Assembly: GCF_025403485.1 (NCBI RefSeq)
Contig: NZ_CP099966.1
Span: 4,338,501 to 4,402,500, forward strand
DNA from: Chryseobacterium paludis
GTDB lineage: Bacteria > Bacteroidota > Bacteroidia > Flavobacteriales > Weeksellaceae
Direction of reading: 5' to 3'
Length of the DNA: 64,000 nt
Below the pieces are notes generated by a model. It ran no database searches. It worked only from the letters and a program-made list of their open reading frames with translations, and was not told where the DNA came from. The translations under genes were made by a program, and so were the position numbers. Below, piece by piece: positions 1 to 64,000 of this stretch. How positions within the stretch are numbered: the first letter of the stretch is position 1; each line of letters opens with the position of its first letter.

Positions 1-525
1 CCTACCAATCACCTCGATATTCAGTCTAAGGAGATTATCAAATTGGCATTACAGAAATTTGAAGGTACACTGATCGTGATCTCTCACGACAGGGAGTTCC
101 TGCAAGGGCTTTGTGATAAGATTTTTGAATTCCGTGATGGTAAAATGAAAGAGTTCCTTGGAGATATCAATGAGTACCTTGAATACAGGCAGAAAGAAAC
201 GATCAGAGAGATCTCAGCTGAAAAGGCAAAGCTTCATGATGAGGTCAAAGTAGAGGTTAAACCTAAGGTTGAGGTTGTGGAGAAAGCAGAACCTATTGTT
301 CAGCCAAAGTCAGGTTTTGTAAGTAAGGAGCAAAAAAATATTCAGAATAAAATAAAAAAAGTGGAAGAGAGAATTTCAGAATTGGAAACAAAATCTGAAG
401 AAATGGAAGTCTCTTTTGCAAAAGAAAATCCTTCTGATGGAATGTTAGAAGAATATAATAAAGTAAAATCTGATTTGGAACTCGCTTTACAAGAGTGGGA
501 GCATTTGGCTTCTCAACTTGAGTAA
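1..525 (+). CDS. ABC-F family ATP-binding protein, C-terminal part (5' end outside window)
   Basis: The reading frame is open from base 1 and starts with PTNHLD, which directly follows Walker B in the second ATPase domain of ABC-F proteins. ISHDREFL (the H-loop switch histidine) follows about 25 residues later. The last ~60 residues are charged and predicted coiled coil, like the C-terminal extension of Uup/EttA-type members. ABC-F proteins have no membrane domain; they act on ribosomes as translation factors or in antibiotic protection. Only 174 codons are visible, so the subfamily cannot be set. An internal TTG at 43 is not a real start, because the PTNHLD motif lies upstream of it in frame. 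Confidence 0.93.
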   Translation, partial: PTNHLDIQSKEIIKLALQKFEGTLIVISHDREFLQGLCDKIFEFRDGKMKEFLGDINEYLEYRQKETIREISAEKAKLHDEVKVEVKPKVEVVEKAEPIVQPKSGFVSKEQKNIQNKIKKVEERISELETKSEEMEVSFAKENPSDGMLEEYNKVKSDLELALQEWEHLASQLE

Positions 526-595
526 AAATTTATTCGTTAGCAGATGTTTTAATTTCGATTATTATTTTTATTTAGTAATTACAAATTATTATTGT

Positions 596-603
596 TATTT
601 TTG
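596..603 (+). promoter_or_regulatory. -7 promoter element TATTTTTG
   Basis: Exact match to the Bacteroidetes consensus TAnnTTTG. Only 4 nt separate it from the ATG at 608, so the transcript may start at or next to the start codon. No clear -33 TTG is visible at the usual distance. Confidence 0.5.
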
Positions 604-607
604 ATGC

Positions 608-964
608 ATGATTTTTAGGGAAAGTAGACAATTTAAGAATTTTATCTCAAGACTTTTGTTTGGGATTTATTTTCTTGCGCTGTTTTCTCAAAGTTTTCAC
701 CATCATGATCCTATAGATGGCTTCAGAAATTTTAATCTTAAAAAATCTGAAAATACAATTACAAAAAATGTAGCTAAGGAAAAAGCCGGCGATTGTTTGG
801 CGTGTCACTTCTTAGCTACCGGCCATACCTTGGTGCCTGAAGAATTTAATTTTTCTTTTGAGGGCTATACTCAGGAAATAAAACAGATTATTGCCGTTCA
901 GGAGATTATCTGGTCTCAGACTAAATTTACTTTTCAGCTTCGGGGTCCCCCCACAATTTCATAA
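608..964 (+). CDS. Small Cys/His-rich protein upstream of a TonB receptor (DUF2946-like in layout)
   Basis: A 118-residue protein. It has an N-terminal hydrophobic segment (about residues 13-30), an HHHD cluster at 31-34, a CLACH motif (Cys63, Cys66, His67) and a C-terminal RGPP. Small proteins with a hydrophobic N-terminus, His/Cys pairs and a terminal RGPP are common in Bacteroidetes directly before TonB-dependent receptors, and I infer a metal-binding periplasmic role linked to the receptor that follows. No enzymatic motif is seen. The CxxCH could suggest heme attachment, but such a short protein with a single site and no cytochrome context makes metal binding more likely. The family assignment is tentative. 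Confidence 0.6.
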   Translation: MIFRESRQFKNFISRLLFGIYFLALFSQSFHHHDPIDGFRNFNLKKSENTITKNVAKEKAGDCLACHFLATGHTLVPEEFNFSFEGYTQEIKQIIAVQEIIWSQTKFTFQLRGPPTIS

Positions 965-1209
965 TTCACATATTTTATCGGATTTGTCTTAGATCTTTAT
1001 TGTTTAAAGGTTGCTTAATATTGGAAAATTAGTCCATTAAGTCGTCATTAATTTATTAAGATGGTTAAGATTAAATGTATTTGTAGAGATGTAATTTACA
1101 TTCAATAGACTATACATTTTACTTTGTACACCTTAAACCGTACAAAAAATCCAAAAAAACAAATTTTTTGAAAATGTACTTTTTAAAGTACTCAATCTAT
1201 CTATTTACA

Positions 1210-3594
1210 ATGAAATTGATATATAGTTTATTGCTGATCTTTTGTGGATTAGTACTAACAAACGCACAAAAAACTTATACCGTTGAAGGTACCGTTCAGG
1301 ATTTTCATGATAAAAGCACATTGCAAAATGCTATAGTACAAATTGGAAACTTTACGACTAAAACGGATAAAAAAGGTAAGTTTTTATTTAACAAAATTCC
1401 TGCGGGAGCTTATAATCTCATTGCAAAGCATCCTGATTGTCATGATTATACTGAAAATATAGGAGTTAATCAGGATCTTCACTTAACCATTATCCTTGAA
1501 CACCATGTTCAGGATATTGAAACAGTGACTATACATGGGAGCCATAAAAATAATGGTTCTTTGATTGTTAAGACAATTGATAAATCGGAAATAGAGAAAA
1601 ACTCTACTGATAACTTAGGTAATTTATTGTCTAAGATTTCTGGTGTTACTGCTTTAAAAACTGGAAATAATATTTCAAAGCCAATTATTCATGGACTATA
1701 TGGAAGCCGAATTGCCATTATGAATAATGGAGTTAAGCTGGCGGAGCAAGAATGGGGAGTGGAACATGCTCCAAACGTAGATATTAATAATTTCCAGCAT
1801 ATAGATGTCATTAAAGGAGCTTCTGCTTTGAAATATGGGAGTGATGCAATTGGTGGAGTTATAGTTTTGGAACCGGAAATTTTCCCTAAAAAAGATACGG
1901 TAAGAGGTTCTGTAAGTCTTTCAGGTATTTCTAATGGAAAAGGTCTGGGATTAGATGTAAATGTTGCCAAAACATGGAAAAATGGATGGGCTGTAAAATC
2001 GGGGGGATCAATTAAAAAACTAGGTGATCAGCATACTCCGGATTATAATTTGATGAATACAGGAATGGATTTTTCATCTTTTAATTTTACAGTTCAGAAG
2101 AATTCATATGAACAGGGGATTTCCTTCGATTATTATCTTACCAATCAGAATATTGGAATTTACAGAGGTTCACACGTAGGAAATAATAATGACTTTTATA
2201 ATGCTATGACGTTGAATATTCCTGTTTACACTGGAACTTTCAGTTATGATATTGATAACCCAAGGCAGGTAATAGAACATCATATTGCTAAAATTTCGGC
2301 TTTTAAAAGATTCGAAAATATTGGTAAAGTTTCTGCAACCTATAGTTTTCAATATAACCATAGACAAGAATATGATATTAGAAGAGGAGAATTAAAAGAT
2401 ATCCCCTCTTTGGATTTAGCATTAATGACTCATCAGTTTAATCTGAACAATTTACTAGAAAGAGAAAAATGGTCATTGGAAACAGGTATTGATGCTAGTT
2501 TTCAAAATAATTACTCAGATCCAGCTACAAAAGCCAGGCGTCTGATCCCTAATTATGACAAATACTCAGCTGGCGTTTATTCTATTTTTAAATATAAAAT
2601 TTCTAGTGAATTGAACGCTGAGGCAGGGGTAAGATATGATTTTAATCGTTATGACGTAACAAAGTGGTATGATAAGAGTGACTGGGATAAATTATATAAG
2701 GCAACTTATCCGCAATTTTATGTAAAAACAGATCAAAACAGAATACTAACCCGTCCGAAGCTTAATTATGGAAATGTTTCTTTCAATGCTGGGCTGGAAT
2801 ATCATCCAAGTTTAAGTTTTAATTTAAAATTTAACTATGCCAAGGTAGGGCGTACACCCAATATTGCTGAATTGTTTTCAGACGGATTACATCATTCAGC
2901 TGCTGTAATAGAAATTGGTGATATGGGTTTAAAAAATGAACAGGGACATCAGTTGAATTTAGTTGCGGATGCGAAATTCAATGTTCTTAAGGGATTGAAT
3001 GTTTCTGTGAACCCTTATTTTTTTATTACCAAAAACTATATCAACGAAATTCCGACTGGTGTACAAAATACAATTAGAGGAGTATTTCCGGTATGGGCAT
3101 ATCAACAGATCGACGCAAGAATGTATGGGGTAGATCTAGATATCAATTTAAAGATTACAAACAATCTTACCTATATTGCAAAGGGAAGCTATGTAAACGG
3201 CCAGGATGATACCCACAACGAACCATTAATCTTAATGATGCCTCCCAATTTTTCTAATGCTTTGCAATTCAAAAAAGAAAATTGGAATCAATTCTATTTC
3301 AGTCTTGAGAATCAAACATTTTTAAAACAGAATAGATTTCCTATTCATAATGCTCCAGTGACTATTTTTGAAAATGGTGCTGAAGTAGATAAGATAGTAG
3401 ATTTCAGCACTCCACCAAACGGATACTCACTTTGGAATATCCAGACAGGTATCAATATCAGTAAAAACCTTTCTGCAGGACTTATTGTCAATAACCTGTT
3501 TAATGTTTCATATAGAGATTATCTTAATCGCATGAGATTTTTTGCAGATGAGGCAGGAAGAAATTTCATTCTGAATGTTAGATATCGTTTCTAA
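1210..3594 (+). CDS. TonB-dependent outer membrane receptor, likely metal uptake (ZnuD-like)
   Basis: A 794-residue outer membrane protein. The start at 1210 gives a clean signal peptide (MKLIYSLLLIFCGLVLTNAQ). An upstream in-frame TTG/ATG (1168/1174) would add a non-signal extension and is rejected. Residues ~20-105 form a carboxypeptidase-regulatory-like beta domain. A plug domain (~110-230) contains HGLYGSRIAIMNNG and QEWGVEHAPNVD, which resemble the plug of zinc receptors such as ZnuD. The beta-barrel ends in an aromatic residue (YRF), as expected for Bam insertion. The receptor would use TonB-ExbBD energy to import a bound ligand. The Cys/His protein upstream and lipoprotein downstream suggest one uptake locus. 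The substrate is inferred from motif resemblance only. Confidence 0.88.
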   Translation: MKLIYSLLLIFCGLVLTNAQKTYTVEGTVQDFHDKSTLQNAIVQIGNFTTKTDKKGKFLFNKIPAGAYNLIAKHPDCHDYTENIGVNQDLHLTIILEHHVQDIETVTIHGSHKNNGSLIVKTIDKSEIEKNSTDNLGNLLSKISGVTALKTGNNISKPIIHGLYGSRIAIMNNGVKLAEQEWGVEHAPNVDINNFQHIDVIKGASALKYGSDAIGGVIVLEPEIFPKKDTVRGSVSLSGISNGKGLGLDVNVAKTWKNGWAVKSGGSIKKLGDQHTPDYNLMNTGMDFSSFNFTVQKNSYEQGISFDYYLTNQNIGIYRGSHVGNNNDFYNAMTLNIPVYTGTFSYDIDNPRQVIEHHIAKISAFKRFENIGKVSATYSFQYNHRQEYDIRRGELKDIPSLDLALMTHQFNLNNLLEREKWSLETGIDASFQNNYSDPATKARRLIPNYDKYSAGVYSIFKYKISSELNAEAGVRYDFNRYDVTKWYDKSDWDKLYKATYPQFYVKTDQNRILTRPKLNYGNVSFNAGLEYHPSLSFNLKFNYAKVGRTPNIAELFSDGLHHSAAVIEIGDMGLKNEQGHQLNLVADAKFNVLKGLNVSVNPYFFITKNYINEIPTGVQNTIRGVFPVWAYQQIDARMYGVDLDINLKITNNLTYIAKGSYVNGQDDTHNEPLILMMPPNFSNALQFKKENWNQFYFSLENQTFLKQNRFPIHNAPVTIFENGAEVDKIVDFSTPPNGYSLWNIQTGINISKNLSAGLIVNNLFNVSYRDYLNRMRFFADEAGRNFILNVRYRF

Positions 3595-3640
3595 TATTCA
3601 ACAATTACAAATCAAGATTTTAAAATTTAAATTAAAAAAA

Positions 3641-4231
3641 ATGAACAAATTATTTAGTACTAAAAATATTATCAGACTATTAGCCATTTTATTCATCACT
3701 TTTTCTATTGTTTCTTGTCAGAGAGACAATTCGGCGGAAGAAGATGATCTTCCTCAGGAAGATCTTACCAATATTATCTTATTGGTAAAAGATGTTGCCA
3801 CACAGGTAACAGTGCCTTATAATTATAGTGTTGGTGCTGGAGGGGCGCAAACTATTAAATTAGTGGATGGAAAAACATATGAGGTAGAAGTGCAGTTTAA
3901 AAATGGTAATGAGGATGCAACCCAAGAAATTAAAGACGCGAAAGATGAACACTTTTTAGTTTATAATTTCCCTAATTCTGATCTTACTTTAACCCGTACC
4001 GATGATGCAGCTTCTACTAGAGCAGATGGTAAACATGTAGGACTTAAAACAAAATGGGTGGTGAGTAAAGCTGTAAAAAATACATCTACAGAAAGTCAAC
4101 TTATTCTTACTTTGTATCATGAGCCTGCAACGGTTTCTGAAGTTTCTGCTGTGAGTGGAAATGGAGTTGTATATGGAGCTCAAACCGGAGGTGAAACAGA
4201 TGCACAAGCTACGTACAAGATCAGTAACTAA
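3641..4231 (+). CDS. Lipoprotein partner of the TonB receptor, unknown function
   Basis: A 196-residue lipoprotein. The start at 3641 gives a signal sequence ending in the lipobox IVSC with Cys26, followed by an acidic linker (residues ~27-45). The longer frame opening at 3575 overlaps the receptor gene and lacks a signal sequence, so it is rejected. The mature part is beta-rich, rich in Thr, Val and Gly, and has no motif I recognise. It starts 46 bp after the receptor and ends at a strong terminator, so it is probably co-transcribed and could be a surface ligand-binding or accessory lipoprotein for that receptor. That role is inferred from position. Confidence 0.75.
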   Translation: MNKLFSTKNIIRLLAILFITFSIVSCQRDNSAEEDDLPQEDLTNIILLVKDVATQVTVPYNYSVGAGGAQTIKLVDGKTYEVEVQFKNGNEDATQEIKDAKDEHFLVYNFPNSDLTLTRTDDAASTRADGKHVGLKTKWVVSKAVKNTSTESQLILTLYHEPATVSEVSAVSGNGVVYGAQTGGETDAQATYKISN

Positions 4232-4250
4232 GAAGATTACAAGATAAATA

Positions 4251-4278
4251 AAACCACTGAAAATTTCAGTGGTTTTTT
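4251..4278 (+). terminator. Rho-independent terminator
   Basis: AAACCACTGAAA pairs with TTTCAGTGGTTT, followed by a T-run. It closes the receptor/lipoprotein unit. Confidence 0.85.
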
Positions 4279-4339
4279 AATTATAAATATTTGATGCCTA
4301 AGAATTTATCTTTAGTAGTTTATTTTGATAAAATTTTCA

Positions 4340-4347
4340 TATTTTTG
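4340..4347 (+). promoter_or_regulatory. -7 promoter element TATTTTTG of tig
   Basis: Exact TAnnTTTG match, 22 nt before the trigger factor ATG and downstream of the preceding terminator. Confidence 0.6.
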
Positions 4348-4369
4348 CAACCTAAAATTTTAATCAATA

Positions 4370-5704
4370 ATGAAGGTTACCGCACAAAACCATGATGACG
4401 TAAGTGCATTACTTACTGTAACATTGGAAAAATCTGACTACAAAGACAAAGTAGAAAAGCAGTTGATTAATTATGCTAAAAATGCGCAAGTTCCTGGATT
4501 CAGAAAAGGAAAAGTGCCTTTAAGTATGGTTAGAAAACAATATGAAGCAGGTATTGCATTCGAGGAGATCAACAAGCAAGTTTCTGATGCTTTAAATAGC
4601 TATGTAAATGATAACAAGTTAAGATTAGTTGGCCAGCCTGTTCCTCAGCCTGTAAATGATTTCAATCATAATGCTGAACAACTTGAAGTTGCTTTTGAAG
4701 TAGGGTATGAGCCTGAATTCACAATAGATTTAGCTAAATATGAAGCTCCACATTATAAAGTAGAAGCTTCTGATAAAGAAATCACAAAGAGCATTGAAAA
4801 CATGCAAAAGCGTTTCGCTGAGCAGGTTCCTCAGGATAAGATCACTAAAGATTCTTATATTGCTTTAGAAATTTCTCAGGTAGTGGAAGAAGATGCTGAA
4901 GGAGAGCACCACCACCATCCAAAGAATGCTACGATTACAGCTGAAAACAAAGAAGCTTTCAAATTAGTTAAAGCTTTAAAAATGGATGGATCTGTAAAAG
5001 TTTCTAAAGAAACTCTTGCTGGTGATGAAGAATTAGCTAAAGAATTAGGTTTCTCTAAAGAAGAAGTTGAGCATTTACACCACGCTGAAGTTGAAGTTAA
5101 AGTAAAAGATTTCTATAGCTTAAACTTAGCTGAACTTAATCAGGATTTATTTGATAAAGTATATGGAGAAGGAAATATCAAGTCTGAAGAAGAGCTTAAA
5201 GAAAAAGTAAAAACTGAATTAGACGAATATTTCCAACAAAATGCTGATGTTCACTTCGTAAATAAAGTATTGGAACAAATTACAGAGAAAGAAGAAGTAA
5301 AACTTCCGGAATCTTTCTTAGTAAAATGGTTATTATTCTCTAATCAGAATATCCAATCTGAAGAGCAGGCAAAAGAAATCTTAGAAGCTGAGAAAAAACA
5401 ATTGGGCTATCAGATCATCGAAGGTAAATTGATGAGTGATAACAATATTCAACTGGATTATGCTGATGTTCTGGCACAAGCTGAGCAATTAGTAAGAAAC
5501 CAATTGGCAATCTATGGAATTCACCATTTAGGAGATGAAGAGGTTCAAAAATATGCTGTTGAGATGTTGAAAGATCAGGAGCAGGTAAAACAAATTTCTT
5601 CTGAAGTTGCTATGACTAAATTAAAAGATGTAATTCTTGAAAAAGCGAGCAAAAAAGAAACTGAAATTTCGCATGACGAATTTTTAGAAGAGCTTAAAAA
5701 ATAA
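4370..5704 (+). CDS. tig: Trigger factor
   Basis: A 444-residue cytosolic chaperone that binds the ribosome near the exit tunnel and shields nascent chains. The ribosome-binding signature GFRKGKVP is at residues 43-50. The long helical C-terminal arms occupy roughly residues 260-444 and are charged and Lys/Glu-rich. The middle region (~155-255), where Proteobacteria have an FKBP-type prolyl isomerase domain, does not show the usual FKBP aromatic and GSG signatures. It carries a GEHHHHPK loop (His180-183) and another His pair further on. It is monocistronic, with its own promoter and terminator. Identity is secure; isomerase activity is doubtful. Confidence 0.95.
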   Translation: MKVTAQNHDDVSALLTVTLEKSDYKDKVEKQLINYAKNAQVPGFRKGKVPLSMVRKQYEAGIAFEEINKQVSDALNSYVNDNKLRLVGQPVPQPVNDFNHNAEQLEVAFEVGYEPEFTIDLAKYEAPHYKVEASDKEITKSIENMQKRFAEQVPQDKITKDSYIALEISQVVEEDAEGEHHHHPKNATITAENKEAFKLVKALKMDGSVKVSKETLAGDEELAKELGFSKEEVEHLHHAEVEVKVKDFYSLNLAELNQDLFDKVYGEGNIKSEEELKEKVKTELDEYFQQNADVHFVNKVLEQITEKEEVKLPESFLVKWLLFSNQNIQSEEQAKEILEAEKKQLGYQIIEGKLMSDNNIQLDYADVLAQAEQLVRNQLAIYGIHHLGDEEVQKYAVEMLKDQEQVKQISSEVAMTKLKDVILEKASKKETEISHDEFLEELKK

Positions 5705-5726
5705 TCTTTTCTAAGATAAATATTTT

Positions 5727-5755
5727 AAAACCACCATTTTTATGGTGGTTTTTTG
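5727..5755 (+). terminator. Rho-independent terminator of tig
   Basis: AAAACCACCAT and ATGGTGGTTTT form the stem, followed by T-rich sequence. Confidence 0.87.
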
Positions 5756-5818
5756 TTGTAAGATTCTTAGATTTTATATCGATCAATATTGCTATATTTA
5801 CGCAATAAATTAAAATAT

Positions 5819-6502
5819 ATGAAAAAGATAATCATTCCATTTTTCTGTGCAGTGCTTTTTTCCACTTCAGTAGCAGCACAGCAAAAAACGGCTGCTGTAA
5901 AAACAGAAGCAACCAAATCGAAACTGACATCTAAAGAAGTAATTGATAATTATCTTAAAGCTTTGGGAGGAAAAGACAAATTAGAAGCTATAAAAACCGT
6001 TATAACTGATAACACACTTAGTGTACAGGGAATGGAGATTTCTATGAGTACCAAAAAGATGGGAAATAAGTTCAAATCTGTTCAAAGTGTAATGGGACAG
6101 GAAATGACTCAAATGTTTGATGGTGAAAAAGGAACTTTTGATCAGATGGGAAAGAAAATGGATATTCCTGCTGATAAAATTGCTGATCTTAAAAAAGGAA
6201 AAACGGTTGATGCATTAGGATATGACCCTACTACTTTCCAAACAGTGACTGTAGAGAAAATAGATGGTAAAGACTTTAATGTACTAACTTCAGATAAAGG
6301 AAAATACTTTTTCGATGCAGCAACTGGTTTATTATATAAAACAGAGTCAAAAGAAGGAACAGCTATTGTAAATAGCTATATGACTGTAGATGGATTAAAG
6401 TTTCCTGGTGAAATAAATGCTGAAGGAAACGGACAAAAAGTAGTTATTAAAACAACTAAAATTGTACTTAATTCTGGCGTAACAGATGCAGATTTTAAAT
6501 AA
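5819..6502 (+). CDS. Exported LolA-like (outer membrane lipoprotein-sorting-like) protein
   Basis: A 227-residue secreted protein. The start at 5819 gives a signal peptide ending around SVAAQQ; a frame opening at 5789 only adds a non-signal leader. The mature protein has a short Ala/Lys/Thr linker, then SKEVIDNYLKALGGKDKL. This opening resembles LolA/LppX-fold proteins in Bacteroidetes, which often begin with a helix followed by a curved beta sheet (here repeated strand patterns from residue ~60 on). It lies before an M16 peptidase, but a strong terminator separates the two. The ligand is unknown; the fold assignment rests on the sequence pattern only. Confidence 0.65.
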   Translation: MKKIIIPFFCAVLFSTSVAAQQKTAAVKTEATKSKLTSKEVIDNYLKALGGKDKLEAIKTVITDNTLSVQGMEISMSTKKMGNKFKSVQSVMGQEMTQMFDGEKGTFDQMGKKMDIPADKIADLKKGKTVDALGYDPTTFQTVTVEKIDGKDFNVLTSDKGKYFFDAATGLLYKTESKEGTAIVNSYMTVDGLKFPGEINAEGNGQKVVIKTTKIVLNSGVTDADFK

Positions 6503-6521
6503 TCTGTCAATAACATAATCT

Positions 6522-6561
6522 AAAAACAAAAAGGTTGAGCTAGCTCAACCTTTTTGTTTTT
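6522..6561 (+). terminator. Rho-independent terminator, 40-bp perfect palindrome
   Basis: GGTTGAGC-TA-GCTCAACC is extended on both sides by matching A-rich and T-rich arms, so the whole 40 bp is self-complementary. It should terminate from either direction. Confidence 0.88.
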
Positions 6562-6655
6562 AGGTATTTAACTCAACTTTAACTTAATTACAGGTTGATA
6601 AATTTCCATAGTTTGTGAATAATTTCTACTTTAGGAGCTAAGAAATTATGACCTT

Positions 6656-9505
6656 ATGAAAACAATTTTATCATCATTTGCAGTAGTCTTTTGTCTGACT
6701 GCAAATGTATTTGCACAGAATATTCCAATGGATCCTTCCGTGAAAACCGGGACTCTTCCAAATGGAATGAAGTATTATATCAAGAAAAATACTCTTCCCG
6801 AAAAGAAAGTGGATTTTCGGTTAGCAATTAACGCCGGATCCATTCTTGAAGATGAAAACCAAAGAGGACTTGCCCATTTCATGGAACACATGAACTTCAA
6901 TGGGACTAAAAATTTCCCGGATAACAAATTGGTAGACTTCTTACAATCTATAGGAGTGAAATTCGGACAACACCTGAACGCATATACAAGTTTTGATGAA
7001 ACGGTATATATGTTACCCGTTCCCTTAGATAAACCCGGAAACTTAGATGCTGGTCTTAAAGTGATGGAAGATTGGGCTTTTAATGCCACACTATCTGATG
7101 AGCAGATCAACAAAGAGAGGGGTGTGGTTCTTGAGGAACTGAGATTAGGATTAGGACCGGACAAAAGGATGATGGATAAATATCTGCCTAAATTATTGTA
7201 TAATTCTCAATATGCAAACAGACTACCAATTGGTAAAAAAGAAGTGCTTCAAAATTTCAGTCTGGATGTCATCAGAAAATTTCATCAGGATTGGTACAGA
7301 CCGGATCTGATGGCGATTGTAGTAGTGGGAGATATTAACGTGGATGAAGTTGAAAAGAAGATAAAAGATAACTTTAGTTCTTATAAAAATCCAACTAAGC
7401 CAAGAGAAAGGAAAACCTTTGACTTACCAAACCATAAAGAAACTTTAGTTGCTGTTGAAACAGATCCAGATGCAACAAATTCGATGGTGCAGTTTATCAT
7501 GAAAGATTCAGAAGCGTATCAACCGGATGTTACAGTTGAACAGTATAATCAAAGTGTTTTAGAGAATGTTACCACTACAATGCTTAATAACAGGCTTAGA
7601 GAATTGATCAATTCTAACAATCCTCCTTTTACATTCGGTTCAGTTTATCATGGTGGCACGTACGCCAGAAGTAAAGAAGCTTTTCAGGGGTTTGCTATGG
7701 TAAAAGAAGGAAATCAACTGAATGCACTAAAAATTCTATTAGAAGAGGTTGAAAGAGCTAAAAGATTTGGATTTACACAAACCGAATTAGACAGAGCAAA
7801 ATCACAAGTTATATCGGACATTGAAAGAACATACAACAACCGGGATAAAACGGAAAGCCGCATGTTGGTAGATGAATATGTAAGAAACTTTCTGGAGCAG
7901 GAGCCCATGCCTGGAATTGCTTGGGAATATGAAGATACCAAGAAATTTTTACCTACAGTAACACTGGCTCAAACGAATGATGTTATTAAGAAGTTTGTAA
8001 AAGATGACAGCAGAGTAGTAATTCTTACAGGACCTAAAAAAGACAATGTCACAATGCCTACAGAGGCAATGGTTCTTACTACTTTTGAAGGAGTAAAAAT
8101 GGCTGATCTAAAACCATATCAGGAAAAAGCAACAATTAAAGGTTTGGTAAAACCCTTCAAATCTGAAGGAAAAATTGCAAAGACTGAAACAGATGCCAAG
8201 TTAGGAACAACAACCTGGACGTTAAGCAATGGCGCGAAAGTTATTTTTAAGAAAACAGATTTCAAAGATGATGAAATCGTGTTTTCGGCAAAAAGCTTAG
8301 GTGGAAGTTCTTTAATTCCTGATGCAGAGTTTAATAAAACTCAGTTTGCTTACGCTGCATTAAGCGAAGCCGGAGTGGGTGGATATTCAAAGTCCGATCT
8401 TACAAATTATCTTGCAGGAAAACAAGTAAGTGTGAATCCTTCAATAGGGCCAATGACTGAAGGTATTTCAGGAAGAACAACCCGAAAAGATCTGGGAACG
8501 GCAATGGAGTTGATTTATGCTTATTTTACCAGTTTAAATTACAACCCGGATGCTTTCAATGCCTATAAAGAAAAACAATCCGCCATGTTGAATAACCTGA
8601 ATTCTAATCCGCAGTTTTATTTTTCAAATGAGCATGCTAAATTTATCAATCAGAAAAATCCAAGATTTATAGGATTTATTCCAATGGAAAAAGATTGGGC
8701 AAATACAGATTATAAGAAAGCTTATGATATCTATAAAGAGAAATTTACCAATGCAGGGAATTTTCAGTTTTATTTTGTAGGAAACATTGACGAAGCTCAA
8801 TTTAAAAATGAGGTCTTACAATATATTGCAAGTCTTCCTTCAACAGGAAAATCAACTATGTTTAAAGATACAGGATACAGACCTATGACTGGAGACTATA
8901 CCAAAATTTATAAAAAAGGTAAAGACCCTAAGAGTATGGTAACCATTGCCTATAGTGGTGAAGCCTCGTATAATGAAAAAGAAGCATTAGCTTTAGAAGC
9001 ATTGGGACAGGTAGTGACCATTAAAGTTATTGAAAAGCTAAGAGAAGATGAAAGTGGAATTTATGGAGGTGGTGCCAGAGGAGGCATGTCTAAAGTACCT
9101 TATGGAACTTATAATTTCAGTATCAGTTTTCCATGTGGACCGGAAAATGCTGAAAAGCTTACGAAAAGTGCTTTAGTTGAACTCCAGAAACTAATTGATA
9201 AAGGACCTGAGCAAAAAGATCTGGATAAGTATAAAGAAGGGGAATACAATGATAATAAAACCAATATGAGGGATAATGGCTATTGGATGAATTCATTAAC
9301 GAAAAATCAGTTGGATGGAAGTGATAAATACGAAATCCTGAACTATCAGGAGAAAGTAAAGGCTCTGACAGTGAAAGATGTACAGGATGTTGCTAAAAAA
9401 TACCTGTCAAAAGGTAGAATTGTGGCGACGCTAATGCCTGAAGACGGTTGGGAAAATGCTAAAAAAGAAGAAACTAAACCAGTAGCTGTTGGAGCTGGGA
9501 ATTAA
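6656..9505 (+). CDS. M16 family zinc metallopeptidase (insulinase/PqqL type), exported
   Basis: A 949-residue protein with signal peptide MKTILSSFAVVFCLTANVFA. The inverted zinc motif HFMEH (His74, Glu77, His78) lies in the N-terminal M16 domain. The third ligand is expected in the KERGVVLEELR segment about 75 residues later, as usual for the family. A second M16-like half (~residues 510-930) lacks HxxEH and should act as the inactive partner forming the closed chamber. Located in the periplasm or outer envelope, it probably degrades peptides. The PqqL-like size and two-domain layout fit. Its substrate is unknown. Confidence 0.93.
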   Translation: MKTILSSFAVVFCLTANVFAQNIPMDPSVKTGTLPNGMKYYIKKNTLPEKKVDFRLAINAGSILEDENQRGLAHFMEHMNFNGTKNFPDNKLVDFLQSIGVKFGQHLNAYTSFDETVYMLPVPLDKPGNLDAGLKVMEDWAFNATLSDEQINKERGVVLEELRLGLGPDKRMMDKYLPKLLYNSQYANRLPIGKKEVLQNFSLDVIRKFHQDWYRPDLMAIVVVGDINVDEVEKKIKDNFSSYKNPTKPRERKTFDLPNHKETLVAVETDPDATNSMVQFIMKDSEAYQPDVTVEQYNQSVLENVTTTMLNNRLRELINSNNPPFTFGSVYHGGTYARSKEAFQGFAMVKEGNQLNALKILLEEVERAKRFGFTQTELDRAKSQVISDIERTYNNRDKTESRMLVDEYVRNFLEQEPMPGIAWEYEDTKKFLPTVTLAQTNDVIKKFVKDDSRVVILTGPKKDNVTMPTEAMVLTTFEGVKMADLKPYQEKATIKGLVKPFKSEGKIAKTETDAKLGTTTWTLSNGAKVIFKKTDFKDDEIVFSAKSLGGSSLIPDAEFNKTQFAYAALSEAGVGGYSKSDLTNYLAGKQVSVNPSIGPMTEGISGRTTRKDLGTAMELIYAYFTSLNYNPDAFNAYKEKQSAMLNNLNSNPQFYFSNEHAKFINQKNPRFIGFIPMEKDWANTDYKKAYDIYKEKFTNAGNFQFYFVGNIDEAQFKNEVLQYIASLPSTGKSTMFKDTGYRPMTGDYTKIYKKGKDPKSMVTIAYSGEASYNEKEALALEALGQVVTIKVIEKLREDESGIYGGGARGGMSKVPYGTYNFSISFPCGPENAEKLTKSALVELQKLIDKGPEQKDLDKYKEGEYNDNKTNMRDNGYWMNSLTKNQLDGSDKYEILNYQEKVKALTVKDVQDVAKKYLSKGRIVATLMPEDGWENAKKEETKPVAVGAGN

Positions 9506-9527
9506 ATAATAACCATCTATAAAAAAT

Positions 9528-9553
9528 AAAACCGCAGAGCAATCTGCGGTTTT
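9528..9553. terminator. Bidirectional terminator between convergent genes
   Basis: AAAACCGCAGA/TCTGCGGTTTT stem with a 4-nt loop and U-tracts on both strands. It serves the M16 gene (+) and the DUF3109 gene (-). Confidence 0.87.
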
Positions 9554-9558
9554 ATTTT

Positions 9559-10143
9559 TTAATTTCCATATTCTTTTTTCCATTCATCAGCAGCGTCACT
9601 TAAAACCGCATAGAACTCTTCACCATACTTTCGTATTAAAGGTGTTTTTAAGAATTTGTATACTGGGACATGCAGTTCTTTTCCAAGAGCACATGCATCA
9701 TCACATACCGACCATTCATGGTAGTTTAAAGCTGTAAAAGAAGAATACTCAGTAACACGAATCGGATACAGGTGACAAGAAATTGGTTTTTGCCAATCAA
9801 CAGCACCATCTTCATAAGCCTTTTCAATTCCACATTTTGTAATTCCTTTTTCGTCAAAAGTAACATAGGCACATTCACGATCTTCAACCATAGGTGTTAC
9901 ATACATACCATCAGAAGGATCTGTTGTCCATGTTCCCTGTTCTTCAAGGGCTTTTATCCCATCTTTTGTAAGGTAGGGCTTTATCTTGTCAAAAATGCCA
10001 TCTAGAATTTCAAGCTCATTTTTATCTAACGGAGCACCTACATCTCCTTCTACACAACATGCACCCTTACATTTTGTAAGGTTACAAACGAAATCTTCGG
10101 AAAATATTTCCTCAGAAATTAATTTATCGTCTATCTGAATCAT
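9559..10143 (-). CDS. DUF3109 family protein (Cys-rich, possible metal or Fe-S binding)
   Basis: A 194-residue cytosolic protein. Its N-terminus carries the Cys cluster C20-N-L-T-K-C25-K-G-A-C29-C30, and further Cys residues occur in ECAYVTF, TKCGIE, SCHLYPIR and VCDDAC. This pattern is that of the DUF3109 family, related to YkgJ-type zinc/iron-chelating proteins. The function is unknown; the conserved Cys set suggests a metal or Fe-S centre. It starts 8 nt after the stop of the upstream membrane protein, so the two are probably co-transcribed from the promoter at 11074-11081. Confidence 0.85.
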   Translation of the reverse strand: MIQIDDKLISEEIFSEDFVCNLTKCKGACCVEGDVGAPLDKNELEILDGIFDKIKPYLTKDGIKALEEQGTWTTDPSDGMYVTPMVEDRECAYVTFDEKGITKCGIEKAYEDGAVDWQKPISCHLYPIRVTEYSSFTALNYHEWSVCDDACALGKELHVPVYKFLKTPLIRKYGEEFYAVLSDAADEWKKEYGN

Positions 10144-10151
10144 AATCTTTT

Positions 10152-11057
10152 TTAAAATAAATTAAAATAAGTACCTATTTTAAAGGTAACCAAACTAATA
10201 ATAATCAGCCATAAGCCGACTTCCTGCATCCAGTATTTGGGTAAAAAACGCATCATCCTGCTCAGTATGATACTGGAAGGAAATGCCAGGAGCAGTAAAT
10301 ACTCGTAGCTCTTATTCATATACAGAATAATGGTAACCAATTGAGCCAAAGAAAAGACAAGCAGGAACGTATATTTATATCTGCTTATCGGACTTTTTTT
10401 GTTATAATTTTTAAAATGGTCATATACTGCATATACAAGCATCAGGGCAACCGGAAGTAAAGGAATTATACCTTTGTAATCAGTTATAATTTTCATTTTT
10501 CCAAATGGAAAATAATCCAGGTTCCAGGTAGTAAAATCTAAGAAAAACATTACTGAAAAATAACTGAAAACAATAAGAACGATTCCAAGCAGAAATCTGA
10601 AGATATTTAAACTTATTCTTTCAGAAGTTGCAATAACATGAATAACCACGAAAACAGCCATTGGCCAGGTGGTCGGTAAAAAAATAAAATTTAATGCAAC
10701 AATAGCTCCGACCAGAACATATGATTTTTTTCTGACATCTTCATTTGCACTTGTAAGAAGAAGTAAAAGAAAAGAATTTGTAAGAAGTGAAACCGCAATT
10801 CCAATATCCAGATCTCCAGGATAAAGACCAAAAATGAAAAATGAGTATAAGAATAATGGGAGATGAGTCTGATAATTCAGTGCAATACTATGAAAACAGA
10901 AATATCCTAAGGCAATTCCTAAGAATGTAATTCCGGCAACAATTGCTTCATAAGTGTTGAAATTCAGTATGTTAAATATTATTACTATTAAAAGAAGAAA
11001 ACCAATATAAACAGGAATTGAAAAAATATTGCTTTCTTTTGAAAGTAATTTAAACAT
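10152..11057 (-). CDS. Multi-pass membrane protein (DUF6427-like)
   Basis: A 301-residue integral membrane protein with about 8-9 hydrophobic helices spread along its length and short loops. There is no signal peptide cleavage site. It resembles flavobacterial proteins called DUF6427 that sit next to a small one-helix DUF6341-like protein, and here such a gene lies divergently at 11100. No catalytic or transport motif is visible. It shares an operon with the DUF3109 gene downstream. The family name comes from layout and general sequence feel and needs a profile search to confirm. Confidence 0.7.
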   Translation of the reverse strand: MFKLLSKESNIFSIPVYIGFLLLIVIIFNILNFNTYEAIVAGITFLGIALGYFCFHSIALNYQTHLPLFLYSFFIFGLYPGDLDIGIAVSLLTNSFLLLLLTSANEDVRKKSYVLVGAIVALNFIFLPTTWPMAVFVVIHVIATSERISLNIFRFLLGIVLIVFSYFSVMFFLDFTTWNLDYFPFGKMKIITDYKGIIPLLPVALMLVYAVYDHFKNYNKKSPISRYKYTFLLVFSLAQLVTIILYMNKSYEYLLLLAFPSSIILSRMMRFLPKYWMQEVGLWLIIISLVTFKIGTYFNLF

Positions 11058-11063
11058 TTTTTA

Positions 11064-11081
11064 TAAATTTGTACAAAGTTA
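11064..11081. promoter_or_regulatory. Overlapping divergent promoters: TAAATTTG (+) and TAACTTTG (-)
   Basis: TAAATTTG at 11064-11071 faces right towards the gene at 11100. TAACTTTG reads on the minus strand from 11081 to 11074 towards the gene ending at 11057. Only 2 bp separate the two -7 elements, so the two polymerase footprints must overlap. Confidence 0.55.
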
Positions 11082-11099
11082 ATTTAAAAAAGGAAAATA

Positions 11100-11333
11100 A
11101 TGACGTCTTTCTTTCTATTCTTAAGCAAAGTTTTCAAATGGTCTTTCGGCTTTTTTGATACCTTTGGAAATGTTTTAAACTGGATTCTATTTGTAGTTTG
11201 CTGTGTACTGTTCACTTATTGGTGTTATGTACTTGTGGTTACACTTGGAAGTAATAAAGATAAAGACTATTATTCTCCTACGGAGGGTAAACATCCTTAC
11301 TATGATCCTAGTATCTATAAAAAAGAAGGTTAA
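11100..11333 (+). CDS. Small membrane protein (DUF6341-like)
   Basis: A 77-residue protein with one strong transmembrane helix (about residues 25-50) and a soluble, Tyr/Pro/Lys-rich tail (YYSPTEGKHPYYDPSIY). It is divergent from the multi-pass membrane protein and followed by a strong terminator, so it is monocistronic. Small proteins of this kind sit in the same place in other flavobacteria and may be a partner of the larger membrane protein. No function is known. Confidence 0.7.
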   Translation: MTSFFLFLSKVFKWSFGFFDTFGNVLNWILFVVCCVLFTYWCYVLVVTLGSNKDKDYYSPTEGKHPYYDPSIYKKEG

Positions 11334-11350
11334 TTAATTGGTTATATAGT

Positions 11351-11388
11351 AAAAAGCCGATCAAATTTAATATTTGATCGGCTTTTTT
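11351..11388. terminator. Strong bidirectional terminator
   Basis: A 16-bp perfect stem (AAAAAGCCGATCAAAT with its complement) and a 5-nt loop, with T-tracts on both strands. It lies between convergent genes. Confidence 0.9.
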
Positions 11389-11412
11389 ATAACGATTAAA
11401 ATTTAATTTCTC

Positions 11413-11850
11413 TTATTCATGTATTGGAAGTACCAAAACAGGGATCGTTGAGTTCTTTGTTAATCCTTTCGTAAGGCTTCCAACAAAGACATCATAAATT
11501 CCGCTTCTTCCATGTGAGCCCATTACAATATAGCTGGCATTTTTTGTTTTAGCATATTCAAGGATGATATCCTTGGCAATGCCTTGTTTTAAAAGATGTT
11601 CACATTCTACGTCATGGGAGAGAATTCTTTGTTCAAGTTTGTTAAGCTGTACCAATTCCTCTCTGATTTCATTTTCTTCAACTTCAGGAAAATATTGGAA
11701 TCCCATATCGCCAATGGCAAAGCCAATGTCTGTAGGTGCAACATGGATAAGGTTGATTTTGCCATTTACTTCTTTAGCAAACTTTATAGCACCATCTACA
11801 AGTTGTTCCGTTTTGTCCCCAAAATCTACGGGCAATACAATGTTTATCAT
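11413..11850 (-). CDS. Universal stress protein (UspA family)
   Basis: A 145-residue single-domain Usp. N-terminal INIVLPVDFGD matches strand 1 and its loop. The C-terminal GSHGRSGIYDVFVGSLT fits the ATP-binding signature G-2x-G-9x-G-S, so it is predicted to be an ATP-binding Usp (MJ0577 type). The TVPVLVLP-like ending here is TIPVLVLPIHE. These proteins accumulate in stress or growth arrest. It stands alone; an imperfect -7 element (TATCTTTA) lies about 20 nt upstream. Confidence 0.92.
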   Translation of the reverse strand: MINIVLPVDFGDKTEQLVDGAIKFAKEVNGKINLIHVAPTDIGFAIGDMGFQYFPEVEENEIREELVQLNKLEQRILSHDVECEHLLKQGIAKDIILEYAKTKNASYIVMGSHGRSGIYDVFVGSLTKGLTKNSTIPVLVLPIHE

Positions 11851-11909
11851 AACCTTTAATTTTGTTATCTAAAGATAAGAAAAAAATGATAAAATGCTCT
11901 GTTAAATAC

Positions 11910-12515
11910 TTATAATATTCGGATATCCATAATTTTTTCATCCTCAAGGAATGCTTCCAAGATGTCATTTTCTTCAACTTTTCCAACCCCTTTTGGAGTT
12001 CCAGTGAAGATAAGGTCACCTACGCGTAATGTGAAATATTGTGAAGCAAATGCTATAATATCATCAAAGCTGAATATCATATCTTTGGTGTTGCCATTCT
12101 GAACTTCCTCTTTATTTTGTAATAATGAAAACTGTAAATTTTCCAGGTTATAATTTTCTTTTTTAAAGAAATTTCCCACTACAGCGGAGCCATCAAAGCC
12201 TTTAGCCAGCTCCCAGGGTAAACCTTTAGATTTAAGTTCTGTTTGGAGATCCCTGGCCGTAAAATCTATTCCCAAACCGATCTCATCATAATGTTTATGT
12301 GCTGACTCTTTCTGGATGTACTTTCCACCTTTTGAAATTTTCAATACAACCTCAAGTTCATAATGCACATCTTTAGAGAATTCCGGAAGGTAAAAGTCAT
12401 TACCTTTTAAAACGGCAGTGTCTGGTTTGATGAAAATAACTGGTTTCTCAGGGATTTCATTTCCCAATTCCTTAGCATGTTCACTGTAGTTTCTTCCGAT
12501 GCAGATGATTTTCAT
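11910..12515 (-). CDS. Fumarylacetoacetate hydrolase family protein (FAHD1/YcgM-like acylpyruvase)
   Basis: A 201-residue single-domain FAH protein starting MKIICIGRNYSEHAKELGN, the typical opening of the short FAHD1-type branch. The metal ligands are Glu53 and Glu55 in HYELEVVL and Asp84 in GIDFTARDLQ; a Lys in LAKGFDGS is also conserved. Members of this branch hydrolyse acylpyruvates or decarboxylate oxaloacetate using Mg2+ in the cytosol. The exact substrate cannot be read from the sequence. It follows the exonuclease/DUF2007 pair on the same strand with a 74-nt gap, so it may be part of that unit or separate. Confidence 0.9.
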   Translation of the reverse strand: MKIICIGRNYSEHAKELGNEIPEKPVIFIKPDTAVLKGNDFYLPEFSKDVHYELEVVLKISKGGKYIQKESAHKHYDEIGLGIDFTARDLQTELKSKGLPWELAKGFDGSAVVGNFFKKENYNLENLQFSLLQNKEEVQNGNTKDMIFSFDDIIAFASQYFTLRVGDLIFTGTPKGVGKVEENDILEAFLEDEKIMDIRIL

Positions 12516-12589
12516 ATTCTTCTTATTTTGTCATTGCGAGGTACAAAGTAATCTTTAATTATTGATACCTCCTTTAAATGAAATTATTT

Positions 12590-12988
12590 TTAATGTGTAA
12601 ATCTATTCTCACAATAATAACAAACAAATTTATGGCTTGTTAAAATTGAAATTCCAAAAAAGCTGGTCGCACTGTCATCCCTGTAAATATGATTGGAACC
12701 ACACTTTGGACATACAAAGTCAAACTCAGAATCTTTAATTGTATGTTCCACTTCAAGAGCATATTTTTCATTCTCTTTATAATCTTCCAAAGTCTGTTTT
12801 GCTTTTTCTATATCTTCTTCAAAGACCTGTAGCTGAATTCCACCCACAGCCTGAGAGAGTAACCAATCCGATTGAATAAGCTGCTCATTGGCAATGAAGC
12901 TCTGGATGCCTTTTTCGGCAAGGATCTGTTTGTCCCTGTTAGCTTCAAGAGCGGTTTCGTAAAATTTGAATCGAATTAGATCAGACAT
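12590..12988 (-). CDS. DUF2007 domain protein with C-terminal zinc ribbon
   Basis: A 132-residue protein. Residues ~5-70 match the DUF2007 pattern (FKFYETALEANRDKQILAEKGI, then QLQVFEEDIEKAKQTLEDY), a small ferredoxin-like fold often called a putative signal-transducing protein. The C-terminal part has two Cys pairs (CPKC at 93-96 and CYYC at 123-126) that make a zinc ribbon. It begins 3 nt after the exonuclease stop codon, so the two are translationally coupled. The function is unknown. Confidence 0.83.
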   Translation of the reverse strand: MSDLIRFKFYETALEANRDKQILAEKGIQSFIANEQLIQSDWLLSQAVGGIQLQVFEEDIEKAKQTLEDYKENEKYALEVEHTIKDSEFDFVCPKCGSNHIYRDDSATSFFGISILTSHKFVCYYCENRFTH

Positions 12989-12991
12989 TTT

Positions 12992-13756
12992 TTAAAATTT
13001 ACTGGATAACTGAATTTTTGTGAATACCTTCTTCGTGTACAATGGGAAATCAGCATTTTGCAACCAACCGTAGTAACCCAGGTCTTTTTGGAAAACAGAT
13101 TTTACCCCCTGTCCTTTATATTTTCCGAAGTTGAAAACTTCTTCTGTTTTTTCATTAAAACCTATAAAACCAGCTAGATCTGCATGTTTGTTATGGAATG
13201 TAAACTCACTTAAAGCAGCAATCTCATTAGGAACATCTTCATATTTTCCAACCTGAGCATCCAATACCTCAAAAGTAGCCATCACATCTGCCTCTGCTGA
13301 ATGTGCGTTTTCCAAAGTTTTTCCACAGTAGAACTGATAAGCGGCTCCAAGGTTTCTTGGTTCTTTTTTATGGAAAACGGTTTGCGCATCCACAAGTTTG
13401 AATTTACTAAGATCAAAATCGATTTCTGCACGTAAAAGTTCTTCCGCCAAAAGAGGGACATCAAACCTATTGGAATTAAACCCACCCAGATCTGCACCGG
13501 AAATCATCTCCATAACTTTAGAAGCAATTGATTTAAAAGTAGGTGCATCCTTGATATCAGCATCATATATACCATGGATTAAACTTGACTCCAATGGAAT
13601 AGGCATTTCAGGATTGATACGCCATGTTTTACTTTCTCTTGATGCATCAGGATTTACTTTTAAAATACAGATTTCCACAATTCTGTCTTTTCCGATATTA
13701 GTTCCTGTGGTCTCCAGGTCAAAAACACAAAGTGGTTTATATAATTTTAAATTCAT
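12992..13756 (-). CDS. DEDDh 3'-5' exonuclease (DnaQ/ExoX-like) with C-terminal DUF3820-like domain
   Basis: A 254-residue exonuclease. The acidic active site is complete: Asp13 and Glu15 in FDLETTG, Asp99 in NRFDVPLL, and His152 and Asp157 in AHSAEADVMA, which is the DEDDh type as in DNA polymerase III epsilon and ExoX. The tail (~residues 205-250) contains FNFGKYKGQGV and YYGWLQNADF, resembling the small DUF3820 domain found after some ExoX-type nucleases. It is probably a repair or RNA/DNA trimming enzyme rather than the replicative proofreader. A TAAATTTG element lies at 13797-13804 on the same strand. First gene of a pair with the DUF2007 gene. Confidence 0.9.
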   Translation of the reverse strand: MNLKLYKPLCVFDLETTGTNIGKDRIVEICILKVNPDASRESKTWRINPEMPIPLESSLIHGIYDADIKDAPTFKSIASKVMEMISGADLGGFNSNRFDVPLLAEELLRAEIDFDLSKFKLVDAQTVFHKKEPRNLGAAYQFYCGKTLENAHSAEADVMATFEVLDAQVGKYEDVPNEIAALSEFTFHNKHADLAGFIGFNEKTEEVFNFGKYKGQGVKSVFQKDLGYYGWLQNADFPLYTKKVFTKIQLSSKF

Positions 13757-13796
13757 TGATTTATTATTTGATAATGGAATGGTAATTTGTTAGATA

Positions 13797-13804
13797 CAAA
13801 TTTA
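13797..13804 (-). promoter_or_regulatory. -7 promoter element TAAATTTG for the exonuclease gene
   Basis: Exact TAnnTTTG match on the minus strand, giving a leader of roughly 35-40 nt before the ATG at 13756. It overlaps the 3' side of the next gene region at 13809. Confidence 0.45.
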
Positions 13805-13808
13805 GTTT

Positions 13809-14507
13809 CTATTTAAGTTGTTTCTGAAATAAGAGTGAAATTAAAATATAGTAAATAATAACCATTGGAATTCCAACAGTTTTAAATATAATTAAAATAA
13901 CAACCGCTCCGATCAATAAAGCCAGTTTTGGGTAATTATCTTCCAGTTTCATCGATTTGAATTTCATTGCGATCATTTTAACAGGACTCACTAAAAGCAA
14001 TGAGAGAACCACTGTTAAAGCAATCATTAAATAGGTATTATGAAATAAAAATTCAAAGCCTTGGGTTTCCCTGAAAGCATAATACAGTCCGAAGATTAAA
14101 ATAGTATTGGAAGGGGTATTCAGTCCTTTAAAATAATACTGCTGATCTTCATCCAGATTAAAAATTGCTAATCTCAGACACGAAAAAGCAGTGATCAAAA
14201 AGCCTAAATAACAATACCATGGAATATCTGTATAAGCGTTATTTGCAAGAGCTACAAACATTGTTAGACCTGGAACAAAGCCAAAACTTACCATGTCAGC
14301 AAGTGAATCCAGTTGGACTCCAAGATTTGAATTAGCCTTTAAAGCTCTGGCGATAAACCCATCAAAAAAGTCTAAAACCAGCGAGAGAATAAGGCAGATA
14401 GCAGTTGTTTGATAATCACCCAGGATCAGATGAACCGCACCGACGCATCCCGAAAACAGATTTCCTAAGGTAAATGCATTGGCAAGATTGTTTTTAATAA
14501 AATTCAT
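13809..14507 (-). CDS. pssA: CDP-diacylglycerol--serine O-phosphatidyltransferase (PssA type)
   Basis: A 232-residue membrane enzyme of the CDP-alcohol phosphotransferase family. The full catalytic signature D-x2-DG-x2-AR-x8-G-x3-D-x3-D is present as Asp46, Asp49-Gly50, Ala53-Arg54, Gly63, Asp67 and Asp71. About 6-7 hydrophobic helices follow. It makes phosphatidylserine, the precursor of phosphatidylethanolamine. Serine is favoured over glycerol or inositol as substrate because of the PssA-like length and helix layout; that is an inference. The start is set at ATG 14507, because the upstream in-frame GTG (14513) falls on the last base of a -7 promoter element. Divergent from the LTA-synthase-like gene. 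Confidence 0.88.
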   Translation of the reverse strand: MNFIKNNLANAFTLGNLFSGCVGAVHLILGDYQTTAICLILSLVLDFFDGFIARALKANSNLGVQLDSLADMVSFGFVPGLTMFVALANNAYTDIPWYCYLGFLITAFSCLRLAIFNLDEDQQYYFKGLNTPSNTILIFGLYYAFRETQGFEFLFHNTYLMIALTVVLSLLLVSPVKMIAMKFKSMKLEDNYPKLALLIGAVVILIIFKTVGIPMVIIYYILISLLFQKQLK

Positions 14508-14512
14508 AATCA

Positions 14513-14520
14513 CAAAATTA
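14513..14520 (-). promoter_or_regulatory. -7 promoter element TAATTTTG of pssA
   Basis: Exact TAnnTTTG match on the minus strand, 5 nt before the ATG at 14507. This suggests a leaderless or nearly leaderless mRNA and rules out the GTG start. Confidence 0.5.
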
Positions 14521-14584
14521 CATTTTTTAAAAATTCTATATGAAAATATTACCGACTAAAAAATACAGTAATACGAATTTGATG

Positions 14585-14592
14585 TAAATTTG
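14585..14592 (+). promoter_or_regulatory. -7 promoter element TAAATTTG
   Basis: Exact match 4 nt before the ATG at 14597, again implying a leaderless transcript. Confidence 0.5.
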
Positions 14593-14596
14593 CCGA

Positions 14597-16525
14597 ATGA
14601 AATTTTTTAAAGAATTTAGAAAACAGGAAGTTCTGGTATTGTTATACAGGATTTTTTTGGCATATGTTTTTTATCAGATCGCCAGATTTTTATTCTGGTA
14701 TTTTAACAAAGATCTCATAAAGGTGGATTCCATTTCAGACTATTTCAGTCTGTCATATCATGGGATAGCCTTTGATACAACGGCAATTTTGTACGTTAAT
14801 TCTTTATTTATTTTATTAAGTCTTATTCCTATTATTATTAATACGAAAAAAGTCTATCAAAAGGTGTTGTTTTGGCTTTACTTTATTACAAACGGAATCG
14901 CTTATGCAATGAACTTTGGTGATTTTGTATATTTCAAGTTTGCACAAACAAGATTAACTTCCGCAGCATTGCAGGTTGCAAAACATGAGACCAATATTGC
15001 TAAAGTATTTGCCGCATCCATTGTACAGAATCCTTTTATTCTTATTGGGTTTGTGGTTCTAATGGCATTATGGGTTTTTCTATATAAAAAGGTGAAAATT
15101 ACGGAACGTAAGCCTGTGAAACTGATTCCTTATTTTATTCTATCTATTCTTTGTCTTTGTGGTATTACAGTATTGGTTATAGGTGGTATCCGTGGTGATT
15201 TCAGACACAGTACCAGACCGATTAATCTTGTAGATGCCAATCGTTTTGTAAAAGTTCCGTCTCAGGGAAATCTGGTTTTGAACAGTACATTTTCTTTTTT
15301 CAGAACACTGGGTACTAATAGCTTTAAAGAAGTTCATTTTGTAGATCAGAAATTTATAAATGATAATATTCAGCCTTATAAAATTTATGACAGGAAAATA
15401 ACAAATCGCCCTAATGTTGTGATTTTTATTGTTGAATCTTTCAGCAGGGAATACTCAGGTGCTTTTAATAAAGATACACATATAAAGGATTATGTTTCTT
15501 ATACTCCGTTTATTGACAGTCTGGCGAATGAAAGTTTAATTTTTCCAAATACTTTTGCCAATGGAAGACAGTCCATTCATGGGATGAGCAGCGTACTTGC
15601 TGGAATTCCAAGTCTTACAGATGCATTTACAAGTTCTCCTTATTCCAATCAAAAGATACAGTCTATTGTTTCTGTTTGTAATGAATTAGGTTATGATACT
15701 TCATTCTATCACGGCGCACCTAATGGATCAATGGGATTTTTAGGTTTCGGTAATATTCTGGGCTTCAAACATTATTTTGGAAAGACAGAATATAATAACG
15801 ATGCTGATTTTGATGGCATGTGGGCTATCTGGGATGAACCTTTTTTACAGTATTTTGCTAAAAATGTAGGGAAAACACAACCTTTTATGGCTACTGTTTT
15901 TACAGCCTCCTCACACCATCCATTTAAAATTCCTGAAAAATATCAGGGGAAATTTAAAAAAGGAAAAAATCAGATGCATGAGCCTATACAGTACACGGAC
16001 TATTCTATAAAGAAGTATTTTGAAACAGCAAAAAAACAACCCTGGTACAACAATACCATTTTTGTTTTCACAGGTGATCATACCAATGAGATCTATTATC
16101 CTGAATATCAAAAAAGTATGAACCGGTTTTCTGTTCCTATTATTTTATATTCGCCAAATCCTGAATACCAACTAAAAGGAGTGAATAATGAAGAAGCTCA
16201 GCAAATTGATATCTATCCTACATTAGCAGATTTAATAGGTTATAATAAAAAGATCAGGAGCTGGGGAAGAAGCTTAGTGAGTGATAAAAAGTATCCTGCT
16301 ATTATTGCAAATTCAGATGGTGGAGCTGAGCAGTTTATCATTGGTAATTATATTTATCGTTTTGACGGAAAAAATATAGTTGGGATTTATGATAAAACAG
16401 ATCTTGGTTTAGAAAAGAATCTTGTTGATCATTTAAAAACTCCGGAAACTGAAAAAGGAAAAGAAATCGCAAAAGCTTGGTATCAGGATTATATGGATCG
16501 TGTTATCAACCGAAAACTGAACTAA
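14597..16525 (+). CDS. LTA synthase family sulfatase-like membrane protein
   Basis: A 642-residue protein. Five transmembrane helices lie in the first ~215 residues, followed by a periplasmic alkaline-phosphatase-fold domain. NVVIFIVESFSREY marks the first metal-binding Glu of the LtaS/MdoB family. Further family features are NGRQSIHGMSS (nucleophile region), FMATVFTASSHHPF and FVFTGDHTNE (metal-binding DH pair). Gram-negatives have no lipoteichoic acid; relatives here transfer phosphoglycerol or phosphoethanolamine groups onto glycans or lipids of the envelope. The donor would be a phospholipid, and the neighbouring divergent pssA feeds that pool. The acceptor is unknown. Confidence 0.88.
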   Translation: MKFFKEFRKQEVLVLLYRIFLAYVFYQIARFLFWYFNKDLIKVDSISDYFSLSYHGIAFDTTAILYVNSLFILLSLIPIIINTKKVYQKVLFWLYFITNGIAYAMNFGDFVYFKFAQTRLTSAALQVAKHETNIAKVFAASIVQNPFILIGFVVLMALWVFLYKKVKITERKPVKLIPYFILSILCLCGITVLVIGGIRGDFRHSTRPINLVDANRFVKVPSQGNLVLNSTFSFFRTLGTNSFKEVHFVDQKFINDNIQPYKIYDRKITNRPNVVIFIVESFSREYSGAFNKDTHIKDYVSYTPFIDSLANESLIFPNTFANGRQSIHGMSSVLAGIPSLTDAFTSSPYSNQKIQSIVSVCNELGYDTSFYHGAPNGSMGFLGFGNILGFKHYFGKTEYNNDADFDGMWAIWDEPFLQYFAKNVGKTQPFMATVFTASSHHPFKIPEKYQGKFKKGKNQMHEPIQYTDYSIKKYFETAKKQPWYNNTIFVFTGDHTNEIYYPEYQKSMNRFSVPIILYSPNPEYQLKGVNNEEAQQIDIYPTLADLIGYNKKIRSWGRSLVSDKKYPAIIANSDGGAEQFIIGNYIYRFDGKNIVGIYDKTDLGLEKNLVDHLKTPETEKGKEIAKAWYQDYMDRVINRKLN

Positions 16526-16676
16526 TGTTTAAGAAGTGTTTAACTATTACATTTGGTATGTGTATTGTTATATATGCCTAGGATAATAAATGTTTTTGTT
16601 TGTTTAAAATTAATTTATATTTTTAGCAATGAAATAGACAACAGAAATATTTTATTAGAATTAAAACAACAAGAAT

Positions 16677-17096
16677 ATGAGAAAATTATTATTTACCCTG
16701 GTTCTTTCTTTAGTAGGTGTAATGTCGTTTGCACAAATAGAAGGCAAATGGAAGACAATAGATGACGAAACAAAACAGGCAAAATCTATCGTAGAGATCT
16801 ACAAGAAAACAGATGGGTCGTATTACGGAAAAGTATCACAGTTACTTATAAAACCTGCTGATCCTAATTGTACGAACTGTAAAGACGAAAGAAAAGGAAA
16901 GCCTATTTTAGGAATGGAGATCATCAAAGGATTGAAGAAAGATGGTGATGAATTTACAGGAGGAACAATTACAGATCCTAAGACAGGGAAAACTTATAAA
17001 TGTACCATTACAAGAACCGGAGATCAGTTAAATGTAAGAGGATATGTAGGTTTATCTTTATTAGGAAGAACGCAAACCTGGCAGAAAGTAAACTAA
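16677..17096 (+). CDS. DUF2147 domain exported protein
   Basis: A 139-residue secreted protein with signal peptide MRKLLFTLVLSLVGVMSFAQ. The mature part matches DUF2147: it begins IEGKWKTIDDETKQAKSIVEIY and contains LRK-type GKV, a Cys pair at CTNC (65-68), and MEIIKGLKKDGDEFTGGTITDPKTGKTYKC, a lipocalin-like small beta-barrel. The function is unknown; some members are induced by stress. Monocistronic, ending at a hairpin terminator. Confidence 0.9.
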   Translation: MRKLLFTLVLSLVGVMSFAQIEGKWKTIDDETKQAKSIVEIYKKTDGSYYGKVSQLLIKPADPNCTNCKDERKGKPILGMEIIKGLKKDGDEFTGGTITDPKTGKTYKCTITRTGDQLNVRGYVGLSLLGRTQTWQKVN

Positions 17097-17120
17097 TAAG
17101 GTTTAAATAAAAAATTAATT

Positions 17121-17156
17121 AACGGCATTTCATTTAAATGAGATGTCGTTTTTATT
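17121..17156 (+). terminator. Rho-independent terminator of the DUF2147 gene
   Basis: AACGGCATTTCATTT and its partner AAATGAGATGTCGTT form a stem with two G-U pairs, followed by TTTTT. Confidence 0.75.
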
Positions 17157-17177
17157 ATGTGTATAATAAAAAAACAC

Positions 17178-17185
17178 TATTTTTG
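17178..17185 (+). promoter_or_regulatory. -7 promoter element TATTTTTG of pdhB
   Basis: Exact TAnnTTTG match. It lies inside the upstream open stretch of the frame, which supports the ATG at 17210 as the true start. Confidence 0.6.
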
Positions 17186-17209
17186 TACTCTAAATTTTTC
17201 AAAGAAATT

Positions 17210-18193
17210 ATGGCAGAATATACTTTTCGTGAGGTAATTGCACAGGCAATGAGTGAGGAAATGCGTAAAGACGAATCCATTTATTTAATGGGGGAGGAAG
17301 TTGCAGAATACAACGGTGCTTATAAGGCTTCAAAAGGAATGCTGGATGAATTTGGTCCTAAAAGAATAATCGATACACCAATCGCTGAACTTGGTTTTAC
17401 AGGGATCTCAGTAGGTGCAGCAATGAATGGGAACAGACCTATTGTAGAGTTTATGACATTCAATTTCTCTTTAGTAGGAATTGATCAGATTATAAATAAT
17501 GCGGCAAAAATCCGTCAGATGAGTGGGGGACAATGGAACTGTCCAATTGTTTTCCGTGGTCCTACAGCTTCTGCTGGTCAATTAGGAGCTACACACTCTC
17601 AGGCTTTTGAAAACTGGTTTGCTAACTGTCCGGGACTTAAAGTGGTTGTACCTTCAAATCCTTATGATGCAAAAGGGTTATTGAAAACAGCTATCCAGGA
17701 TAATGATCCTGTAATCTTTATGGAATCTGAGCAGATGTATGGTGATAAAATGGAAATTCCTGAAGAAGAGTACTATTTGCCTATCGGAAAAGCAGATATC
17801 AAAAAAGAAGGTAAGGATGTAACTTTAGTTTCTTTTGGTAAAATTATGAAAGTAGCAATTCAGGCTGCAGAAGATTTAGCTAAAGAAGGTATTTCTGTAG
17901 AAGTAATAGACCTTAGAACAGTTCGTCCATTAGATTACGATACTGTTTTAAACTCTGTTAGAAAAACAAACAGACTGGTTATTTTAGAAGAAGCGTGGCC
18001 ATTTGCGTCTATTTCTTCTGAAATTGCATATATGGTACAACAAAAAGCGTTTGATTATTTAGATGCACCTATCAAGAGAATTACTACTCCTGATGCTCCT
18101 GCACCATATTCAGCGGCTTTGTTTGCAGAATGGTTCCCTAAACTTGAAAAAGTGAAAGAGGAAATTAAAAATGCAATGTATATTAAATCATAG
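17210..18193 (+). CDS. pdhB: Pyruvate dehydrogenase E1 component subunit beta
   Basis: A 327-residue protein of the transketolase-like beta family. It begins MAEYTFREVIAQAMSEEMRKDESIYLMGEEVAEYNGAYK, with Glu residues that contact thiamine diphosphate. It continues with the typical GISVGAAMNG, PIVEFMTFNF, GGQWNCPIVFRGP and ATHSQAFENWFA segments and the C-terminal transketolase_C domain (RTVRPLDYDT, VILEEAWPFA). With the alpha subunit it decarboxylates pyruvate for acetyl-CoA formation. The alpha and E2 genes are not in this window; a detached pdhB is usual in flavobacteria. The frame opening at 17138 spans a terminator and promoter, so 17210 is the start. Confidence 0.95.
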   Translation: MAEYTFREVIAQAMSEEMRKDESIYLMGEEVAEYNGAYKASKGMLDEFGPKRIIDTPIAELGFTGISVGAAMNGNRPIVEFMTFNFSLVGIDQIINNAAKIRQMSGGQWNCPIVFRGPTASAGQLGATHSQAFENWFANCPGLKVVVPSNPYDAKGLLKTAIQDNDPVIFMESEQMYGDKMEIPEEEYYLPIGKADIKKEGKDVTLVSFGKIMKVAIQAAEDLAKEGISVEVIDLRTVRPLDYDTVLNSVRKTNRLVILEEAWPFASISSEIAYMVQQKAFDYLDAPIKRITTPDAPAPYSAALFAEWFPKLEKVKEEIKNAMYIKS

Positions 18194-18195
18194 AG

Positions 18196-18220
18196 AAAAA
18201 CTTCCGAAAGGAAGTTTTTT
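18196..18220 (+). terminator. Rho-independent terminator of pdhB
   Basis: AAAAACTTCC-GAAA-GGAAGTTTTTT, a short stem with a tetraloop. Confidence 0.87.
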
Positions 18221-18248
18221 CATTTATTCTATGCATGAAGAAAAGTTC

Positions 18249-18276
18249 TTGAGGTCATAAATTTAGTGTAGATTTG
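18249..18276 (+). promoter_or_regulatory. Promoter TTG-N17-TAGATTTG of kup
   Basis: A -33 TTG (18249-18251) and an exact -7 element TAGATTTG (18269-18276) with 17-nt spacing, 20 nt before the ATG. One of the few promoters here with both boxes. Confidence 0.65.
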
Positions 18277-18296
18277 CGCTTTTAAAATTAGCTGAT

Positions 18297-20288
18297 ATGG
18301 CAGAAGTTACAGAGGGGGGTCATCATTTTGACCTAAAGAAGCTTTCATTTGTAGGGGTTATCGTCTCTCTCGGAATTGTTTTCGGAGATATTGGAACGTC
18401 CCCATTGTACGTAATGAAAGCAATCGTGAATGCCCGAAAGGATGGTGCTACGATGCCATTTGATGAATATATTGAAGGTGCGCTTTCATGTATCATCTGG
18501 ACATTGACACTCCAAACCACGATAAAGTATGTAATTATCGCCCTAAGAGCAGATAATAAAGGTGAAGGTGGGATTTTAGCTCTTTATTCGCTCGTAAAAA
18601 AACTTAAGAAAAAGTGGCTCTATGTCGTCGCGATTATTGGAGCATCAACACTTGTTGCGGATAGTGTCATTACTCCTTCATTAACTGTTATGTCAGCTAT
18701 TGAAGGATTGAAAATATATAATCCGGAAACCCCCGTAGTTATTATTACCCTGGTAATTCTGTTTGTTGTATTTGTTGTACAACAATTTGGAACCGCTTCC
18801 ATAGGTAAATTTTTCGGACCTGTTATGGTGACATGGTTTCTTGCTTTAGGGGCTTTCGGATCGGTTCATATTTTTGATCATATCGAGATTGTAAGAGCAT
18901 TCAATCCAATATATGCATATAATCTTATTACCCATTCATCAAGCGCTATTGTGATCATGGGAGCTGTTTTCCTTTGTACAACGGGTGCTGAAGCTTTATA
19001 TTCAGATCTTGGACACTGTGGTGCTAAAAACATCAGAATAAGCTGGGTTTTTGTTAAATTAATGCTTATTCTTAATTATCTTGGACAAGGTGCATGGTTA
19101 TTAGATAACTACCATCAGGTATTTAACGGAGTTAATCCTTTCTTTGGAATTATGCCTCAATGGGCGGTTCTTCCTGGAGTGATCTTAGCAACAGCTGCTG
19201 CTATTATTGCAAGTCAGGCTGTAATTACAGGATCATTTACCATGTTCTCAGAAGCAATGTCTATTTCATTCTGGCCAAATCAACATATCGAATATCCTTC
19301 AGGGATAAAAGGACAGATGTATATTCCGGGAGTAAACTGGGGATTAATGGCATTCTGTTTTGTAGTGGTTATATTCTTCCAGAAATCCGAACGAATGGAG
19401 GCGGCCTATGGTTTAACGATTACCATAACCATGTTAATGACTACTATTCTATTGCTGTATTGGCTAAGTAGAACCAGAGTCAGTAAGGTTTTTATAATAG
19501 GTTTTGCTGTCGTTTATATTTTCCTTGAATCAGGGTTTTTCTATGCGAATGTGATTAAATTTGTTGATGGCGGATGGTTAACAATGGTATTGGGTGGATT
19601 TATAGCGGTTTGTATGTATGCCTGGTATAACGGACGATTAATAAAAGCCAATTTTATTCAGTACGTTAAAATTGATAAATATGTATCCATCATCAAAGAC
19701 ATGAAACTGGATGAAACTATTCCTAAATATGCCACAAACCTTGCTTACCTGAGCAGAGCAAAAAGGAATGATGAGGTAGAATCAAAAATTATTTATTCTA
19801 TCATTAAAAAACAACCGAAAAGAGCTGATCACTATTTTATTTTGAGCATTGTTAATCAGGAAGATCCATATACTTTTAAATATACTGTAGATGAGATTTT
19901 ACCAGGTACGGTTTTTAAGGTTAATTTCCTTTTAGGTTTTAAAGTCGACCGTAGAATCAATGATTATTTTAATATGGTTTTGAAAGATCTTATGGCAGAT
20001 GGTACTATACCTTCCAGAAGCAGTCATCCGTCTCTAAGAGCTCATAATATACCTCCGGACCTCAAATATGTAATTATAGATAATACATATATCAACGATA
20101 TACTTTTGACGGTAAAACAGAAAATCACACTTAATATTTATAACTTCGTGAAATACATCGGAAGTGATGACTTTAAGGCTTGGGGGGTTACTTCACACAA
20201 TGTTGTTGTGGAATCTGCACCGATCACTGAAGAGACCTTATATGATAAAAAAATAGAACAGGCTGGATTTTTGCGTCATAACTTCTAA
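18297..20288 (+). CDS. kup: KUP/HAK/KT family potassium transporter
   Basis: A 663-residue membrane transporter. The hallmark first helix reads GVIVSLGIVFGDIGTSPLYVMKAI (key residues GDIGTSPLY at about 29-37). There are about 12 transmembrane helices up to residue ~450, followed by a cytosolic C-terminal domain. It imports K+ together with protons and is probably constitutive. Family features such as GALSCIIWTLTLQTT and ADNKGEGGILALYSL are intact. Monocistronic with its own promoter; no obvious terminator precedes the Fur gene. Confidence 0.95.
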   Translation: MAEVTEGGHHFDLKKLSFVGVIVSLGIVFGDIGTSPLYVMKAIVNARKDGATMPFDEYIEGALSCIIWTLTLQTTIKYVIIALRADNKGEGGILALYSLVKKLKKKWLYVVAIIGASTLVADSVITPSLTVMSAIEGLKIYNPETPVVIITLVILFVVFVVQQFGTASIGKFFGPVMVTWFLALGAFGSVHIFDHIEIVRAFNPIYAYNLITHSSSAIVIMGAVFLCTTGAEALYSDLGHCGAKNIRISWVFVKLMLILNYLGQGAWLLDNYHQVFNGVNPFFGIMPQWAVLPGVILATAAAIIASQAVITGSFTMFSEAMSISFWPNQHIEYPSGIKGQMYIPGVNWGLMAFCFVVVIFFQKSERMEAAYGLTITITMLMTTILLLYWLSRTRVSKVFIIGFAVVYIFLESGFFYANVIKFVDGGWLTMVLGGFIAVCMYAWYNGRLIKANFIQYVKIDKYVSIIKDMKLDETIPKYATNLAYLSRAKRNDEVESKIIYSIIKKQPKRADHYFILSIVNQEDPYTFKYTVDEILPGTVFKVNFLLGFKVDRRINDYFNMVLKDLMADGTIPSRSSHPSLRAHNIPPDLKYVIIDNTYINDILLTVKQKITLNIYNFVKYIGSDDFKAWGVTSHNVVVESAPITEETLYDKKIEQAGFLRHNF

Positions 20289-20330
20289 GCTTCAAGTAAT
20301 AAGCATACTATCTATTTAAATAAAAATTAA

Positions 20331-20338
20331 TAAATTTG
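20331..20338 (+). promoter_or_regulatory. -7 promoter element TAAATTTG of the fur/ostA operon
   Basis: Exact TAnnTTTG match 15 nt before the ATG of the Fur-family gene. Confidence 0.55.
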
Positions 20339-20353
20339 TAGATAATTATTTTA

Positions 20354-20827
20354 ATGGATACTATACAAAAAGAAAAAAATATAGCTCTTATCAAAGATGT
20401 TTTGAGAAACTACTTATTGGAAAAGGGTTTCCGAAATACTCCTGAGAGATACACCATATTGGAAGAGATCTATAATATGGATCACCACTTCAATGTGGAT
20501 GATCTGTATCTTCTGATGATGCAGAAGAAATATCATGTTTCCAAAGCAACAATTTATAACACAATTGAGATTTTTCTTGATGCAGGATTAATCCGTAAAC
20601 ATCAATTTGGAGAAAAAACACTAACGTCTTCATCTTATGAAAAGTCTTATTTTGATAAGCAACATGATCATTTAGTAATCTACAAAAAAGATTCAGACAA
20701 AGAGATAGAGGAAATTATTGAATTTTGTGATCCTAGAATTCAAGGGATCAAAGAAGCAATTGAAGACGCTTTTGGCGTAAAAATTGATTCTCATTCGCTA
20801 TATTTTTATGGCATTAAGAATGACTAA
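20354..20827 (+). CDS. Fur family transcriptional regulator
   Basis: A 157-residue regulator. The winged helix (~residues 15-90) contains FRNTPERYTILEEIY and the recognition helix VSKATIYNTIEIFLDAGLI, typical of Fur/PerR/Zur. The dimerisation domain keeps HDH (HDHLVIYKK) but lacks the CxxC pair that usually follows, so the structural zinc site is missing or altered; one Cys remains in EFCDPRI. The sensed metal cannot be assigned. It is the first gene of a tight operon (3-nt gap to the OstA-like gene). Confidence 0.9.
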   Translation: MDTIQKEKNIALIKDVLRNYLLEKGFRNTPERYTILEEIYNMDHHFNVDDLYLLMMQKKYHVSKATIYNTIEIFLDAGLIRKHQFGEKTLTSSSYEKSYFDKQHDHLVIYKKDSDKEIEEIIEFCDPRIQGIKEAIEDAFGVKIDSHSLYFYGIKND

Positions 20828-20830
20828 TCA

Positions 20831-22573
20831 ATGAGACTGATCCTTTTTCTGTTATTTTTTGTTTCTACTTTTACTTTTGCGCAAGATCAACAAAAACCTG
20901 CGCAAAGGGATCCTTATTTAAAAGCTCCGGTAACAAGTGCACCTCAGCAAACAAAACCTGAAGATAAAATAAAAATAATCCACGCAGATTTTGTAAAAAA
21001 AGATCCTGCAAAATATGATGGTAACCAATATCTTCAGGGAAATGTAAAAATTGAAAATCAAGGTTCTATTCTTACTGCTGATGAAGTGATATTGTATAGT
21101 GAAGAAAACTTCGTAAAGGCCATAGGAAATACTAAACTTCAAAATACTGATGGCTCCGTTATTACAGCTGGGGAAATGGAATATGATGGCAATACACAAA
21201 AAGGAGTTGCCAGGAAAAATGTAGTTCTTACAGATCCCAAACAAACGATAAGAACAGAGATCTTATACTATGATAAGCTTTCGAATCTGGCTTATTTTAA
21301 TACCGGTGGTACTATATCTGACGGACAGAACGTAATGTATACAAAGTCAGCTACCTATTTTCTGGATACCAAATTGATTGATTTTGTGGGTAATGTAAAA
21401 ATTGATACACCTGATTATATCATTGAAGGACCTAATATCAAACAAAATCAGAATACCAAAGTTGCTGAATTCTTTGGTCCGACTACCATAACAAATCGTG
21501 TTAATCCCAAGAATTATATATATACCGAAAGAGGTACTTATAAAATGAATTCTAAAGAGGCTTACCTTAATAAGAATTCAAGGATACATTACAATGATAA
21601 GATATTGACCGGAGACGATCTGTATTTCAATCAGCTTACAGGTTTTGGAACAGGAACAGGAAATGTAACTCTGGATGACCCTAAAGAAAAAAGATATGTA
21701 AAAGGGGGGTATGGAGAAATTTTTCAAAAGAAAGATTCTTCAATGATTACTAAAAGCCCATATGCAGTAAAAATTCTGGAGAAAGATTCTATCTATTTTG
21801 CAGCGGAAAAGATTATTTCTTATCAAAAGCCCGATGAAACAGATGTAACAAAGAAAAAAAGTTTTTTAAGAGCTTTCAGGAAAGGAAGATTTTATAAATC
21901 CAATGCTCAGGGACGTGCAGATTCAATTGCGTTCAATGAAACGGATGGAATCATGCATATGTATACCGCGCCAATTTTATGGAGTGGAGAAAAGCAGGTG
22001 ACCGGAGATAAAATAGAAGCCTACTTTAATAGTACAACAGAGGATCTGGATTCATTGAAGGTCATAGGAAACGCTTTTGCAATAAGTAAAGTGGATTCTC
22101 TTAATCTTAAAGATGAATTTAACCAGGTGAAAGGCAAGCTGATGACGGTTTATTACGAAAAGAGCGAAGTAAAAGAAACAAAAGTTATAGGAAATGCTCA
22201 ATCAATCAGTTATGCGGATGATTTTAATGAAAAGACAAAAGAGAATGAAAGAATTGGGATAACCCTTACTTCATGTGGGATTATAGATGCTATGTTCGAA
22301 AACAGAGTCCTTCAAATCGTTTCCTGTAATATTGGTGCCAATTCAGACACCTATCCAATGAGTAAAATTGAGCCTTCAAAACGTAAGTTTGCAGACTTTA
22401 ATTGGAATACAAAAGACAGGATCAGGAAATGGCAGGATATACTCGTTGATACTCCTGGTTATGAAGAGATAAAATATGAGGCTGATAATAAGCTCTATGA
22501 TAGTGCCAAAGAAGCAATTGACAAAGAAAAAGCAAAAGAAGAAGCTAAAAAGCCTAAAAGGGTTAGAAAATAA
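20831..22573 (+). CDS. OstA-like (LptA/LptD N-terminal-like) periplasmic protein
   Basis: A 580-residue exported protein with a signal peptide ending TFTFAQ. The region ~45-300 shows the repeating beta pattern of the OstA/LptA fold: KYDGNQYLQGNVKIENQGSIL-type lines such as LTADEVILYSEENFVKAIGN, AGEMEYDGNTQKGVARKNV and IDFVGNVKI. The C-terminal tail is Lys/Glu-rich. LptA-type proteins form the periplasmic bridge that carries lipopolysaccharide to the outer membrane. This long flavobacterial form may act in that pathway; the role is inferred from the fold. Second gene of the operon. Confidence 0.85.
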   Translation: MRLILFLLFFVSTFTFAQDQQKPAQRDPYLKAPVTSAPQQTKPEDKIKIIHADFVKKDPAKYDGNQYLQGNVKIENQGSILTADEVILYSEENFVKAIGNTKLQNTDGSVITAGEMEYDGNTQKGVARKNVVLTDPKQTIRTEILYYDKLSNLAYFNTGGTISDGQNVMYTKSATYFLDTKLIDFVGNVKIDTPDYIIEGPNIKQNQNTKVAEFFGPTTITNRVNPKNYIYTERGTYKMNSKEAYLNKNSRIHYNDKILTGDDLYFNQLTGFGTGTGNVTLDDPKEKRYVKGGYGEIFQKKDSSMITKSPYAVKILEKDSIYFAAEKIISYQKPDETDVTKKKSFLRAFRKGRFYKSNAQGRADSIAFNETDGIMHMYTAPILWSGEKQVTGDKIEAYFNSTTEDLDSLKVIGNAFAISKVDSLNLKDEFNQVKGKLMTVYYEKSEVKETKVIGNAQSISYADDFNEKTKENERIGITLTSCGIIDAMFENRVLQIVSCNIGANSDTYPMSKIEPSKRKFADFNWNTKDRIRKWQDILVDTPGYEEIKYEADNKLYDSAKEAIDKEKAKEEAKKPKRVRK

Positions 22574-22582
22574 GAGGTAGTT

Positions 22583-23173
22583 ATGAAAAAAATGTTACTA
22601 TTATTTTTATTGTTTCCTTTAATAATTTTTTCACAGAATTTACAAGAAGATGAATTTTTATGGAGCAAGGAAAGAAAACTGCAGAAAGAAGATTATAAAT
22701 TGCTCATTCATGATACTAATGTTCAAATAAGATCATCGATCAATTTTTCATATCAGCTAAGGGGTTTTAATGTTTTTAATAATAATTTTAATAAGAATAT
22801 CATAAACAAATTTTCTGGTAATTCTTCAGCATTAGACCTTGATTCAAAGAATATTCCGGCAATGATAGATTATCAACAGGCAAATTTCAATCTATCTGAA
22901 ATATACGCCCGAAAAATGCGTAAGGAACTTCTAATTCATAAAAATAAACTTTGGAAAGGTTTTGATTACGCTGATAAGGTTTTTAATAATCTAACTTCCG
23001 AATTTATGAAGACTCAGGCCTTAATGAATGAAGAAACCTCTTACGGAGTAAACATTCAAAAGCTTCAAGACTGGAAAGAAAAAATTAATAACGAACTGGA
23101 AGAACTTTCCGAGTTTGACTATGATAATACATCTAAAATTAAGATAAAGAAAGTTTCTAAAGAAGATATCTGA
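22583..23173 (+). CDS. Exported protein of unknown function, OstA operon
   Basis: A 196-residue secreted protein. The signal peptide is MKKMLLLFLLFPLIIFSQ; the mature N-terminus is EDEFLWSKERKLQKEDYKLL, an opening seen in DUF922-like Bacteroidetes proteins of the W-x-KLxxxDY kind. A long helical region follows (~110-175, including NLSEIYARKMRKELL). No catalytic motif is visible. It starts 9 nt after the OstA-like gene and lies 27 nt before the aminotransferase, so it is in the same operon. A role in envelope assembly is possible from position only. Confidence 0.7.
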   Translation: MKKMLLLFLLFPLIIFSQNLQEDEFLWSKERKLQKEDYKLLIHDTNVQIRSSINFSYQLRGFNVFNNNFNKNIINKFSGNSSALDLDSKNIPAMIDYQQANFNLSEIYARKMRKELLIHKNKLWKGFDYADKVFNNLTSEFMKTQALMNEETSYGVNIQKLQDWKEKINNELEELSEFDYDNTSKIKIKKVSKEDI

Positions 23174-23200
23174 TTTATATTTCTATAAAATATTTCTGAA

Positions 23201-24376
23201 ATGCAAAAAGATTTTTTTACCTATCAGGCACAAACCACACAATTTGCGGCCGGTTTTGAAGTTGAAAGAGCTGAAGGAAGCTATATATATGGCACAGATG
23301 GAAAAAAGTATCTCGATTTTGTAGCCGGAGTTTCTGCCAATACATTGGGGCATTCTCATCCCAAAATAGTTAATGCGATCAAAGAGCAGGCAGATAAGTA
23401 TCTTCATGTCATGGTATATGGAGAATATGCACAGGATAAGCCTGTAGCCTTATGTAAACTACTTGCAGAAGCTACTCCAGATCCCCTTGAAATTACTTAT
23501 TTAGTAAACAGTGGGGCTGAGGCTATAGATGGAAGCTTAAAGCTGGCAAAAAGATATACAGGAAGGGAAGAAATAGTTTCTTTTAAAAATTCTTATCATG
23601 GGAATACCCATGGGGCATTAAGTGTTTCTGGAAATGAATACCATAAAAGAGAGTTTCGCCCCCTTTTACCCATGGTGTCCTTTATAGAATTCAATAATGA
23701 AAATGACTTAGATAAGATTACCGGGAAAACAGCTTGTGTCATATTAGAAACAATACAGGGAGCAGCGGGATTCTTGGTTCCGGAAAATGATTATTTAAAG
23801 AAGTTAAAGAAACGATGTGAAGAAGTTGGGGCTCTTCTTATCTTAGATGAAATTCAACCGGGATTCGGAAGAACAGGTAAATTGTTTTCTTTTGAACATT
23901 ATGGAATTGTTCCTGATATTCTGGTGATGGGAAAAGGAATGGGAGGAGGTGTTCCGGTAGGTGCTTTTATGAGTTCCAAAGAAATCATGGACAGCCTGTC
24001 TCATTCTCCAAAATTAGGGCACATTACCACTTTTGGAGGTAATCCACTTATTGCTGCTGCCAGTCATGCAACATTAAAAGAAGTTTTAGAAAGTGGCTTA
24101 ATGAATCAGGTTGATGAAAAAGAAAAGCTTTTCAGACAGCTGCTTGTACATCCTAAGATTAAAAATGTAAATGGACGCGGATTAATGCTGGCTGTGAACT
24201 TAGGAGCACCTGAATATACTTTAAAAGTAGCTCAGAAATGTATGGAGAAAGGATTGGTTGTATTCTGGCAATTGTACAGAAATGAATACCTGAGAATTTC
24301 CCCACCATTAACGATATCCCTTGATGAAATAAGAGAAGGGTGCCAAATTATTCTTGATGTATTGAACGAAAATTAA
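23201..24376 (+). CDS. Class III PLP-dependent aminotransferase (ArgD/ornithine aminotransferase-like)
   Basis: A 391-residue cytosolic enzyme. Visible family features are YLDFVAGVSANTLGHSHP, the phosphate-binding VNSGAEAIDGSLKLAKRYTGR, and the cofactor-binding Asp and catalytic Lys in LILDEIQPGFGRTGK and DILVMGKGMGGGVPVGAF (Lys in MGKGMGGG). TTFGGNPL completes the active site. Substrates of this class include acetylornithine, ornithine and 4-aminobutyrate; the sequence alone does not decide. It is the last gene of the Fur/OstA operon and is followed by a terminator. Not surrounded by arginine genes. Confidence 0.9.
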   Translation: MQKDFFTYQAQTTQFAAGFEVERAEGSYIYGTDGKKYLDFVAGVSANTLGHSHPKIVNAIKEQADKYLHVMVYGEYAQDKPVALCKLLAEATPDPLEITYLVNSGAEAIDGSLKLAKRYTGREEIVSFKNSYHGNTHGALSVSGNEYHKREFRPLLPMVSFIEFNNENDLDKITGKTACVILETIQGAAGFLVPENDYLKKLKKRCEEVGALLILDEIQPGFGRTGKLFSFEHYGIVPDILVMGKGMGGGVPVGAFMSSKEIMDSLSHSPKLGHITTFGGNPLIAAASHATLKEVLESGLMNQVDEKEKLFRQLLVHPKIKNVNGRGLMLAVNLGAPEYTLKVAQKCMEKGLVVFWQLYRNEYLRISPPLTISLDEIREGCQIILDVLNEN

Positions 24377-24382
24377 ATATTG

Positions 24383-24410
24383 ATCTCTTCTGAAAAAGAA
24401 GAGATTTTTT
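24383..24410 (+). terminator. Rho-independent terminator
   Basis: ATCTCTTC-N7-GAAGAGAT followed by TTTTTT, closing the fur/ostA/aminotransferase operon. Confidence 0.8.
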
Positions 24411-24564
24411 ATGCTTTGCATCGGATCTTTTGCTTTTAAAGCTTTGTATGATTTGGATTTAACAGCCGTGACAAATATCATACATATTGTATAAAAAAGT
24501 AAATACATTTTTGTGTAATAAAAAAATTAATTTATATATTGCGGGACGATAAAACAAAGATTAT

Positions 24565-24951
24565 ATGGCGAAACTTAAAGTCCATTACGAATTTCCAATG
24601 CATTGTCTTTCAGAGATTTTATATGAGTATCTGGCGACTGCAGAAGGATTATCTGAATGGTTTGCAGATGAGGTAGTAGAGAAAGGGGATGACTTCTTTT
24701 TCAGCTGGGGCGGAGGCCCTGCTGAAAAGGCCACTTTGATTAGATATAAGCCAGAAGGTTTCGTACGTTTCAGATGGGAGGAAGATGAAGGGACAAAGAA
24801 TTTCTTTGAAATGACAATCACAATTGATGATATTACTGAAGATTTAGCTTTAAATATTACAGACTTTTGTGAAGAAGGTAATGAAGAGGAAAATGCAATG
24901 TATTGGGAGAATCTTATAGAAAATCTAAGAATAAAATTAGGTGCAGCTTAA
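24565..24951 (+). CDS. START-like domain protein
   Basis: A 128-residue protein of the SRPBCC/START-like superfamily: MAKLKVHYEFPMHCLSEILYEYLAT, then LSEWFADEV and FSWGGGPAEKATLIRYKPEGFVRFRWEED, with an acidic middle and a C-terminal helix (YWENLIENLRIKLG) that closes the hydrophobic pocket. Flavobacteria conserve this gene next to the class-IV aminotransferase homologue and YqgE, as here. It probably binds a small hydrophobic ligand; none is known. Confidence 0.87.
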   Translation: MAKLKVHYEFPMHCLSEILYEYLATAEGLSEWFADEVVEKGDDFFFSWGGGPAEKATLIRYKPEGFVRFRWEEDEGTKNFFEMTITIDDITEDLALNITDFCEEGNEEENAMYWENLIENLRIKLGAA

Positions 24952-25024
24952 TGGCAAGCTGTACAAAATGATAAAACTGATGAACGATTTATCGTTCATT
25001 ATTTTTTTATAAACAAATCAGACA

Positions 25025-25834
25025 TTGGAAAATCAATATTTTACTTCAGAAGAATTGAATGTGAAGAATAGAGCATTCCTTTTGGGAGATGCTGTAAAGG
25101 TTTCTTTTTTCGTAAGAGAAGCGAAACTTATCATGGATGAAGAGTGCTACTTCTTCTTAATGGCATCCATGAGAAAGATGAGAATGAATATTCCTCTGAC
25201 CTATACCCTTGAGTTTTTTCAATCCCTTTTTCAAAAGGATGTTATCGATGGGAAAGGTATTGAAAACGGGATTATTAATTTTCAGGTTTTTAGAAATACA
25301 GATGGACTGACATTGGCAAAATCATCCATTTCTTACTTTTATGAAGTTGAAGAAATGAATGATATACTTCATGTTCATCAAAGACCTTTGGAGTTGGATC
25401 TGATCAAAGAGATCAACGTAAATAATAATCTGCTAAGCAATATCAGGGTTCATTGTCCTGAAAATATCTATGGACGAATTTACGCCCAGGAGAATGATCT
25501 GGATGATGTTATTTTGCTTAATCCCAATAAAAGGATTGCAAGGTCTACTTCAGGGAATCTTTTGTTTTTAGAAGGTGATGTAATTAAAGTTCCAAAGCAA
25601 TCTGAGGGAGCTTATATTTCGCCTTTAATGGAGAATTTTGTTACTTTTTTACATAAGAATAATCTTGCCGATATTCAGGAACACGAGATTATCGCATTTG
25701 AATCTCAAAAAGCCGAAGAGATCTTAATGATTTCTGATGAAAAAGGTATTTTTTCTATAGGAAAAATAAGAAATAAAACTTTTGAAAATTTCCGTTTTTT
25801 AGAATTGGTAGAAAGCTGGAAAAAAAGTTTTTAA
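25025..25834 (+). CDS. Class IV aminotransferase homologue lacking the catalytic lysine
   Basis: A 269-residue protein with the BCAT/ADC-lyase fold, starting at a TTG codon (no in-frame ATG upstream or nearby). The stretch that normally reads K-T-x-N-Y-L-x-N is V132-N-N-N-L-L-S-N, so the PLP-binding Lys position is Val. The Glu that normally contacts the PLP ring nitrogen (E-x-S-x-x-N) is Arg in IARSTSGNLL. The rest of the fold is recognisable (GRIYAQENDLDDVILLNPNKR). It is probably a pseudoenzyme. It follows the START-like gene with a 73-nt gap and ends at a strong terminator. Confidence 0.8.
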   Translation: MENQYFTSEELNVKNRAFLLGDAVKVSFFVREAKLIMDEECYFFLMASMRKMRMNIPLTYTLEFFQSLFQKDVIDGKGIENGIINFQVFRNTDGLTLAKSSISYFYEVEEMNDILHVHQRPLELDLIKEINVNNNLLSNIRVHCPENIYGRIYAQENDLDDVILLNPNKRIARSTSGNLLFLEGDVIKVPKQSEGAYISPLMENFVTFLHKNNLADIQEHEIIAFESQKAEEILMISDEKGIFSIGKIRNKTFENFRFLELVESWKKSF

Positions 25835-25841
25835 AATTGAC

Positions 25842-25886
25842 AAACCCGGTAAACAACAAAAGTTCCAAAGTCCTTTACCGGGTTTT
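25842..25886 (+). terminator. Rho-independent terminator
   Basis: AAACCCGGTAAA pairs with TTTACCGGGTTT across a 20-nt loop, followed by T-rich sequence. Confidence 0.8.
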
Positions 25887-26159
25887 ATTCTGAATAAATC
25901 AGAAATTGTATTTTTTTCTAAAATTGACGAGATGAGACCCGCTCATTTTATCGTATTAATTACTTGTTAGATCGTCTTACCTTTATAGGTTTCAGAGTTA
26001 AAAATACTTCCGGAAAGAAAAATAAAATAATTTGCTTTAGGATTTTCATTTCAATGACTTTTTAGTTATTCAAAGAACGTGAATTCTTTCTTAAAAATTG
26101 GTTAACATAAGCTTAAAATTTGTTAATTTTTCACTTGCAACATTTTGAATAGTACCGAA
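25887..26159. other. Intergenic region, mostly featureless
   Basis: Between the terminator of the aminotransferase homologue and the stop of yqgE. Apart from a possible 29-codon minus-strand ORF (25960-26049) I see AT-rich sequence without repeats, RNA genes or a clear promoter. Confidence 0.4.
25960..26049 (-). CDS. Possible 29-residue hydrophobic peptide
   Basis: ATG to TAA on the minus strand. The peptide has a hydrophobic Phe/Leu-rich core (QIILFFFPEVFLTL) and a basic tail ending KVRRSNK, which is a sensible layout for a small membrane peptide. No TAnnTTTG lies just upstream and there is no comparative evidence. It could be chance. Confidence 0.28.
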   Translation of the reverse strand: MKILKQIILFFFPEVFLTLKPIKVRRSNK

Positions 26160-26708
26160 TTAGTTCAACGAGATGTCTTCAGGGGAATTTGCCCAGAGTA
26201 AATACTCGCCGCCGAGATTTTGCATAATAGATTTCCATAAGGTTTGGTCATTCGGTAAGGTATAATCCAAATTATAAATGTCCACTACTGTCCACATTTT
26301 TTTCTGAACCTCACTATCTAATTGATTTGCAGCCCAGCCAGAATATCCGGAAAAGATCTTAACATCACCAATATTAAGCTCACCACTAAGTACAGCACTG
26401 ATGATGTTCTCAATGTCTTCTGTAAGATAAAACCCATCAGCAATATCAGTGTAGATCTCAGTTACTTTTTTCCCTTTTACGATAAAAAATACCTTGTCAT
26501 TTTCTACAGGTCCGCCATCATATACCTCGATTTTAAAATCGAAAAAGTTTTTGAACTTAGTACTCATCTGGCTGTTCTTTTTGTTTAATATTAAGCCGAA
26601 TGCGCCACTTTCGTTATGTTCTACAATTAGGACTACTGATCTGGAAAAAATATCGCCGGAAATATCGGGTGTGGAAATTAATATTTTACCTTTGTATGAG
26701 TAATTCAT
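26160..26708 (-). CDS. YqgE/AlgH family protein
   Basis: A 182-residue cytosolic protein. MNYSYKGKILISTPDISGDIFSRSVVLIVEHNESGAFGLILNK is the family hallmark (ISTP, F-x-R-S-V-V-x-I-x-E-H, G-x-x-G-x-x-x-N), with YDGGPVEND and FSGYSGWAANQL further on. The function of the family is unresolved. The start is set at 26708: the longer frame (from 26816) reads into the divergent pdxH gene and past the -7 element at 26712-26719. That element ends only 3 nt before the ATG, suggesting a leaderless mRNA. Confidence 0.9.
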   Translation of the reverse strand: MNYSYKGKILISTPDISGDIFSRSVVLIVEHNESGAFGLILNKKNSQMSTKFKNFFDFKIEVYDGGPVENDKVFFIVKGKKVTEIYTDIADGFYLTEDIENIISAVLSGELNIGDVKIFSGYSGWAANQLDSEVQKKMWTVVDIYNLDYTLPNDQTLWKSIMQNLGGEYLLWANSPEDISLN

Positions 26709-26719
26709 ACTCAAATTTA
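26687..26719. promoter_or_regulatory. Divergent promoters of pdxH and yqgE
   Basis: TACCTTTG (26687-26694, +) points to pdxH and lies inside the first codons of yqgE. TAAATTTG (26719 to 26712, -) points to yqgE and ends 3 nt before its ATG. The predicted 5' ends of the two transcripts overlap by about 10 nt. Confidence 0.5.
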
Positions 26720-26732
26720 ATAAAAAATATTT

Positions 26733-27374
26733 ATGGAAAACCTTCACGATAAGAGAAAAGTGTATGAGAAATCCCAACTTATTGAAAGTGAGATAAAACA
26801 AAATCCTATTGAACAATTTAGAGACTGGTTTCTTGAGGCATCTGAGAATGCGGGTACTTCTGAAGTGAATGCTATGGCAATTTCTACAGTGGAAGATGAT
26901 GGTTGCCCGAGAACAAGAATGGTTTTGCTAAAGGCATATACTTATGAGGGTTTTATTTTTTATACAAACTATGACAGCAGAAAAGGAAAAGCAATAGAAA
27001 AAAATCATAAAGCATGCCTCCATTTTTTCTGGCCAATGTTGGAAAGACAGGTTATTATAAAAGCTGATTTAGAGAAAATTGCAGATAATCTGAGTGACGG
27101 ATATTTTCACTCTCGTCCAAAAGGAAGTCAGTTGGGTGCTGTAGTATCACCACAAAGCCAGGTTATTCCCAATAGAGAGTTTTTAGAAGTTAAATTGAAA
27201 GAACTGGAAAAAGAATTTGAAAAGAATGAAATTCCAAGACCTGCAAACTGGGGTGGCTATATAGCAAAACCTTATGAAATAGAATTCTGGCAGGGACGGC
27301 CAAACAGGCTGCATGACAGAATTATTTATCAACTTGAAGATATCGACTGGAAGATATCACGGTTGGCACCTTAA
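26733..27374 (+). CDS. pdxH: Pyridoxamine 5'-phosphate oxidase
   Basis: A 213-residue FMN enzyme that oxidises pyridoxamine- or pyridoxine-phosphate to PLP. Family motifs in order: EVNAMAISTVEDDGCPRTRMVLLKAY (FMN binding RTRMVLLK), FYTNYDSRKGKAI, CLHFFWPMLERQVII, SRPKGSQLGAVVSPQSQVI, and the C-terminal WGGYIAKPYEIEFWQGRPNRLHDRIIY (substrate-binding RLHDR). Full length. Divergent from yqgE with overlapping promoter regions. Confidence 0.96.
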   Translation: MENLHDKRKVYEKSQLIESEIKQNPIEQFRDWFLEASENAGTSEVNAMAISTVEDDGCPRTRMVLLKAYTYEGFIFYTNYDSRKGKAIEKNHKACLHFFWPMLERQVIIKADLEKIADNLSDGYFHSRPKGSQLGAVVSPQSQVIPNREFLEVKLKELEKEFEKNEIPRPANWGGYIAKPYEIEFWQGRPNRLHDRIIYQLEDIDWKISRLAP

Positions 27375-27405
27375 GAAGTTTAATAAAAAATGTATTTACA
27401 TAAAA

Positions 27406-27429
27406 AAACCTCATCGAAAGATGAGGTTT
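27406..27429. terminator. Terminator between pdxH and the HU gene
   Basis: AAACCTCATC-GAAA-GATGAGGTTT. The U-tract is strong on the minus strand (seven A on the plus strand just upstream), so it mainly terminates the HU gene; on the plus strand the T-run is short. Confidence 0.82.
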
Positions 27430-27449
27430 GAATTTTGTAATCTGAATGA

Positions 27450-27740
27450 TTATTTTTTCTTAGCTCCAGAAACTGCAGTAGATAGATCTGCTCCAGCTTT
27501 GAATTTAGCAACTTTTTTAGCAGCAATTTTGATTGGTTTTTTAGTTGCAGGGTTGATACCTTGTCTAGCAGCTCTCTCAGCTACTGAGAAAGTACCGAAT
27601 CCTACTAAAGAAACTTTTCCATCTTTTTTCTTTAAAGTAGTAGTTACATTAGAAATGAAAGATTCAAGAGCAGACTTAGCTGCAACTTTTGTAATTCCTG
27701 CATCTTTTGCGATTGCGTCGATTAATTCAGACTTGTTCAT
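27450..27740 (-). CDS. HU family DNA-binding protein
   Basis: A 96-residue histone-like protein that bends DNA as a dimer. It begins MNKSELIDAIAKDAGITKVAAKSALESF and has the conserved VSLVGFGTFSVAERAARQGINPATKKPIKI, with the Pro-containing DNA-binding arm and a Lys-rich tail ending GAKKK. It has its own promoter (27775-27804, minus strand) and terminator. Confidence 0.96.
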   Translation of the reverse strand: MNKSELIDAIAKDAGITKVAAKSALESFISNVTTTLKKKDGKVSLVGFGTFSVAERAARQGINPATKKPIKIAAKKVAKFKAGADLSTAVSGAKKK

Positions 27741-27774
27741 AATTTTTAATATTAAAGTTGGTTCGTAATTATAG

Positions 27775-27804
27775 CAAATATAATACTATTTTCTAATTGT
27801 GCAA
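27775..27804 (-). promoter_or_regulatory. Promoter TTG-N19-TATATTTG of the HU gene
   Basis: On the minus strand, TTG (27804-27802) and TATATTTG (27782-27775) with 19-nt spacing, about 35 nt upstream of the HU ATG. Good match to the Bacteroidetes consensus. Confidence 0.65.
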
Positions 27805-28125
27805 TTTTTTTATTAAATATTGCGTTATTTTTTTGATTTTGGTTAAAAAACATCAAAATATGATAATTTGCTTTTTTACCAAAAATCTACGTTACCCGTT
27901 ACTAAAATCATGCCAAATGCTTATGTGTATTGACTTTAGCAAAAAACTAATATTATTTTCTGTATTTATTAAATCCTAAATTTGTATTAAGTATTAATGT
28001 ATTTGGCGATATGATTGTAGATTTAGTAAGTAAAATCCAAAAATTTTGTTTTAAAAAAAATTAAATACCTGTGTATCTGATGCTTTTAAAATGCTTTTAA
28101 ACGTCAATTTATAAATTTTTATTAA
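27805..28125. other. AT-rich intergenic region upstream of panD
   Basis: No convincing ORF, repeat or RNA gene. It holds one isolated TAAATTTG (27977-27984, +) with no gene close behind it, and many T-runs. Confidence 0.4.
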
Positions 28126-28133
28126 TAAATTTG
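28126..28133 (+). promoter_or_regulatory. -7 promoter element TAAATTTG of panD
   Basis: Exact match 4 nt before the panD ATG; suggests a leaderless mRNA. Confidence 0.5.
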
Positions 28134-28137
28134 CACC

Positions 28138-28488
28138 ATGTTAATAGAAGTTTTCAAGTCAAAGATCCATAGGGTAAGAGTTACGGCATCAGACCTTAAC
28201 TATATTGGAAGTATAACAATTGATGAAGATCTTATTGAAGCTGCCGGATTGGTAGTAGGAGAAAGAGTTTACATCGTTAACGTGAACAACGGAGAACGTT
28301 TTGACACGTATATTATAAAAGGTAAGAGAAAGTCTGGAGAAGTTTGCTTAAATGGGCCTGCTGCAAGAAAAGTTCAGCGAGACGATATTATCATTATTAT
28401 CGCTTATGCACAGATGACTCCTGAAGAAGCAAAGAATTTTCAGCCGAAGATCGTTTTCCCAGACGAAAAAACAAACCTTCTTACCTAA
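28138..28488 (+). CDS. panD: Aspartate 1-decarboxylase precursor
   Basis: A 116-residue pyruvoyl enzyme that makes beta-alanine for pantothenate and CoA synthesis. The self-cleavage site Gly24-Ser25 is in [10 protein letters not shown], where Ser becomes the pyruvoyl group. Other conserved parts are [55 protein letters not shown]. Full length. The flippase-like gene begins 3 nt after its stop, so the two are co-transcribed. Confidence 0.96.
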
Positions 28489-28491
28489 TTC

Positions 28492-29520
28492 ATGGATAAA
28501 AAAACAACCAATCCTTTAAAATCAGTAATTACAATTGTAATTTCGCTTGCATTTGCAGGATTTTTTTTATGGCTTGCATTAAAAGGACTTGATTTTGAAG
28601 TGATACAGAAATCTTTAGCAAAGGCGAATTACTTATGGGTACTGTTTGCCTCTGTTTTTGGACTTTTAGCCTATTGGTTCCGCGCAGTCCGATGGAATCT
28701 TTTATTAGAACCTATGGGATACCAGATTTCTAATTCCAATTCCTTATGGTCCATTTCTTTTGGATATCTCATGAATCTTACCATTCCAAGAAGTGGTGAG
28801 GTTGCAAGAGCAACTGCATTATACGGAGTCGAGAAAGTTCCTGTCGATAAATCTTTTGGAACGATCATTTTAGAAAGGGTAGTGGATCTGATTTGTATGA
28901 TGGGATTTTTAGGATTGACTCTGATCTTTAAGTACAAGGCAATTCTGTCTTTTTATGAAAATTCGGGAGTACCTGTCAACCCTAATAAAATTTTAATAAT
29001 TCTGTCAATCCTTATTATAGGGACTGTTTTATTCTTTGTGCTTAAAAAGAGGTTGGCAACAATTCCTGTTTTAGGAAAGATCATTGGTTTTATTGATGGG
29101 ATCTTCCAGGGATTAACCTCAATTTTTAAACTGAAACAAAAAGGAAAATTTATTCTATATACATTAGGGATCTGGATATCATATTATTTTGCAGCGTATC
29201 TTGTGTGTTTTGCATTGCCTGAAACTTCAGATTTTACCATTGCAGATGGGTTCTTTATTATTGTAGTTGGAACACTAGGGATGATTATTCCTGCCAGTGG
29301 AGGTATTGGGGCGTTTAATCTGGCGATGAAATTTGGTTTTATGGCCTTGTTTATCTCTATGGGGAAAAGTGCGGAATTAGGCGGTGAAATGGGGCTTACT
29401 TATTCTTTTATTTCATTACCGCTACAGATTGTTATTATGCTTGTAATGGGATTAATCTCTATTCCAATGCTTGCAAAAGCCAGAAATAACCGGGTTATTC
29501 TCGATCATATTAAAAATTAG
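28492..29520 (+). CDS. Lysylphosphatidylglycerol synthase TM-region family protein (flippase-like, UPF0104)
   Basis: A 342-residue integral membrane protein with about 8 helices. It resembles the flippase-like transmembrane part of MprF and the YbhN/AglD2 family: FRAVRWNLLLEPMGY, NSLWSISFGYLMNLTIPRSGEVARA, SFGTIILERVVDLICM, and GTLGMIIPASGGIGAFNL. The catalytic lysyl-transferase domain of MprF is absent, so lipid or polyprenyl-lipid transport is the likelier role. Couples with panD, as often seen in flavobacteria. Substrate unknown. Confidence 0.88.
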   Translation: MDKKTTNPLKSVITIVISLAFAGFFLWLALKGLDFEVIQKSLAKANYLWVLFASVFGLLAYWFRAVRWNLLLEPMGYQISNSNSLWSISFGYLMNLTIPRSGEVARATALYGVEKVPVDKSFGTIILERVVDLICMMGFLGLTLIFKYKAILSFYENSGVPVNPNKILIILSILIIGTVLFFVLKKRLATIPVLGKIIGFIDGIFQGLTSIFKLKQKGKFILYTLGIWISYYFAAYLVCFALPETSDFTIADGFFIIVVGTLGMIIPASGGIGAFNLAMKFGFMALFISMGKSAELGGEMGLTYSFISLPLQIVIMLVMGLISIPMLAKARNNRVILDHIKN

Positions 29521-29533
29521 AATTTATATATAT

Positions 29534-29561
29534 GCCCGGTCTATTTGATCGGGCTTTTTTT
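29534..29561 (+). terminator. Rho-independent terminator
   Basis: GCCCG and CGGGC form a short GC stem around an 11-nt loop, followed by TTTTTTT. Confidence 0.75.
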
Positions 29562-29621
29562 ATTAAAAACATTTGGATAATTCGGAAATCGAATTTATCT
29601 TAGATTAAATAAGAAATTATT

Positions 29622-30197
29622 ATGGCAATTAACCTACAGAAAGGACAAAGAATAGATTTAGGACTTACAAAAATGACCATTGGTCTGGGTTGGGATCCTA
29701 ATGACGGGAAGGGATATGATTTTGATCTTGATGCTTCCGCAATTATGATTGATTCTGAGAGAAAACTGGTAAGTGAAGATTATTTTGTTTTTTATAATAA
29801 TCTGAATTCTCCTGATGGTGCTTTAACGCATACTGGTGATGATCCTAGTGGTAAGAATAGCGATGGGGACGATGATGAATCTATTGTTATTGATCTGGAA
29901 AAAGTAGATGAAAGAGTAGAAGAAATACTTTTTGTTGTAACCATTGAGGATTTTGAAAGAAGGAAACAGAATTTCGGACAGGTAAGAAACTCATATATAA
30001 GAATTATTGATAATTTTGGTAATCAGGAAATTGCTAAATATGAATTAGACGAAGATTTTTCAATTGAAACAGGAATTGAGTTTGGCAGATTGTATAAGCG
30101 TAATGGAAGCTGGAAATTTGAAGCTTCAGGAATTGGTTACAGAGCTGACTTATCTTTCTTTTTGGAAAAATACTACAAAGGACAAATCATTAAATAG
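29622..30197 (+). CDS. TerD family protein
   Basis: A 191-residue cytosolic protein of the TerD/CABP family. MAINLQKGQRIDLGLTKMTIGLGWDPND and YDFDLDASAIMID form the first calcium-binding half; DDPSGKNSDGDDDESIVIDLEKVDERVEEILFVVTI forms the second, rich in Asp. These proteins belong to the tellurite/phage/colicin stress system in bacteria. Only two TerD paralogs are present here; TerB, TerC and the helicase/metallophosphatase partners are not in the window. Two genes in tandem with 2 nt between them. Confidence 0.92.
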   Translation: MAINLQKGQRIDLGLTKMTIGLGWDPNDGKGYDFDLDASAIMIDSERKLVSEDYFVFYNNLNSPDGALTHTGDDPSGKNSDGDDDESIVIDLEKVDERVEEILFVVTIEDFERRKQNFGQVRNSYIRIIDNFGNQEIAKYELDEDFSIETGIEFGRLYKRNGSWKFEASGIGYRADLSFFLEKYYKGQIIK

Positions 30198-30199
30198 CG

Positions 30200-30868
30200 A
30201 TGGCGATTAATTTACAAAAAGGTCAGACGATCGATCTACGGAAAAATGATCGTGGAGAAAGTGTTTACGATCTTTCACAGGTAACTATAGGATTAGGCTG
30301 GGATGTTCGTAAGCAAGGAGGTTTTTTTGGAAGATTGTTTAGTAATGAACCTGAATATGATCTGGACGCTGTCGCTTTTCTTTTGGATAAAAATGGTAAA
30401 GTTGCCAATATGGGAAGGACACTTCAGGGGCATACTGGAAAGCAGGTAGTCCTTTATGAAGGTGATGTGATCTATTTTAATTCTATGAGGCATCCTTCCG
30501 GTTATATCTGGTTAACAGGAGATAATAGAACCGGTGAAGGAGACGGTGATGATGAGCAGATCATTGTAAAGCTGGATCAATTGGATCAGCGATATGAAAA
30601 AATTGTTTTTGTCGTGTCTATATATCAGGGAAGAGCGAACAGGCAACATTTTGGAATGATTGAAAATGCATTCATCAGAGCAGTTGATGCCAGAGGAAAG
30701 GAAATCACAAAGTATAGTCTTTCTGGTGATTCCAGTATGAATGGAATGTGTTCAATGGTCTTTGCTGAAGCTTATCGACATCATGGAGATTGGAAATTCC
30801 GTGCAATTGGAGATCCTCATACCACGGATAATTTTATTGATGTTCTGGTACCTTATACCTATAAATAA
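30200..30868 (+). CDS. TerD family protein, paralog with insertion
   Basis: A 222-residue TerD protein starting MAINLQKGQTIDLRKNDRGESVYDLSQVTIGLGWDVRKQGG. Compared with its neighbour it carries an insertion of about 20 residues before the YDLDAVAFLLDKNGK segment. The second half has GDNRTGEGDGDDEQIIVKLDQLDQRYEKIVFVVSIY with the acidic calcium-binding cluster. Likely partner of the upstream paralog. Ends in a bidirectional terminator. Confidence 0.92.
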   Translation: MAINLQKGQTIDLRKNDRGESVYDLSQVTIGLGWDVRKQGGFFGRLFSNEPEYDLDAVAFLLDKNGKVANMGRTLQGHTGKQVVLYEGDVIYFNSMRHPSGYIWLTGDNRTGEGDGDDEQIIVKLDQLDQRYEKIVFVVSIYQGRANRQHFGMIENAFIRAVDARGKEITKYSLSGDSSMNGMCSMVFAEAYRHHGDWKFRAIGDPHTTDNFIDVLVPYTYK

Positions 30869-30896
30869 AAAGTATGCTGAAGAGCATACTTTTTTT
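30867..30896. terminator. Bidirectional terminator
   Basis: AAAAGTATGCT-GAAG-AGCATACTTTT with T-runs on both strands, between the convergent TerD and GNAT genes; it overlaps the last codons of both. Confidence 0.85.
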
Positions 30897-31368
30897 ATCT
30901 AGAAAACTTCATCATATAAGAATGTTCATCCTCATTGATTACTTTAAAACCTAAATTGGCATACAGTTTTTGTGCTTTATTGGTTTTTAAAACACTTAAT
31001 GAAACAGGTTTCCTGGCTTCTATAGCTTCCTGAATGATATCTTCTAAAATAGATCTTCCAATTCCCTTTCCTTGTTGTGCCGGATCGATCTGGATTTGCA
31101 TAACCTCTATATGATCGCTATTTCTGTCTATTTTTAATAAACCAATAGGCTCATCATTTAAAATAATAATGTGTGCTTTTTCAAATTGGTGAAGCACTCT
31201 CTTTATTGCTGATTCTTTTGTTACCGGCAAATTTGAACTGAGAAGATGTTCAGTCATTGTTTTCATTCTCAGATCGAGTAGAAAGTCCATATCAGTCCCC
31301 AGTGCTTTTCTGTATTCTAATTTTAAATTCATTTTATTCAAGCCTTTCATTTGAGCTAATGTACTCAT
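30895..31368 (-). CDS. GNAT family N-acetyltransferase
   Basis: A 157-residue acetyltransferase. The acetyl-CoA binding motif A region reads VMQIQIDPAQQGKGIGRSILEDII (Q/R-x-x-G-x-G/A as QGKGIG). Motif B is KAQKLYANLGFKVINEDEHSYMM. The acceptor is unknown. It starts 9 nt downstream of the tyrS stop, so it is the second gene of the tyrS operon. An alternative ATG at 31332 (MNLKLEYRK) matches the usual family N-terminus as well; either could be used. Confidence 0.87.
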   Translation of the reverse strand: MSTLAQMKGLNKMNLKLEYRKALGTDMDFLLDLRMKTMTEHLLSSNLPVTKESAIKRVLHQFEKAHIIILNDEPIGLLKIDRNSDHIEVMQIQIDPAQQGKGIGRSILEDIIQEAIEARKPVSLSVLKTNKAQKLYANLGFKVINEDEHSYMMKFSR

Positions 31369-31377
31369 AATAAAAAT

Positions 31378-32577
31378 TTATAGAAGTTCAAAAAAAGCTC
31401 TTTTCCCAATTTTAATTTTTGTTTCTTTGGCCACTTCAACCTCCGCATTAGGATTAATCATTTTTACACTGTTGATTTGAACTCCACCATTTTCGATCAA
31501 TCTTCGTATCGAGGATTTACTTTGATCATTTTTTAGCAGATGGCATAAATCAATCAGCATTATTCTATTATCAATAAAGTTTAAAGTATCAATAAAGATT
31601 GGTTCAAATACTTTTTCCTCGAAATTCTTATTCTGAAACTGATTGCTGAAAAATTCTTCTGCAAGTTCTGCTTCTGCTATATTGTGGTATTGGGTAATGA
31701 TATTTTTTGCAATTTGTTTTTTTATACTCATGGGGTTTTGTCCATTTTCGATTCCTGATTTTAGATCATTTTTTTCAGCAATTGAAAAATCGGTTGTAAG
31801 GTCAATAAATTCATTGATCAAAGTGTCAGGAATAGACATTGTTTTTCCAAACATCTCGTTAGGCCCGTCCGTCAATCCGATAAAATTATTCAAAGATTTA
31901 CTCATTTTTTCCTTTCCATCAAGTCCCTTTAAAAGGGGCATACACATAACGATCTGTGGTGGCAGCTGATGTATTTCCTGTAACTGTCTTCCCATAGTAC
32001 AATTGAAGAGCTGATCTGTGCCACCAATTTCAATATCGCATTCAATTTTTACAGAATCAAAACCCTGTAAGATCGGGTATACCAGTTCATGCATGGCAAT
32101 CGGGTTATTTTCTGTAAACCGTTTATTAAAGTCATTTCGGTGCATCAATTGTGCTATGGTTACTTTTGATAATAATTGGATGATTTCTGAGAAATTTAAA
32201 GTATCTAACCAATCAGAATTGAATACAATTTTTGTCTTTTCAATATTAATGATCTTTGAAAGCTGATTGATATAAGTCTGCGAATTATGAGTAACATCGT
32301 CGATACTCAAGGGCTTTCGAGCTTTATTCTTTCCTGTTGGGTCACCAATCCTTGCCGTAAAACTTCCAACCACAATGATGATCTGATGACCGAGATCCTG
32401 AAATTGTTTTAATTTTTTAAGCACTACAGCGTGTCCCAAATGTAAATCCGGAGCTGTGGGATCAAAACCCAGCTTGATCGTGAGTTTTCTTTTTTCTTCT
32501 TCGGCCTGTTCTAACTTCCGTTCCAAACCGTTTTGAGGTAGAATGATTTCTACATTTTCTTTTAATAAGTTGATCAT
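31378..32577 (-). CDS. tyrS: Tyrosine--tRNA ligase (TyrRS)
   Basis: A 399-residue class I synthetase that charges tRNA-Tyr. The HIGH-type motif HLGH is at residues 46-49 in GFDPTAPDLHLGHAVVL. The KMSKS loop is present (GLDGKEKMSKSLNNFIG). Also seen: GSFTARIGDPTGKNKARKPL, the tyrosine-binding region with HELVYPILQGFDS and EIGGTDQLFNCTMGRQLQ, and a C-terminal S4 domain (SSIRRLIENGGVQINS). Length and motif spelling look like the second TyrRS type (TyrZ-like, ~400 residues) rather than the ~430-residue form. I cannot tell if it is the only copy. A peptide-coding attenuator precedes it. Confidence 0.95.
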   Translation of the reverse strand: MINLLKENVEIILPQNGLERKLEQAEEEKRKLTIKLGFDPTAPDLHLGHAVVLKKLKQFQDLGHQIIIVVGSFTARIGDPTGKNKARKPLSIDDVTHNSQTYINQLSKIINIEKTKIVFNSDWLDTLNFSEIIQLLSKVTIAQLMHRNDFNKRFTENNPIAMHELVYPILQGFDSVKIECDIEIGGTDQLFNCTMGRQLQEIHQLPPQIVMCMPLLKGLDGKEKMSKSLNNFIGLTDGPNEMFGKTMSIPDTLINEFIDLTTDFSIAEKNDLKSGIENGQNPMSIKKQIAKNIITQYHNIAEAELAEEFFSNQFQNKNFEEKVFEPIFIDTLNFIDNRIMLIDLCHLLKNDQSKSSIRRLIENGGVQINSVKMINPNAEVEVAKETKIKIGKRAFFELL

Positions 32578-32597
32578 TTTGTTGAATTTTTTGCATG

Positions 32598-32625
32598 AAA
32601 AAGCCCGAACAATTCTATTCGGGCT
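32598..32625 (-). terminator. Attenuator terminator upstream of tyrS
   Basis: On the minus strand AGCCCGAA and TTCGGGCT form an 8-bp stem, followed by TTTTT. It lies 20 nt before the tyrS ATG, a position that only makes sense for regulation. Confidence 0.87.
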
Positions 32626-32693
32626 CTATATATTTAAGAATAATTTTTTATTGAATTACAGATATAGAAGATCTTCCCGAACTATTAATCGGG
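32598..32693 (-). promoter_or_regulatory. Ribosome-mediated tyrosine attenuator of tyrS (1:2, 2:3, 3:4 structure)
   Basis: Read on the minus strand. Segment 1 (CCCGA, 32693-32689) starts at the last base of the third Tyr codon. It pairs with segment 2 (TTCGGG, 32681-32676). Segment 2 can also pair with CCCGAA in segment 3 (within 32623-32618). Segment 3 otherwise forms the terminator stem with segment 4 (32609-32602). A ribosome stalled on the Tyr codons would cover segment 1, free segment 2 and block the terminator. This is the classical attenuator logic. Confidence 0.82.
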
Positions 32694-32746
32694 TAATAAT
32701 ATGTACTAAAGAAAGGAAGGCGTAATATGTTATTTAAATGCTTCAT
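32648..32746 (-). CDS. tyrS leader peptide with three consecutive Tyr codons
   Basis: A 32-codon ORF from ATG (32746) to TAA (32648) on the minus strand. Residues 9-19 are RLPFFSTYYYP; the Tyr codons TAT TAT TAC lie at 32701-32693, and the Pro codon after them opens hairpin 1:2. The ATG is 8 nt after an exact TAnnTTTG element. The remaining residues (rich in Ser and Ile) have no special pattern. The peptide itself is probably not functional; the codons sense charged tRNA-Tyr. It is too short to be found by normal gene calling. Confidence 0.82.
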   Translation of the reverse strand: MKHLNNILRLPFFSTYYYPINSSGRSSISVIQ

Positions 32747-32754
32747 CTGAGTAA

Positions 32755-32762
32755 CAAAGATA
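32755..32762 (-). promoter_or_regulatory. -7 promoter element TATCTTTG of the tyrS leader
   Basis: Exact TAnnTTTG match on the minus strand, about 180 nt upstream of tyrS and immediately before the leader ORF. Confidence 0.65.
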
Positions 32763-32836
32763 AAATTTTTTTTAATATTTTCTTTGTTAGGCTTCTTAAT
32801 AGTTGTAAAATATGCCTTTAATATGATATCTTCTGA

Positions 32837-33469
32837 TCAGGATGGCTGGATCATTCCAAGTTCCTGATGGCTAATGCTCTCGGTTCCGTTATGAATTTCT
32901 AAGTAAGTATTTCTGATCTGCTCTTTCCAGATTTCGAGCTCTTCAGGAGCTACTTTATCAGCTTTGTCGAAAAAGAAATGTTGATTGATCTCAAAACCAC
33001 AGTAAGTGAAGATCCCCTTATCAGAAGTAAGAGAAAGTGCTTTATCCATTCCGATACGCTCATACTCTTCATGGGATTTACCATGGGTATTAATGATTAT
33101 GGTTTGCTTACCAGCCAATAGACCTTTTTGAACTCCCTGATCATATCTGTAAGCATAGCCATAGCTAAAAACCCTGTCGATATAGCCTTTCATAATAGCC
33201 GGCATTCCTGTCCACCAGATTGGATAAATAAAGGTAACATGTTCTGCCCATGTAATAAATTCCTGTTCGTGTTTTATATCATCAGCTAGGTTTCCCTTTC
33301 TTTGTTCCTGGATGTCTTTTAGAGAAAAAACCGGATCAAAGTTGATTGCATATAAGTCTCTTACTACTATTTCATGATTTTGAGAGGCCAGACTTTCAAT
33401 AACGGTTTGTAAAAGATGATGGTTTAAACTGTTTTCGTTATGATGTGCGTAAATAATTAGATGTCTCAT
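32837..33469 (-). CDS. NAD(P)H-dependent oxidoreductase, flavodoxin-like fold (NQO/MdaB type)
   Basis: A 210-residue cytosolic flavoprotein. It begins RHLIIYAHHNENSLNHHLLQTV, contains the FMN/FAD-binding loop AEHVTFIYPIWWTGMPAIMKGYIDRVFSYGYAY (FIYPIWW is the hallmark of the NQO/KefF family) and GKQTIIINTHGKSHEEY. Such enzymes carry out two-electron reduction of quinones. Monocistronic, with a TACCTTTG element 29 nt upstream. The AraC gene next to it on the same strand may regulate it. Confidence 0.92.
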   Translation of the reverse strand: MRHLIIYAHHNENSLNHHLLQTVIESLASQNHEIVVRDLYAINFDPVFSLKDIQEQRKGNLADDIKHEQEFITWAEHVTFIYPIWWTGMPAIMKGYIDRVFSYGYAYRYDQGVQKGLLAGKQTIIINTHGKSHEEYERIGMDKALSLTSDKGIFTYCGFEINQHFFFDKADKVAPEELEIWKEQIRNTYLEIHNGTESISHQELGMIQPS

Positions 33470-33498
33470 TTTTTCTACTTTTTTTAATTGTTACATGA

Positions 33499-33506
33499 CA
33501 AAGGTA
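33499..33506 (-). promoter_or_regulatory. -7 promoter element TACCTTTG
   Basis: Exact TAnnTTTG match on the minus strand, 29 nt upstream of the quinone reductase ATG. Confidence 0.55.
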
Positions 33507-33550
33507 GATGAGAAGATAAAGTGAAAATTGTAAGAAAACGAAATGTCTAT

Positions 33551-34375
33551 TTATTCTGATTTCGGATTGCAGATATCCTGTTGGAATTTCAGATATTGTG
33601 AAGGCGAGAGGTGAATAAAATGTTTGAAATCATGAATCAGCTGGCTTTGATCATAATAATTGCATTCATCGACAATGGTAAACCATTCTACTTTATTTTG
33701 ATTGGCTATTTCTTTTTCAATAAGCTGGATGGCTTTTGAAAAGCGATTGTAACGATTGATCTCTTTGGATGAATATCCAAACTGTTCTTTTTGTTTTAGT
33801 TGAATATTCCGCTCACTTTGATTGGTTTTCCCGGCAATGGTTTTGATAGGATTCAAATTTTTATTAGTAAAGTTGCTTAAAAGCTGACTTGTACTATCTC
33901 GGTCTTGCAGATAGGGTTTACAAAACTCAAGAATATGATCCACCTGTTGCTGCGTAGAGGTGATTTTTGAAATCTGATGCCATAAATTGGTAAAACAGTT
34001 TTCTGAAAGAAGATCATCAGGATTCATTGCAGTATGATATGAAATACATGCTTTTCCAAAAAAACGGTAAAAAGCATCATCTTTAAAATTAGCGACTAAA
34101 ATGGAAGTTTTAGATGGTAGGGTATAATCAAAAGAATGTCTGATAGGACCAAAGACAATACATTGATCAACGGTTATCTTTGTTTTCTCCTTAGTGATCA
34201 TTGAAGCACTCTCTCCAAAGCAAAATAGCATTATGGTCTGATAGGTAGGTAATAGTGTTTTGGTAACAGCCCTTTCAGAAGTGTTTTCTGCGAAATAAAA
34301 GTGTGAGAATATGGTCTCAAATTCTAAAGGAACTGAGATCCTGTATCCGTTATATTCTGATTGCGTATCTGACAT
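33551..34375 (-). CDS. AraC family transcriptional regulator (DUF6597-type sensor domain)
   Basis: A 274-residue regulator. The N-terminal ~150 residues form a beta-rich domain of the DUF6597 type (RISVPLEFETIFSHFYFAEN, IVFGPIRHSFDY). A middle SNFTN segment precedes the C-terminal AraC HTH with NQSERNIQLKQKEQFGYSSKEINRYNRFSKAIQLI and DFKHFIHLSPSQYLKFQQ. The effector is unknown. Encoded upstream of the quinone reductase on the same strand (81-nt gap), which suggests it regulates that gene. Confidence 0.85.
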   Translation of the reverse strand: MSDTQSEYNGYRISVPLEFETIFSHFYFAENTSERAVTKTLLPTYQTIMLFCFGESASMITKEKTKITVDQCIVFGPIRHSFDYTLPSKTSILVANFKDDAFYRFFGKACISYHTAMNPDDLLSENCFTNLWHQISKITSTQQQVDHILEFCKPYLQDRDSTSQLLSNFTNKNLNPIKTIAGKTNQSERNIQLKQKEQFGYSSKEINRYNRFSKAIQLIEKEIANQNKVEWFTIVDECNYYDQSQLIHDFKHFIHLSPSQYLKFQQDICNPKSE

Positions 34376-34443
34376 AGAAATTAGGAGTTTTTTTTGATCA
34401 TTATTCTATATGGGAATATTATTCCTTTTCTAATTATCATTGA

Positions 34444-35067
34444 CTATTTATTTATGTAATTTAATTTGTATAATTCCTGCTGTTCCGGATTCAGTAGCGG
34501 ATAAAATAAATTCATCTGTATAAGGCTATAGTGCTTTATTGCTTCGTCTTTTGGCAGCTTTAAAGTGATGCTATTATGGGTAACCCAATTATCGGCGATA
34601 ATAAATATCTGTGTACTAAGGTTTTCTATAATAAAATCAGGAAGGTTCTCCTGAAAAACTTTGTTTTTCTGGAAGTCCGAAAAAATAGTCTGAAATTCAT
34701 TTTTTCTGCCCATTGTGATCTTTTCATATTGAGCTTCTATTTGGGGGATCTTTTTTAAAATATCAACAAAATTGAGAAAAATAAAACGGTAAGAGTAGAA
34801 TATTTCATACGTATGAAAGGTGAAATCAAAAAGACTTTCTAAGGTTTTAACTTCAGCTTCATTCAGGTTATTCATCATTTTATCCATCTCAAGTATTAGT
34901 TCCGAAAAAATAACTTTTATAATATCTTCAGAATGTTTAAAATGATAATGCAGATTTCCAGGACTAATATTTAGTTCAGCAGCAATATGTCTTGTAGTTA
35001 TGTTATTATAACCCTTTTCATTAAAAAGACGAAGCGCCGTTGATATGATCTTTTCCTTGGTTTTCAT
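34444..35067 (-). CDS. TetR/AcrR family transcriptional regulator
   Basis: A 207-residue repressor. Residues 1-50 form the TetR HTH: TKEKIISTALRLFNEKGYNNITTRHIAAELNISPGNLHYHFKHSEDIIKVIF. The ligand domain is helical. A perfect 18-bp inverted repeat (35107-35124) lies between this gene and the divergent two-gene operon at 35160, so it probably represses both. Its own -7 element ends 4 nt before the ATG. Confidence 0.92.
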   Translation of the reverse strand: MKTKEKIISTALRLFNEKGYNNITTRHIAAELNISPGNLHYHFKHSEDIIKVIFSELILEMDKMMNNLNEAEVKTLESLFDFTFHTYEIFYSYRFIFLNFVDILKKIPQIEAQYEKITMGRKNEFQTIFSDFQKNKVFQENLPDFIIENLSTQIFIIADNWVTHNSITLKLPKDEAIKHYSLIQMNLFYPLLNPEQQELYKLNYINK

Positions 35068-35071
35068 GATT

Positions 35072-35079
35072 CAAATATA
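35072..35079 (-). promoter_or_regulatory. -7 promoter element TATATTTG of the tetR gene
   Basis: Exact TAnnTTTG match on the minus strand, 4 nt before the ATG at 35067. Confidence 0.5.
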
Positions 35080-35106
35080 AGGGAGATTTTCTTATTATTC
35101 TTAGAA

Positions 35107-35124
35107 TTAGAACATTTGTTCTAA
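35107..35124. promoter_or_regulatory. Putative TetR operator TTAGAACA-TT-TGTTCTAA
   Basis: A perfect inverted repeat of two 8-bp arms around 2 bp. It sits just upstream of both the tetR -7 element (35072-35079) and the operon -7 element (35131-35138), overlapping the -33 positions, the normal place for a TetR-type operator. Confidence 0.72.
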
Positions 35125-35130
35125 TTTTTA

Positions 35131-35138
35131 TATATTTG
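35131..35138 (+). promoter_or_regulatory. -7 promoter element TATATTTG of the 43-aa/membrane operon
   Basis: Exact TAnnTTTG match 21 nt before the ATG at 35160 and 6 nt after the operator. Confidence 0.6.
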
Positions 35139-35159
35139 CATCATAGAAATCAAAATATA

Positions 35160-35291
35160 ATGGAAGGGAAACAAAAATTTCATTACGAAGCAGCTGATGT
35201 TGAAAAGAAAGATGAAAAAGATATTCAGGAGATTGTAGTTAAAGTTCTGCAGGTTATTTTAGGAATTCTTATGGCGATCTTACATGCTTAA
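35160..35291 (+). CDS. 43-residue small membrane protein
   Basis: An ATG to TAA frame. The first ~24 residues are charged (many Lys, Glu, Asp), followed by a hydrophobic helix (IVVKVLQVILGILMAILHA) reaching to the end, typical of a tail-anchored small protein. It is preceded by a good promoter and operator and overlaps the next gene by 8 bp, so the two are translated together. Function unknown. Confidence 0.65.
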   Translation: MEGKQKFHYEAADVEKKDEKDIQEIVVKVLQVILGILMAILHA

Positions 35292-35667
35292 GGAATATAA
35301 GGTTTCAAATTGTTTTTTACTGGGTTTGTTATTCTGGCTAACCATTATTATTTTGCGAAGAAATGGTATTATTATTCCCTGGATAAATGATTATTTTACT
35401 GATCTAATGACCATGCCGATGTATTGCTATCTGATCCAGTATATCATGAATAAAATAATGGGCTTCCAATGGAAACCCAATTTAAAATTTATCATTACAT
35501 CGACTTTATATTTATCGGTTCTATTTGAAGTAGTTTGTCCTTTAATTTCTAACAGGTTTACTGGAGATGTTTTTGATGTATTGGCTTATTTTGTGGGTGG
35601 AGTGGGATATTCTTTTTTAAATAGAAAAGAAAAAAAATATAAACTATTACCTCCGAAATTTTATTAA
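35284..35667 (+). CDS. Small multi-pass membrane protein, TetR-controlled
   Basis: A 127-residue protein with about four transmembrane segments (residues ~10-27, 43-60, 68-88, 98-113). RFTGDVFDVLAYFVGGVGY near the end recalls VanZ-type and the so-called magnesium citrate secondary transporter-like short proteins of Bacteroidetes. That name is not supported by activity data I can see. It overlaps the 43-residue gene by 8 bp and, at its stop, overlaps the convergent receptor gene by 4 bp. Confidence 0.72.
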   Translation: MLKEYKVSNCFLLGLLFWLTIIILRRNGIIIPWINDYFTDLMTMPMYCYLIQYIMNKIMGFQWKPNLKFIITSTLYLSVLFEVVCPLISNRFTGDVFDVLAYFVGGVGYSFLNRKEKKYKLLPPKFY

Positions 35668-38042
35668 TTACCACCATTTCCACCTGCTCTGCTTGATTCT
35701 TCAAAATTTACCTGTTTCGTAGCTCCTTTTACATCATTATTTCCAAATTTATAGGTTACAGCAAGGTACACATTCCGGGTAATTCCTTTTGAATAATACT
35801 CTACATTATAATTAGGATAATATTCTATTCCTCTGTCACGATTGGTATTTAATAGGTCGTTTACATACAAATTGATCATAAGATTTTTCTGCATAAGATT
35901 TAATTTTACTCCGGTGTAAATAGAAGAATTCCCATAGTAATCGGTATTTCCATCTCTGTTGGGTAGATAGCTCCATAACCCAAGCATCAATGTGACTGTT
36001 TTCTCTTTGTTTAAGAAGAAGTTATTGTCCAGATTTAGATTTCCTCCAAATCCTCCTGCTGCAGCTACGGCTTCAGGAAGGTAAGATTTCGATTTAGCAT
36101 AAAAACCGTTTACAAAAACATTGGATTCCAGCCATTTTAATTTGTTATAGTTATAACTGATATTAATTCCTGCCTGATCTTCATTATAAAAGTTCTTTAC
36201 GATATTGTATTTAAGATTGTCCTGGACTACCTGAATTCTGTCCCAATTGTCTTTATTATAGTTATAATACAATGTAACGTTGAAATTATTTTTCAGAACA
36301 TATCCGAATTCGAAGTTATCTGAAAATGAAGGAAGGAGATAAGGATTTCCGGTCTTATACTCAAATTCAGAAGTATAATATTTGAAAGGATTTAAATTTC
36401 CAAAATAAGGACGGGTAATTCTTCTTGAATAATTTAAAGAGAAAGTATTATTTTCATTGGCTTTATAGCTTAGATAAGCTGTAGGAAAAAACTTTCCGTA
36501 TTTGATCTTTGCCGAAGAATTATCATTTAATGATACACCTTCCAAAGTGGTGTATTCGTAGCGAAGTCCTGCTTTGGCATCCCATTTATCATTAATTTTA
36601 AAACTTGTGGAAACATACGCAGCATAATTCTGCTCATTATAATTGAATGTATTTGTTCTTTCTTTATTGATTGTAAACTGACCGTCTTCGATATTAAAGA
36701 AATTAAAATCGGAATTGTTTCTAATAGTAGTATACTTTAAACCGGATTCTGTTTTTATTTTTGAGAAGCTTTTTTCTAAATCAGCCTGTCCGGAGTAAAT
36801 TCGGTATTTGCTTATAGGATTTGTAAAAGTTGAAACTGTATTGTCGGTAACTGTATTATAGAAATTTTTTGCATCCGAGTTATTAATCAGTAGATTGGCT
36901 GATAAACTAAGTTTACTCCCCGAAGTATCGAGCTTTATATCATAAAAAGCATTGGTATTGTGAACGTTTCTATGGTTTTTATTTTTACTGTCTGAGAAAA
37001 GGTTTAGTTTTCCTGTTTCATTGAAAATAGAAGTGTAATTTTCAGCTTGTTCTAAAGGATTACTAAAGGAATAATTATAATTGAACCCAACAAGGTTTTT
37101 ATCATTGATCTTATATTCACCTTTAAGGTTTCCACCCTTGTATTTGTAATTATTTGAGTTTTTTGTATCGGTGTTCCAGTAGTTTGAATTGGTAGTTCCT
37201 GTAAGATAATTGTAAGCTTTATTCTCCCAATAATTATCTCCTGCAGATAAATTGGCTGTCAGTGATAATTTATTTCCCTGATAATTAAAACTGGCTCCAC
37301 TTCTTGTACTCACTGTGGGCCGTCCATAATAGTAGCTTCCAGAGGTTTGTAAAGAACCATTCCAGCCTAAATTTGTATTTTTCTTTAAAACAATATTAAT
37401 CAATCCGCTTTTGCCTTCTGCTTCATACTTTGCTGGAGGTGTAGTGATCACTTCAATTTTAGCAACATCATCAGAGCGTAATGTTTTTAGATAATTAATA
37501 AGCTCCTGTCCGGATAAATTTAAAAGACGGTCGTTGACCATAATGGCAACATTACTTTTTCCTGCGATAGTAATGGCATCATCCGTAGCACGGACCATTG
37601 GAGTCTTGGATAGTGCTTCCACAACATCGATCCCCTGGGATGCCACGGAACTTTCAACATTAAAAACCAACCGATCGACTTTTCTTTCGAATAGTTTTTT
37701 CTTTACCGTAACGGTTACTCCTTCTATCTTCTGTTCTGTAGGTGGCGCTCCTTTTAATTGAATGTCTTTTTTCAGATTCCCTGTAATGCTTATTTTTTCA
37801 CTTTCAGTTTTTATACCATCTTGTATTATTTCCAGTAAGTAATTTCCATTCTTTTTAAGAGCAATTTTAAACGCACCTTTTTCATCCGTAATTGCAGAAA
37901 ATTTTTCATTATCTTTTGTAACAAGTATCTCTGTTTCTGCTGCTGGTTTATTTTCCTTGTCGGTAATAATCCCTTCAATGCTTTGTGCAAAAATAAAAGA
38001 AGAAGATAGAATACATAAGAAAACAATTATCTTTCGGGTCAT
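35664..38042 (-). CDS. Outer membrane beta-barrel protein with carboxypeptidase-like regulatory domain (TonB receptor-like)
   Basis: A 792-residue outer membrane protein. A signal peptide (MTRKIIVFLCILSSSFIFAQ) is followed by SIEGIITDKENKPAAETEILV (carboxypeptidase-regulatory-like beta domain), then a plug with VEALSKTPMVRATDDAITIAGKSNVAIMVNDRLL and DVAKIEVITTPPAKYEAEGKSGLINIVL. The last ~550 residues form the barrel of the OMP_b-brl_3 type, which differs from classic siderophore receptors. The C-terminus is a Gly/Asn tail without the usual terminal aromatic residue. Ligand unknown. The divergent Crp-family gene at 38183/38204 may regulate it. Confidence 0.85.
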   Translation of the reverse strand: MTRKIIVFLCILSSSFIFAQSIEGIITDKENKPAAETEILVTKDNEKFSAITDEKGAFKIALKKNGNYLLEIIQDGIKTESEKISITGNLKKDIQLKGAPPTEQKIEGVTVTVKKKLFERKVDRLVFNVESSVASQGIDVVEALSKTPMVRATDDAITIAGKSNVAIMVNDRLLNLSGQELINYLKTLRSDDVAKIEVITTPPAKYEAEGKSGLINIVLKKNTNLGWNGSLQTSGSYYYGRPTVSTRSGASFNYQGNKLSLTANLSAGDNYWENKAYNYLTGTTNSNYWNTDTKNSNNYKYKGGNLKGEYKINDKNLVGFNYNYSFSNPLEQAENYTSIFNETGKLNLFSDSKNKNHRNVHNTNAFYDIKLDTSGSKLSLSANLLINNSDAKNFYNTVTDNTVSTFTNPISKYRIYSGQADLEKSFSKIKTESGLKYTTIRNNSDFNFFNIEDGQFTINKERTNTFNYNEQNYAAYVSTSFKINDKWDAKAGLRYEYTTLEGVSLNDNSSAKIKYGKFFPTAYLSYKANENNTFSLNYSRRITRPYFGNLNPFKYYTSEFEYKTGNPYLLPSFSDNFEFGYVLKNNFNVTLYYNYNKDNWDRIQVVQDNLKYNIVKNFYNEDQAGINISYNYNKLKWLESNVFVNGFYAKSKSYLPEAVAAAGGFGGNLNLDNNFFLNKEKTVTLMLGLWSYLPNRDGNTDYYGNSSIYTGVKLNLMQKNLMINLYVNDLLNTNRDRGIEYYPNYNVEYYSKGITRNVYLAVTYKFGNNDVKGATKQVNFEESSRAGGNGGN

Positions 38043-38166
38043 GTGCGATAGTTTATTCTTAAGACAATTGAATTAAGAGAGGTATTACATACGGATTCAA
38101 AAAAAAGTATTGGATATCTACTTAGTCGATTAATTTATTTTATGGTAGAAGTTTCTACATTTAAAT

Positions 38167-38174
38167 TAAATTTG
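38167..38174 (+). promoter_or_regulatory. -7 promoter element TAAATTTG of the Crp-family gene
   Basis: Exact match; 8 nt before the ATG at 38183 and 29 nt before the ATG at 38204. Confidence 0.5.
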
Positions 38175-38203
38175 TTTTATAAATGATACTTGTAAAATTG
38201 GAT

Positions 38204-38779
38204 ATGCACAAAAAGCTTTTAAAATACATAGAATCAGCTTACCATTTCAGTTCATATGAAAAGGCAATGATTGAGGAATATTTTGAACCTGTTATTTATT
38301 CTAAAAATACAATCATTGAAGAAGAAGATAAGATTCCGCAGTATTTATATTATATTGTTTCAGGTTACTTAAGGCTATTTCATTTTAACCAAGATGGTAA
38401 TGAAGTTACCACTCATATCAACTGTCCACCAGGTTTTTTTACCTCTTACTTTCATTTTATCAACCAAACCCGATCAAAAGAAAATATTGAATGCATCACT
38501 GCATGTAAACTTTTACGGATTACAAAGGAAAACCTTGACCGGCTAACAGATAAAAGCAGTGGAATGAAGGATTTTAGTATTTCTGTATTTCAAAAATCTA
38601 TCGCTTACAATGAAAATCGTTCGCGAGAATTGTCTGCATTAAGTGCTGAGCAACGCTATCTAAAGCTTATTGAAGACTATCCTGAGATCGTTCAAAATGT
38701 CCCTGTTCAATATATTGCGTCTTTTTTAGGGATGAAACCGGAAAGCCTCAGTCGAATCCGCAGGAAATTAATTAACTAA
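38204..38779 (+). CDS. Crp/Fnr family transcriptional regulator
   Basis: A 191-residue regulator with an N-terminal cyclic-nucleotide-binding-like fold (KNTIIEEEDKIPQYLYYIVSGYLRLFHFNQDGNEVTTHINCPPGFF) and a C-terminal HTH (QYIASFLGMKPESLSRIRRKL). The CRP residues that bind cAMP are not evident, as usual for flavobacterial members. The start at 38204 gives the usual N-terminus (MHKKLLKYIESAYHFS); the ATG at 38183 adds seven residues and is also possible. It lies divergent to the receptor gene and 62 nt before the epimerase, which it may control. Confidence 0.87.
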   Translation: MHKKLLKYIESAYHFSSYEKAMIEEYFEPVIYSKNTIIEEEDKIPQYLYYIVSGYLRLFHFNQDGNEVTTHINCPPGFFTSYFHFINQTRSKENIECITACKLLRITKENLDRLTDKSSGMKDFSISVFQKSIAYNENRSRELSALSAEQRYLKLIEDYPEIVQNVPVQYIASFLGMKPESLSRIRRKLIN

Positions 38780-38841
38780 CAAAAGTCAAGTGAATAGGGA
38801 ATAAGGAGGCTGAACTTTGTATCATTAAAAAATCAAGAAGA

Positions 38842-39852
38842 ATGATACAAGAACATCTAAGCTTAGTCTCAGGAGCTAACGGACATTTAGGCAACAATTT
38901 AGTAAGATTTTTGCTGAAAAATGGAATTCCAGTAAGGGCGACAGTAAGAAATAGTAAGAATAAAAAGGCCTTTGAAGGATTAGATTGCGAAGTGATCGAA
39001 GCAGATATTACTGATAAGGTTTCATTTATAGAAGCACTTCAGGGAGTGGAGACCTTTTATGCCGTAGGCGCAGCTTTTAAATTATGGGCAAAAGATCCTA
39101 AAAAAGAAATCTATGATGTTAATATGTTGGGGACCCAGAATACTATTGAAGCTGCTGCTGAAGCTGGTGTTAAAAGAATTGTTTATGTAAGTTCTATTGC
39201 AGCTCTGGATTATACAAAATTACCAACCCGGGAAGATTACGGATATAATCCTGATCGGAGAAATATGTATTACAATTCTAAGAATGATGGTGAAAAGCTT
39301 GCATTTGAATTGGCTAAAAAACTAGGGATAGAATTGGTTTCTGTTATGCCTTCTGCAATGATAGGAAGTGAATCTTTTTTGCCTTTGAATGTTTCCTACG
39401 GAGTTCTAAAACTAATATTAAATAAAGAAATTCCGGTAGATACAAAGATAACACTGAATTGGATTGATGTAAAAGATGTTGCAGAGGGCTGTTACCTTGC
39501 AGCTCAAAAAGGACGCAATGGAGAAAGGTATATTCTGGCGAATGAAAAATGCATGACCATAACCGATACAACGATTCTGGCAGATCGGCTTTTTCCCCAG
39601 CTCAAAATCAAAGTGCCTTCTTCTGTTCCTAAATTTTTATTGTACGCGATCGCTGGGATGATGGAGCTTTTTGCTAAATTAAATGACAAAACTCCTGTTT
39701 TGACAAGGAAAGATATAGCTATGTTTTCAGGCTTACAACAAAATTTTGATATTTCTAAAGCTAGAAACGAACTGGGATTTAATCCTAAAGACCCTGAAAG
39801 TGTGGTTAAAGAAGCCCTACAATATTTAATGGAACATCACAAAATGCGATGA
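38842..39852 (+). CDS. NAD-dependent epimerase/dehydratase family protein (extended SDR, DFR-like)
   Basis: A 336-residue oxidoreductase. The Rossmann motif GANGHLG is at residues 11-17; VEADITD is the second strand loop; IVYVSSIAALDY precedes the catalytic Tyr-x-x-x-Lys in MYYNSKNDGEKLA. C-terminal substrate domain includes LNWIDVKDVAEGCYLAAQKG and the ELGFNPKDPESVVKEAL ending of dihydroflavonol reductase-like SDRs. The substrate is unknown. Probably in the Crp regulon by position. Confidence 0.9.
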   Translation: MIQEHLSLVSGANGHLGNNLVRFLLKNGIPVRATVRNSKNKKAFEGLDCEVIEADITDKVSFIEALQGVETFYAVGAAFKLWAKDPKKEIYDVNMLGTQNTIEAAAEAGVKRIVYVSSIAALDYTKLPTREDYGYNPDRRNMYYNSKNDGEKLAFELAKKLGIELVSVMPSAMIGSESFLPLNVSYGVLKLILNKEIPVDTKITLNWIDVKDVAEGCYLAAQKGRNGERYILANEKCMTITDTTILADRLFPQLKIKVPSSVPKFLLYAIAGMMELFAKLNDKTPVLTRKDIAMFSGLQQNFDISKARNELGFNPKDPESVVKEALQYLMEHHKMR

Positions 39853-39872
39853 AGGGAGAGAATTCCATCTCC

Positions 39873-40538
39873 CTAAGAGTTTTGGAGTTTGATGATACAT
39901 CCTTTATAAAACCTGGTTAGATCATACAATTCATTGAAATAATTATATAATATATCCCGATAGGGAATTGATTTTTTTTCTGCATCCTGAAGAGTTGCTT
40001 TAAATTCATCTTCAGCAAAGGAATACAATGTTTTATAATCAGGTTTTAAATAATCCATTAATTGAATATTTTCACTTTCTTTATTATGCAACTGATTCAT
40101 AAGTCCTGTGAAAAAAATTCCATAGATTAAAAATTGACTAAAATTATCTGCATTGAATTTATAGTGTAAAGTATTTTTAGAATGCCTTTGATAGTCGGAA
40201 ATGATTTGGTTGAAACTCCTTACATCTTCTGTAGGGATTTCATAAAACTGATCTATCCCATGAATGAATAGTTGATTTATCACTTCCTCTTCACCATTAC
40301 TATCTCCTGGATTTTCATCTTTATATTCACTTTGAAACCAACGAAAGATACTACAGAATTCTGTTGGAGTAAGATCTTCAATGTTTTCTTTTACTTTGGT
40401 TTTAATGATCTCTAAACTGGTTTTTCGATCTTCATCCAGATAGCCGAGAACGATGTTTTCTTCGCCACAAAGTTTTTTATATAAATTAATCTTGGCAATA
40501 GTTGGATTGGTTTTTATGAAATAAATTTCTCCTGCCAT
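39873..40538 (-). CDS. Protein of unknown function
   Basis: A 221-residue soluble protein that I do not recognise. It starts MAGEIYFIKTNPTIAKINLY and has an acidic middle (DENPGDSNGEEEVINQLF). It contains many aromatic residues, and the C-terminal half looks helical (FSQFLIYGIFFTGLMNQLHNK is a hydrophobic helix). No signal peptide. Convergent with the epimerase gene and upstream (divergent) to the tetR-MFS operon. Its base composition resembles its neighbours. Confidence 0.6.
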   Translation of the reverse strand: MAGEIYFIKTNPTIAKINLYKKLCGEENIVLGYLDEDRKTSLEIIKTKVKENIEDLTPTEFCSIFRWFQSEYKDENPGDSNGEEEVINQLFIHGIDQFYEIPTEDVRSFNQIISDYQRHSKNTLHYKFNADNFSQFLIYGIFFTGLMNQLHNKESENIQLMDYLKPDYKTLYSFAEDEFKATLQDAEKKSIPYRDILYNYFNELYDLTRFYKGCIIKLQNS

Positions 40539-40688
40539 AATTTTGTATAAAAATATTAATGATAATTAACTACCGTAACTAAAGGTACAAATATGTCATG
40601 ATATATTATGAATATATTTAAGGGATTTATATGCGATGCTATATTCTCTGTACTTCTCATATTCTTTTTGCCTATAAATTTAATATTT

Positions 40689-40714
40689 AAAAATAGATAG
40701 ACTTATCTATTTTT
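40689..40714. promoter_or_regulatory. Putative TetR operator, inverted repeat AAAAATAGATA-GACT-TATCTATTTTT
   Basis: Perfect 11-bp arms around 4 bp, containing TAGA-CTTA-TCTA (TAGA-N4-TCTA, the usual NemR-like operator core). It lies just upstream of the tetR -7 element and shares the core with the second site at 41325. Confidence 0.72.
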
Positions 40715-40718
40715 TATG

Positions 40719-40726
40719 TAGATTTG
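40719..40726 (+). promoter_or_regulatory. -7 promoter element TAGATTTG of tetR/MFS
   Basis: Exact TAnnTTTG match. It overlaps the GTG at 40726, so the start is the ATG at 40741. Confidence 0.6.
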
Positions 40727-40740
40727 TGAAAATTATTAGA

Positions 40741-41304
40741 ATGCAAAAGGAGAAAGTAAGAGACCGTATTATCAGAGTTGCGTCAGATCTCTTTTATAAG
40801 CAAGGTTTTAACTCAACCGGAATTAATCAGATCATCGCTGAAGCAGATATCGCAATTGGTTCATTATACAACCACTTTTCATCTAAAAATGAACTTTTAA
40901 AAGCTTATTTAATTAAAGAAGAACTAAAGTGGTTCAGTGGATTTGAAGAACATTCTTTAAAAATTGTTTCATCGAAAGATAAAATATTTGCTTTAATAGA
41001 CTATCGTAAAAAGCTTCAGACCTCTTCAAAATTTGCCGGATGTCATTTTATTAAGATCAATGCTGAGATAGGGGATAGCAATCCTGTGATTTCTGATTTT
41101 GTTATGCAGCATAAAGAAAAACAGCAGGCAATGATCAAGGAATTGGTCATTCAGTATAATGCGGAGGGTGGATCTGTAAATACAGATGAGATAACGGCTA
41201 ATATACGTCTGCTTTTAGAAGGAGCTGTTGTGATTTCTACAATTCATAAAAATACAAATGCATTTGATCAGACAAAAAAAATAATTCAAGGCTTATTGCC
41301 TTAA
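40741..41304 (+). CDS. TetR/AcrR family regulator of the MFS pump
   Basis: A 187-residue repressor. The HTH is VRDRIIRVASDLFYKQGFNSTGINQIIAEADIAIGSLYNHFSSKNELLKAYL, of the subgroup including AcuR and NemR. The C-terminal ligand domain has Cys51-type residues typical of electrophile sensing only in part (one Cys in FAGCHFIK). The start is ATG 40741 because the upstream GTG overlaps the -7 element. The MFS gene follows after 38 nt with a second operator between them. Confidence 0.9.
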   Translation: MQKEKVRDRIIRVASDLFYKQGFNSTGINQIIAEADIAIGSLYNHFSSKNELLKAYLIKEELKWFSGFEEHSLKIVSSKDKIFALIDYRKKLQTSSKFAGCHFIKINAEIGDSNPVISDFVMQHKEKQQAMIKELVIQYNAEGGSVNTDEITANIRLLLEGAVVISTIHKNTNAFDQTKKIIQGLLP

Positions 41305-41324
41305 TTTTTTTATAATTAAAAAAA

Positions 41325-41336
41325 TAGATATATCTA
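41325..41336. promoter_or_regulatory. Second putative TetR operator TAGATATATCTA
   Basis: A perfect 12-bp palindrome (TAGA-TATA-TCTA) with the same half-sites as 40689-40714, 6 nt before the MFS ATG. Confidence 0.6.
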
Positions 41337-41342
41337 TCTAAA

Positions 41343-42740
41343 ATGAAAAATAATACTTTTAAATTAATAGTGATCCTTTTTGCTCAATTGCTCACTATTA
41401 TGGATATTTTTATCATTAATGTTTCCATTCCTTCTATTCAGAATGATATTAATGCGACTAATGGAGAAATGCAGCTGATCATTGCTTCATACCTCATTGG
41501 TTTTGCTTCGTTTCTGATTACTGGTGGGAGATTGGGAGATCTGTATGGAAGAAAGAAGATATTTATAATTGGATTGTTCTTTTTTATGATAAGCTCTATA
41601 GCATGTGGACTATCTTCCCATTCAGTATTGCTTATGATCTCCAGATTTGTACAAGGGGTTAGTGCTGCATTGATGTCTCCTCAGGTCTTATCCATGATAC
41701 AGATTTTTTTCCCAGATCATGAAAATCGAACCAAAGCAATGGGATGGTATGGCATTACCATAGGTCTTGGGACATTATCCGGGCAGTTTTTAGGAGGATA
41801 TTTTTCATCACTCACTTTCATGGAAGAATCATGGCGTCTTATTTTTCTGATCAATATTCCGATTTGTCTCTTAGCCATCTTTTTAGGGTGGAAAGTTCTG
41901 GACGAATCTAAGAATAGTTTAGAAAGCAGTTTCGACTTTATGGGTATTTTCTTATTAGCAACCGGACTTTTTTGCTTTACCTATTCGCTTACAATGATGG
42001 AACATGATAATGAGAGAATGAAAAATATTCTTTTACTCGCTGTATCTACTGTTATTTTGTTCTTTTTCATTAAAAATCAAAAAGCAAGAATGGAGCAGAC
42101 AAAATCCTATTTAATAGATCTTAAACTTTTTGAATTTAGAAATTTTAATATAGGAATTATTGCTGTTTCGTTTTTCTTCATCATGCTAGATTCTTACTTT
42201 TATATTCTGTCCCTTTTCTTTCAGGATGGATTAAAGATCAGTCCCCTGCACTCAGGAGAAATTATTGTTTTTCAGGGCCTGGGATTTATTTTGGCATCTA
42301 TTATCTCACCAACACTGATATTTAGGTATGGAAAGAGATTTCTGATTTTTGGATTGACAATAATTATTTCAGTTTTGATAGCGCAGGGTTATCTGTTCTC
42401 TAAACACTCTTCCTTTTTGTTACTCTACATACTGCTTTTTATTCATGGATTGGGAGTGGGTTCTATTATTCCTTCGCTGGCTAATATTGCATTGTCAGGG
42501 ATTCCTGGAAAATTAGCAGGAAATGCTTCTGGGGTATATGTTACGTTTCAGCAATCTGCTGCCATCTTAGGGATAATTCTGATAGGAAGTATATTCTATT
42601 ATTTTCTTGGCACAAAACCTTTATTTATAGATTATCAGAAGGCTTTTATTGCTGCCTTATTTACCAATATTCTGTGTCTGATCGTTGTGATCATTTGTAT
42701 TTGGAGAACACCAGAGGGGCTTTTGCTTAAAAAAAAATGA
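41343..42740 (+). CDS. MFS transporter, DHA2 family (EmrB/QacA type drug efflux)
   Basis: A 465-residue membrane protein with about 14 hydrophobic helices. Motif A is GGRLGDLYGRKKIF; motif C-like GLGTLSGQFLGGYF and DHA2 motif D1 TIMDIFIINVSIPSIQNDI are present. It is likely a proton-driven exporter of drugs or toxic compounds in the inner membrane. Controlled by the upstream TetR gene through two operators. The last segment ends at a bidirectional terminator. Confidence 0.92.
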   Translation: MKNNTFKLIVILFAQLLTIMDIFIINVSIPSIQNDINATNGEMQLIIASYLIGFASFLITGGRLGDLYGRKKIFIIGLFFFMISSIACGLSSHSVLLMISRFVQGVSAALMSPQVLSMIQIFFPDHENRTKAMGWYGITIGLGTLSGQFLGGYFSSLTFMEESWRLIFLINIPICLLAIFLGWKVLDESKNSLESSFDFMGIFLLATGLFCFTYSLTMMEHDNERMKNILLLAVSTVILFFFIKNQKARMEQTKSYLIDLKLFEFRNFNIGIIAVSFFFIMLDSYFYILSLFFQDGLKISPLHSGEIIVFQGLGFILASIISPTLIFRYGKRFLIFGLTIIISVLIAQGYLFSKHSSFLLLYILLFIHGLGVGSIIPSLANIALSGIPGKLAGNASGVYVTFQQSAAILGIILIGSIFYYFLGTKPLFIDYQKAFIAALFTNILCLIVVIICIWRTPEGLLLKKK

Positions 42741-42764
42741 CAGCTTTAGAGCTGCCATTTTTAT
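42731..42764. terminator. Bidirectional terminator
   Basis: A CAGCT-TTAG-AGCTG core, extended by an outer AATG/CATT stem with one A-C mismatch. The A-run and T-run allow both directions, for the MFS gene (+) and the TlpA-like gene (-). Confidence 0.7.
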
Positions 42765-43870
42765 TATTGAATATACTTTTCTATTTCTGTTGTAATTTGA
42801 TCCAGCTCTCCAAATTTTCTGGCTATGATCTTTCCATTTTGATCCACGAGGATTTGTAATGGATAGCCTGTAGCATGAAGCTTTGTGATAAATTCTTTAT
42901 TAAGATCAAAATAGTTTTTCCAGGTTACTTTATTTTCACTTAGAATTTTATTTGCCCGATCCATTCTTTCTTTTACAGTATCATCTGCAACACTTATAAA
43001 TTGAATTCCCTTTCCTTTATAGGTTTCATATAAATTGACCAATTTTGGCAGGTCTTTAATACAGGGTTTGCAGGTGGTTGCCCAATAATCAATTAATGTA
43101 AGTTTATAATCAGAGAAATTGGAAGTGTTTATTTTATCAGAAGAATTAAGCTTTAGGTCAGGAAAGTTTCCTCCTACACCCGTAGAATTTTCTAATTTTA
43201 ATACTTTATCAAATTCTTTATAGCCGAATATTCCTTTTATCTTTTTAGAGAATAATGGCATATTCTCTATATAACTTCTGTTAAATCCATACTTTGAAAA
43301 ATCACTTACAATTTCCCAAAATGCTACATACGAATTGGGATTTTTAATAATATAGTTTCTTAGTAATTTCTGTTTATATTCAATATCTCCAGCATCATTA
43401 TCCTCAAATGGTTTTAATTTTTTATCAGCTAATTCAAGCTGTTTTTTTAATTTTTTATATTCTGCATTTGTTGGTGTTTCTGAGCCAGAAGTAAAATCCA
43501 GGTTTTTATCATTTATTTTAATAGTATAGTCTCCTTTTTCAATAAAGAAAACATCAGATCCATAGGCTCCATTTTCAATAGCATTGAAATAACTGAAAAG
43601 TATGGGTTGTGGATATTCTATATATCCTGTTATTGTATTTTGATCATGAATCTTAATAAAAGCAGCACTAAAGCTTTTCATAAATCTCACATTCTCATCA
43701 GGATGTATGGTAAGATTATAAAGCATATGGATATCTCCCATACCCATTAAAGGTGCAATTGAAATTGAATCCTTCTCAAACATGGGAGCACTGATATCCA
43801 TTTTGAAATTAGTTTGAGAATAAGCTATACTGAAAGACAAAAGAAGTAAAAATTGTGAGATCCTTTTCAT
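42764..43870 (-). CDS. TlpA-like thioredoxin-fold protein, exported
   Basis: A 368-residue protein with signal peptide MKRISQFLLLLSFSIAYSQ. The N-terminal ~210 residues are a DUF4369-like beta domain. The C-terminal thioredoxin domain has the redox motif WATTCKPC with an active Cys-x-x-Cys (TCKPC), preceded by LTLIDYW and followed by NLYETYKGKGIQFISVADD and GYPLQILVDQNGKI. Periplasmic disulfide reductase of the TlpA/ResA type. Substrate unknown. Single gene. Confidence 0.85.
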   Translation of the reverse strand: MKRISQFLLLLSFSIAYSQTNFKMDISAPMFEKDSISIAPLMGMGDIHMLYNLTIHPDENVRFMKSFSAAFIKIHDQNTITGYIEYPQPILFSYFNAIENGAYGSDVFFIEKGDYTIKINDKNLDFTSGSETPTNAEYKKLKKQLELADKKLKPFEDNDAGDIEYKQKLLRNYIIKNPNSYVAFWEIVSDFSKYGFNRSYIENMPLFSKKIKGIFGYKEFDKVLKLENSTGVGGNFPDLKLNSSDKINTSNFSDYKLTLIDYWATTCKPCIKDLPKLVNLYETYKGKGIQFISVADDTVKERMDRANKILSENKVTWKNYFDLNKEFITKLHATGYPLQILVDQNGKIIARKFGELDQITTEIEKYIQ

Positions 43871-43935
43871 ATATACATTTTAATTTAGTACCTTAAATAT
43901 AATATTATTATGGATAATATTTCCCGTTTTTTTGA

Positions 43936-43962
43936 ATAAAAAAAGAGACTTATAAGTCTCTT
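43936..43962 (-). terminator. Rho-independent terminator of the dapB-like gene
   Basis: A 20-bp palindrome AAGAGACTTATAAGTCTCTT with a U-tract on the minus strand, 29 nt downstream of the stop. Confidence 0.8.
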
Positions 43963-43990
43963 GATTGTATATTTTATTTTGAAATGGAGT

Positions 43991-44791
43991 TTAGAAATCC
44001 ATCACAGTATCCAGACCTCTACGAAGACCTTTAAATGTTCCTATTTTTTCAATAGCCAGTAAACCTCCTTTTACATATGGTTCTGCACTTGTCCCGGAAT
44101 CATGTCTTATTGTTAATCTTTCGTCTTTTAATCCGAAAATAGTTTCCACAGCAATTACATACCCAGGAAGTCGCACAGAATGAACATGAACTCCCTCCAT
44201 ATCTGCACCTCTTGTTTCTTTTTCACCAATTAATTGATCAGTAGGAATGTGAACGGTTGGCTTCTGAACCTGTGCAAGACGATGTGCCAATTCTCTTACT
44301 GTTCCACTTGGAGTATCAATTTTAAGCTCATGGGCATAATCAATGATTTCGTAATTCGGGATGTATTTAGCGGCAATTTCTGCAAATTTTTGTAAAAGAA
44401 CGACCGTAATAGCAAAGTTTCCTACAGCCAAAACGGAAGTGTTGTTTTCAAGAGCTGTTTTTTCTATTTCTGCGTAATCTTCACTGGTTAGTCCGGAAGT
44501 TCCCACGATTACTTTTTTACCTCTTTTTAAAACTGCCAGAATATTAGCCTTGGCAATATCGGGTTTTGTATAATCAAACAGAACATCGAAATCCACAGTA
44601 TCAAGTGCTTTTTCAATACTGTCAAATACAGGAATCTCCTCATTTCCTAAATCAAGGATCTCAGCCAGATTTTTCCCGTTATTGGATCGGGATAAGCCAC
44701 CAACTAATTTCATTCCTTCCTGCTTAAAGATACCTTTGCTTAGCTCAGAGCCTGCCCATCCGGTAGCTCCTGCAACGAATACTTTGATCAT
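43991..44791 (-). CDS. dapB: 4-hydroxy-tetrahydrodipicolinate reductase homologue (DapB family)
   Basis: A 266-residue NAD(P)H-dependent reductase. Rossmann motif GATGWAGSELSKGI at the N-terminus; the family signature appears as YAHELKIDTPSGTVRELAH (canonical HHxxKxDxPSGTA), with His and Lys kept. GTSGLTSEDYAEIEK and RHDSGTSAEPYVKGGLLAI are further conserved parts. DapB acts in lysine and diaminopimelate synthesis, but this long form differs from the shorter DapB common in flavobacteria, so it may be a paralog. It starts 30 nt after the stop of the flavodoxin-RidA gene and may be co-transcribed. Confidence 0.75.
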   Translation of the reverse strand: MIKVFVAGATGWAGSELSKGIFKQEGMKLVGGLSRSNNGKNLAEILDLGNEEIPVFDSIEKALDTVDFDVLFDYTKPDIAKANILAVLKRGKKVIVGTSGLTSEDYAEIEKTALENNTSVLAVGNFAITVVLLQKFAEIAAKYIPNYEIIDYAHELKIDTPSGTVRELAHRLAQVQKPTVHIPTDQLIGEKETRGADMEGVHVHSVRLPGYVIAVETIFGLKDERLTIRHDSGTSAEPYVKGGLLAIEKIGTFKGLRRGLDTVMDF

Positions 44792-44821
44792 GATTTTTTT
44801 GTTTAAGTTAATTAATATTTT

Positions 44822-45973
44822 CTATTCTACTTCGAAGATAGCCTGAATTTCTACAGAAGAGTTGACAGGAATTGAAGATGCTCCAAAAGTGGCTCTGGCA
44901 TGTTTTCCTTTGTCCCCAAAGACGTCTACAGCTAAATTGGAAGCCACATTCATCAGATCAGCATGTTTTGTGTAATCATCTTTTGTATTAAAAATTCCGG
45001 TTAATTGTACACATCGTTTTACACGATTGAGATCCCCACCTACAGCTTCATTCAGAACAGACAGGACATTCAGCATTGTTACTTTTGTGGCCTCTTTTAC
45101 CTGTTCTTCAGTAAGTGCCAGGCCCAGTTTTCCCGGATTTATAATTTTGCCATCTTTTAAAGCTACCTGATTGATAAAAATAAGATTTCCCGAACGTACA
45201 TAAGGCTGATAATTTCCTGCAGGCTTGGGTACTAGAGGAAGAATGATTTGCTTTTGTTTCAGAACAGTGTTAATATCTGCTGATTTTTCAACAGCAGGAT
45301 TGATGACAGCTGTCTTGTTCGAAAAAGTACCTTTCAGAGCCAACGTCACTTTTGCAAAGTTTTCACCCTGTAACCGTGCTATATAACGTTCACTTTCACT
45401 CGGACGCTCAACATTTTTTACGGAAGCAAGGCTTGTTACTCCAAGAACAGTGTTTCCTTGTGGTGTGTTTTTATCAACATTTTCAACACCACGGATTCCA
45501 TTAGAAACCAAAACCATTCCGTGAACGGCTAGGCTGTTCCAAAAAGACTGAATAGCTAGTTCTTTTCCAGCTCCACTTCCTGCAGACATAAATACAGTAG
45601 CAGGCATCCCTTCTAAAGAATGGCTGGTCCATAGGCCAACAGTTTTTGACAAAAACTCACTCATTCCTGTACTGATATTTCCAAAGTAAATAGGAGATCC
45701 GAATGCAATCCCATCATAGGATGTAAGTTCTTCAACAGACGCAACAGGAATGTCTTTAAGTTTAGGATTGGTAGAGGCTTTTACCTGCTTGATGACAGCC
45801 TGTGCGTTTCCTTTGCTTTCAATTCCTTTTGATATTTCTTTTGCCAATTCGTAAGTTCCGCCATTATCTGAATAGAAGAGAACTAATACCTTAGCTTTAT
45901 GTTCTTGTGCAGTCATAGATTGGGTCATTATAAGCAGTAAAAAGATAGAGATGATCTTGCTTAATTTTTTCAT
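44822..45973 (-). CDS. Exported flavodoxin/WrbA-like and RidA-like fusion protein
   Basis: A 383-residue protein. A signal peptide is followed by a flavodoxin domain (residues ~27-195: VLVLFYSDNGGTYELAKEI, FGSPIYFGNISTGMSEFL, MSAGSGAGKELA), like WrbA-type NAD(P)H:quinone oxidoreductases. After a linker, residues ~245-383 are a RidA/YjgF domain: LTEEQVKEATKVTMLNVLSVLNEAVGGDL and HARATFGASSIPVNSSVEIQAI, with the conserved imine/enamine-binding Arg (ARATFG) present. Fusing these two folds is unusual. The signal peptide predicts export. Controlled by the divergent AraC gene by position. Confidence 0.85.
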   Translation of the reverse strand: MKKLSKIISIFLLLIMTQSMTAQEHKAKVLVLFYSDNGGTYELAKEISKGIESKGNAQAVIKQVKASTNPKLKDIPVASVEELTSYDGIAFGSPIYFGNISTGMSEFLSKTVGLWTSHSLEGMPATVFMSAGSGAGKELAIQSFWNSLAVHGMVLVSNGIRGVENVDKNTPQGNTVLGVTSLASVKNVERPSESERYIARLQGENFAKVTLALKGTFSNKTAVINPAVEKSADINTVLKQKQIILPLVPKPAGNYQPYVRSGNLIFINQVALKDGKIINPGKLGLALTEEQVKEATKVTMLNVLSVLNEAVGGDLNRVKRCVQLTGIFNTKDDYTKHADLMNVASNLAVDVFGDKGKHARATFGASSIPVNSSVEIQAIFEVE

Positions 45974-45999
45974 AATTTTTTAAGTCTAATATTCAAATA

Positions 46000-46031
46000 C
46001 AAAATTAATAATGTCGTTTTTATTAAATTTG
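46000..46031. promoter_or_regulatory. Divergent -7 elements for flavodoxin-RidA (-) and araC (+)
   Basis: TAATTTTG on the minus strand (46007 to 46000) for the flavodoxin-RidA gene, and TAAATTTG on the plus strand (46024-46031) 11 nt before the araC ATG. The short space between them allows shared control. Confidence 0.55.
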
Positions 46032-46042
46032 CCAAAAACAAT

Positions 46043-46855
46043 ATGCAAAACGCCAAATTGAAATGTGGACTGATAGAAGAGAATAGAGGTTTCTATAATG
46101 ATGCCATCTCAAAAGATGCGTATGTATGGTATGAGAAGAGCTGGCAACATGATGACTATGAACACATACATGAAAGAGCTCAATTGACCTATGTGGAAGA
46201 AGGCTATCAATATTTGCATATTGAACAGAAGATCTATCTTGTTCCTAAAAATCATGTGATCTGGATTCCATCAGGAATAAAGCATCGAACAACATCTGAA
46301 GCAAAAACTGTAAACCTGATGGTCATTCTTTTTAAATCAATATTAAAAGCCGATTTTTTTAAAGAAGTACATGTTTTTGCGGCACCTCCGGTTTTAAAGG
46401 AAATGCTTTTATATGCTTCAAAATGGAATAAATTAGATTCAGAAGATGAAGAGCAGGCCCTATTCTTGAAAGCCTTATTAAATAGCCTACCTAATTTTTG
46501 TAATGAAAGCCGCTTTTTAGAGATTCCTGTTCCAGAGGATCATCGTTTAATTCCGGTCTGTGATTATATTAATACTCATTATCAGGAAAGTCTGAATATT
46601 GATGATATGGCAGATCTTGCAAAAATGTCTGTGCGAAGTCTACAAAGGATATTCAAAGAAGAAACGGGAATTACGCTTCAAAAATATGGACAGCTTATAA
46701 GAATTTTAAAAAGTGTGGAACTGATCGATACAAAACAATATACACTCAGTGAAATTGCTTTTAAAGTGGGATACAAAAGCCTGTCAGCATTTACTTCATC
46801 CTATGCTTCTATTATGAAAGAAGGACCAAGGGTGAAAAAAGAGAGTAATTTTTAA
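46043..46855 (+). CDS. AraC family transcriptional regulator, cupin type
   Basis: A 270-residue regulator. Residues ~35-110 form a cupin sensor (HIHERAQLTYVEEGYQYLHIEQKIYLVPKNHVIWIPSGIKHRT), with a conserved His for ligand or metal. The AraC HTH is C-terminal: LNIDDMADLAKMSVRSLQRIFKEETGITLQKYGQLIRIL and YTLSEIAFKVGYKSLSAFTSSY. Divergent from the flavodoxin-RidA gene, which it likely regulates. Its stop overlaps the convergent 99-residue gene by 4 bp. Confidence 0.9.
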   Translation: MQNAKLKCGLIEENRGFYNDAISKDAYVWYEKSWQHDDYEHIHERAQLTYVEEGYQYLHIEQKIYLVPKNHVIWIPSGIKHRTTSEAKTVNLMVILFKSILKADFFKEVHVFAAPPVLKEMLLYASKWNKLDSEDEEQALFLKALLNSLPNFCNESRFLEIPVPEDHRLIPVCDYINTHYQESLNIDDMADLAKMSVRSLQRIFKEETGITLQKYGQLIRILKSVELIDTKQYTLSEIAFKVGYKSLSAFTSSYASIMKEGPRVKKESNF

Positions 46856-47151
46856 TCTCCGTAAGCTATTAATCCACTGTGATACTTATCGGCAAGATCC
46901 AATAGTAGTACTATTTTTTTAACATCAGTATCCGATTCCAGTTTATTATCTGAGATTGTTTGGCGGATTAATTGTATAACAGAACGGCTCAATCTGAAAT
47001 CAGAGTAATAATCCAATTTTCTGTCTATAATTCCTTTGTTCTGCAAATTACCAAAGGTTATGTCATCCAGATCGCCAACAAATTTTAAATCTAGCTTTTC
47101 AGGATAACTTGGTGTCGGTTGGTCATCTTTAATAGAATAAAAATCTAACAT
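46852..47151 (-). CDS. Small protein of unknown function
   Basis: A 99-residue soluble protein. Starts MLDFYSIKDDQPTPSYPEKLDLKFVGDLDDITFGNLQNKGII; the C-terminal half looks helical (SRSVIQLIRQTI, VKKIVLLLDLADKY). No recognisable domain. It overlaps the araC gene by 4 bp at the 3' ends. The thioesterase pseudogene lies just upstream. Confidence 0.6.
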   Translation of the reverse strand: MLDFYSIKDDQPTPSYPEKLDLKFVGDLDDITFGNLQNKGIIDRKLDYYSDFRLSRSVIQLIRQTISDNKLESDTDVKKIVLLLDLADKYHSGLIAYGD

Positions 47152-47161
47152 AATAATGGTG

Positions 47162-47564
47162 TTATGGTACTATGGCAATCATGGTTGCCGTCATTTTAGC
47201 AATTTATCTTTCTTCTGTTTGATAATACATGTAGCCTTCACAGATGATGAGCTTTTTTCCGGACTACAATACTTTCCCTACTGCAATAAGTTTATCAGTG
47301 TTTGCAGGTTTTAGTAAATTGATTTTAAACTCTACACTCAGCACTTCAGCATTTTCAGGCATCAGCGTTAAAGCAGCATATCCACAGGCGCTATCAGCAA
47401 TACTGGGTTGTTACTCCGACATGAAAAAATCCATGTTGCTGGCTAAGCTCTTCAGAGAATGGACACACTATTTTTACGAGTCCTTTTTCTACTGTTAGAA
47501 GTTGAGCTCCTAATGTTTTCATTAGTCCCTGCTTCTCAAAACTTTCCTGTATTTTTTCGTACAT
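47162..47564 (-). pseudogene. Decayed PaaI/YdiI-type hotdog thioesterase
   Basis: From ATG 47564 the frame reads MYEKIQESFEKQGLMKTLGA and CPFSEELSQQHGFFHVGVTT, the PaaI hallmark HGxxHxG. Then one extra base shifts the frame; the other frame continues SIADSACGYAALTLMPENAEVLSVEF and INLLKPANTDKLIAVGKV, followed by a TAG where Lys is expected, then SGKKLIICEGYMYYQ, a TAA, and IAKMTATMIAI. One frameshift and two nonsense codons make this a decayed gene, not a sequencing slip. It starts 8 nt after the MarR-GNAT stop, so it was once the second gene of that operon. Confidence 0.88.
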
Positions 47565-47572
47565 GATGATAT

Positions 47573-48529
47573 CTATTTTTTGGTTACCTCTAATTCCATC
47601 TGAATATTGCAACGTTTATAAGGAGACGTTTGTCCAAAGATCTTTTCAAAGCCTAACTTATAATAAAGATTAATAGCCGGTTCCAGAATAGTGTTACTTT
47701 CTAAAAATATTTTTGAAGCACCAAGATCTTTCGCTGCATTAATGATAGCCTGACCAAGAAGTGAACCTATACTTTTTCCCTGAGCCTTGGGAGAAACGGC
47801 CATTTTAGCCATTTCATAATCATATTCGGGATGATCCATTTTAATTAATGCACAAACACCAATAGGTTCATTTTTGTATAGTGCTACAAATATCTTTCCT
47901 CCCTTATCCAGAATATATTCTTTAGGATGATCCAAAGCTTTATAGTCGGCTTCCTCCATTTCAAAATAAGTTGAAATCCATTCTTCATTCAACGCTTTAA
48001 AAGCAGCCTGATGTTCAGGTGCATATTCTACAATTTCTACATCCTTACTTTCTCTTTGTTTTTTTTGCTCCTGTACTCTTTTTAATAAGGACTTTTTTTC
48101 TAATAAAAGTTCCCATTCTTCGATGGCTTCCCAAAGATTATGTGTTGCTTCATCCAGTAATTTTTCAACGGCCGCATCAATATCCTGACATTGCACTTTA
48201 ATCTTTTTTGAAAGTTGTGTTCCTTTATCCGTCAATCCCACAACATTTCTGCGCTTATCTTCTGATGCCAGGTTCTGAACCAAACCGGCCTTTACCATTT
48301 CCTTCACGATTTTTGTAATAGAAGGTTGGGAGTGTCCGATCTCATCTGCCATTTCTGTAATTGTTTTTTCACCTTCTTCTGCAAGAATAAAAAAAACAGG
48401 AAACCATTTTGGTGAAAACTCTACACCATACAACTCATAGATCTTGGCCGCGTCTTCAGTCATTTTAGCCGTTAAAACTCTTAATCTGCTTCCTAAGGCC
48501 ATTTTGCCTGTTTTATTAAATACATTCAT
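47573..48529 (-). CDS. MarR family regulator fused to GNAT acetyltransferase
   Basis: A 318-residue two-domain protein. Residues ~1-150 are a MarR winged helix: WFPVFFILAEEGEKTITEMADEIGHSQPSITKIVKEMVKAGLVQ and DKRRNVVGLTDKG. Residues ~165-318 are a GNAT domain with VSPKAQGKSIGSLLGQAIINAAKDLGASKIFLESN (acetyl-CoA motif A) and INLYYKLGFEKIF. Such fusions are known in Bacteroidetes; the acceptor is unknown. A 5-bp inverted repeat over its predicted start point (48548-48559) may be its own operator. Followed by the thioesterase pseudogene. Confidence 0.9.
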   Translation of the reverse strand: MNVFNKTGKMALGSRLRVLTAKMTEDAAKIYELYGVEFSPKWFPVFFILAEEGEKTITEMADEIGHSQPSITKIVKEMVKAGLVQNLASEDKRRNVVGLTDKGTQLSKKIKVQCQDIDAAVEKLLDEATHNLWEAIEEWELLLEKKSLLKRVQEQKKQRESKDVEIVEYAPEHQAAFKALNEEWISTYFEMEEADYKALDHPKEYILDKGGKIFVALYKNEPIGVCALIKMDHPEYDYEMAKMAVSPKAQGKSIGSLLGQAIINAAKDLGASKIFLESNTILEPAINLYYKLGFEKIFGQTSPYKRCNIQMELEVTKK

Positions 48530-48547
48530 TATTATAAAGTTAATTAT

Positions 48548-48568
48548 ATAACTGGTTATGCAAATGTA
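48548..48568 (-). promoter_or_regulatory. Promoter TACATTTG and possible MarR operator
   Basis: TACATTTG on the minus strand (48568 to 48561) and ATAAC-TG-GTTAT (48548-48559) just downstream, over the predicted transcription start. The repeat is short, so autoregulation is only suggested. Confidence 0.45.
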
Positions 48569-48620
48569 TTGATTTGAATTTATTCAGCAAAATTTTATTG
48601 ATAAAAAATATGAATAAAGC

Positions 48621-48669
48621 AAAACACATCTTATTTAGCCTTTGAGAAAGACTGAGTAAGATGTGTTTT
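48621..48669 (-). terminator. Hairpin terminator downstream of the Pmp3-like gene
   Basis: AAAACACATCTTA pairs with TAAGATGTGTTTT across a ~23-nt loop. The plus-strand A-rich side gives U-rich sequence on the minus strand. Confidence 0.65.
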
Positions 48670-48722
48670 GATGAGATGTGTAATTTAAAATTGAATATTA
48701 AAATTCACTTTATTGAGGATCA

Positions 48723-48923
48723 TTACCTTTGATTTTGTCTAACTGCCCGAATCAGTTTTTCATTTCGTTTATCTGCTCTTTCATTGTTCAAAGATAAAGC
48801 AGCCCAAATTGCTGCAGGAATCCAGCCGATCAAAGTGATCTGTAAGATAAGGCATAAAATTCCGGTTAATACTTTTCCACGAACGATGAAAGATAAAAAG
48901 GGAAGTAAAATAGCTAGTAACAT
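48723..48923 (-). CDS. YqaE/Pmp3 family small membrane protein
   Basis: A 66-residue protein with two hydrophobic helices: LLAILLPFLSFIVRGKVLTGILCLILQITLIGWIPAAIWAALSL, then a basic tail (ERADKRNEKLIRAVRQ). This layout matches YqaE/Pmp3/UPF0057 proteins, which support membrane potential and stress tolerance. The exact function is unknown. Confidence 0.82.
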   Translation of the reverse strand: MLLAILLPFLSFIVRGKVLTGILCLILQITLIGWIPAAIWAALSLNNERADKRNEKLIRAVRQNQR

Positions 48924-48970
48924 GACGATAAGATTTTTAAATGTTGATATTTAGTGTTTTTAATAAATTT

Positions 48971-50050
48971 TTATTTTTTTGTATTTTCAAGAACTAATTT
49001 AGCAATATTTCTTGTAACCTCTGTCGGAGAATGGCAATCACAATTGCTGAATCCAGTTACGTAGATATCCTCAGATGGAATATGCACACCCATTGATTTG
49101 AATCCAAAAATACTGCCTCCATGTTCTCTGATACCGATTCCGTTGATATCCTTAAGATGCCAACCATAACCGTAAGTAAATTCTTCACCATTATTCAAAT
49201 GGTATTTTTGAAACGCTTTTTTGGTTTCCTGGGAATTGAGTAAAATGTTTTTATTTAAAGCATTTTGCCATTTCACCATATCATCTGCCGTAGACATTAA
49301 CGAACCTGAAGAAAAAGGAACACTAAAACTGATAATGGTTTTGTTAACATAGCCAGATTCTTTTTTATGATATCCGTAAGCCCTTTTCGGAATTACTTTT
49401 CTATCTGAAGCATAATAAGAATGACTCATTCCAGCTTTATCAAATATGTTTTTTTGAATAAAATCTTCATATGTATTTCCTGAAATTAATTCTATCAGAT
49501 ATCCTAACACTACATATCCGGAATTGTTATATTCAAATTTTTCTCCCGGAGCAAAATCAACAGGCTCATTCTTAAAAAAATCAACCATCATTTCGGGCTT
49601 CATTTCTTTTTGAGCAATGCCTGATAAGGATTTCATTTTAGTAAAATCTTTGATTCCCGAAGTATGGGTCAGTAAGTGATGTAGGGTGATCTTGTCTCCA
49701 GATGGATAATCTTTGATGTACTTAGAAACAGGATCGTTTACATTAAGTTTCCCTTCTTGCTCCAGGATCAGAATGGCTATTGCCGTAAACTGTTTGGTCA
49801 TAGAACCAATCTGAAATACATTATCCGGGTTTAAATTGACATCAAGTTCCAGATTTGCTTTACCAAAAGCTTTTTGATACACTTTCTTACCTTTTTGAGT
49901 GACCGTGAATACACCACCAGGACCTTTAGGGTCATTAAATTCTTTTAGAATTAAACTATCGATCCTATTTTCCAAACCTTGTCCAAAAACAATACAAGAG
50001 AAGAATAAAAGGAGTAGGGTAAGCCATAAAAAAGTTTTATTTGAGTTCAT
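48971..50050 (-). CDS. Serine hydrolase, class C beta-lactamase-like
   Basis: A 359-residue exported hydrolase. The start at 50050 gives a signal peptide (MNSNKTFLWLTLLLLFFSCIVFGQ); the longer frame (50131) spans the promoter and is rejected. Active-site motifs: SMTKQF (Ser-x-x-Lys), YNNSGY (Tyr-x-Asn) and HGG near the end. This serine beta-lactamase/DD-peptidase fold includes esterases and peptidases. A true resistance enzyme cannot be claimed from sequence. Single gene, promoter TATCTTTG at 50070-50077. Confidence 0.9.
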   Translation of the reverse strand: MNSNKTFLWLTLLLLFFSCIVFGQGLENRIDSLILKEFNDPKGPGGVFTVTQKGKKVYQKAFGKANLELDVNLNPDNVFQIGSMTKQFTAIAILILEQEGKLNVNDPVSKYIKDYPSGDKITLHHLLTHTSGIKDFTKMKSLSGIAQKEMKPEMMVDFFKNEPVDFAPGEKFEYNNSGYVVLGYLIELISGNTYEDFIQKNIFDKAGMSHSYYASDRKVIPKRAYGYHKKESGYVNKTIISFSVPFSSGSLMSTADDMVKWQNALNKNILLNSQETKKAFQKYHLNNGEEFTYGYGWHLKDINGIGIREHGGSIFGFKSMGVHIPSEDIYVTGFSNCDCHSPTEVTRNIAKLVLENTKK

Positions 50051-50069
50051 AGTTATATATTGTGTTATG

Positions 50070-50077
50070 CAAAGATA
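50070..50077 (-). promoter_or_regulatory. -7 promoter element TATCTTTG of the serine hydrolase gene
   Basis: Exact TAnnTTTG match on the minus strand, 19 nt before the ATG at 50050. Confidence 0.55.
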
Positions 50078-50141
50078 TAATTTATTTCTATTACTATGCA
50101 ATACAATGTAGTTGATTTTATTTTTTCTCAAATTGATTAAT

Positions 50142-50177
50142 AAAAAATGGAGACTTTATCACTGTAGAGTCTCCATT
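50142..50177 (-). terminator. Terminator downstream of the M1 peptidase and gene remnant
   Basis: AATGGAGACT and AGTCTCCATT form a 10-bp stem with a 12-nt loop, followed on the minus strand by a U-tract. Confidence 0.75.
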
Positions 50178-50201
50178 AAGGTATTTTGATTGAAGTACGA
50201 T

Positions 50202-50300
50202 CTATTTTTTTATTGTTGACAGTAATTCATCTGGTTTTTCAAAAGTTGCAATCATTCCCTATTCCATTCCCATTTCCATAACGGTTTCAAGAAGGTTAGA
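50202..50300 (-). pseudogene. Remnant resembling the C-terminus of an AHSA1/SRPBCC protein
   Basis: A 33-codon frame reading SNLLETVMEMGME, then a TAG, then GMIATFEKPDELLSTIKK and a stop. This resembles the MLxxGMEEGM-x-x-x-x-x-L-x-x-LL end of AHSA1-type SRPBCC proteins. The frame is broken by one nonsense codon and has no start; it adjoins the stop of the M1 peptidase. The upstream part of the gene is missing. Low confidence because the match is short. Confidence 0.45.
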
Positions 50301-50301
50301 T

Positions 50302-52170
50302 TTAATTAATGCTTTTTGTATTATCTTCCGGACTATAATCCATAAAAATTCCACCGTCAAGTGTGATGGATTTTATTTTTTTTACCGAGTCAAGATTTAC
50401 TTTCGTTTGTCTTTGGTTTTTTTCCCAAACTGCCGGTGAAAAATGAGTTCTTGTGTTGGTACCATCCTCATTTAAGATAATGACATCAAAAGGAATAGCG
50501 AATCCACCCTCGTTCTCAATAATCACAGTAACTTTCTTACCAGATTTTTTCGCAGTAGTGATTTTCAAATCGATATAATGGTTGCTGAAAAACCAATTGT
50601 TCCAGAACCAGTTCAGATTTTTTCCAGAACCAGTGTTCATAGAATAAAAATAATCCCATGGAGTAGGGTGTTTTCCATTCCAATTATTGATGTAGTGATG
50701 AAGCGCTTTTTTAAACAGAGTGTCACCAAGATAGTCCTTCAGAGCCAAATACGAAAGTGAGGCTTTTCCATAGGTGTTATTTCCATAAGCGTTTCCACTC
50801 AATTGTGTACTCATGGAGATAATTGGTTGGTCTTCCTCAGCCGAAGGATCATTGATCCAATTTTTTACATTGTACTTCTGATAAATCTTTTTTGACGTTT
50901 CTTCACCATTTTCACTTATTCCGATCAAATATTCAAAAGTGGAAGCCCAGCCTTCATCCATAAAAGCATAACGGGTTTCATTAATTCCCATATAGAACGG
51001 AAAGTAGGTGTGAGCTACCTCATGGTCCAATGTCAAACGGGAATCTATAAGGTTATCGGGAACACTACTATCATTGACCATCATTGGGTATTCCATATCT
51101 GCAAAACCTTGAAAAGCGGTCATTACAGGGTAAGGATATTCAATACCCGGCCAGTTTTTATAAAACCAGTCCATGTCATATTTCATCCAGTCTGTATATT
51201 GCTCAAAATCTTTGGCTCCGGTTTTACAGGCGGTTTGTACACTTACCCGTTTCGTTTTTAAAGGAACACTGGAGGCATCCCATACATAGTGATTGCTAAG
51301 AGCAAAACAAAAATCTGTAATATGATCAGCTTTGAATTTCCAGGTATTCCAGTCTTTCTGTTGGGTAACACTTCCTGATTGCATTTCTTTAGAATCAGCG
51401 ACGTGCAAAACTTGATCACTTGTCATGGATTGTTTGAATCTCTTTAATATTTCAGGTTGTAAAACTTCTTCCGGATTGAGAAGGTTTCCCGTTGCCCATA
51501 CCACATAATTTTTAGGAGCAGTAATAGAAAAAGTATAATCATTAAAATCATTATAAAACTCCTGTCGGTTAATATGTGGGAGAATATCCCAGCCATTATA
51601 ATCATCATATACAGACACACGTGGGTAAGAATAAGCGCAATACAAAGTATTGGAATCAATTTGCCCCTCCCTTCCACTCTCTACAGACAGGGGATATTGC
51701 CATTCTATCTGAAGGGAAGCCTGAGATTTGGGAAGCAATGGAGTTTTAAGTTTAAGGTCTTTAACGGTTCCCCATTCTTCGTTATTGACTTCGTATTTTA
51801 TTCCATCGATGAGGATTGATTTAATCTCCAGTCCTGATGTTAGAAAATCTTTTGAGACCAGTCCGGAACGGGGAGCTTCCGGTTTATGAAGATTGTTGAC
51901 AAATCGGATGGCGATAACTTTTAAAGTATCCGGGCTGTTATTGGAATATTGAATCGTTTCGTTACCAGAGACTACTTTGCTTATGATATCCACTTTCGTC
52001 TGGATGTTATAAATTCCTTTATTCTGCCAATAATGTGAACCCGGAGCTCCTGAAAGCGAGCGGGTCTCTTTTTTATAGGCTTTTCTGATATTTCTTGGCG
52101 TATATAGATCTTGTGCAAATAGCGTGTAGGAAAAACACATAAGAAGGAAAGGGACAATGTATTTTTTCAT
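50302..52170 (-). CDS. M1 family metallopeptidase (aminopeptidase N-like), exported
   Basis: A 622-residue protein with signal peptide MKKYIVPFLLMCFSYTLFA. The zinc motif HEVAH (in LDHEVAHTYFPF) is followed by the downstream Glu in DEGWASTFEYL, giving HEXXH-x18-E. An M1 N-terminal domain with ENNS-like EWQYPLSV and AMENQ-type GFADMEYPMMV precedes it. Probably an envelope aminopeptidase. It has no clear promoter of its own. A remnant of another gene follows its stop directly. Confidence 0.9.
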   Translation of the reverse strand: MKKYIVPFLLMCFSYTLFAQDLYTPRNIRKAYKKETRSLSGAPGSHYWQNKGIYNIQTKVDIISKVVSGNETIQYSNNSPDTLKVIAIRFVNNLHKPEAPRSGLVSKDFLTSGLEIKSILIDGIKYEVNNEEWGTVKDLKLKTPLLPKSQASLQIEWQYPLSVESGREGQIDSNTLYCAYSYPRVSVYDDYNGWDILPHINRQEFYNDFNDYTFSITAPKNYVVWATGNLLNPEEVLQPEILKRFKQSMTSDQVLHVADSKEMQSGSVTQQKDWNTWKFKADHITDFCFALSNHYVWDASSVPLKTKRVSVQTACKTGAKDFEQYTDWMKYDMDWFYKNWPGIEYPYPVMTAFQGFADMEYPMMVNDSSVPDNLIDSRLTLDHEVAHTYFPFYMGINETRYAFMDEGWASTFEYLIGISENGEETSKKIYQKYNVKNWINDPSAEEDQPIISMSTQLSGNAYGNNTYGKASLSYLALKDYLGDTLFKKALHHYINNWNGKHPTPWDYFYSMNTGSGKNLNWFWNNWFFSNHYIDLKITTAKKSGKKVTVIIENEGGFAIPFDVIILNEDGTNTRTHFSPAVWEKNQRQTKVNLDSVKKIKSITLDGGIFMDYSPEDNTKSIN

Positions 52171-52303
52171 GAATTCTGAATTATTTATTAAAACAAGTAG
52201 CTTCTTTAATTTCAGAGTTAAAATTAGCTTTTTTATTGGTCAAAAAGTATCTCCATAAATTCAATATTTTTAGACATCCGTATTTATTCCTTCAGGCTGG
52301 TAT

Positions 52304-52687
52304 TTAATGGGATTGAGGATCAAAATAAGCTTTAAAAGTAAGTGGATGCTCTATTTTGTCTTCTGCTTCTTCAAGATATTCAAGGTATTCTTCCTGATGT
52401 TTTTCCATATAGATCATAACAATGGCAAGATTGACAAACAGGTTTTTGTCTTCGGAACCTAAGTCTAATGCAGTCTTTAAATACCGTATTGCTGTTTCAT
52501 TTTCTCCCATATCAGAATAGATAGCACCTATATTGATCAGAGCAGAAGTGTTTTGAGGCTCAATAAGTAAAATTTCATCCAATTCTTTGATTAAAAGTTC
52601 ATTGATGGCATCCCAATGATCTTCATTTTCCCACCTTTTTGCCTGAAGTTTTTTTACGTTCTCTAGTCTTAGTGTTATCGTATTCAT
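52304..52687 (-). CDS. Tetratricopeptide repeat protein
   Basis: A 127-residue protein with at least two TPR units (about residues 40-100): TSALINIGAIYSDMGENETAIRYLKTALDLG and KNLFVNLAIVMIYMEKHQEEYLEYLEEA. TPRs mediate protein contacts. The N-terminus is charged (KKLQAKRWENEDHWDAINELL). No signal peptide. Function unknown. Confidence 0.8.
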   Translation of the reverse strand: MNTITLRLENVKKLQAKRWENEDHWDAINELLIKELDEILLIEPQNTSALINIGAIYSDMGENETAIRYLKTALDLGSEDKNLFVNLAIVMIYMEKHQEEYLEYLEEAEDKIEHPLTFKAYFDPQSH

Positions 52688-52756
52688 TATTTAAAATTAT
52701 TGAAGGCTTTATTTCATCAAAGTTCGGAATAAAAGTGGGATTATTTTGATATAGTT

Positions 52757-53653
52757 TTAAGAAGTACGTAATATCCATTGTATTAGATTTTCACGTTCTA
52801 CAATATTCCAGGAATGTGGATGTTTTTGTCCATTGGCTCTTATCCCACGGCCTTTTGTTTTTATTAATTCTACTTGATGGTTTCCCAGGTTAAGTAAAGA
52901 ATGATAAACCTTTTCTAATTTAAAAGCATTTAGATCTTCGTACTTCCGGGCTTTATTTTTCATTTGCCATTCAAGATCTGGTTCACAATACAATCTGACT
53001 TTTATATTTTTTAAATAGCCAATATTATCTGTAGAATTTGATGAAACAAGATAGGGTGAAAAGCTTTTATATTTTTCAATATTTTCCTGCGGTGTGCCGA
53101 TCTCTTTTTCCAGTAGATCGATTAAAAACTTACCTTCTGCAACAGCATCAGCATCTTTATTCTTTTTAATATCATTTTTAGCCGATTTATATAATTCTTC
53201 AAGGTCTATAGGAGAATCAACTACGATAAGACCCTTAGGCTGTATTGGATTTTTTGTTTTTATCATATAGCTGGATAATAGAATCGCTACATTGCCACCG
53301 CTGGAAAATCCACCAATGAAAATATTCTCTTCTTTAATGCTGTTTTCTTTAAAAATCTTATTTAATACATCCACGTATTCTTTCTTCTCAGCTTCTGTCA
53401 AATAAAGTTTTTGGTTGTAATCTAAGAGTAAAGTACTAATACCTTCTTTTTCAATATCCTTTAAAAAAGCGGCCTCTGTTTGAGTATGTTCGATGTTACA
53501 GGGATAACATGGAAATAGAATAAGTATTGCTTTTTGTTGAGGAGCTATTTTCAATTCAAAATGGTTACCTTTTGTTGTTTTTACTTCCTGACTTTTTACA
53601 TTATTAAATACTAAAAGAAAGAATAAAAGTGTAATAAGAGTATTTTTGAACAT
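52757..53653 (-). CDS. Alpha/beta hydrolase, exported
   Basis: A 298-residue protein with signal peptide MFKNTLITLLFFLLVFNNVKS. The nucleophile elbow is GGFSSGGN (Gly-x-Ser-x-Gly). An HPC-type ILILFPCYPCN segment holds a Cys pair. The catalytic His is likely in KAGNHQ or QKHPHSWNIVER near the C-terminus. Substrate unknown. A single gene. Confidence 0.8.
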   Translation of the reverse strand: MFKNTLITLLFFLLVFNNVKSQEVKTTKGNHFELKIAPQQKAILILFPCYPCNIEHTQTEAAFLKDIEKEGISTLLLDYNQKLYLTEAEKKEYVDVLNKIFKENSIKEENIFIGGFSSGGNVAILLSSYMIKTKNPIQPKGLIVVDSPIDLEELYKSAKNDIKKNKDADAVAEGKFLIDLLEKEIGTPQENIEKYKSFSPYLVSSNSTDNIGYLKNIKVRLYCEPDLEWQMKNKARKYEDLNAFKLEKVYHSLLNLGNHQVELIKTKGRGIRANGQKHPHSWNIVERENLIQWILRTS

Positions 53654-53723
53654 GATCGTTTTTGTGATTTAGAAAATTCTAAAAATAAAAAATGCTTTTA
53701 ATTATATCTTTAAAATAATAGTA

Positions 53724-54455
53724 TTATTTCTCTACTGAAATTAGCAACATCATAGGTCGGCGGAGTTCATCTTTCATTTCTGAAAATTGTTTCAGCATCT
53801 CTTCGCTAGGCTCTGCTTCGATAACTTCTTTAATTTTAAAGCCCTTTTTTAATAGCGCATTCAAATAAGTAGTTAATGTTCTATGGTATTTTATAACGTT
53901 TTCGCCTAAAAATGTGGTGTTTCTTATTCCTTCAATAAAATAATTGTCTACCGGCCAATGTTGTTTCTCTCCATGTGTTCCATAAGCCCAATCCTGTGTT
54001 CCTTCAGCTGTAAAAACCGGGTGTTCAACAGAAAATACAAATTGACCTTTGGGTTTAAGCCATTGGTAGATGTTTTGTGTAATCCGATCAAATGATTCTA
54101 CATAATGGAAAGTTAAAGAACTTAATATTACATCAAACTTCTCAGCCGGATATTCAACATCTTCGAGGGCTTTTCTTACATATTCAATACCCTCCATATT
54201 ATTGATCTCTCGGGCTTTTTCAAGCATCTTTTCCGAAAGGTCAATTCCAACGACAGATTGTGCTCCATTTTCCATCGCGTACCGACAATGCCAGCCGAAG
54301 CCACAACCGAGATCGAGTACATTTTTACCCGTAAAATCAGGCAGCATATTCTTTAAAACATACCATTCACCGGCACCCTCCAGTCCTTGCTGAGAGCGTA
54401 GCATTTTTTTATATTGCTCAAAAAAAGATGAGTTGTCATATTTGTTTTCTTTCAT
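53724..54455 (-). CDS. Class I SAM-dependent methyltransferase
   Basis: A 243-residue enzyme. The SAM-binding motif is VLDLGCGFGWHCRYAMENGAQSVVGIDLSEKML (motif I LDLGCGFG). Motif II is NLLDVI-like FDVILSSLTFHYV. The C-terminal part has PKGQFVFSVEHPVF and a conserved KEVIEAEPSEE. Substrate unknown; a small-molecule methyltransferase of the Methyltransf_11 type. Confidence 0.9.
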   Translation of the reverse strand: MKENKYDNSSFFEQYKKMLRSQQGLEGAGEWYVLKNMLPDFTGKNVLDLGCGFGWHCRYAMENGAQSVVGIDLSEKMLEKAREINNMEGIEYVRKALEDVEYPAEKFDVILSSLTFHYVESFDRITQNIYQWLKPKGQFVFSVEHPVFTAEGTQDWAYGTHGEKQHWPVDNYFIEGIRNTTFLGENVIKYHRTLTTYLNALLKKGFKIKEVIEAEPSEEMLKQFSEMKDELRRPMMLLISVEK

Positions 54456-54606
54456 AATCAGAAACGGATATCATTTATACATTGCTTTTCTACCTTTCAC
54501 TGAACAAAATTACAAAAAAGAGCAATAGCTAAAATTGGTGAAAAAGTTACAATCCATAGCCAAAAATCCTGCTGATGATATTCAAAGTCTAAATAACTAA
54601 TAGATA

Positions 54607-55179
54607 TTATTTCTCATTGACAATAATGTTGGGATTGTATTCCATTGCTTTTTCTATAAGATGTTTTTGTTGCAGAAAACTATTACTGATACTAAAGAAA
54701 TAGCTTCCACCCTGTATTTTTTTTAATATGACAAGATGATTTTGCCCCCCTCTGTTATAAAATGTTCGAATAGAGATTTTACTAAGATCTTTAAAATAAA
54801 AATCAGGTTGCTTGAATAATTTAAATACTCTGATCTTTCCTGAATAAATAATAAACGAAGGAAGATATTTTTCTATCCAGGAACGGGATTGATTCATTGT
54901 TTCAAGTTGAGCAAGGTCTTCATCATTTATGATTTTAATAACCTCCGCATAGCTCTTAAAAAAAGACATGGAAAATGTGCTTAAGGCTACTAAAATGATT
55001 AGCGGGAACAATATGATGTAGATAAAAGTATAATTTCCATTCATCATATAGTTATAGTAATACAGAATAGCTATGCTTACTAATATAAGCACCATATAGA
55101 AAGTCATTAAGATAAAAAATATCCTCTTTATCAGATTGATTTTTTTCAGAATCTTTTCACGATAATTTTTCTCTTCCAA
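54607..55179 (-). CDS. Membrane protein of unknown function
   Basis: A 190-residue protein with two N-terminal transmembrane helices (about residues 18-42 and 52-74) and a cytosolic C-terminal part that looks like a PH-type or bacterial-PH-like beta domain (YSGKIRVFKLFKQPDFYFKDLSKISIRTF). It begins 14 nt after the neighbouring membrane gene (55194), so they form an operon. No motif identifies its function. Confidence 0.6.
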   Translation of the reverse strand: MEEKNYREKILKKINLIKRIFFILMTFYMVLILVSIAILYYYNYMMNGNYTFIYIILFPLIILVALSTFSMSFFKSYAEVIKIINDEDLAQLETMNQSRSWIEKYLPSFIIYSGKIRVFKLFKQPDFYFKDLSKISIRTFYNRGGQNHLVILKKIQGGSYFFSISNSFLQQKHLIEKAMEYNPNIIVNEK

Positions 55180-55193
55180 TGGATTTGATTTTT

Positions 55194-55910
55194 CTATTTC
55201 TGGCGGCTTTTTCCTGAAAAGATAAGAATAATTGATAGAAGTCCTAAAATAGTAAGTATTATTGTAGCCATACTTGTTGCCATATTATAAAGTAGTGATC
55301 CCTGAAAGTAAATGATATCGGTAGATAAAAATAATCGGCTTTTATCATGGTGGTTGGGGCTCTTGAAAATGATATAATCCTTATTTTTAATTTTTTCTGA
55401 AACTGATTTTGAAAACTCAATGATCAAATCATCGGTCTTGCTTGTGTTCCAAATAGGATAATATTTTTTTAAGGCTTCAGGTTCTGAATTTTTATAACGT
55501 TTTCCATCAGCCTGATACTCATAATAGATGGTAGCATAAGAATTTCCTCTTCTTTTGTATCCAGTATCCCAGAAGGAAGATGATTTAATTGTTTTTGCCT
55601 CTACAGGCTTCCATGTAAAATGTGATATTTTAAATTCCTGAATGGTCAGAAAAGGGGAAACGGATAAGATGGTAATTAAAGATAAATAGATAATACTTAT
55701 TGTCAAGAGAAAATTTCCGCCAACTTTTTTAAAGTCAATTCTTAAGTATCGAAAGTTTTTAAAATGTATGAATGTTGTTATAGATAAAGCATAGAAAAAA
55801 TACCTCACTGGATTTTCTATAAAAACAAGAAATACGACCAATGCAGCCATCCCTATGTATCCCAAAAAAATAAAAAAGATATTTGCAATTTTTTCGATTT
55901 TATCAATCAT
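55194..55910 (-). CDS. Membrane protein, DUF3592-like
   Basis: A 238-residue protein. Three helices occur in the N-terminal ~95 residues, an extracytoplasmic beta domain of about 90 residues (TGYKRRGNSYATIYYEYQADGKRYKNSEPEALKKYY) resembles DUF3592, and a final helix lies at residues ~205-230. DUF3592 proteins have unknown function. First gene of the pair with 54607. Confidence 0.65.
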   Translation of the reverse strand: MIDKIEKIANIFFIFLGYIGMAALVVFLVFIENPVRYFFYALSITTFIHFKNFRYLRIDFKKVGGNFLLTISIIYLSLITILSVSPFLTIQEFKISHFTWKPVEAKTIKSSSFWDTGYKRRGNSYATIYYEYQADGKRYKNSEPEALKKYYPIWNTSKTDDLIIEFSKSVSEKIKNKDYIIFKSPNHHDKSRLFLSTDIIYFQGSLLYNMATSMATIILTILGLLSIILIFSGKSRQK

Positions 55911-56044
55911 AAATAGGTTGTTTTATTATTGTGATCCGGCAACATTTTTAATCCATGTCAGGGAGGCATTTTTCATTTAAATTATCGTGATAAAAATACC
56001 CAATTCATAAGCTTGTTAATAAGCCATTTATAAACTATAATAAA

Positions 56045-56079
56045 AGAAAAAAAGTCCCCGAGATTTGAAATCAGGGGAC
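56045..56079 (-). terminator. Rho-independent terminator of the M3 peptidase gene
   Basis: AGTCCCC and GGGGACT with an inner GATTT-AAATC stem, and a U-tract on the minus strand. Confidence 0.85.
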
Positions 56080-56090
56080 TGCAGTTTATT

Positions 56091-58109
56091 TTATCCAAAA
56101 GCTCTCTTAAGCAAGCTTTCTACCTTTGGCTCACTACCTCTGAAACTCTTATACAGTTCCATTGGATCTTTTGTTCCCCCTGAAGAAAGGAGTATTTTAT
56201 ATTTTGCAGCAATCTCTGGATTGAAAATTCCGTTTTCTTTAAAATATTGAAAAGCATCTGCATCCAGAACCTCTGCCCATTTGTAAGAGTAATATCCTGC
56301 AGAATATCCACCCTGGAAAATGTGAGAGAAACTTGGGCTCATAGCGGTTTCATTATTAGATGGGTAAAGCTGAGTTGCTTTTGTATATTCATCTTCAAAG
56401 GCTTTTACACTTTCACTCTCTAATTCTCCAACATTGGTATGGTACATCATATCCAGAATTCCGAAACCTAATTGTCTCATTGTCTGGTATCCTTCCATAA
56501 AGTTTTTAGACTGTTCGATTTTTTCAATTTTTTCGTCAGGAAGAACTTCACCGGTTTTATAATGTTTTGCAAAAGTTTTTAAGAATTCAGGCTCATAACA
56601 GAAGTTTTCTAAAAATTGAGATGGTAATTCTACGAAATCCCATTTCACGGAAGTTCCTGATAGACCTGGATATTGAGTGTTGGCTAACATTCCGTGTAGA
56701 GCGTGGCCAAATTCATGGAATAATGTTGTGACCTCTTGGAATGTTAATAGACTTGGAGTATCCTTTGTGGGTTTGCTGAAATTACAAACAATGGAAATAT
56801 GTGGGCGTGAATTCTCCCCATCTTTCTTATATTGGTTTTTGTAGCTTGTCATCCAGGCCCCGGCTCTTTTACCTTTTCTTGGGAAATAATCTACATACAG
56901 CAATGATTTATATTCACCATTTTCCTTTACTTCATAAGTTTTTACATCTTCATGATATTTCGGAATATCATTTCTTTCTTCAAAAGTTAACCCAAATAAT
57001 TGTTTGGCTAATCCAAATACGGCATCCTGAACCTGGTTCAATGGAAAGTAAGGTTTTAATTCCTCATCATTAAGATCAAACTTTTCTTTACGGAGTTTCT
57101 CTGCATAGAAAGAATGATCATAGGCCTGCATTTCCTCAATACCATCAGCTTTTGCTAAAGCTTTTAATTCTTCAATTTCCTTATTTGCAAAAGGTTTTGC
57201 TTTTGTTAAAAGCTCATTTAAGAAATCAAGGACTTTAGTGGGAGACTTCGCCATCCTTTCTTCCAGAACGAAGTCAGCATAATTTTTATAGCCAATCAGT
57301 TCTGCTTTTTGCTGTTTTAATTTGAGGATTTCTTTAATGAGGTTTTGATTATCAAACTCACCACCATCAAAAGACTTTTTACCATTTGCTAAAGCCAGCT
57401 CTTTTCTTAATTCACGGTTTTCAGCGTAAGTCATAAATGGCACATAACTCGGATATTGTAATGTCAGTACCCAGCCTTCTAAATTTCTTTCCTTAGCCTC
57501 TTCAGCGTACTGTTCCATAATAGCATCAGGAATTCCAGCCAGATCTTCTTTATAAGTGATATGTTTAAAATAAGCATTAGTGGAAGCCAATACATTTTGT
57601 CCGAATTTCAAGGATTTCAAAGATAAATCCATGTTGATATTCTTTAATTTTTCTTTGTCTTCGTCGTTCAGTAAAGCGCCACTTCTTACAAAGCCTTTAT
57701 AAGTTTCCTCTAAAAGCATTTCTTGCTCTTCGTTGAGGTTGTATTTTGCCTTCTCTTCGTATACCTTTTTGATCTTATTAAATAAAGGTTCGTTTTGAGA
57801 GATTTTTGAAGAATATTCACTTAGGATAGGAGAAACCTCTTCAGCGATTTGTTGCAATGCATCACTTGTTTCTGCAGAATTTACATTAAAAAAAATATTG
57901 GAAAGGATATCTAATTTTTCACCTGAATAGGCCAAAGCTTCAATAACGTTCTGAAATGTAGGTGCTTCAGAATTGTCAACGATCGTATTAATTTCTTCTT
58001 CAGAGCGCTGAATTAATTCTTTAAAAGCAGGAAGATAATCTTCATTTTTAATGCGGTCAAATGGTGCGGTATGATAAGGTGTATTGAAATTTTCTGTTAA
58101 AATATTCAT
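56091..58109 (-). CDS. M3 family metallopeptidase (oligopeptidase A/Dcp type)
   Basis: A 672-residue cytosolic oligopeptidase. The zinc motif HEFGH lies in TLFHEFGHALHGML (about residue 462), the position and surrounding helix expected for M3. The N-terminus NILTENFNTPYHTAPFDRIKNEDYLPAF and the C-terminal FRGSEPKVESLLKRAFG match the Dcp/OpdA family. It degrades small peptides. Single gene with a strong terminator. Confidence 0.94.
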   Translation of the reverse strand: MNILTENFNTPYHTAPFDRIKNEDYLPAFKELIQRSEEEINTIVDNSEAPTFQNVIEALAYSGEKLDILSNIFFNVNSAETSDALQQIAEEVSPILSEYSSKISQNEPLFNKIKKVYEEKAKYNLNEEQEMLLEETYKGFVRSGALLNDEDKEKLKNINMDLSLKSLKFGQNVLASTNAYFKHITYKEDLAGIPDAIMEQYAEEAKERNLEGWVLTLQYPSYVPFMTYAENRELRKELALANGKKSFDGGEFDNQNLIKEILKLKQQKAELIGYKNYADFVLEERMAKSPTKVLDFLNELLTKAKPFANKEIEELKALAKADGIEEMQAYDHSFYAEKLRKEKFDLNDEELKPYFPLNQVQDAVFGLAKQLFGLTFEERNDIPKYHEDVKTYEVKENGEYKSLLYVDYFPRKGKRAGAWMTSYKNQYKKDGENSRPHISIVCNFSKPTKDTPSLLTFQEVTTLFHEFGHALHGMLANTQYPGLSGTSVKWDFVELPSQFLENFCYEPEFLKTFAKHYKTGEVLPDEKIEKIEQSKNFMEGYQTMRQLGFGILDMMYHTNVGELESESVKAFEDEYTKATQLYPSNNETAMSPSFSHIFQGGYSAGYYSYKWAEVLDADAFQYFKENGIFNPEIAAKYKILLSSGGTKDPMELYKSFRGSEPKVESLLKRAFG

Positions 58110-58261
58110 TTTTCTATTTTTTATTGATGTAAATTTAATTTCTATGAAAATTTGTAAAACTTGAATTCCTCAAAAATAATGCCTTAATGATCGGTTGTGA
58201 CAAAAAATAGCTTATTATAATAATCTTGTCATAGGAAAAGAAGTGTTGCTGTTGGAATATG

Positions 58262-58269
58262 TAATTTTG
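58262..58269 (+). promoter_or_regulatory. -7 promoter element TAATTTTG
   Basis: Exact TAnnTTTG match 24 nt before the ATG of the SRPBCC gene. Confidence 0.5.
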
Positions 58270-58293
58270 ACTTAACATTAAAATATAAAAACT

Positions 58294-58824
58294 ATGAAAA
58301 CAATTTTGAAAATTTTAGGGATACTTATTGTACTTGTTATTTTGTACGCAGTATTTGCTATGCTGGCTTTCAGTAAAGATTATCACTTTGAAAGATCTGT
58401 TGTTATTAATGCGCCGAAAGAAAAAGTTTGGCAATTTGCAGGATCTACAAAAGCTTTCAACTCATGGAATCCTTTTATAAAGCCGGATAAAAACATTATG
58501 ATCACCTACTCCGGAACAAGTGGTGAAGTAGGAGACTCTTACAGCTGGAAAGGAAATAAAGATGTGGGTGAAGGCCAGCAAACTGTTACAGCAGTAGTAC
58601 CGAATGAAAAAATAACCAGTAAGCTTCATTTTATAAAACCTTTTGAAGGTGAGGCAACAGCTAATTTTATCCTAACTCCGGAAGGTAATGGAACAAAAGT
58701 AACCTGGACTATGGATAATGAGCTCAATACCATGATGAAGATAATGAAACCAATGATGGAGAGCCAGATGGGAAAAACCTTTGATCAGGGATTGGGAGAC
58801 CTTAAAAAACTAGCGGAGCAATAA
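58294..58824 (+). CDS. SRPBCC family protein with N-terminal membrane helix
   Basis: A 176-residue protein. An N-terminal transmembrane segment (about residues 5-26) is followed by an SRPBCC domain: YHFERSVVINAPKEKVWQFAGSTKAFNSWNPFIKPDKN, ITYSGTSGEVGDSYSWKGN, and a C-terminal helix (GKTFDQGLGDLKKLAEQ). This is the typical polyketide-cyclase-like pocket of small-ligand binders. Ligand unknown. Single gene. Confidence 0.85.
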   Translation: MKTILKILGILIVLVILYAVFAMLAFSKDYHFERSVVINAPKEKVWQFAGSTKAFNSWNPFIKPDKNIMITYSGTSGEVGDSYSWKGNKDVGEGQQTVTAVVPNEKITSKLHFIKPFEGEATANFILTPEGNGTKVTWTMDNELNTMMKIMKPMMESQMGKTFDQGLGDLKKLAEQ

Positions 58825-58954
58825 TACAAAGCTCATTTCCTTGCATCTTGTCTTCCCTTGAAATAAAAATTAATTTTTAAATGAGGTTTTAAATTTTTTG
58901 AATGACAAATATATTGTTTAAAAAAAATATTATCTTTATGTAAAGATTAGATTT

Positions 58955-59404
58955 ATGGAGAAGATCGTATTTGAGAAAAGTGACATAAGAAATTATGTTA
59001 AAAACGTGATCGCCGAAAAGATTGAGAAATTAAAGAACTTTATAGAATTTACTTTAGACGCGAGTCGCGATATTAAAAAGACACCAAAATATGACAGCAT
59101 GAGGGAGGAAATGCAGGAGGAAATTTATCAGATGCAAAAACAGCTTGCCGCACTTAATGATTTGCAGAGAAATATGTCAAAGGTGTTGAATAATACTACT
59201 GAAAGAGTGCAGCTAGGTTCTTTAGTGATTACCAATAAGGCAAGATTTTATATTTCTGTTTCATTAGGTGAATTCTTCTTTGAAGGTGACAGGTTTTATG
59301 CCATTTCACCCGAAAGTCCAATGGCAAAGAAGATGATGGGTATGAAATCTGGTGATGCCTTTACGTTAAATAATATTCATCAGGAAGTTGTTGAGGTTTT
59401 ATAA
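58955..59404 (+). CDS. GreA/GreB-like protein with N-terminal coiled coil
   Basis: A 149-residue cytosolic protein. Residues ~1-85 form a predicted coiled-coil helix pair (EKIEKLKNFIEFTLDASRDIKKTPKYDSMREEMQEEIYQMQKQLAALND). The C-terminal ISPESPMAKKMMGMKSGDAF is close to the GreA C-terminal ISPxSPxGxALxGKxVGD segment. In Gre factors the coiled coil enters the RNA polymerase channel; this member lacks the obvious acidic tip. Similar genes are often misannotated in databases. It may bind RNA polymerase or be a relative of Rnk. Confidence 0.75.
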   Translation: MEKIVFEKSDIRNYVKNVIAEKIEKLKNFIEFTLDASRDIKKTPKYDSMREEMQEEIYQMQKQLAALNDLQRNMSKVLNNTTERVQLGSLVITNKARFYISVSLGEFFFEGDRFYAISPESPMAKKMMGMKSGDAFTLNNIHQEVVEVL

Positions 59405-59455
59405 TTTTTTATGATTTAGAATTATATTTCAACTTTTTTCAATTCAAAATACAGC

Positions 59456-59490
59456 AAAACTCCAAATTATTTTTGGAGTTTTATTTTTTA
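59456..59490 (+). terminator. Rho-independent terminator
   Basis: AAAACTCCAAA and TTTGGAGTTTT form the stem, followed by ATTTTTT. Confidence 0.83.
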
Positions 59491-59519
59491 AAACCCAGAT
59501 ATAAATAAATTACATGTTG

Positions 59520-59527
59520 TAATTTTG
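59520..59527 (+). promoter_or_regulatory. -7 promoter element TAATTTTG of the nitroreductase gene
   Basis: Exact match 5 nt before the ATG at 59533; suggests a leaderless mRNA. Confidence 0.5.
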
Positions 59528-59532
59528 TACCT

Positions 59533-60045
59533 ATGAATAAGACAGAAATTCTAAAAGAAATAATAGAGCAAAGAAGAAGTGTTTTCCCTAAAGATTACAC
59601 AGAAACAGAGATCTCTCAGGAAATTATTGATGAGATTTTAAACTCAGCTACATTTGCACCGAACCATAAACGTACAAAACCTTGGCGTTTTAAAATCTTT
59701 AAAGGTGATGAAAAAGCTCAACTGGCTTCAGAAATGCAGAATATTTATAAAGCAACACAGTCTGAGCAAACATTCTTACAAAAGAAATATGATGATATAG
59801 GTTTTAAAATAAATAAAGCCAATGCAGTCGTTTCCATTGTCGTAAACTTTAGTGGAATGCTTCCGGAATGGGAAGAGATTGCTGCAGTTTCAATGGCGGT
59901 ACAAAATATGTACCTTACCAGCACAGCCAATGGAGTAGGCTGCTACTGGAGCTCCCCGGTAATTGTTAACCACCTGAAAGATTCTTTAACCATCGCAGAG
60001 AACCAGAAATGTCTTGGGCTTTTCTATATGGGAAGACTTGATTAA
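59533..60045 (+). CDS. Nitroreductase family protein
   Basis: A 170-residue flavoenzyme of the short nitroreductase type. EIIEQRRSVFPKDY near the start and SATFAPNHKRTKPWRFKIF hold the FMN phosphate-binding Arg and the APNH/TKPWRF segment; SMAVQNMYLTSTANGVGCYWSSP is the C-terminal helix that contacts FMN. It reduces nitro or quinone compounds with NAD(P)H. Single gene with a promoter very near the ATG. Confidence 0.9.
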   Translation: MNKTEILKEIIEQRRSVFPKDYTETEISQEIIDEILNSATFAPNHKRTKPWRFKIFKGDEKAQLASEMQNIYKATQSEQTFLQKKYDDIGFKINKANAVVSIVVNFSGMLPEWEEIAAVSMAVQNMYLTSTANGVGCYWSSPVIVNHLKDSLTIAENQKCLGLFYMGRLD

Positions 60046-60059
60046 CATGAAAATTTTTA

Positions 60060-60089
60060 TTGATACCTAAGAAATTTTATTTATCTTTG
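60060..60089 (+). promoter_or_regulatory. Promoter TTG-N19-TATCTTTG of rpsP-rimM
   Basis: TTG (60060-60062) and TATCTTTG (60082-60089) with 19-nt spacing, a good full Bacteroidetes promoter. The 5' leader is about 45 nt. Confidence 0.72.
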
Positions 60090-60137
60090 CACACTTAAAT
60101 ATTTAACTGGGACGAGTTCCCTTAAAATTCAAACATT

Positions 60138-60710
60138 ATGTCAGTAAAAATCAGATTACAAAGACACGGTAAAAAAGGAAAACCTTTTTTCCACATCGTG
60201 GTTGCAGATGCTAGAGCTAGAAGAGACGGTAGATTCATCGAAAAACTAGGTACTTACAACCCAATTACTAACCCTGCTACTATCGATTTGAACGTTGATG
60301 CTGCTGTAAAGTGGTTAAACAACGGTGCTCAACCAACTGATACAGCAAGAGCTATCCTTTCTTATAAAGGTGCACTTTACAAAAAACACTTACAAGGTGG
60401 TGTTGCTAAAGGAGCTTTTGATGAGGCTGAAGCTGAAAAAAGATTTGCTGCTTGGGTAGATTCTAAAGAACAAAAAGTACAAGGAAAAGTAGAAGGTTTA
60501 TCTAAAGCTCAGGCTGATGCTAAAAAAGCTGCTTTAGAAGCTGAAGCTAAAGTAAATGAAGCTAGAGTAGCTGCTGCTGCAAAAGCTGAAGCTGATGCAA
60601 AAGCTGCTGAAGAAGCTGCTAACGCACCAGTTGCTGAAGAAGTTGCTGCTGAAGAAACAACAGAAGGAGAAGCTCCTGCTGCTGAAACTGAAGAAAACAC
60701 TGAAGCTTAA
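60138..60710 (+). CDS. rpsP: 30S ribosomal protein bS16 with long acidic tail
   Basis: A 190-residue form of bS16. Residues 1-80 are the conserved core ([41 protein letters not shown], then [20 protein letters not shown]). Residues ~81-190 are an added Ala/Glu/Lys-rich tail with low complexity ending in acidic repeats ([26 protein letters not shown]). Such extensions occur in flavobacterial bS16 but are absent in E. coli. Transcribed with rimM, which starts 12 nt after its stop. Confidence 0.95.
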
Positions 60711-60722
60711 GAAACAACCTGT

Positions 60723-61265
60723 ATGCGTAAAGAAGATTGCTACTTTTTAGGTAAAATCACACGCAGACATGGCCTTGCGGGTAATGTTATCCTTAAATTG
60801 GATACCGATCAACCCGAACTTTACAATAAACTGGAATCAATATTCGTTGAAATCAACGGATTATTGGTTCCTTTTTTTATTGAAAAATCATCATGGAGTA
60901 AATTAGATGCTCTGAATATTGCATTTAAAAACTCTTCAGAGGCATTAGTAGACCAATCATTGGGAAAAAGTGTGTATTTGCCGCTTGCTACTTTGCCGAA
61001 ACTCTCCGGAAAACAATTTTATTACCACGAGGTAGTAGGATTTAATATTCTTGATGCAAATGACAATGACTGCGGCGTTATAAGATCTATAAATGATCAG
61101 ACTGCTCAGAATTATTTTGTAACCAATCTCGATGGAAAAGAAGTGGTAATTCCTATCATCAAAGACTGGATCTTTGAAGTGAATAGAGAAGAAAGATTCA
61201 TTAAAATGCAACTTCCCGAAGGTCTTATCGATGTCTTTTTGGTTCCTTCCAAAAAAGACGAGTAA
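60723..61265 (+). CDS. rimM: Ribosome maturation factor RimM
   Basis: A 180-residue 16S rRNA processing factor that binds bS19 in the 30S precursor. It begins RKEDCYFLGKITRRHGLAGNVILKLDTDQPELY (RimM N-domain) and ends KEVVIPIIKDWIFEVNREERFIKMQLPEGLIDVF, the PRC-barrel domain with typical IPxxxxxI. Conserved with rpsP as in most bacteria (the trmD gene is not next to it here). Confidence 0.94.
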   Translation: MRKEDCYFLGKITRRHGLAGNVILKLDTDQPELYNKLESIFVEINGLLVPFFIEKSSWSKLDALNIAFKNSSEALVDQSLGKSVYLPLATLPKLSGKQFYYHEVVGFNILDANDNDCGVIRSINDQTAQNYFVTNLDGKEVVIPIIKDWIFEVNREERFIKMQLPEGLIDVFLVPSKKDE

Positions 61266-61294
61266 TAAAAGAGTTACTATTTTATTACAATTAC

Positions 61295-62098
61295 TTATTT
61301 TAACAAATTCTTATACTTTAAAGGAGTAATTCCGATGTTCTCTCTGAAACACCGAATGAAATGGCTCTGATCAGAAAAGCCACAATCCAGGGCAATATCA
61401 GTTAGAGATTCTTGGCTGTTATGAAGCAGACTTAACGACTTATTCACTTTCAATTTTCTGATGTAATCTCCTAGGTTACAATGGAAATATTTATGGAAAT
61501 CTCTGCTGAGATGCATAGGATGAATATCTAAAATTCGTGCAAGTTGTGTGAGATTCAGTTTTTCTGTAAAACTTTCACGTAGTAATTCATCGATTTTACG
61601 TGTCCACAGGGGATTCTTTTCCTGGCTTTTAGTCTCTTGTTTTAATTGACTGAAAATATTTAACAATAACTGATGAACAGACAATTCGATATTCAGATCG
61701 TTTAATTTTGTTTCTTTAAATATTTGATAGGTCAGAATCTGTATAGCAGGGTTTTTAATATTAAAACTTCCCTCAAGGCTATCTCTTGAAATCTGGTGGT
61801 TTTCAAACCAATCTTTAGCAATTTCAATGTGAAAACCTCTCGTAAATACCTCTGGTTTTATATTGTAGTGTGTATCTTCCCAACAATGGTATAAAAGTGT
61901 TCCGGCAGAGCAATCGTAAACTTCTTTTTTATTTCCTTCGGTAACATGTCCCTCAAGAAGAAATGTGAAATAGGCATTCTCATGGTAATGCCAATCAACA
62001 TATGGATGGGTGTATTCTGTATCCGTAAAGGTAAGGCCATTACAATCCAGTATTTCATTGGTTTGTCCGAAAAATTCGCCATTACGTAATGTATTCAT
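61295..62098 (-). CDS. AraC family transcriptional regulator
   Basis: A 267-residue regulator with an N-terminal cupin (YTHPYVDWHYHENAYFTFLLEGHVTEGNKKEVYDC; HYHENAYF is the typical His cluster) and a C-terminal AraC HTH (FTEKLNLTQLARILDIHPMHLSRDFHKYFHCNLGDYIRKLKV, CGFSDQSHFIRCFRENIGITPLKY). Its ATG overlaps the upstream gene's stop by 1 bp (TAATG), so the two are coupled. Divergent to the LA_2272 gene cluster, which may be their target. Confidence 0.9.
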   Translation of the reverse strand: MNTLRNGEFFGQTNEILDCNGLTFTDTEYTHPYVDWHYHENAYFTFLLEGHVTEGNKKEVYDCSAGTLLYHCWEDTHYNIKPEVFTRGFHIEIAKDWFENHQISRDSLEGSFNIKNPAIQILTYQIFKETKLNDLNIELSVHQLLLNIFSQLKQETKSQEKNPLWTRKIDELLRESFTEKLNLTQLARILDIHPMHLSRDFHKYFHCNLGDYIRKLKVNKSLSLLHNSQESLTDIALDCGFSDQSHFIRCFRENIGITPLKYKNLLK

Positions 62099-63024
62099 TA
62101 TAATTTTTCTTTTAAATTTTCAATCTGCTGATACATTGTATTAAAGAACATTTTTCTGTCACGATTCCCCGAAGTATTCAATGATCTGGAATTTTTAATC
62201 TGATGCTCAAAATAACTTAGAGAATCCTTACAGGTCATCTCATCATTAGTCATCATATAACCGAACATACTGAACGGAATAAAAAAAGAACACTGTTGAT
62301 CATTCTTAAATAAAATACTATTGTTTAAAATTACTAAATCATTTGCAAATATTTGAAAATTAGATTTTTGAAGGGTTTTGTTTTCTAGATCTTCGAGTAG
62401 CTTTTTTAAATCCTCCAGGATTAAAACAGCGTCTGCCTTTTGCAATAATCCGATTTCAAAATAAAAAGATATTTGCCGCAATGCGCTCATTATTGTAGTA
62501 TCATTCCAGATCTCGGTGACATTTTGTTTATTGTACAACTCAATAAGCATTTCATTTTTTGGCGAATGATATTGCATCCTGAATTCATTAAATGGACTTA
62601 GAAACTGATCCTGATTTAATAAATTCATCCATACATAAAATTTGAAACGGGATAATATGGAGTCTGAGATCGTATAGAAAAAAGGGATATCCTTTGCTGA
62701 ATAAAAAACCTGCGAATGGGTAATATTATGAAAAACATCCAGAATCTTAAGTGAGTTTTCAAAGTAGTTTAATAAATCTTCTGTGGTTCTTACAGGTTGT
62801 GTTCTTTTTACAACCAGCTGGTTCTCGGAACCTAAATACTGATCCAAAGAGATCTGATAATACTTTGCAAGCTCTAAAGCTTCTTCAAAACTGAATTTTG
62901 CTTTTAAAGAAGTACGTCTATGCGCTGCATCATAGCTTATATTGAGAATATTAGCAATCTCATCATTCAATGACCGATCTCCAATTTTTCTTCGAATTTC
63001 TTTCAATAATGCTTCCTGATGCAT
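62098..63024 (-). CDS. XRE-like HTH regulator with C-terminal sensor region
   Basis: A 308-residue protein. The N-terminus (LKEIRRKIGDRSLNDEIANILNISYDAAHRRTSLKAKFSFEEALELAKYYQISLDQYLG) is a helix-turn-helix with XRE-like spacing. The remaining ~240 residues are helical with no known fold visible; I do not recognise the sensor. It is translationally coupled to an AraC regulator. Such HTH/AraC pairs are common in Chryseobacterium. Function unknown. Confidence 0.8.
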   Translation of the reverse strand: MHQEALLKEIRRKIGDRSLNDEIANILNISYDAAHRRTSLKAKFSFEEALELAKYYQISLDQYLGSENQLVVKRTQPVRTTEDLLNYFENSLKILDVFHNITHSQVFYSAKDIPFFYTISDSILSRFKFYVWMNLLNQDQFLSPFNEFRMQYHSPKNEMLIELYNKQNVTEIWNDTTIMSALRQISFYFEIGLLQKADAVLILEDLKKLLEDLENKTLQKSNFQIFANDLVILNNSILFKNDQQCSFFIPFSMFGYMMTNDEMTCKDSLSYFEHQIKNSRSLNTSGNRDRKMFFNTMYQQIENLKEKL

Positions 63025-63039
63025 GTTTTGTGATTTTCA

Positions 63040-63047
63040 CAAATGTA
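63040..63047 (-). promoter_or_regulatory. -7 promoter element TACATTTG of the HTH/AraC operon
   Basis: Exact TAnnTTTG match on the minus strand, 15 nt before the ATG at 63024. It faces away from the LA_2272 gene start (63129). Confidence 0.55.
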
Positions 63048-63128
63048 GTATTTTTTTTAATTCCTTTTCACATTGAGAATAGCGTTTTCCGAGGATAATT
63101 TTGAACTGTAATTTTAAAATAATGAATT

Positions 63129-63794
63129 ATGAAAACAATGATTTTTTTAATAATAAGTGCTTTTACAAGTACTGTATTGTATGCTCAGGATAGCCTTGCT
63201 GTCTTGGGAAATAAAACGAAATTAATAGCATTTACTCCTCTGAAAAAAAACATAAAAAAAGTTGATGGTATTGCTGTCGGAATGGGGGACGCTTTTGATG
63301 ACTATAAAGGGAATATGAGACGAATCAATGGTATTAATCTCGAGCCAAACCCTGTTGGCCTGGTGATCTGGATGTTTTTTGATCCTTCAAGAACCGCAAA
63401 TACAGAGCCTCATCTCGTGGTAAACGGACTTAATATTTCCGGAGCAGGATATGGGAGGAGTATCAGCCACAACGGAGTTTCTGTTTCGCTGTATAATTAT
63501 GGGGATACCGTGCAAGGGCTTTCGATCGGAGGCTTAACGACTGATATTGATAAAGGGAGTGGAGTTGTCATTTCTGGTTTGGGTATAAGTAGTAAAGAAC
63601 TGAATGGAATAAGCATATCCGTTTTTAATGATGCTGATGAGCTGAAAGGAATGCAGATAGGTGTTCATAATAGAGTTGATAATATGAAGGGGATACAAAT
63701 GGGCCTAATCAATAAATCTAATAAGATGAAAGGACTTCAAATTGGTTTCTGGAATAAAAATGGTAAGCGAAGTCTGCCTTTTATCAACTTTTAA
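63129..63794 (+). CDS. LA_2272 family surface repeat-containing protein
   Basis: A 221-residue exported protein with signal peptide MKTMIFLIISAFTSTVLYAQ. From residue ~90 it has a row of short repeats of the type G-x-x-I-G-x-x-N: ISGAGYGRSIS, GLSIGGLTTDIDKGSGVVISGLGI, GISISVFNDADELKGMQIGVHN and GIQMGLINKSNKMKGLQIGFWN. Such repeats form a beta-solenoid; the family is found in spirochetes and Bacteroidetes surface proteins with unknown function. The next gene starts 10 nt after its stop and may be its partner. Confidence 0.82.
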   Translation: MKTMIFLIISAFTSTVLYAQDSLAVLGNKTKLIAFTPLKKNIKKVDGIAVGMGDAFDDYKGNMRRINGINLEPNPVGLVIWMFFDPSRTANTEPHLVVNGLNISGAGYGRSISHNGVSVSLYNYGDTVQGLSIGGLTTDIDKGSGVVISGLGISSKELNGISISVFNDADELKGMQIGVHNRVDNMKGIQMGLINKSNKMKGLQIGFWNKNGKRSLPFINF

Positions 63795-63804
63795 AACCTT
63801 CGAA

Positions 63805-64000
63805 ATGAAAATACTAATTCTTTATGTTCTGATGGTTGTAAACCTTCATGCACAAGTACTTATAGAAACCAGGAAAAGTGATAAGCGATCAATGATTGAA
63901 GCAGGAAGCTTTCTGAGTTTTTCATCTTATAAAGAAAGACAAATACCTGGTATTTATTTAGGCTATTGGTATCGATATCCTATTGATGAAAATAAAGCGC
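63805..64000 (+). CDS. Exported protein, partial (3' end outside window)
   Basis: An open frame from ATG 63805 to the window edge (65 codons). The signal peptide is MKILILYVLMVVNLHAQ; the mature start VLIETRKSDKRSMIEAGSFLSF is not recognised. It follows the LA_2272 gene by 10 nt and is probably in the same operon. Confidence 0.7.
   Translation, partial: MKILILYVLMVVNLHAQVLIETRKSDKRSMIEAGSFLSFSSYKERQIPGIYLGYWYRYPIDENKA

Follow-up and report, generated by a model that had tools for sequence, protein, structure and literature searches.

A candidate tyrosine-keyed leader-peptide attenuator ahead of a second tyrosyl-tRNA synthetase gene in Chryseobacterium and other Bacteroidota

The window, as we call the whole 64,000-nucleotide stretch of Chryseobacterium paludis DNA that was analysed, carries on its minus strand a tyrosyl-tRNA synthetase (TyrRS) gene whose ATG, at 32577, lies 20 nt past the T tract of a predicted terminator. 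The leader ahead of the gene is about 170 nt long and codon-constrained, and this stretch folds better than its shuffles (z -2.51; 4 of 200 shuffles were equally good). The original prediction described a ribosome-mediated tyrosine attenuator at this site. All of the parts that it named were found in place, on the minus strand, when the sequence was re-read. The features of the locus are as follows.

32755..32762, minus strand: promoter-like box TATCTTTG, which fits the flavobacterial -7 box TAnnTTTG, with the leader ATG 8 nt downstream
32648..32746, minus strand: leader ORF of 32 codons, MKHLNNILRLPFFSTYYYPINSSGRSSISVIQ (ATG at 32746, TAA at 32648), from sequence read-back and codon-position bias in relatives
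32705..32737, minus strand: leader codons 4-14, LNxILRLPFFS, conserved at the amino acid level in the comparison of relatives
32693..32701, minus strand: Tyr codons 16-18, the first two invariant among relatives
32689..32693, minus strand: arm 1, CCCGA, partner of arm 2, from folding and comparison
32676..32682, minus strand: arm 2, GTTCGGG, partner of arm 1 or arm 3, from comparison and model folding
32617..32623, minus strand: arm 3, CCCGAAT, partner of arm 2 in the antiterminator (94.2% of cells paired, 37 sequences)
32602..32625, minus strand: terminator hairpin of arms 3 and 4 (98.2% of cells paired; double-sided changes at 5 pairs)
32618..32625 and 32602..32609, minus strand: the two terminator strands, AGCCCGAA and TTCGGGCT, from sequence read-back
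32598..32602, minus strand: T tract of the terminator (T5), from sequence read-back
31378..32577, minus strand: second TyrRS gene, 399 aa, with HLGH and KMSKS (TIGR00234, PF00579)

The gene behind the leader encodes a complete TyrRS, with HLGH and KMSKS motifs and matches to PF00579 and TIGR00234 (337.5 bits); its best solved relatives, 6bqy and 1h3e, are both named tyrosyl-tRNA synthetase or ligase. Elsewhere in the same genome lies a housekeeping-type TyrRS of the KFGKS type (G000:C1:2227797-2228918), which is 28% identical to the window enzyme. Because the genome holds this other TyrRS, the window gene is an accessory one, and a role as sole or housekeeping tyrS is ruled out. Close relatives of the window enzyme (E<=2.1e-41) occur in 102 of 148 Chryseobacterium genomes, two of them as partial matches (residues 137-398 in G021 and residues 1-87 in G112). 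TyrRS matches number two in every one of these 102 genomes and one in each of the other 46. The predicted target of the attenuator is thus indeed a TyrRS gene, but the second copy rather than the housekeeping one. In this the locus agrees with attenuators of auxiliary synthetases, whose target is a second synthetase, and the physiological role of the second TyrRS would be that of a backup enzyme.

No such leader precedes the housekeeping-type tyrS in any of the nine regions, of 12 fetched, in which the start could be placed (five from genomes with the window-type gene and four from genomes without it). The single short frame with a Tyr pair among these nine starts, at L137, is eight residues long. 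Across the phylum, 272 of 395 genomes have TyrRS matches at E<=1e-60, with 40-47% identity among the matches listed beyond the genus, and the leader was not found at any of the 26 distant KMSKS-type TyrRS loci read (of 27). Plasmid matches, in 13 records, are all below 60% identity.

Ahead of the second TyrRS gene itself, all 93 distinct upstream regions that were read carry the leader; they come from 110 loci in ten named Bacteroidota genera. Given this recurrence before one gene, the leader unit is more than a product of chance. Within the genus (148 genomes searched), 102 genomes have the window-type gene, and 101 of these gave a leader peptide match at E<=2.5e-4; the 46 that lack the gene gave none at E<=1e-3. 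The single gene-bearing genome without a match is G021, where the start of the gene is itself unmatched; in G124 the best leader copy and the TyrRS gene are on separate contigs. Profile search found one leader, of the second type described below, in a genome without the window-type gene (G109, E 4.8e-6). At this locus (L156, about 1501-1596) the 3' arm of the terminator is absent and other genes lie downstream, and on its sequence this leader is a relic.

The leaders fall into two groups. Seventy-eight of the 93 belong to one clade of the TyrRS tree, which we call the Chryseobacterium type, and 15 lie outside it, from Arenibacter, Gelidibacter, Winogradskyella, Oceanihabitans, Faecalibacter, Weeksella, Vaginella, Sphingobacterium, Flavobacterium and one Chryseobacterium. 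All 15 genomes of this second group have two TyrRS above the cut-off, and at its Weeksella locus (L094) arm 2 resembles the Chryseobacterium type. The start codon of the C. pennae leader is GTG, and three leaders were scored from an inner ATG. In a sample of the order, profile matches at E<=0.01 came from 19 of 296 genomes: 15 strong ones from within the genus (downstream genes were inspected for all but G254, G330 and G379), the G109 relic and three weak ones that look like chance. A class sample gave matches in 3 of 395 genomes, one being the window's own and the other two not convincing. Leader-bearing genomes outside the genus therefore seem rare, although absence from these samples is soft, as at most 26 and 19 candidates were scored per genome in order and class, respectively.

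The search for further leaders in the window's own genome returned one profile match only at E<=0.01 (26, then 53, of 59 first-look candidates scored). Pattern matching gave 17 places there, and the other 16 have no Tyr pair in the stretch inspected. In G976 (L219 and L221, about 1446-1600), two copies of an ILRLPFFSKYY frame stand beside TTCCAC-type simple repeats. They precede a small protein gene of a different kind, no such terminator was seen, and the likeness is probably due to chance.

A fixed gene neighbourhood is not general. Named loci were scanned by exact octapeptides, and among the 80 of 217 places that were retained, a sample that favours near relatives, a relative of the window's upstream oxidoreductase was in the flank of 41 and a relative of its GNAT gene in the downstream flank of 38, often non-adjacent. 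Neither was present at any of the 15 loci of the second group. In the window, the GNAT acetyltransferase gene (30895-31368, minus strand) begins 9 nt past the TyrRS stop, and may be cotranscribed with TyrRS.

The original prediction described three Tyr codons in a row. They are present in the window, but only the first two are invariant in relatives, encoding Tyr at both positions in 93 of 93 regions; the third position is variable (Tyr in 21/78 and 9/15), which rules out three Tyr codons as the signal. The refuting conditions proposed at the time that are open to sequence comparison did not hold, and the attenuator reading is supported overall. The relatives keep not only two Tyr codons but also the 2:3 pairing, which is formed in 94.2% of cells of an alignment of 37 sequences, a hand-chosen subset of the 93, and includes a U-A to C-G double change. 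The terminator is kept as well (98.2% of cells), with double-sided changes at five pairs. Sliding the partners by 1-3 columns lowers pairing to at most 53.3% for 2:3 and 47.5% for 3:4.

At the changing position of the 2:3 helix, 23 sequences have U-A and 14 have C-G. Terminator arm 4 follows the change to C-G: of these 14 sequences, 12 have G-C there and the other 2 have G-U. This is the only double-change pair in the 2:3 helix, a number not above shuffles; the paired cells and the covariation score are above them (0/500). Fifteen of the 37 sequences do not form the last 2:3 pair. Since the covarying change tracks the two leader groups, few evolutionary events lie behind it.

The 1:2 helix differs between the groups. 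The Chryseobacterium type uses CCCG/CGGG, located 3' of the Tyr codons, whereas in the other group the Phe-Ser-Thr-Tyr codons themselves act as arm 1 and pair with UAAUA..UGCU-GG. Of the 1:2/2:3/3:4 set originally proposed, 2:3 and 3:4 covary, but the off-state 1:2 hairpin is weak in the window, where the ribosome-free probability of 2:3 is 0.52. Spacing is tight: the distance from the first Tyr codon to arm 2 is 19 nt in 77/78 leaders of the Chryseobacterium type and 21 nt in 13/15 of the others. The leader stop codon of the Chryseobacterium type lies 17-32 nt past the start of arm 2, and a terminating ribosome would therefore not always stand over arm 2. At L086, the frame right after the Tyr codons departs from that of the relatives while both 1:2 arms persist, which is what a purely RNA-level constraint would predict for this part.

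The leader thus combines the elements of a classical attenuator, namely an ORF that by its codon bias appears to be translated, tandem cognate Tyr codons at the control position in 93/93, mutually exclusive 1:2, 2:3 and 3:4 pairings (1:2 being group-dependent) and a predicted intrinsic terminator ahead of the gene. We modelled the folding of the RNA through arm 3 with a stalled ribosome, represented as a fixed footprint that ends 13 nt beyond the point where the A-site codon begins, and with no kinetics. With the first Tyr codon in the A site, the predicted probability of the 2:3 pairing is at least 0.95 in 93 of 93 leaders. For the RNA alone, the medians are 0.02 and 0.06 in the two groups; before arm 4 is made, the value exceeds 0.5 in 16 of 93 leaders, including the window, which is just over at 0.52. 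Once arm 4 has been made, the median for 3:4 is 1.0.

The position of the ribosome matters in the model. Counting the first Tyr codon as 0, medians of P(2:3) in the Chryseobacterium type are 0.97-0.99 while the A site holds a codon from -1 to +2, and drop to zero at +3 and beyond. The invariant Tyr pair occupies model positions 0 and +1, where the antiterminator is predicted to be freed best, and position +2 would work as well, in keeping with an optional third Tyr. At codons -9 to -2 the medians are 0.42-0.64 (0.42-0.66 in the window); in the other group they are 0.35-0.98 over the same codons, with 0.98 reached already from -5. Since ribosome positions this far upstream already give intermediate P(2:3), the difference between the two states is modest, and the switch may leak.

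Promoter-like sequence is placed close to the leader ORF. The TAnnTTTG consensus for flavobacteria is named in the available part of PMC9723704. In the relatives the box reads TAnnTTTG in 48 of 93 regions, TAnnTTTA in 36 more and neither in 9; one or the other lies 4-9 nt (once 15) upstream of the leader ATG in 84/93. TAnnTTTG occurs within 35 nt in 48/93 regions, compared with 2.7% of base shuffles. The transcript would accordingly be expected to start very near the leader ATG.

Comparison of sequences establishes the ORF, the Tyr codons, the alternative helices, their covariation, the tight spacing and the constant link to the second TyrRS, and from these we infer the course of events from transcription start through translation and stalling to read-through. 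Transcription would begin just upstream of the leader ORF. With plentiful Tyr-tRNA, the ribosome would pass the two Tyr codons and arm 2 would be bound by arm 1 or covered; with arm 2 occupied, arm 3 would be free for arm 4 and transcription would stop. When Tyr-tRNA is short, because tyrosine is lacking or the housekeeping TyrRS is blocked, the ribosome would pause while its A site holds a Tyr codon and would cover or open arm 1, so that arm 2 could capture arm 3. The 2:3 pairing would then prevent the terminator, and the second TyrRS would be made. We consider it highly likely that the unit regulates an accessory, inducible TyrRS through ribosome-mediated transcription attenuation, with charged tRNA-Tyr as the signal that it senses. 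The leader very probably turns this TyrRS on only when tyrosine-loaded tRNA is short.

Unexpectedly, upstream of its Tyr codons the leader is held nearly constant in amino acid sequence (LNxILRLPFFS), with variable third codon positions. On the tree of 93, parsimony gives 30, 11 and 99 changes at codon positions 1, 2 and 3 for codons -13 to -5 before the second Tyr, with 25 amino acid changes, versus 86, 75 and 69 changes and 140 amino acid changes for codons +1 to +9, where there is no codon periodicity. Mean pairwise differences over codons -13 to -3 of the 78 Chryseobacterium-type leaders are 0.087, 0.049 and 0.354. This periodicity points to translation of the leader, and the constraint 3' of the Tyr codons is RNA-like. 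The hisG leader of the same genus shows weaker periodicity (0.176/0.097/0.207 over seven codons before His, 30 loci), although it is a single control that differs in length and divergence.

RNA constraint seems to reach upstream of the Tyr codons as well. The Leu of RLP is CTT in 62 of the 78 Chryseobacterium-type leaders, and 49 of these 62 can form an extra helix, GUCUUCC/GGAAGAC or an 8-bp form, that overlaps arm 2. Pairing with the stretch 3' of arm 2 in the 62 leaders averages 7.10 bp, compared with 5.08 bp in synonymous shuffles (z -1.65). In the 16 non-CTT leaders and 14 of the other group, where Leu is mostly TTA or TTG, the helix is on average no longer than expected by chance (4.62, with 4.90 in shuffles; L090, among these, has maybe six pairs), yet the LNxILRLPFFS residues are kept. 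In the Chryseobacterium type, the native codons give stabler folds than synonymous replacements do (z about -1.6 to -2.0), with z still -1.12 in the 16 non-CTT leaders and -0.64 in the other group, and part of the constraint is therefore RNA. Both peptide and RNA constraints seem to be present upstream of the Tyr codons, and the extra helix may explain part of the conservation of LNxILRLPFFS. The leader thus has the conserved nascent peptide of arrest-peptide leaders, a class to which tnaC- and erm-type leaders belong, with RNA constraint as a partial alternative.

These observations bear on whether the nascent chain takes part. Tentatively, LNxILRLPFFS in the exit tunnel might help the ribosome to stop at the Tyr codons, or might sense a further signal such as free tyrosine or a tunnel-binding drug. 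The drop in codon periodicity after the Tyr codons, its weakness in the hisG leader and the persistence of the residues in helix-poor leaders would all fit such a role. However, conservation by itself is no proof of stalling, the residue ahead of the first Tyr varies (E, T, N or A), the stabler native folds make the constraint partly one of RNA, and the comparison with hisG involves the one dissimilar leader. A wider version, which we put forward as speculation, is a hybrid sensor: a codon-reading attenuator whose peptide has been selected across Bacteroidota because LNxILRLPFFS sets off or adjusts the ribosome's halt at the two Tyr codons, and which has spread with the accessory TyrRS, the two forming a portable ‘spare synthetase on demand’.

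Conversely, the conserved coding part could act as RNA only, serving as an outer arm that would maintain the off state by pairing with the sequence that overlaps arm 2. The long helix of the CTT leaders, and the use of the Phe-Ser-Thr-Tyr codons as arm 1 in the other group, agree with this idea, but we think it unlikely, as the amino acids persist where the helix is at chance length and third codon positions are free. It is highly improbable that the ORF encodes a small trans-acting protein with attenuation as a by-product: the N-terminal half is conserved as amino acids and peTrpL offers a precedent (PMC7298713, available part), but the peptide that follows the Tyr codons varies freely, to the point that L086 reads another frame there, and the leader adjoins the same gene in all 93 regions. 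Least credible of all is a T box or other RNA aptamer that senses uncharged tRNA-Tyr or tyrosine directly beside an incidental ORF; tyrS and tyrZ genes of Bacillota are under T boxes (available parts of PMC3315439 and PMC9437257), but the leader is short and codon-constrained, the window holds no match at the gathering score of any Rfam family, and a relaxed Rfam search gave six sub-threshold matches nearby, none of them a T box. Sub-threshold matches over the leader and terminator (32589-32704, minus strand) include MicC (E 0.16), His_leader (E 0.16) and Thr_leader (E 3.4), and are taken as chance or likeness of shape.

The attenuator proposed here has relatives among known systems. Vecchione and Sello reportedly described in 2010 an auxiliary, antibiotic-resistant TrpRS gene under ribosome-mediated attenuation. 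By description, that system shares with ours a leader peptide with cognate codons, an antiterminator and terminator, and a second synthetase as target, whereas ours uses Tyr, belongs to Bacteroidota and has a conserved peptide part. In E. coli, pheST, which encodes the sole PheRS, has the pheM leader; it is likewise a classical peptide attenuator of a synthetase gene, while the target here is accessory. The original prediction associated peptide attenuators with synthesis operons of enterobacteria. This was too narrow, as synthetase-gene peptide attenuators are reported in gamma-proteobacteria and Streptomyces, with Streptomyces trpS2 and leuS as candidates and pheST attenuation also named (PMC1262725, available part). 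Bacillus subtilis tyrZ, under T box and MarR control (PMC9437257, available part), is also a second TyrRS gene controlled by leader RNA, but through a tRNA-binding RNA instead of a translated leader.

Closer to home, leader-peptide attenuation was proposed in 2021 for biosynthesis operons of Flavobacterium psychrophilum (PMC9723704), the available part of which mentions synthetase 5'UTRs only as structured. The class of bacteria is the same, and so is the general mechanism proposed, with a synthetase in place of biosynthesis operons. The earlier remark that no such attenuator was known for a synthetase of Flavobacteriia therefore needs the addition that a flavobacterium has already yielded published clues to leader peptides, at its biosynthesis operons. 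In the window's genome itself, hisG is preceded by the leader MKPNFLTLHHYYHHLC (L189, about 1156-1320), behind which stand a terminator-like hairpin and its T run. Like the Tyr leader it is a short ORF with cognate codons, but its peptide outside the His codons is less codon-periodic. A His leader was found at all 30 hisG loci read, of 59 matches in the genus, with a perfect terminator stem in 24, and such attenuators are thus probably in use in the genus.

The literature searched, with subscription papers and supplements outside its scope, contained no Tyr-keyed peptide attenuator, and its full texts did not contain the string LRLPFF. As far as that literature shows, the leader would be the first tyrosine-keyed peptide attenuator, and a clear case in Bacteroidota. 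It would also be a natural on-demand circuit for a spare synthetase, a task for which Bacillus uses a T box and Streptomyces a Trp leader. Finally, the switch from peptide to RNA constraint at the Tyr codons would make the use of the nascent chain by attenuator leaders directly testable.
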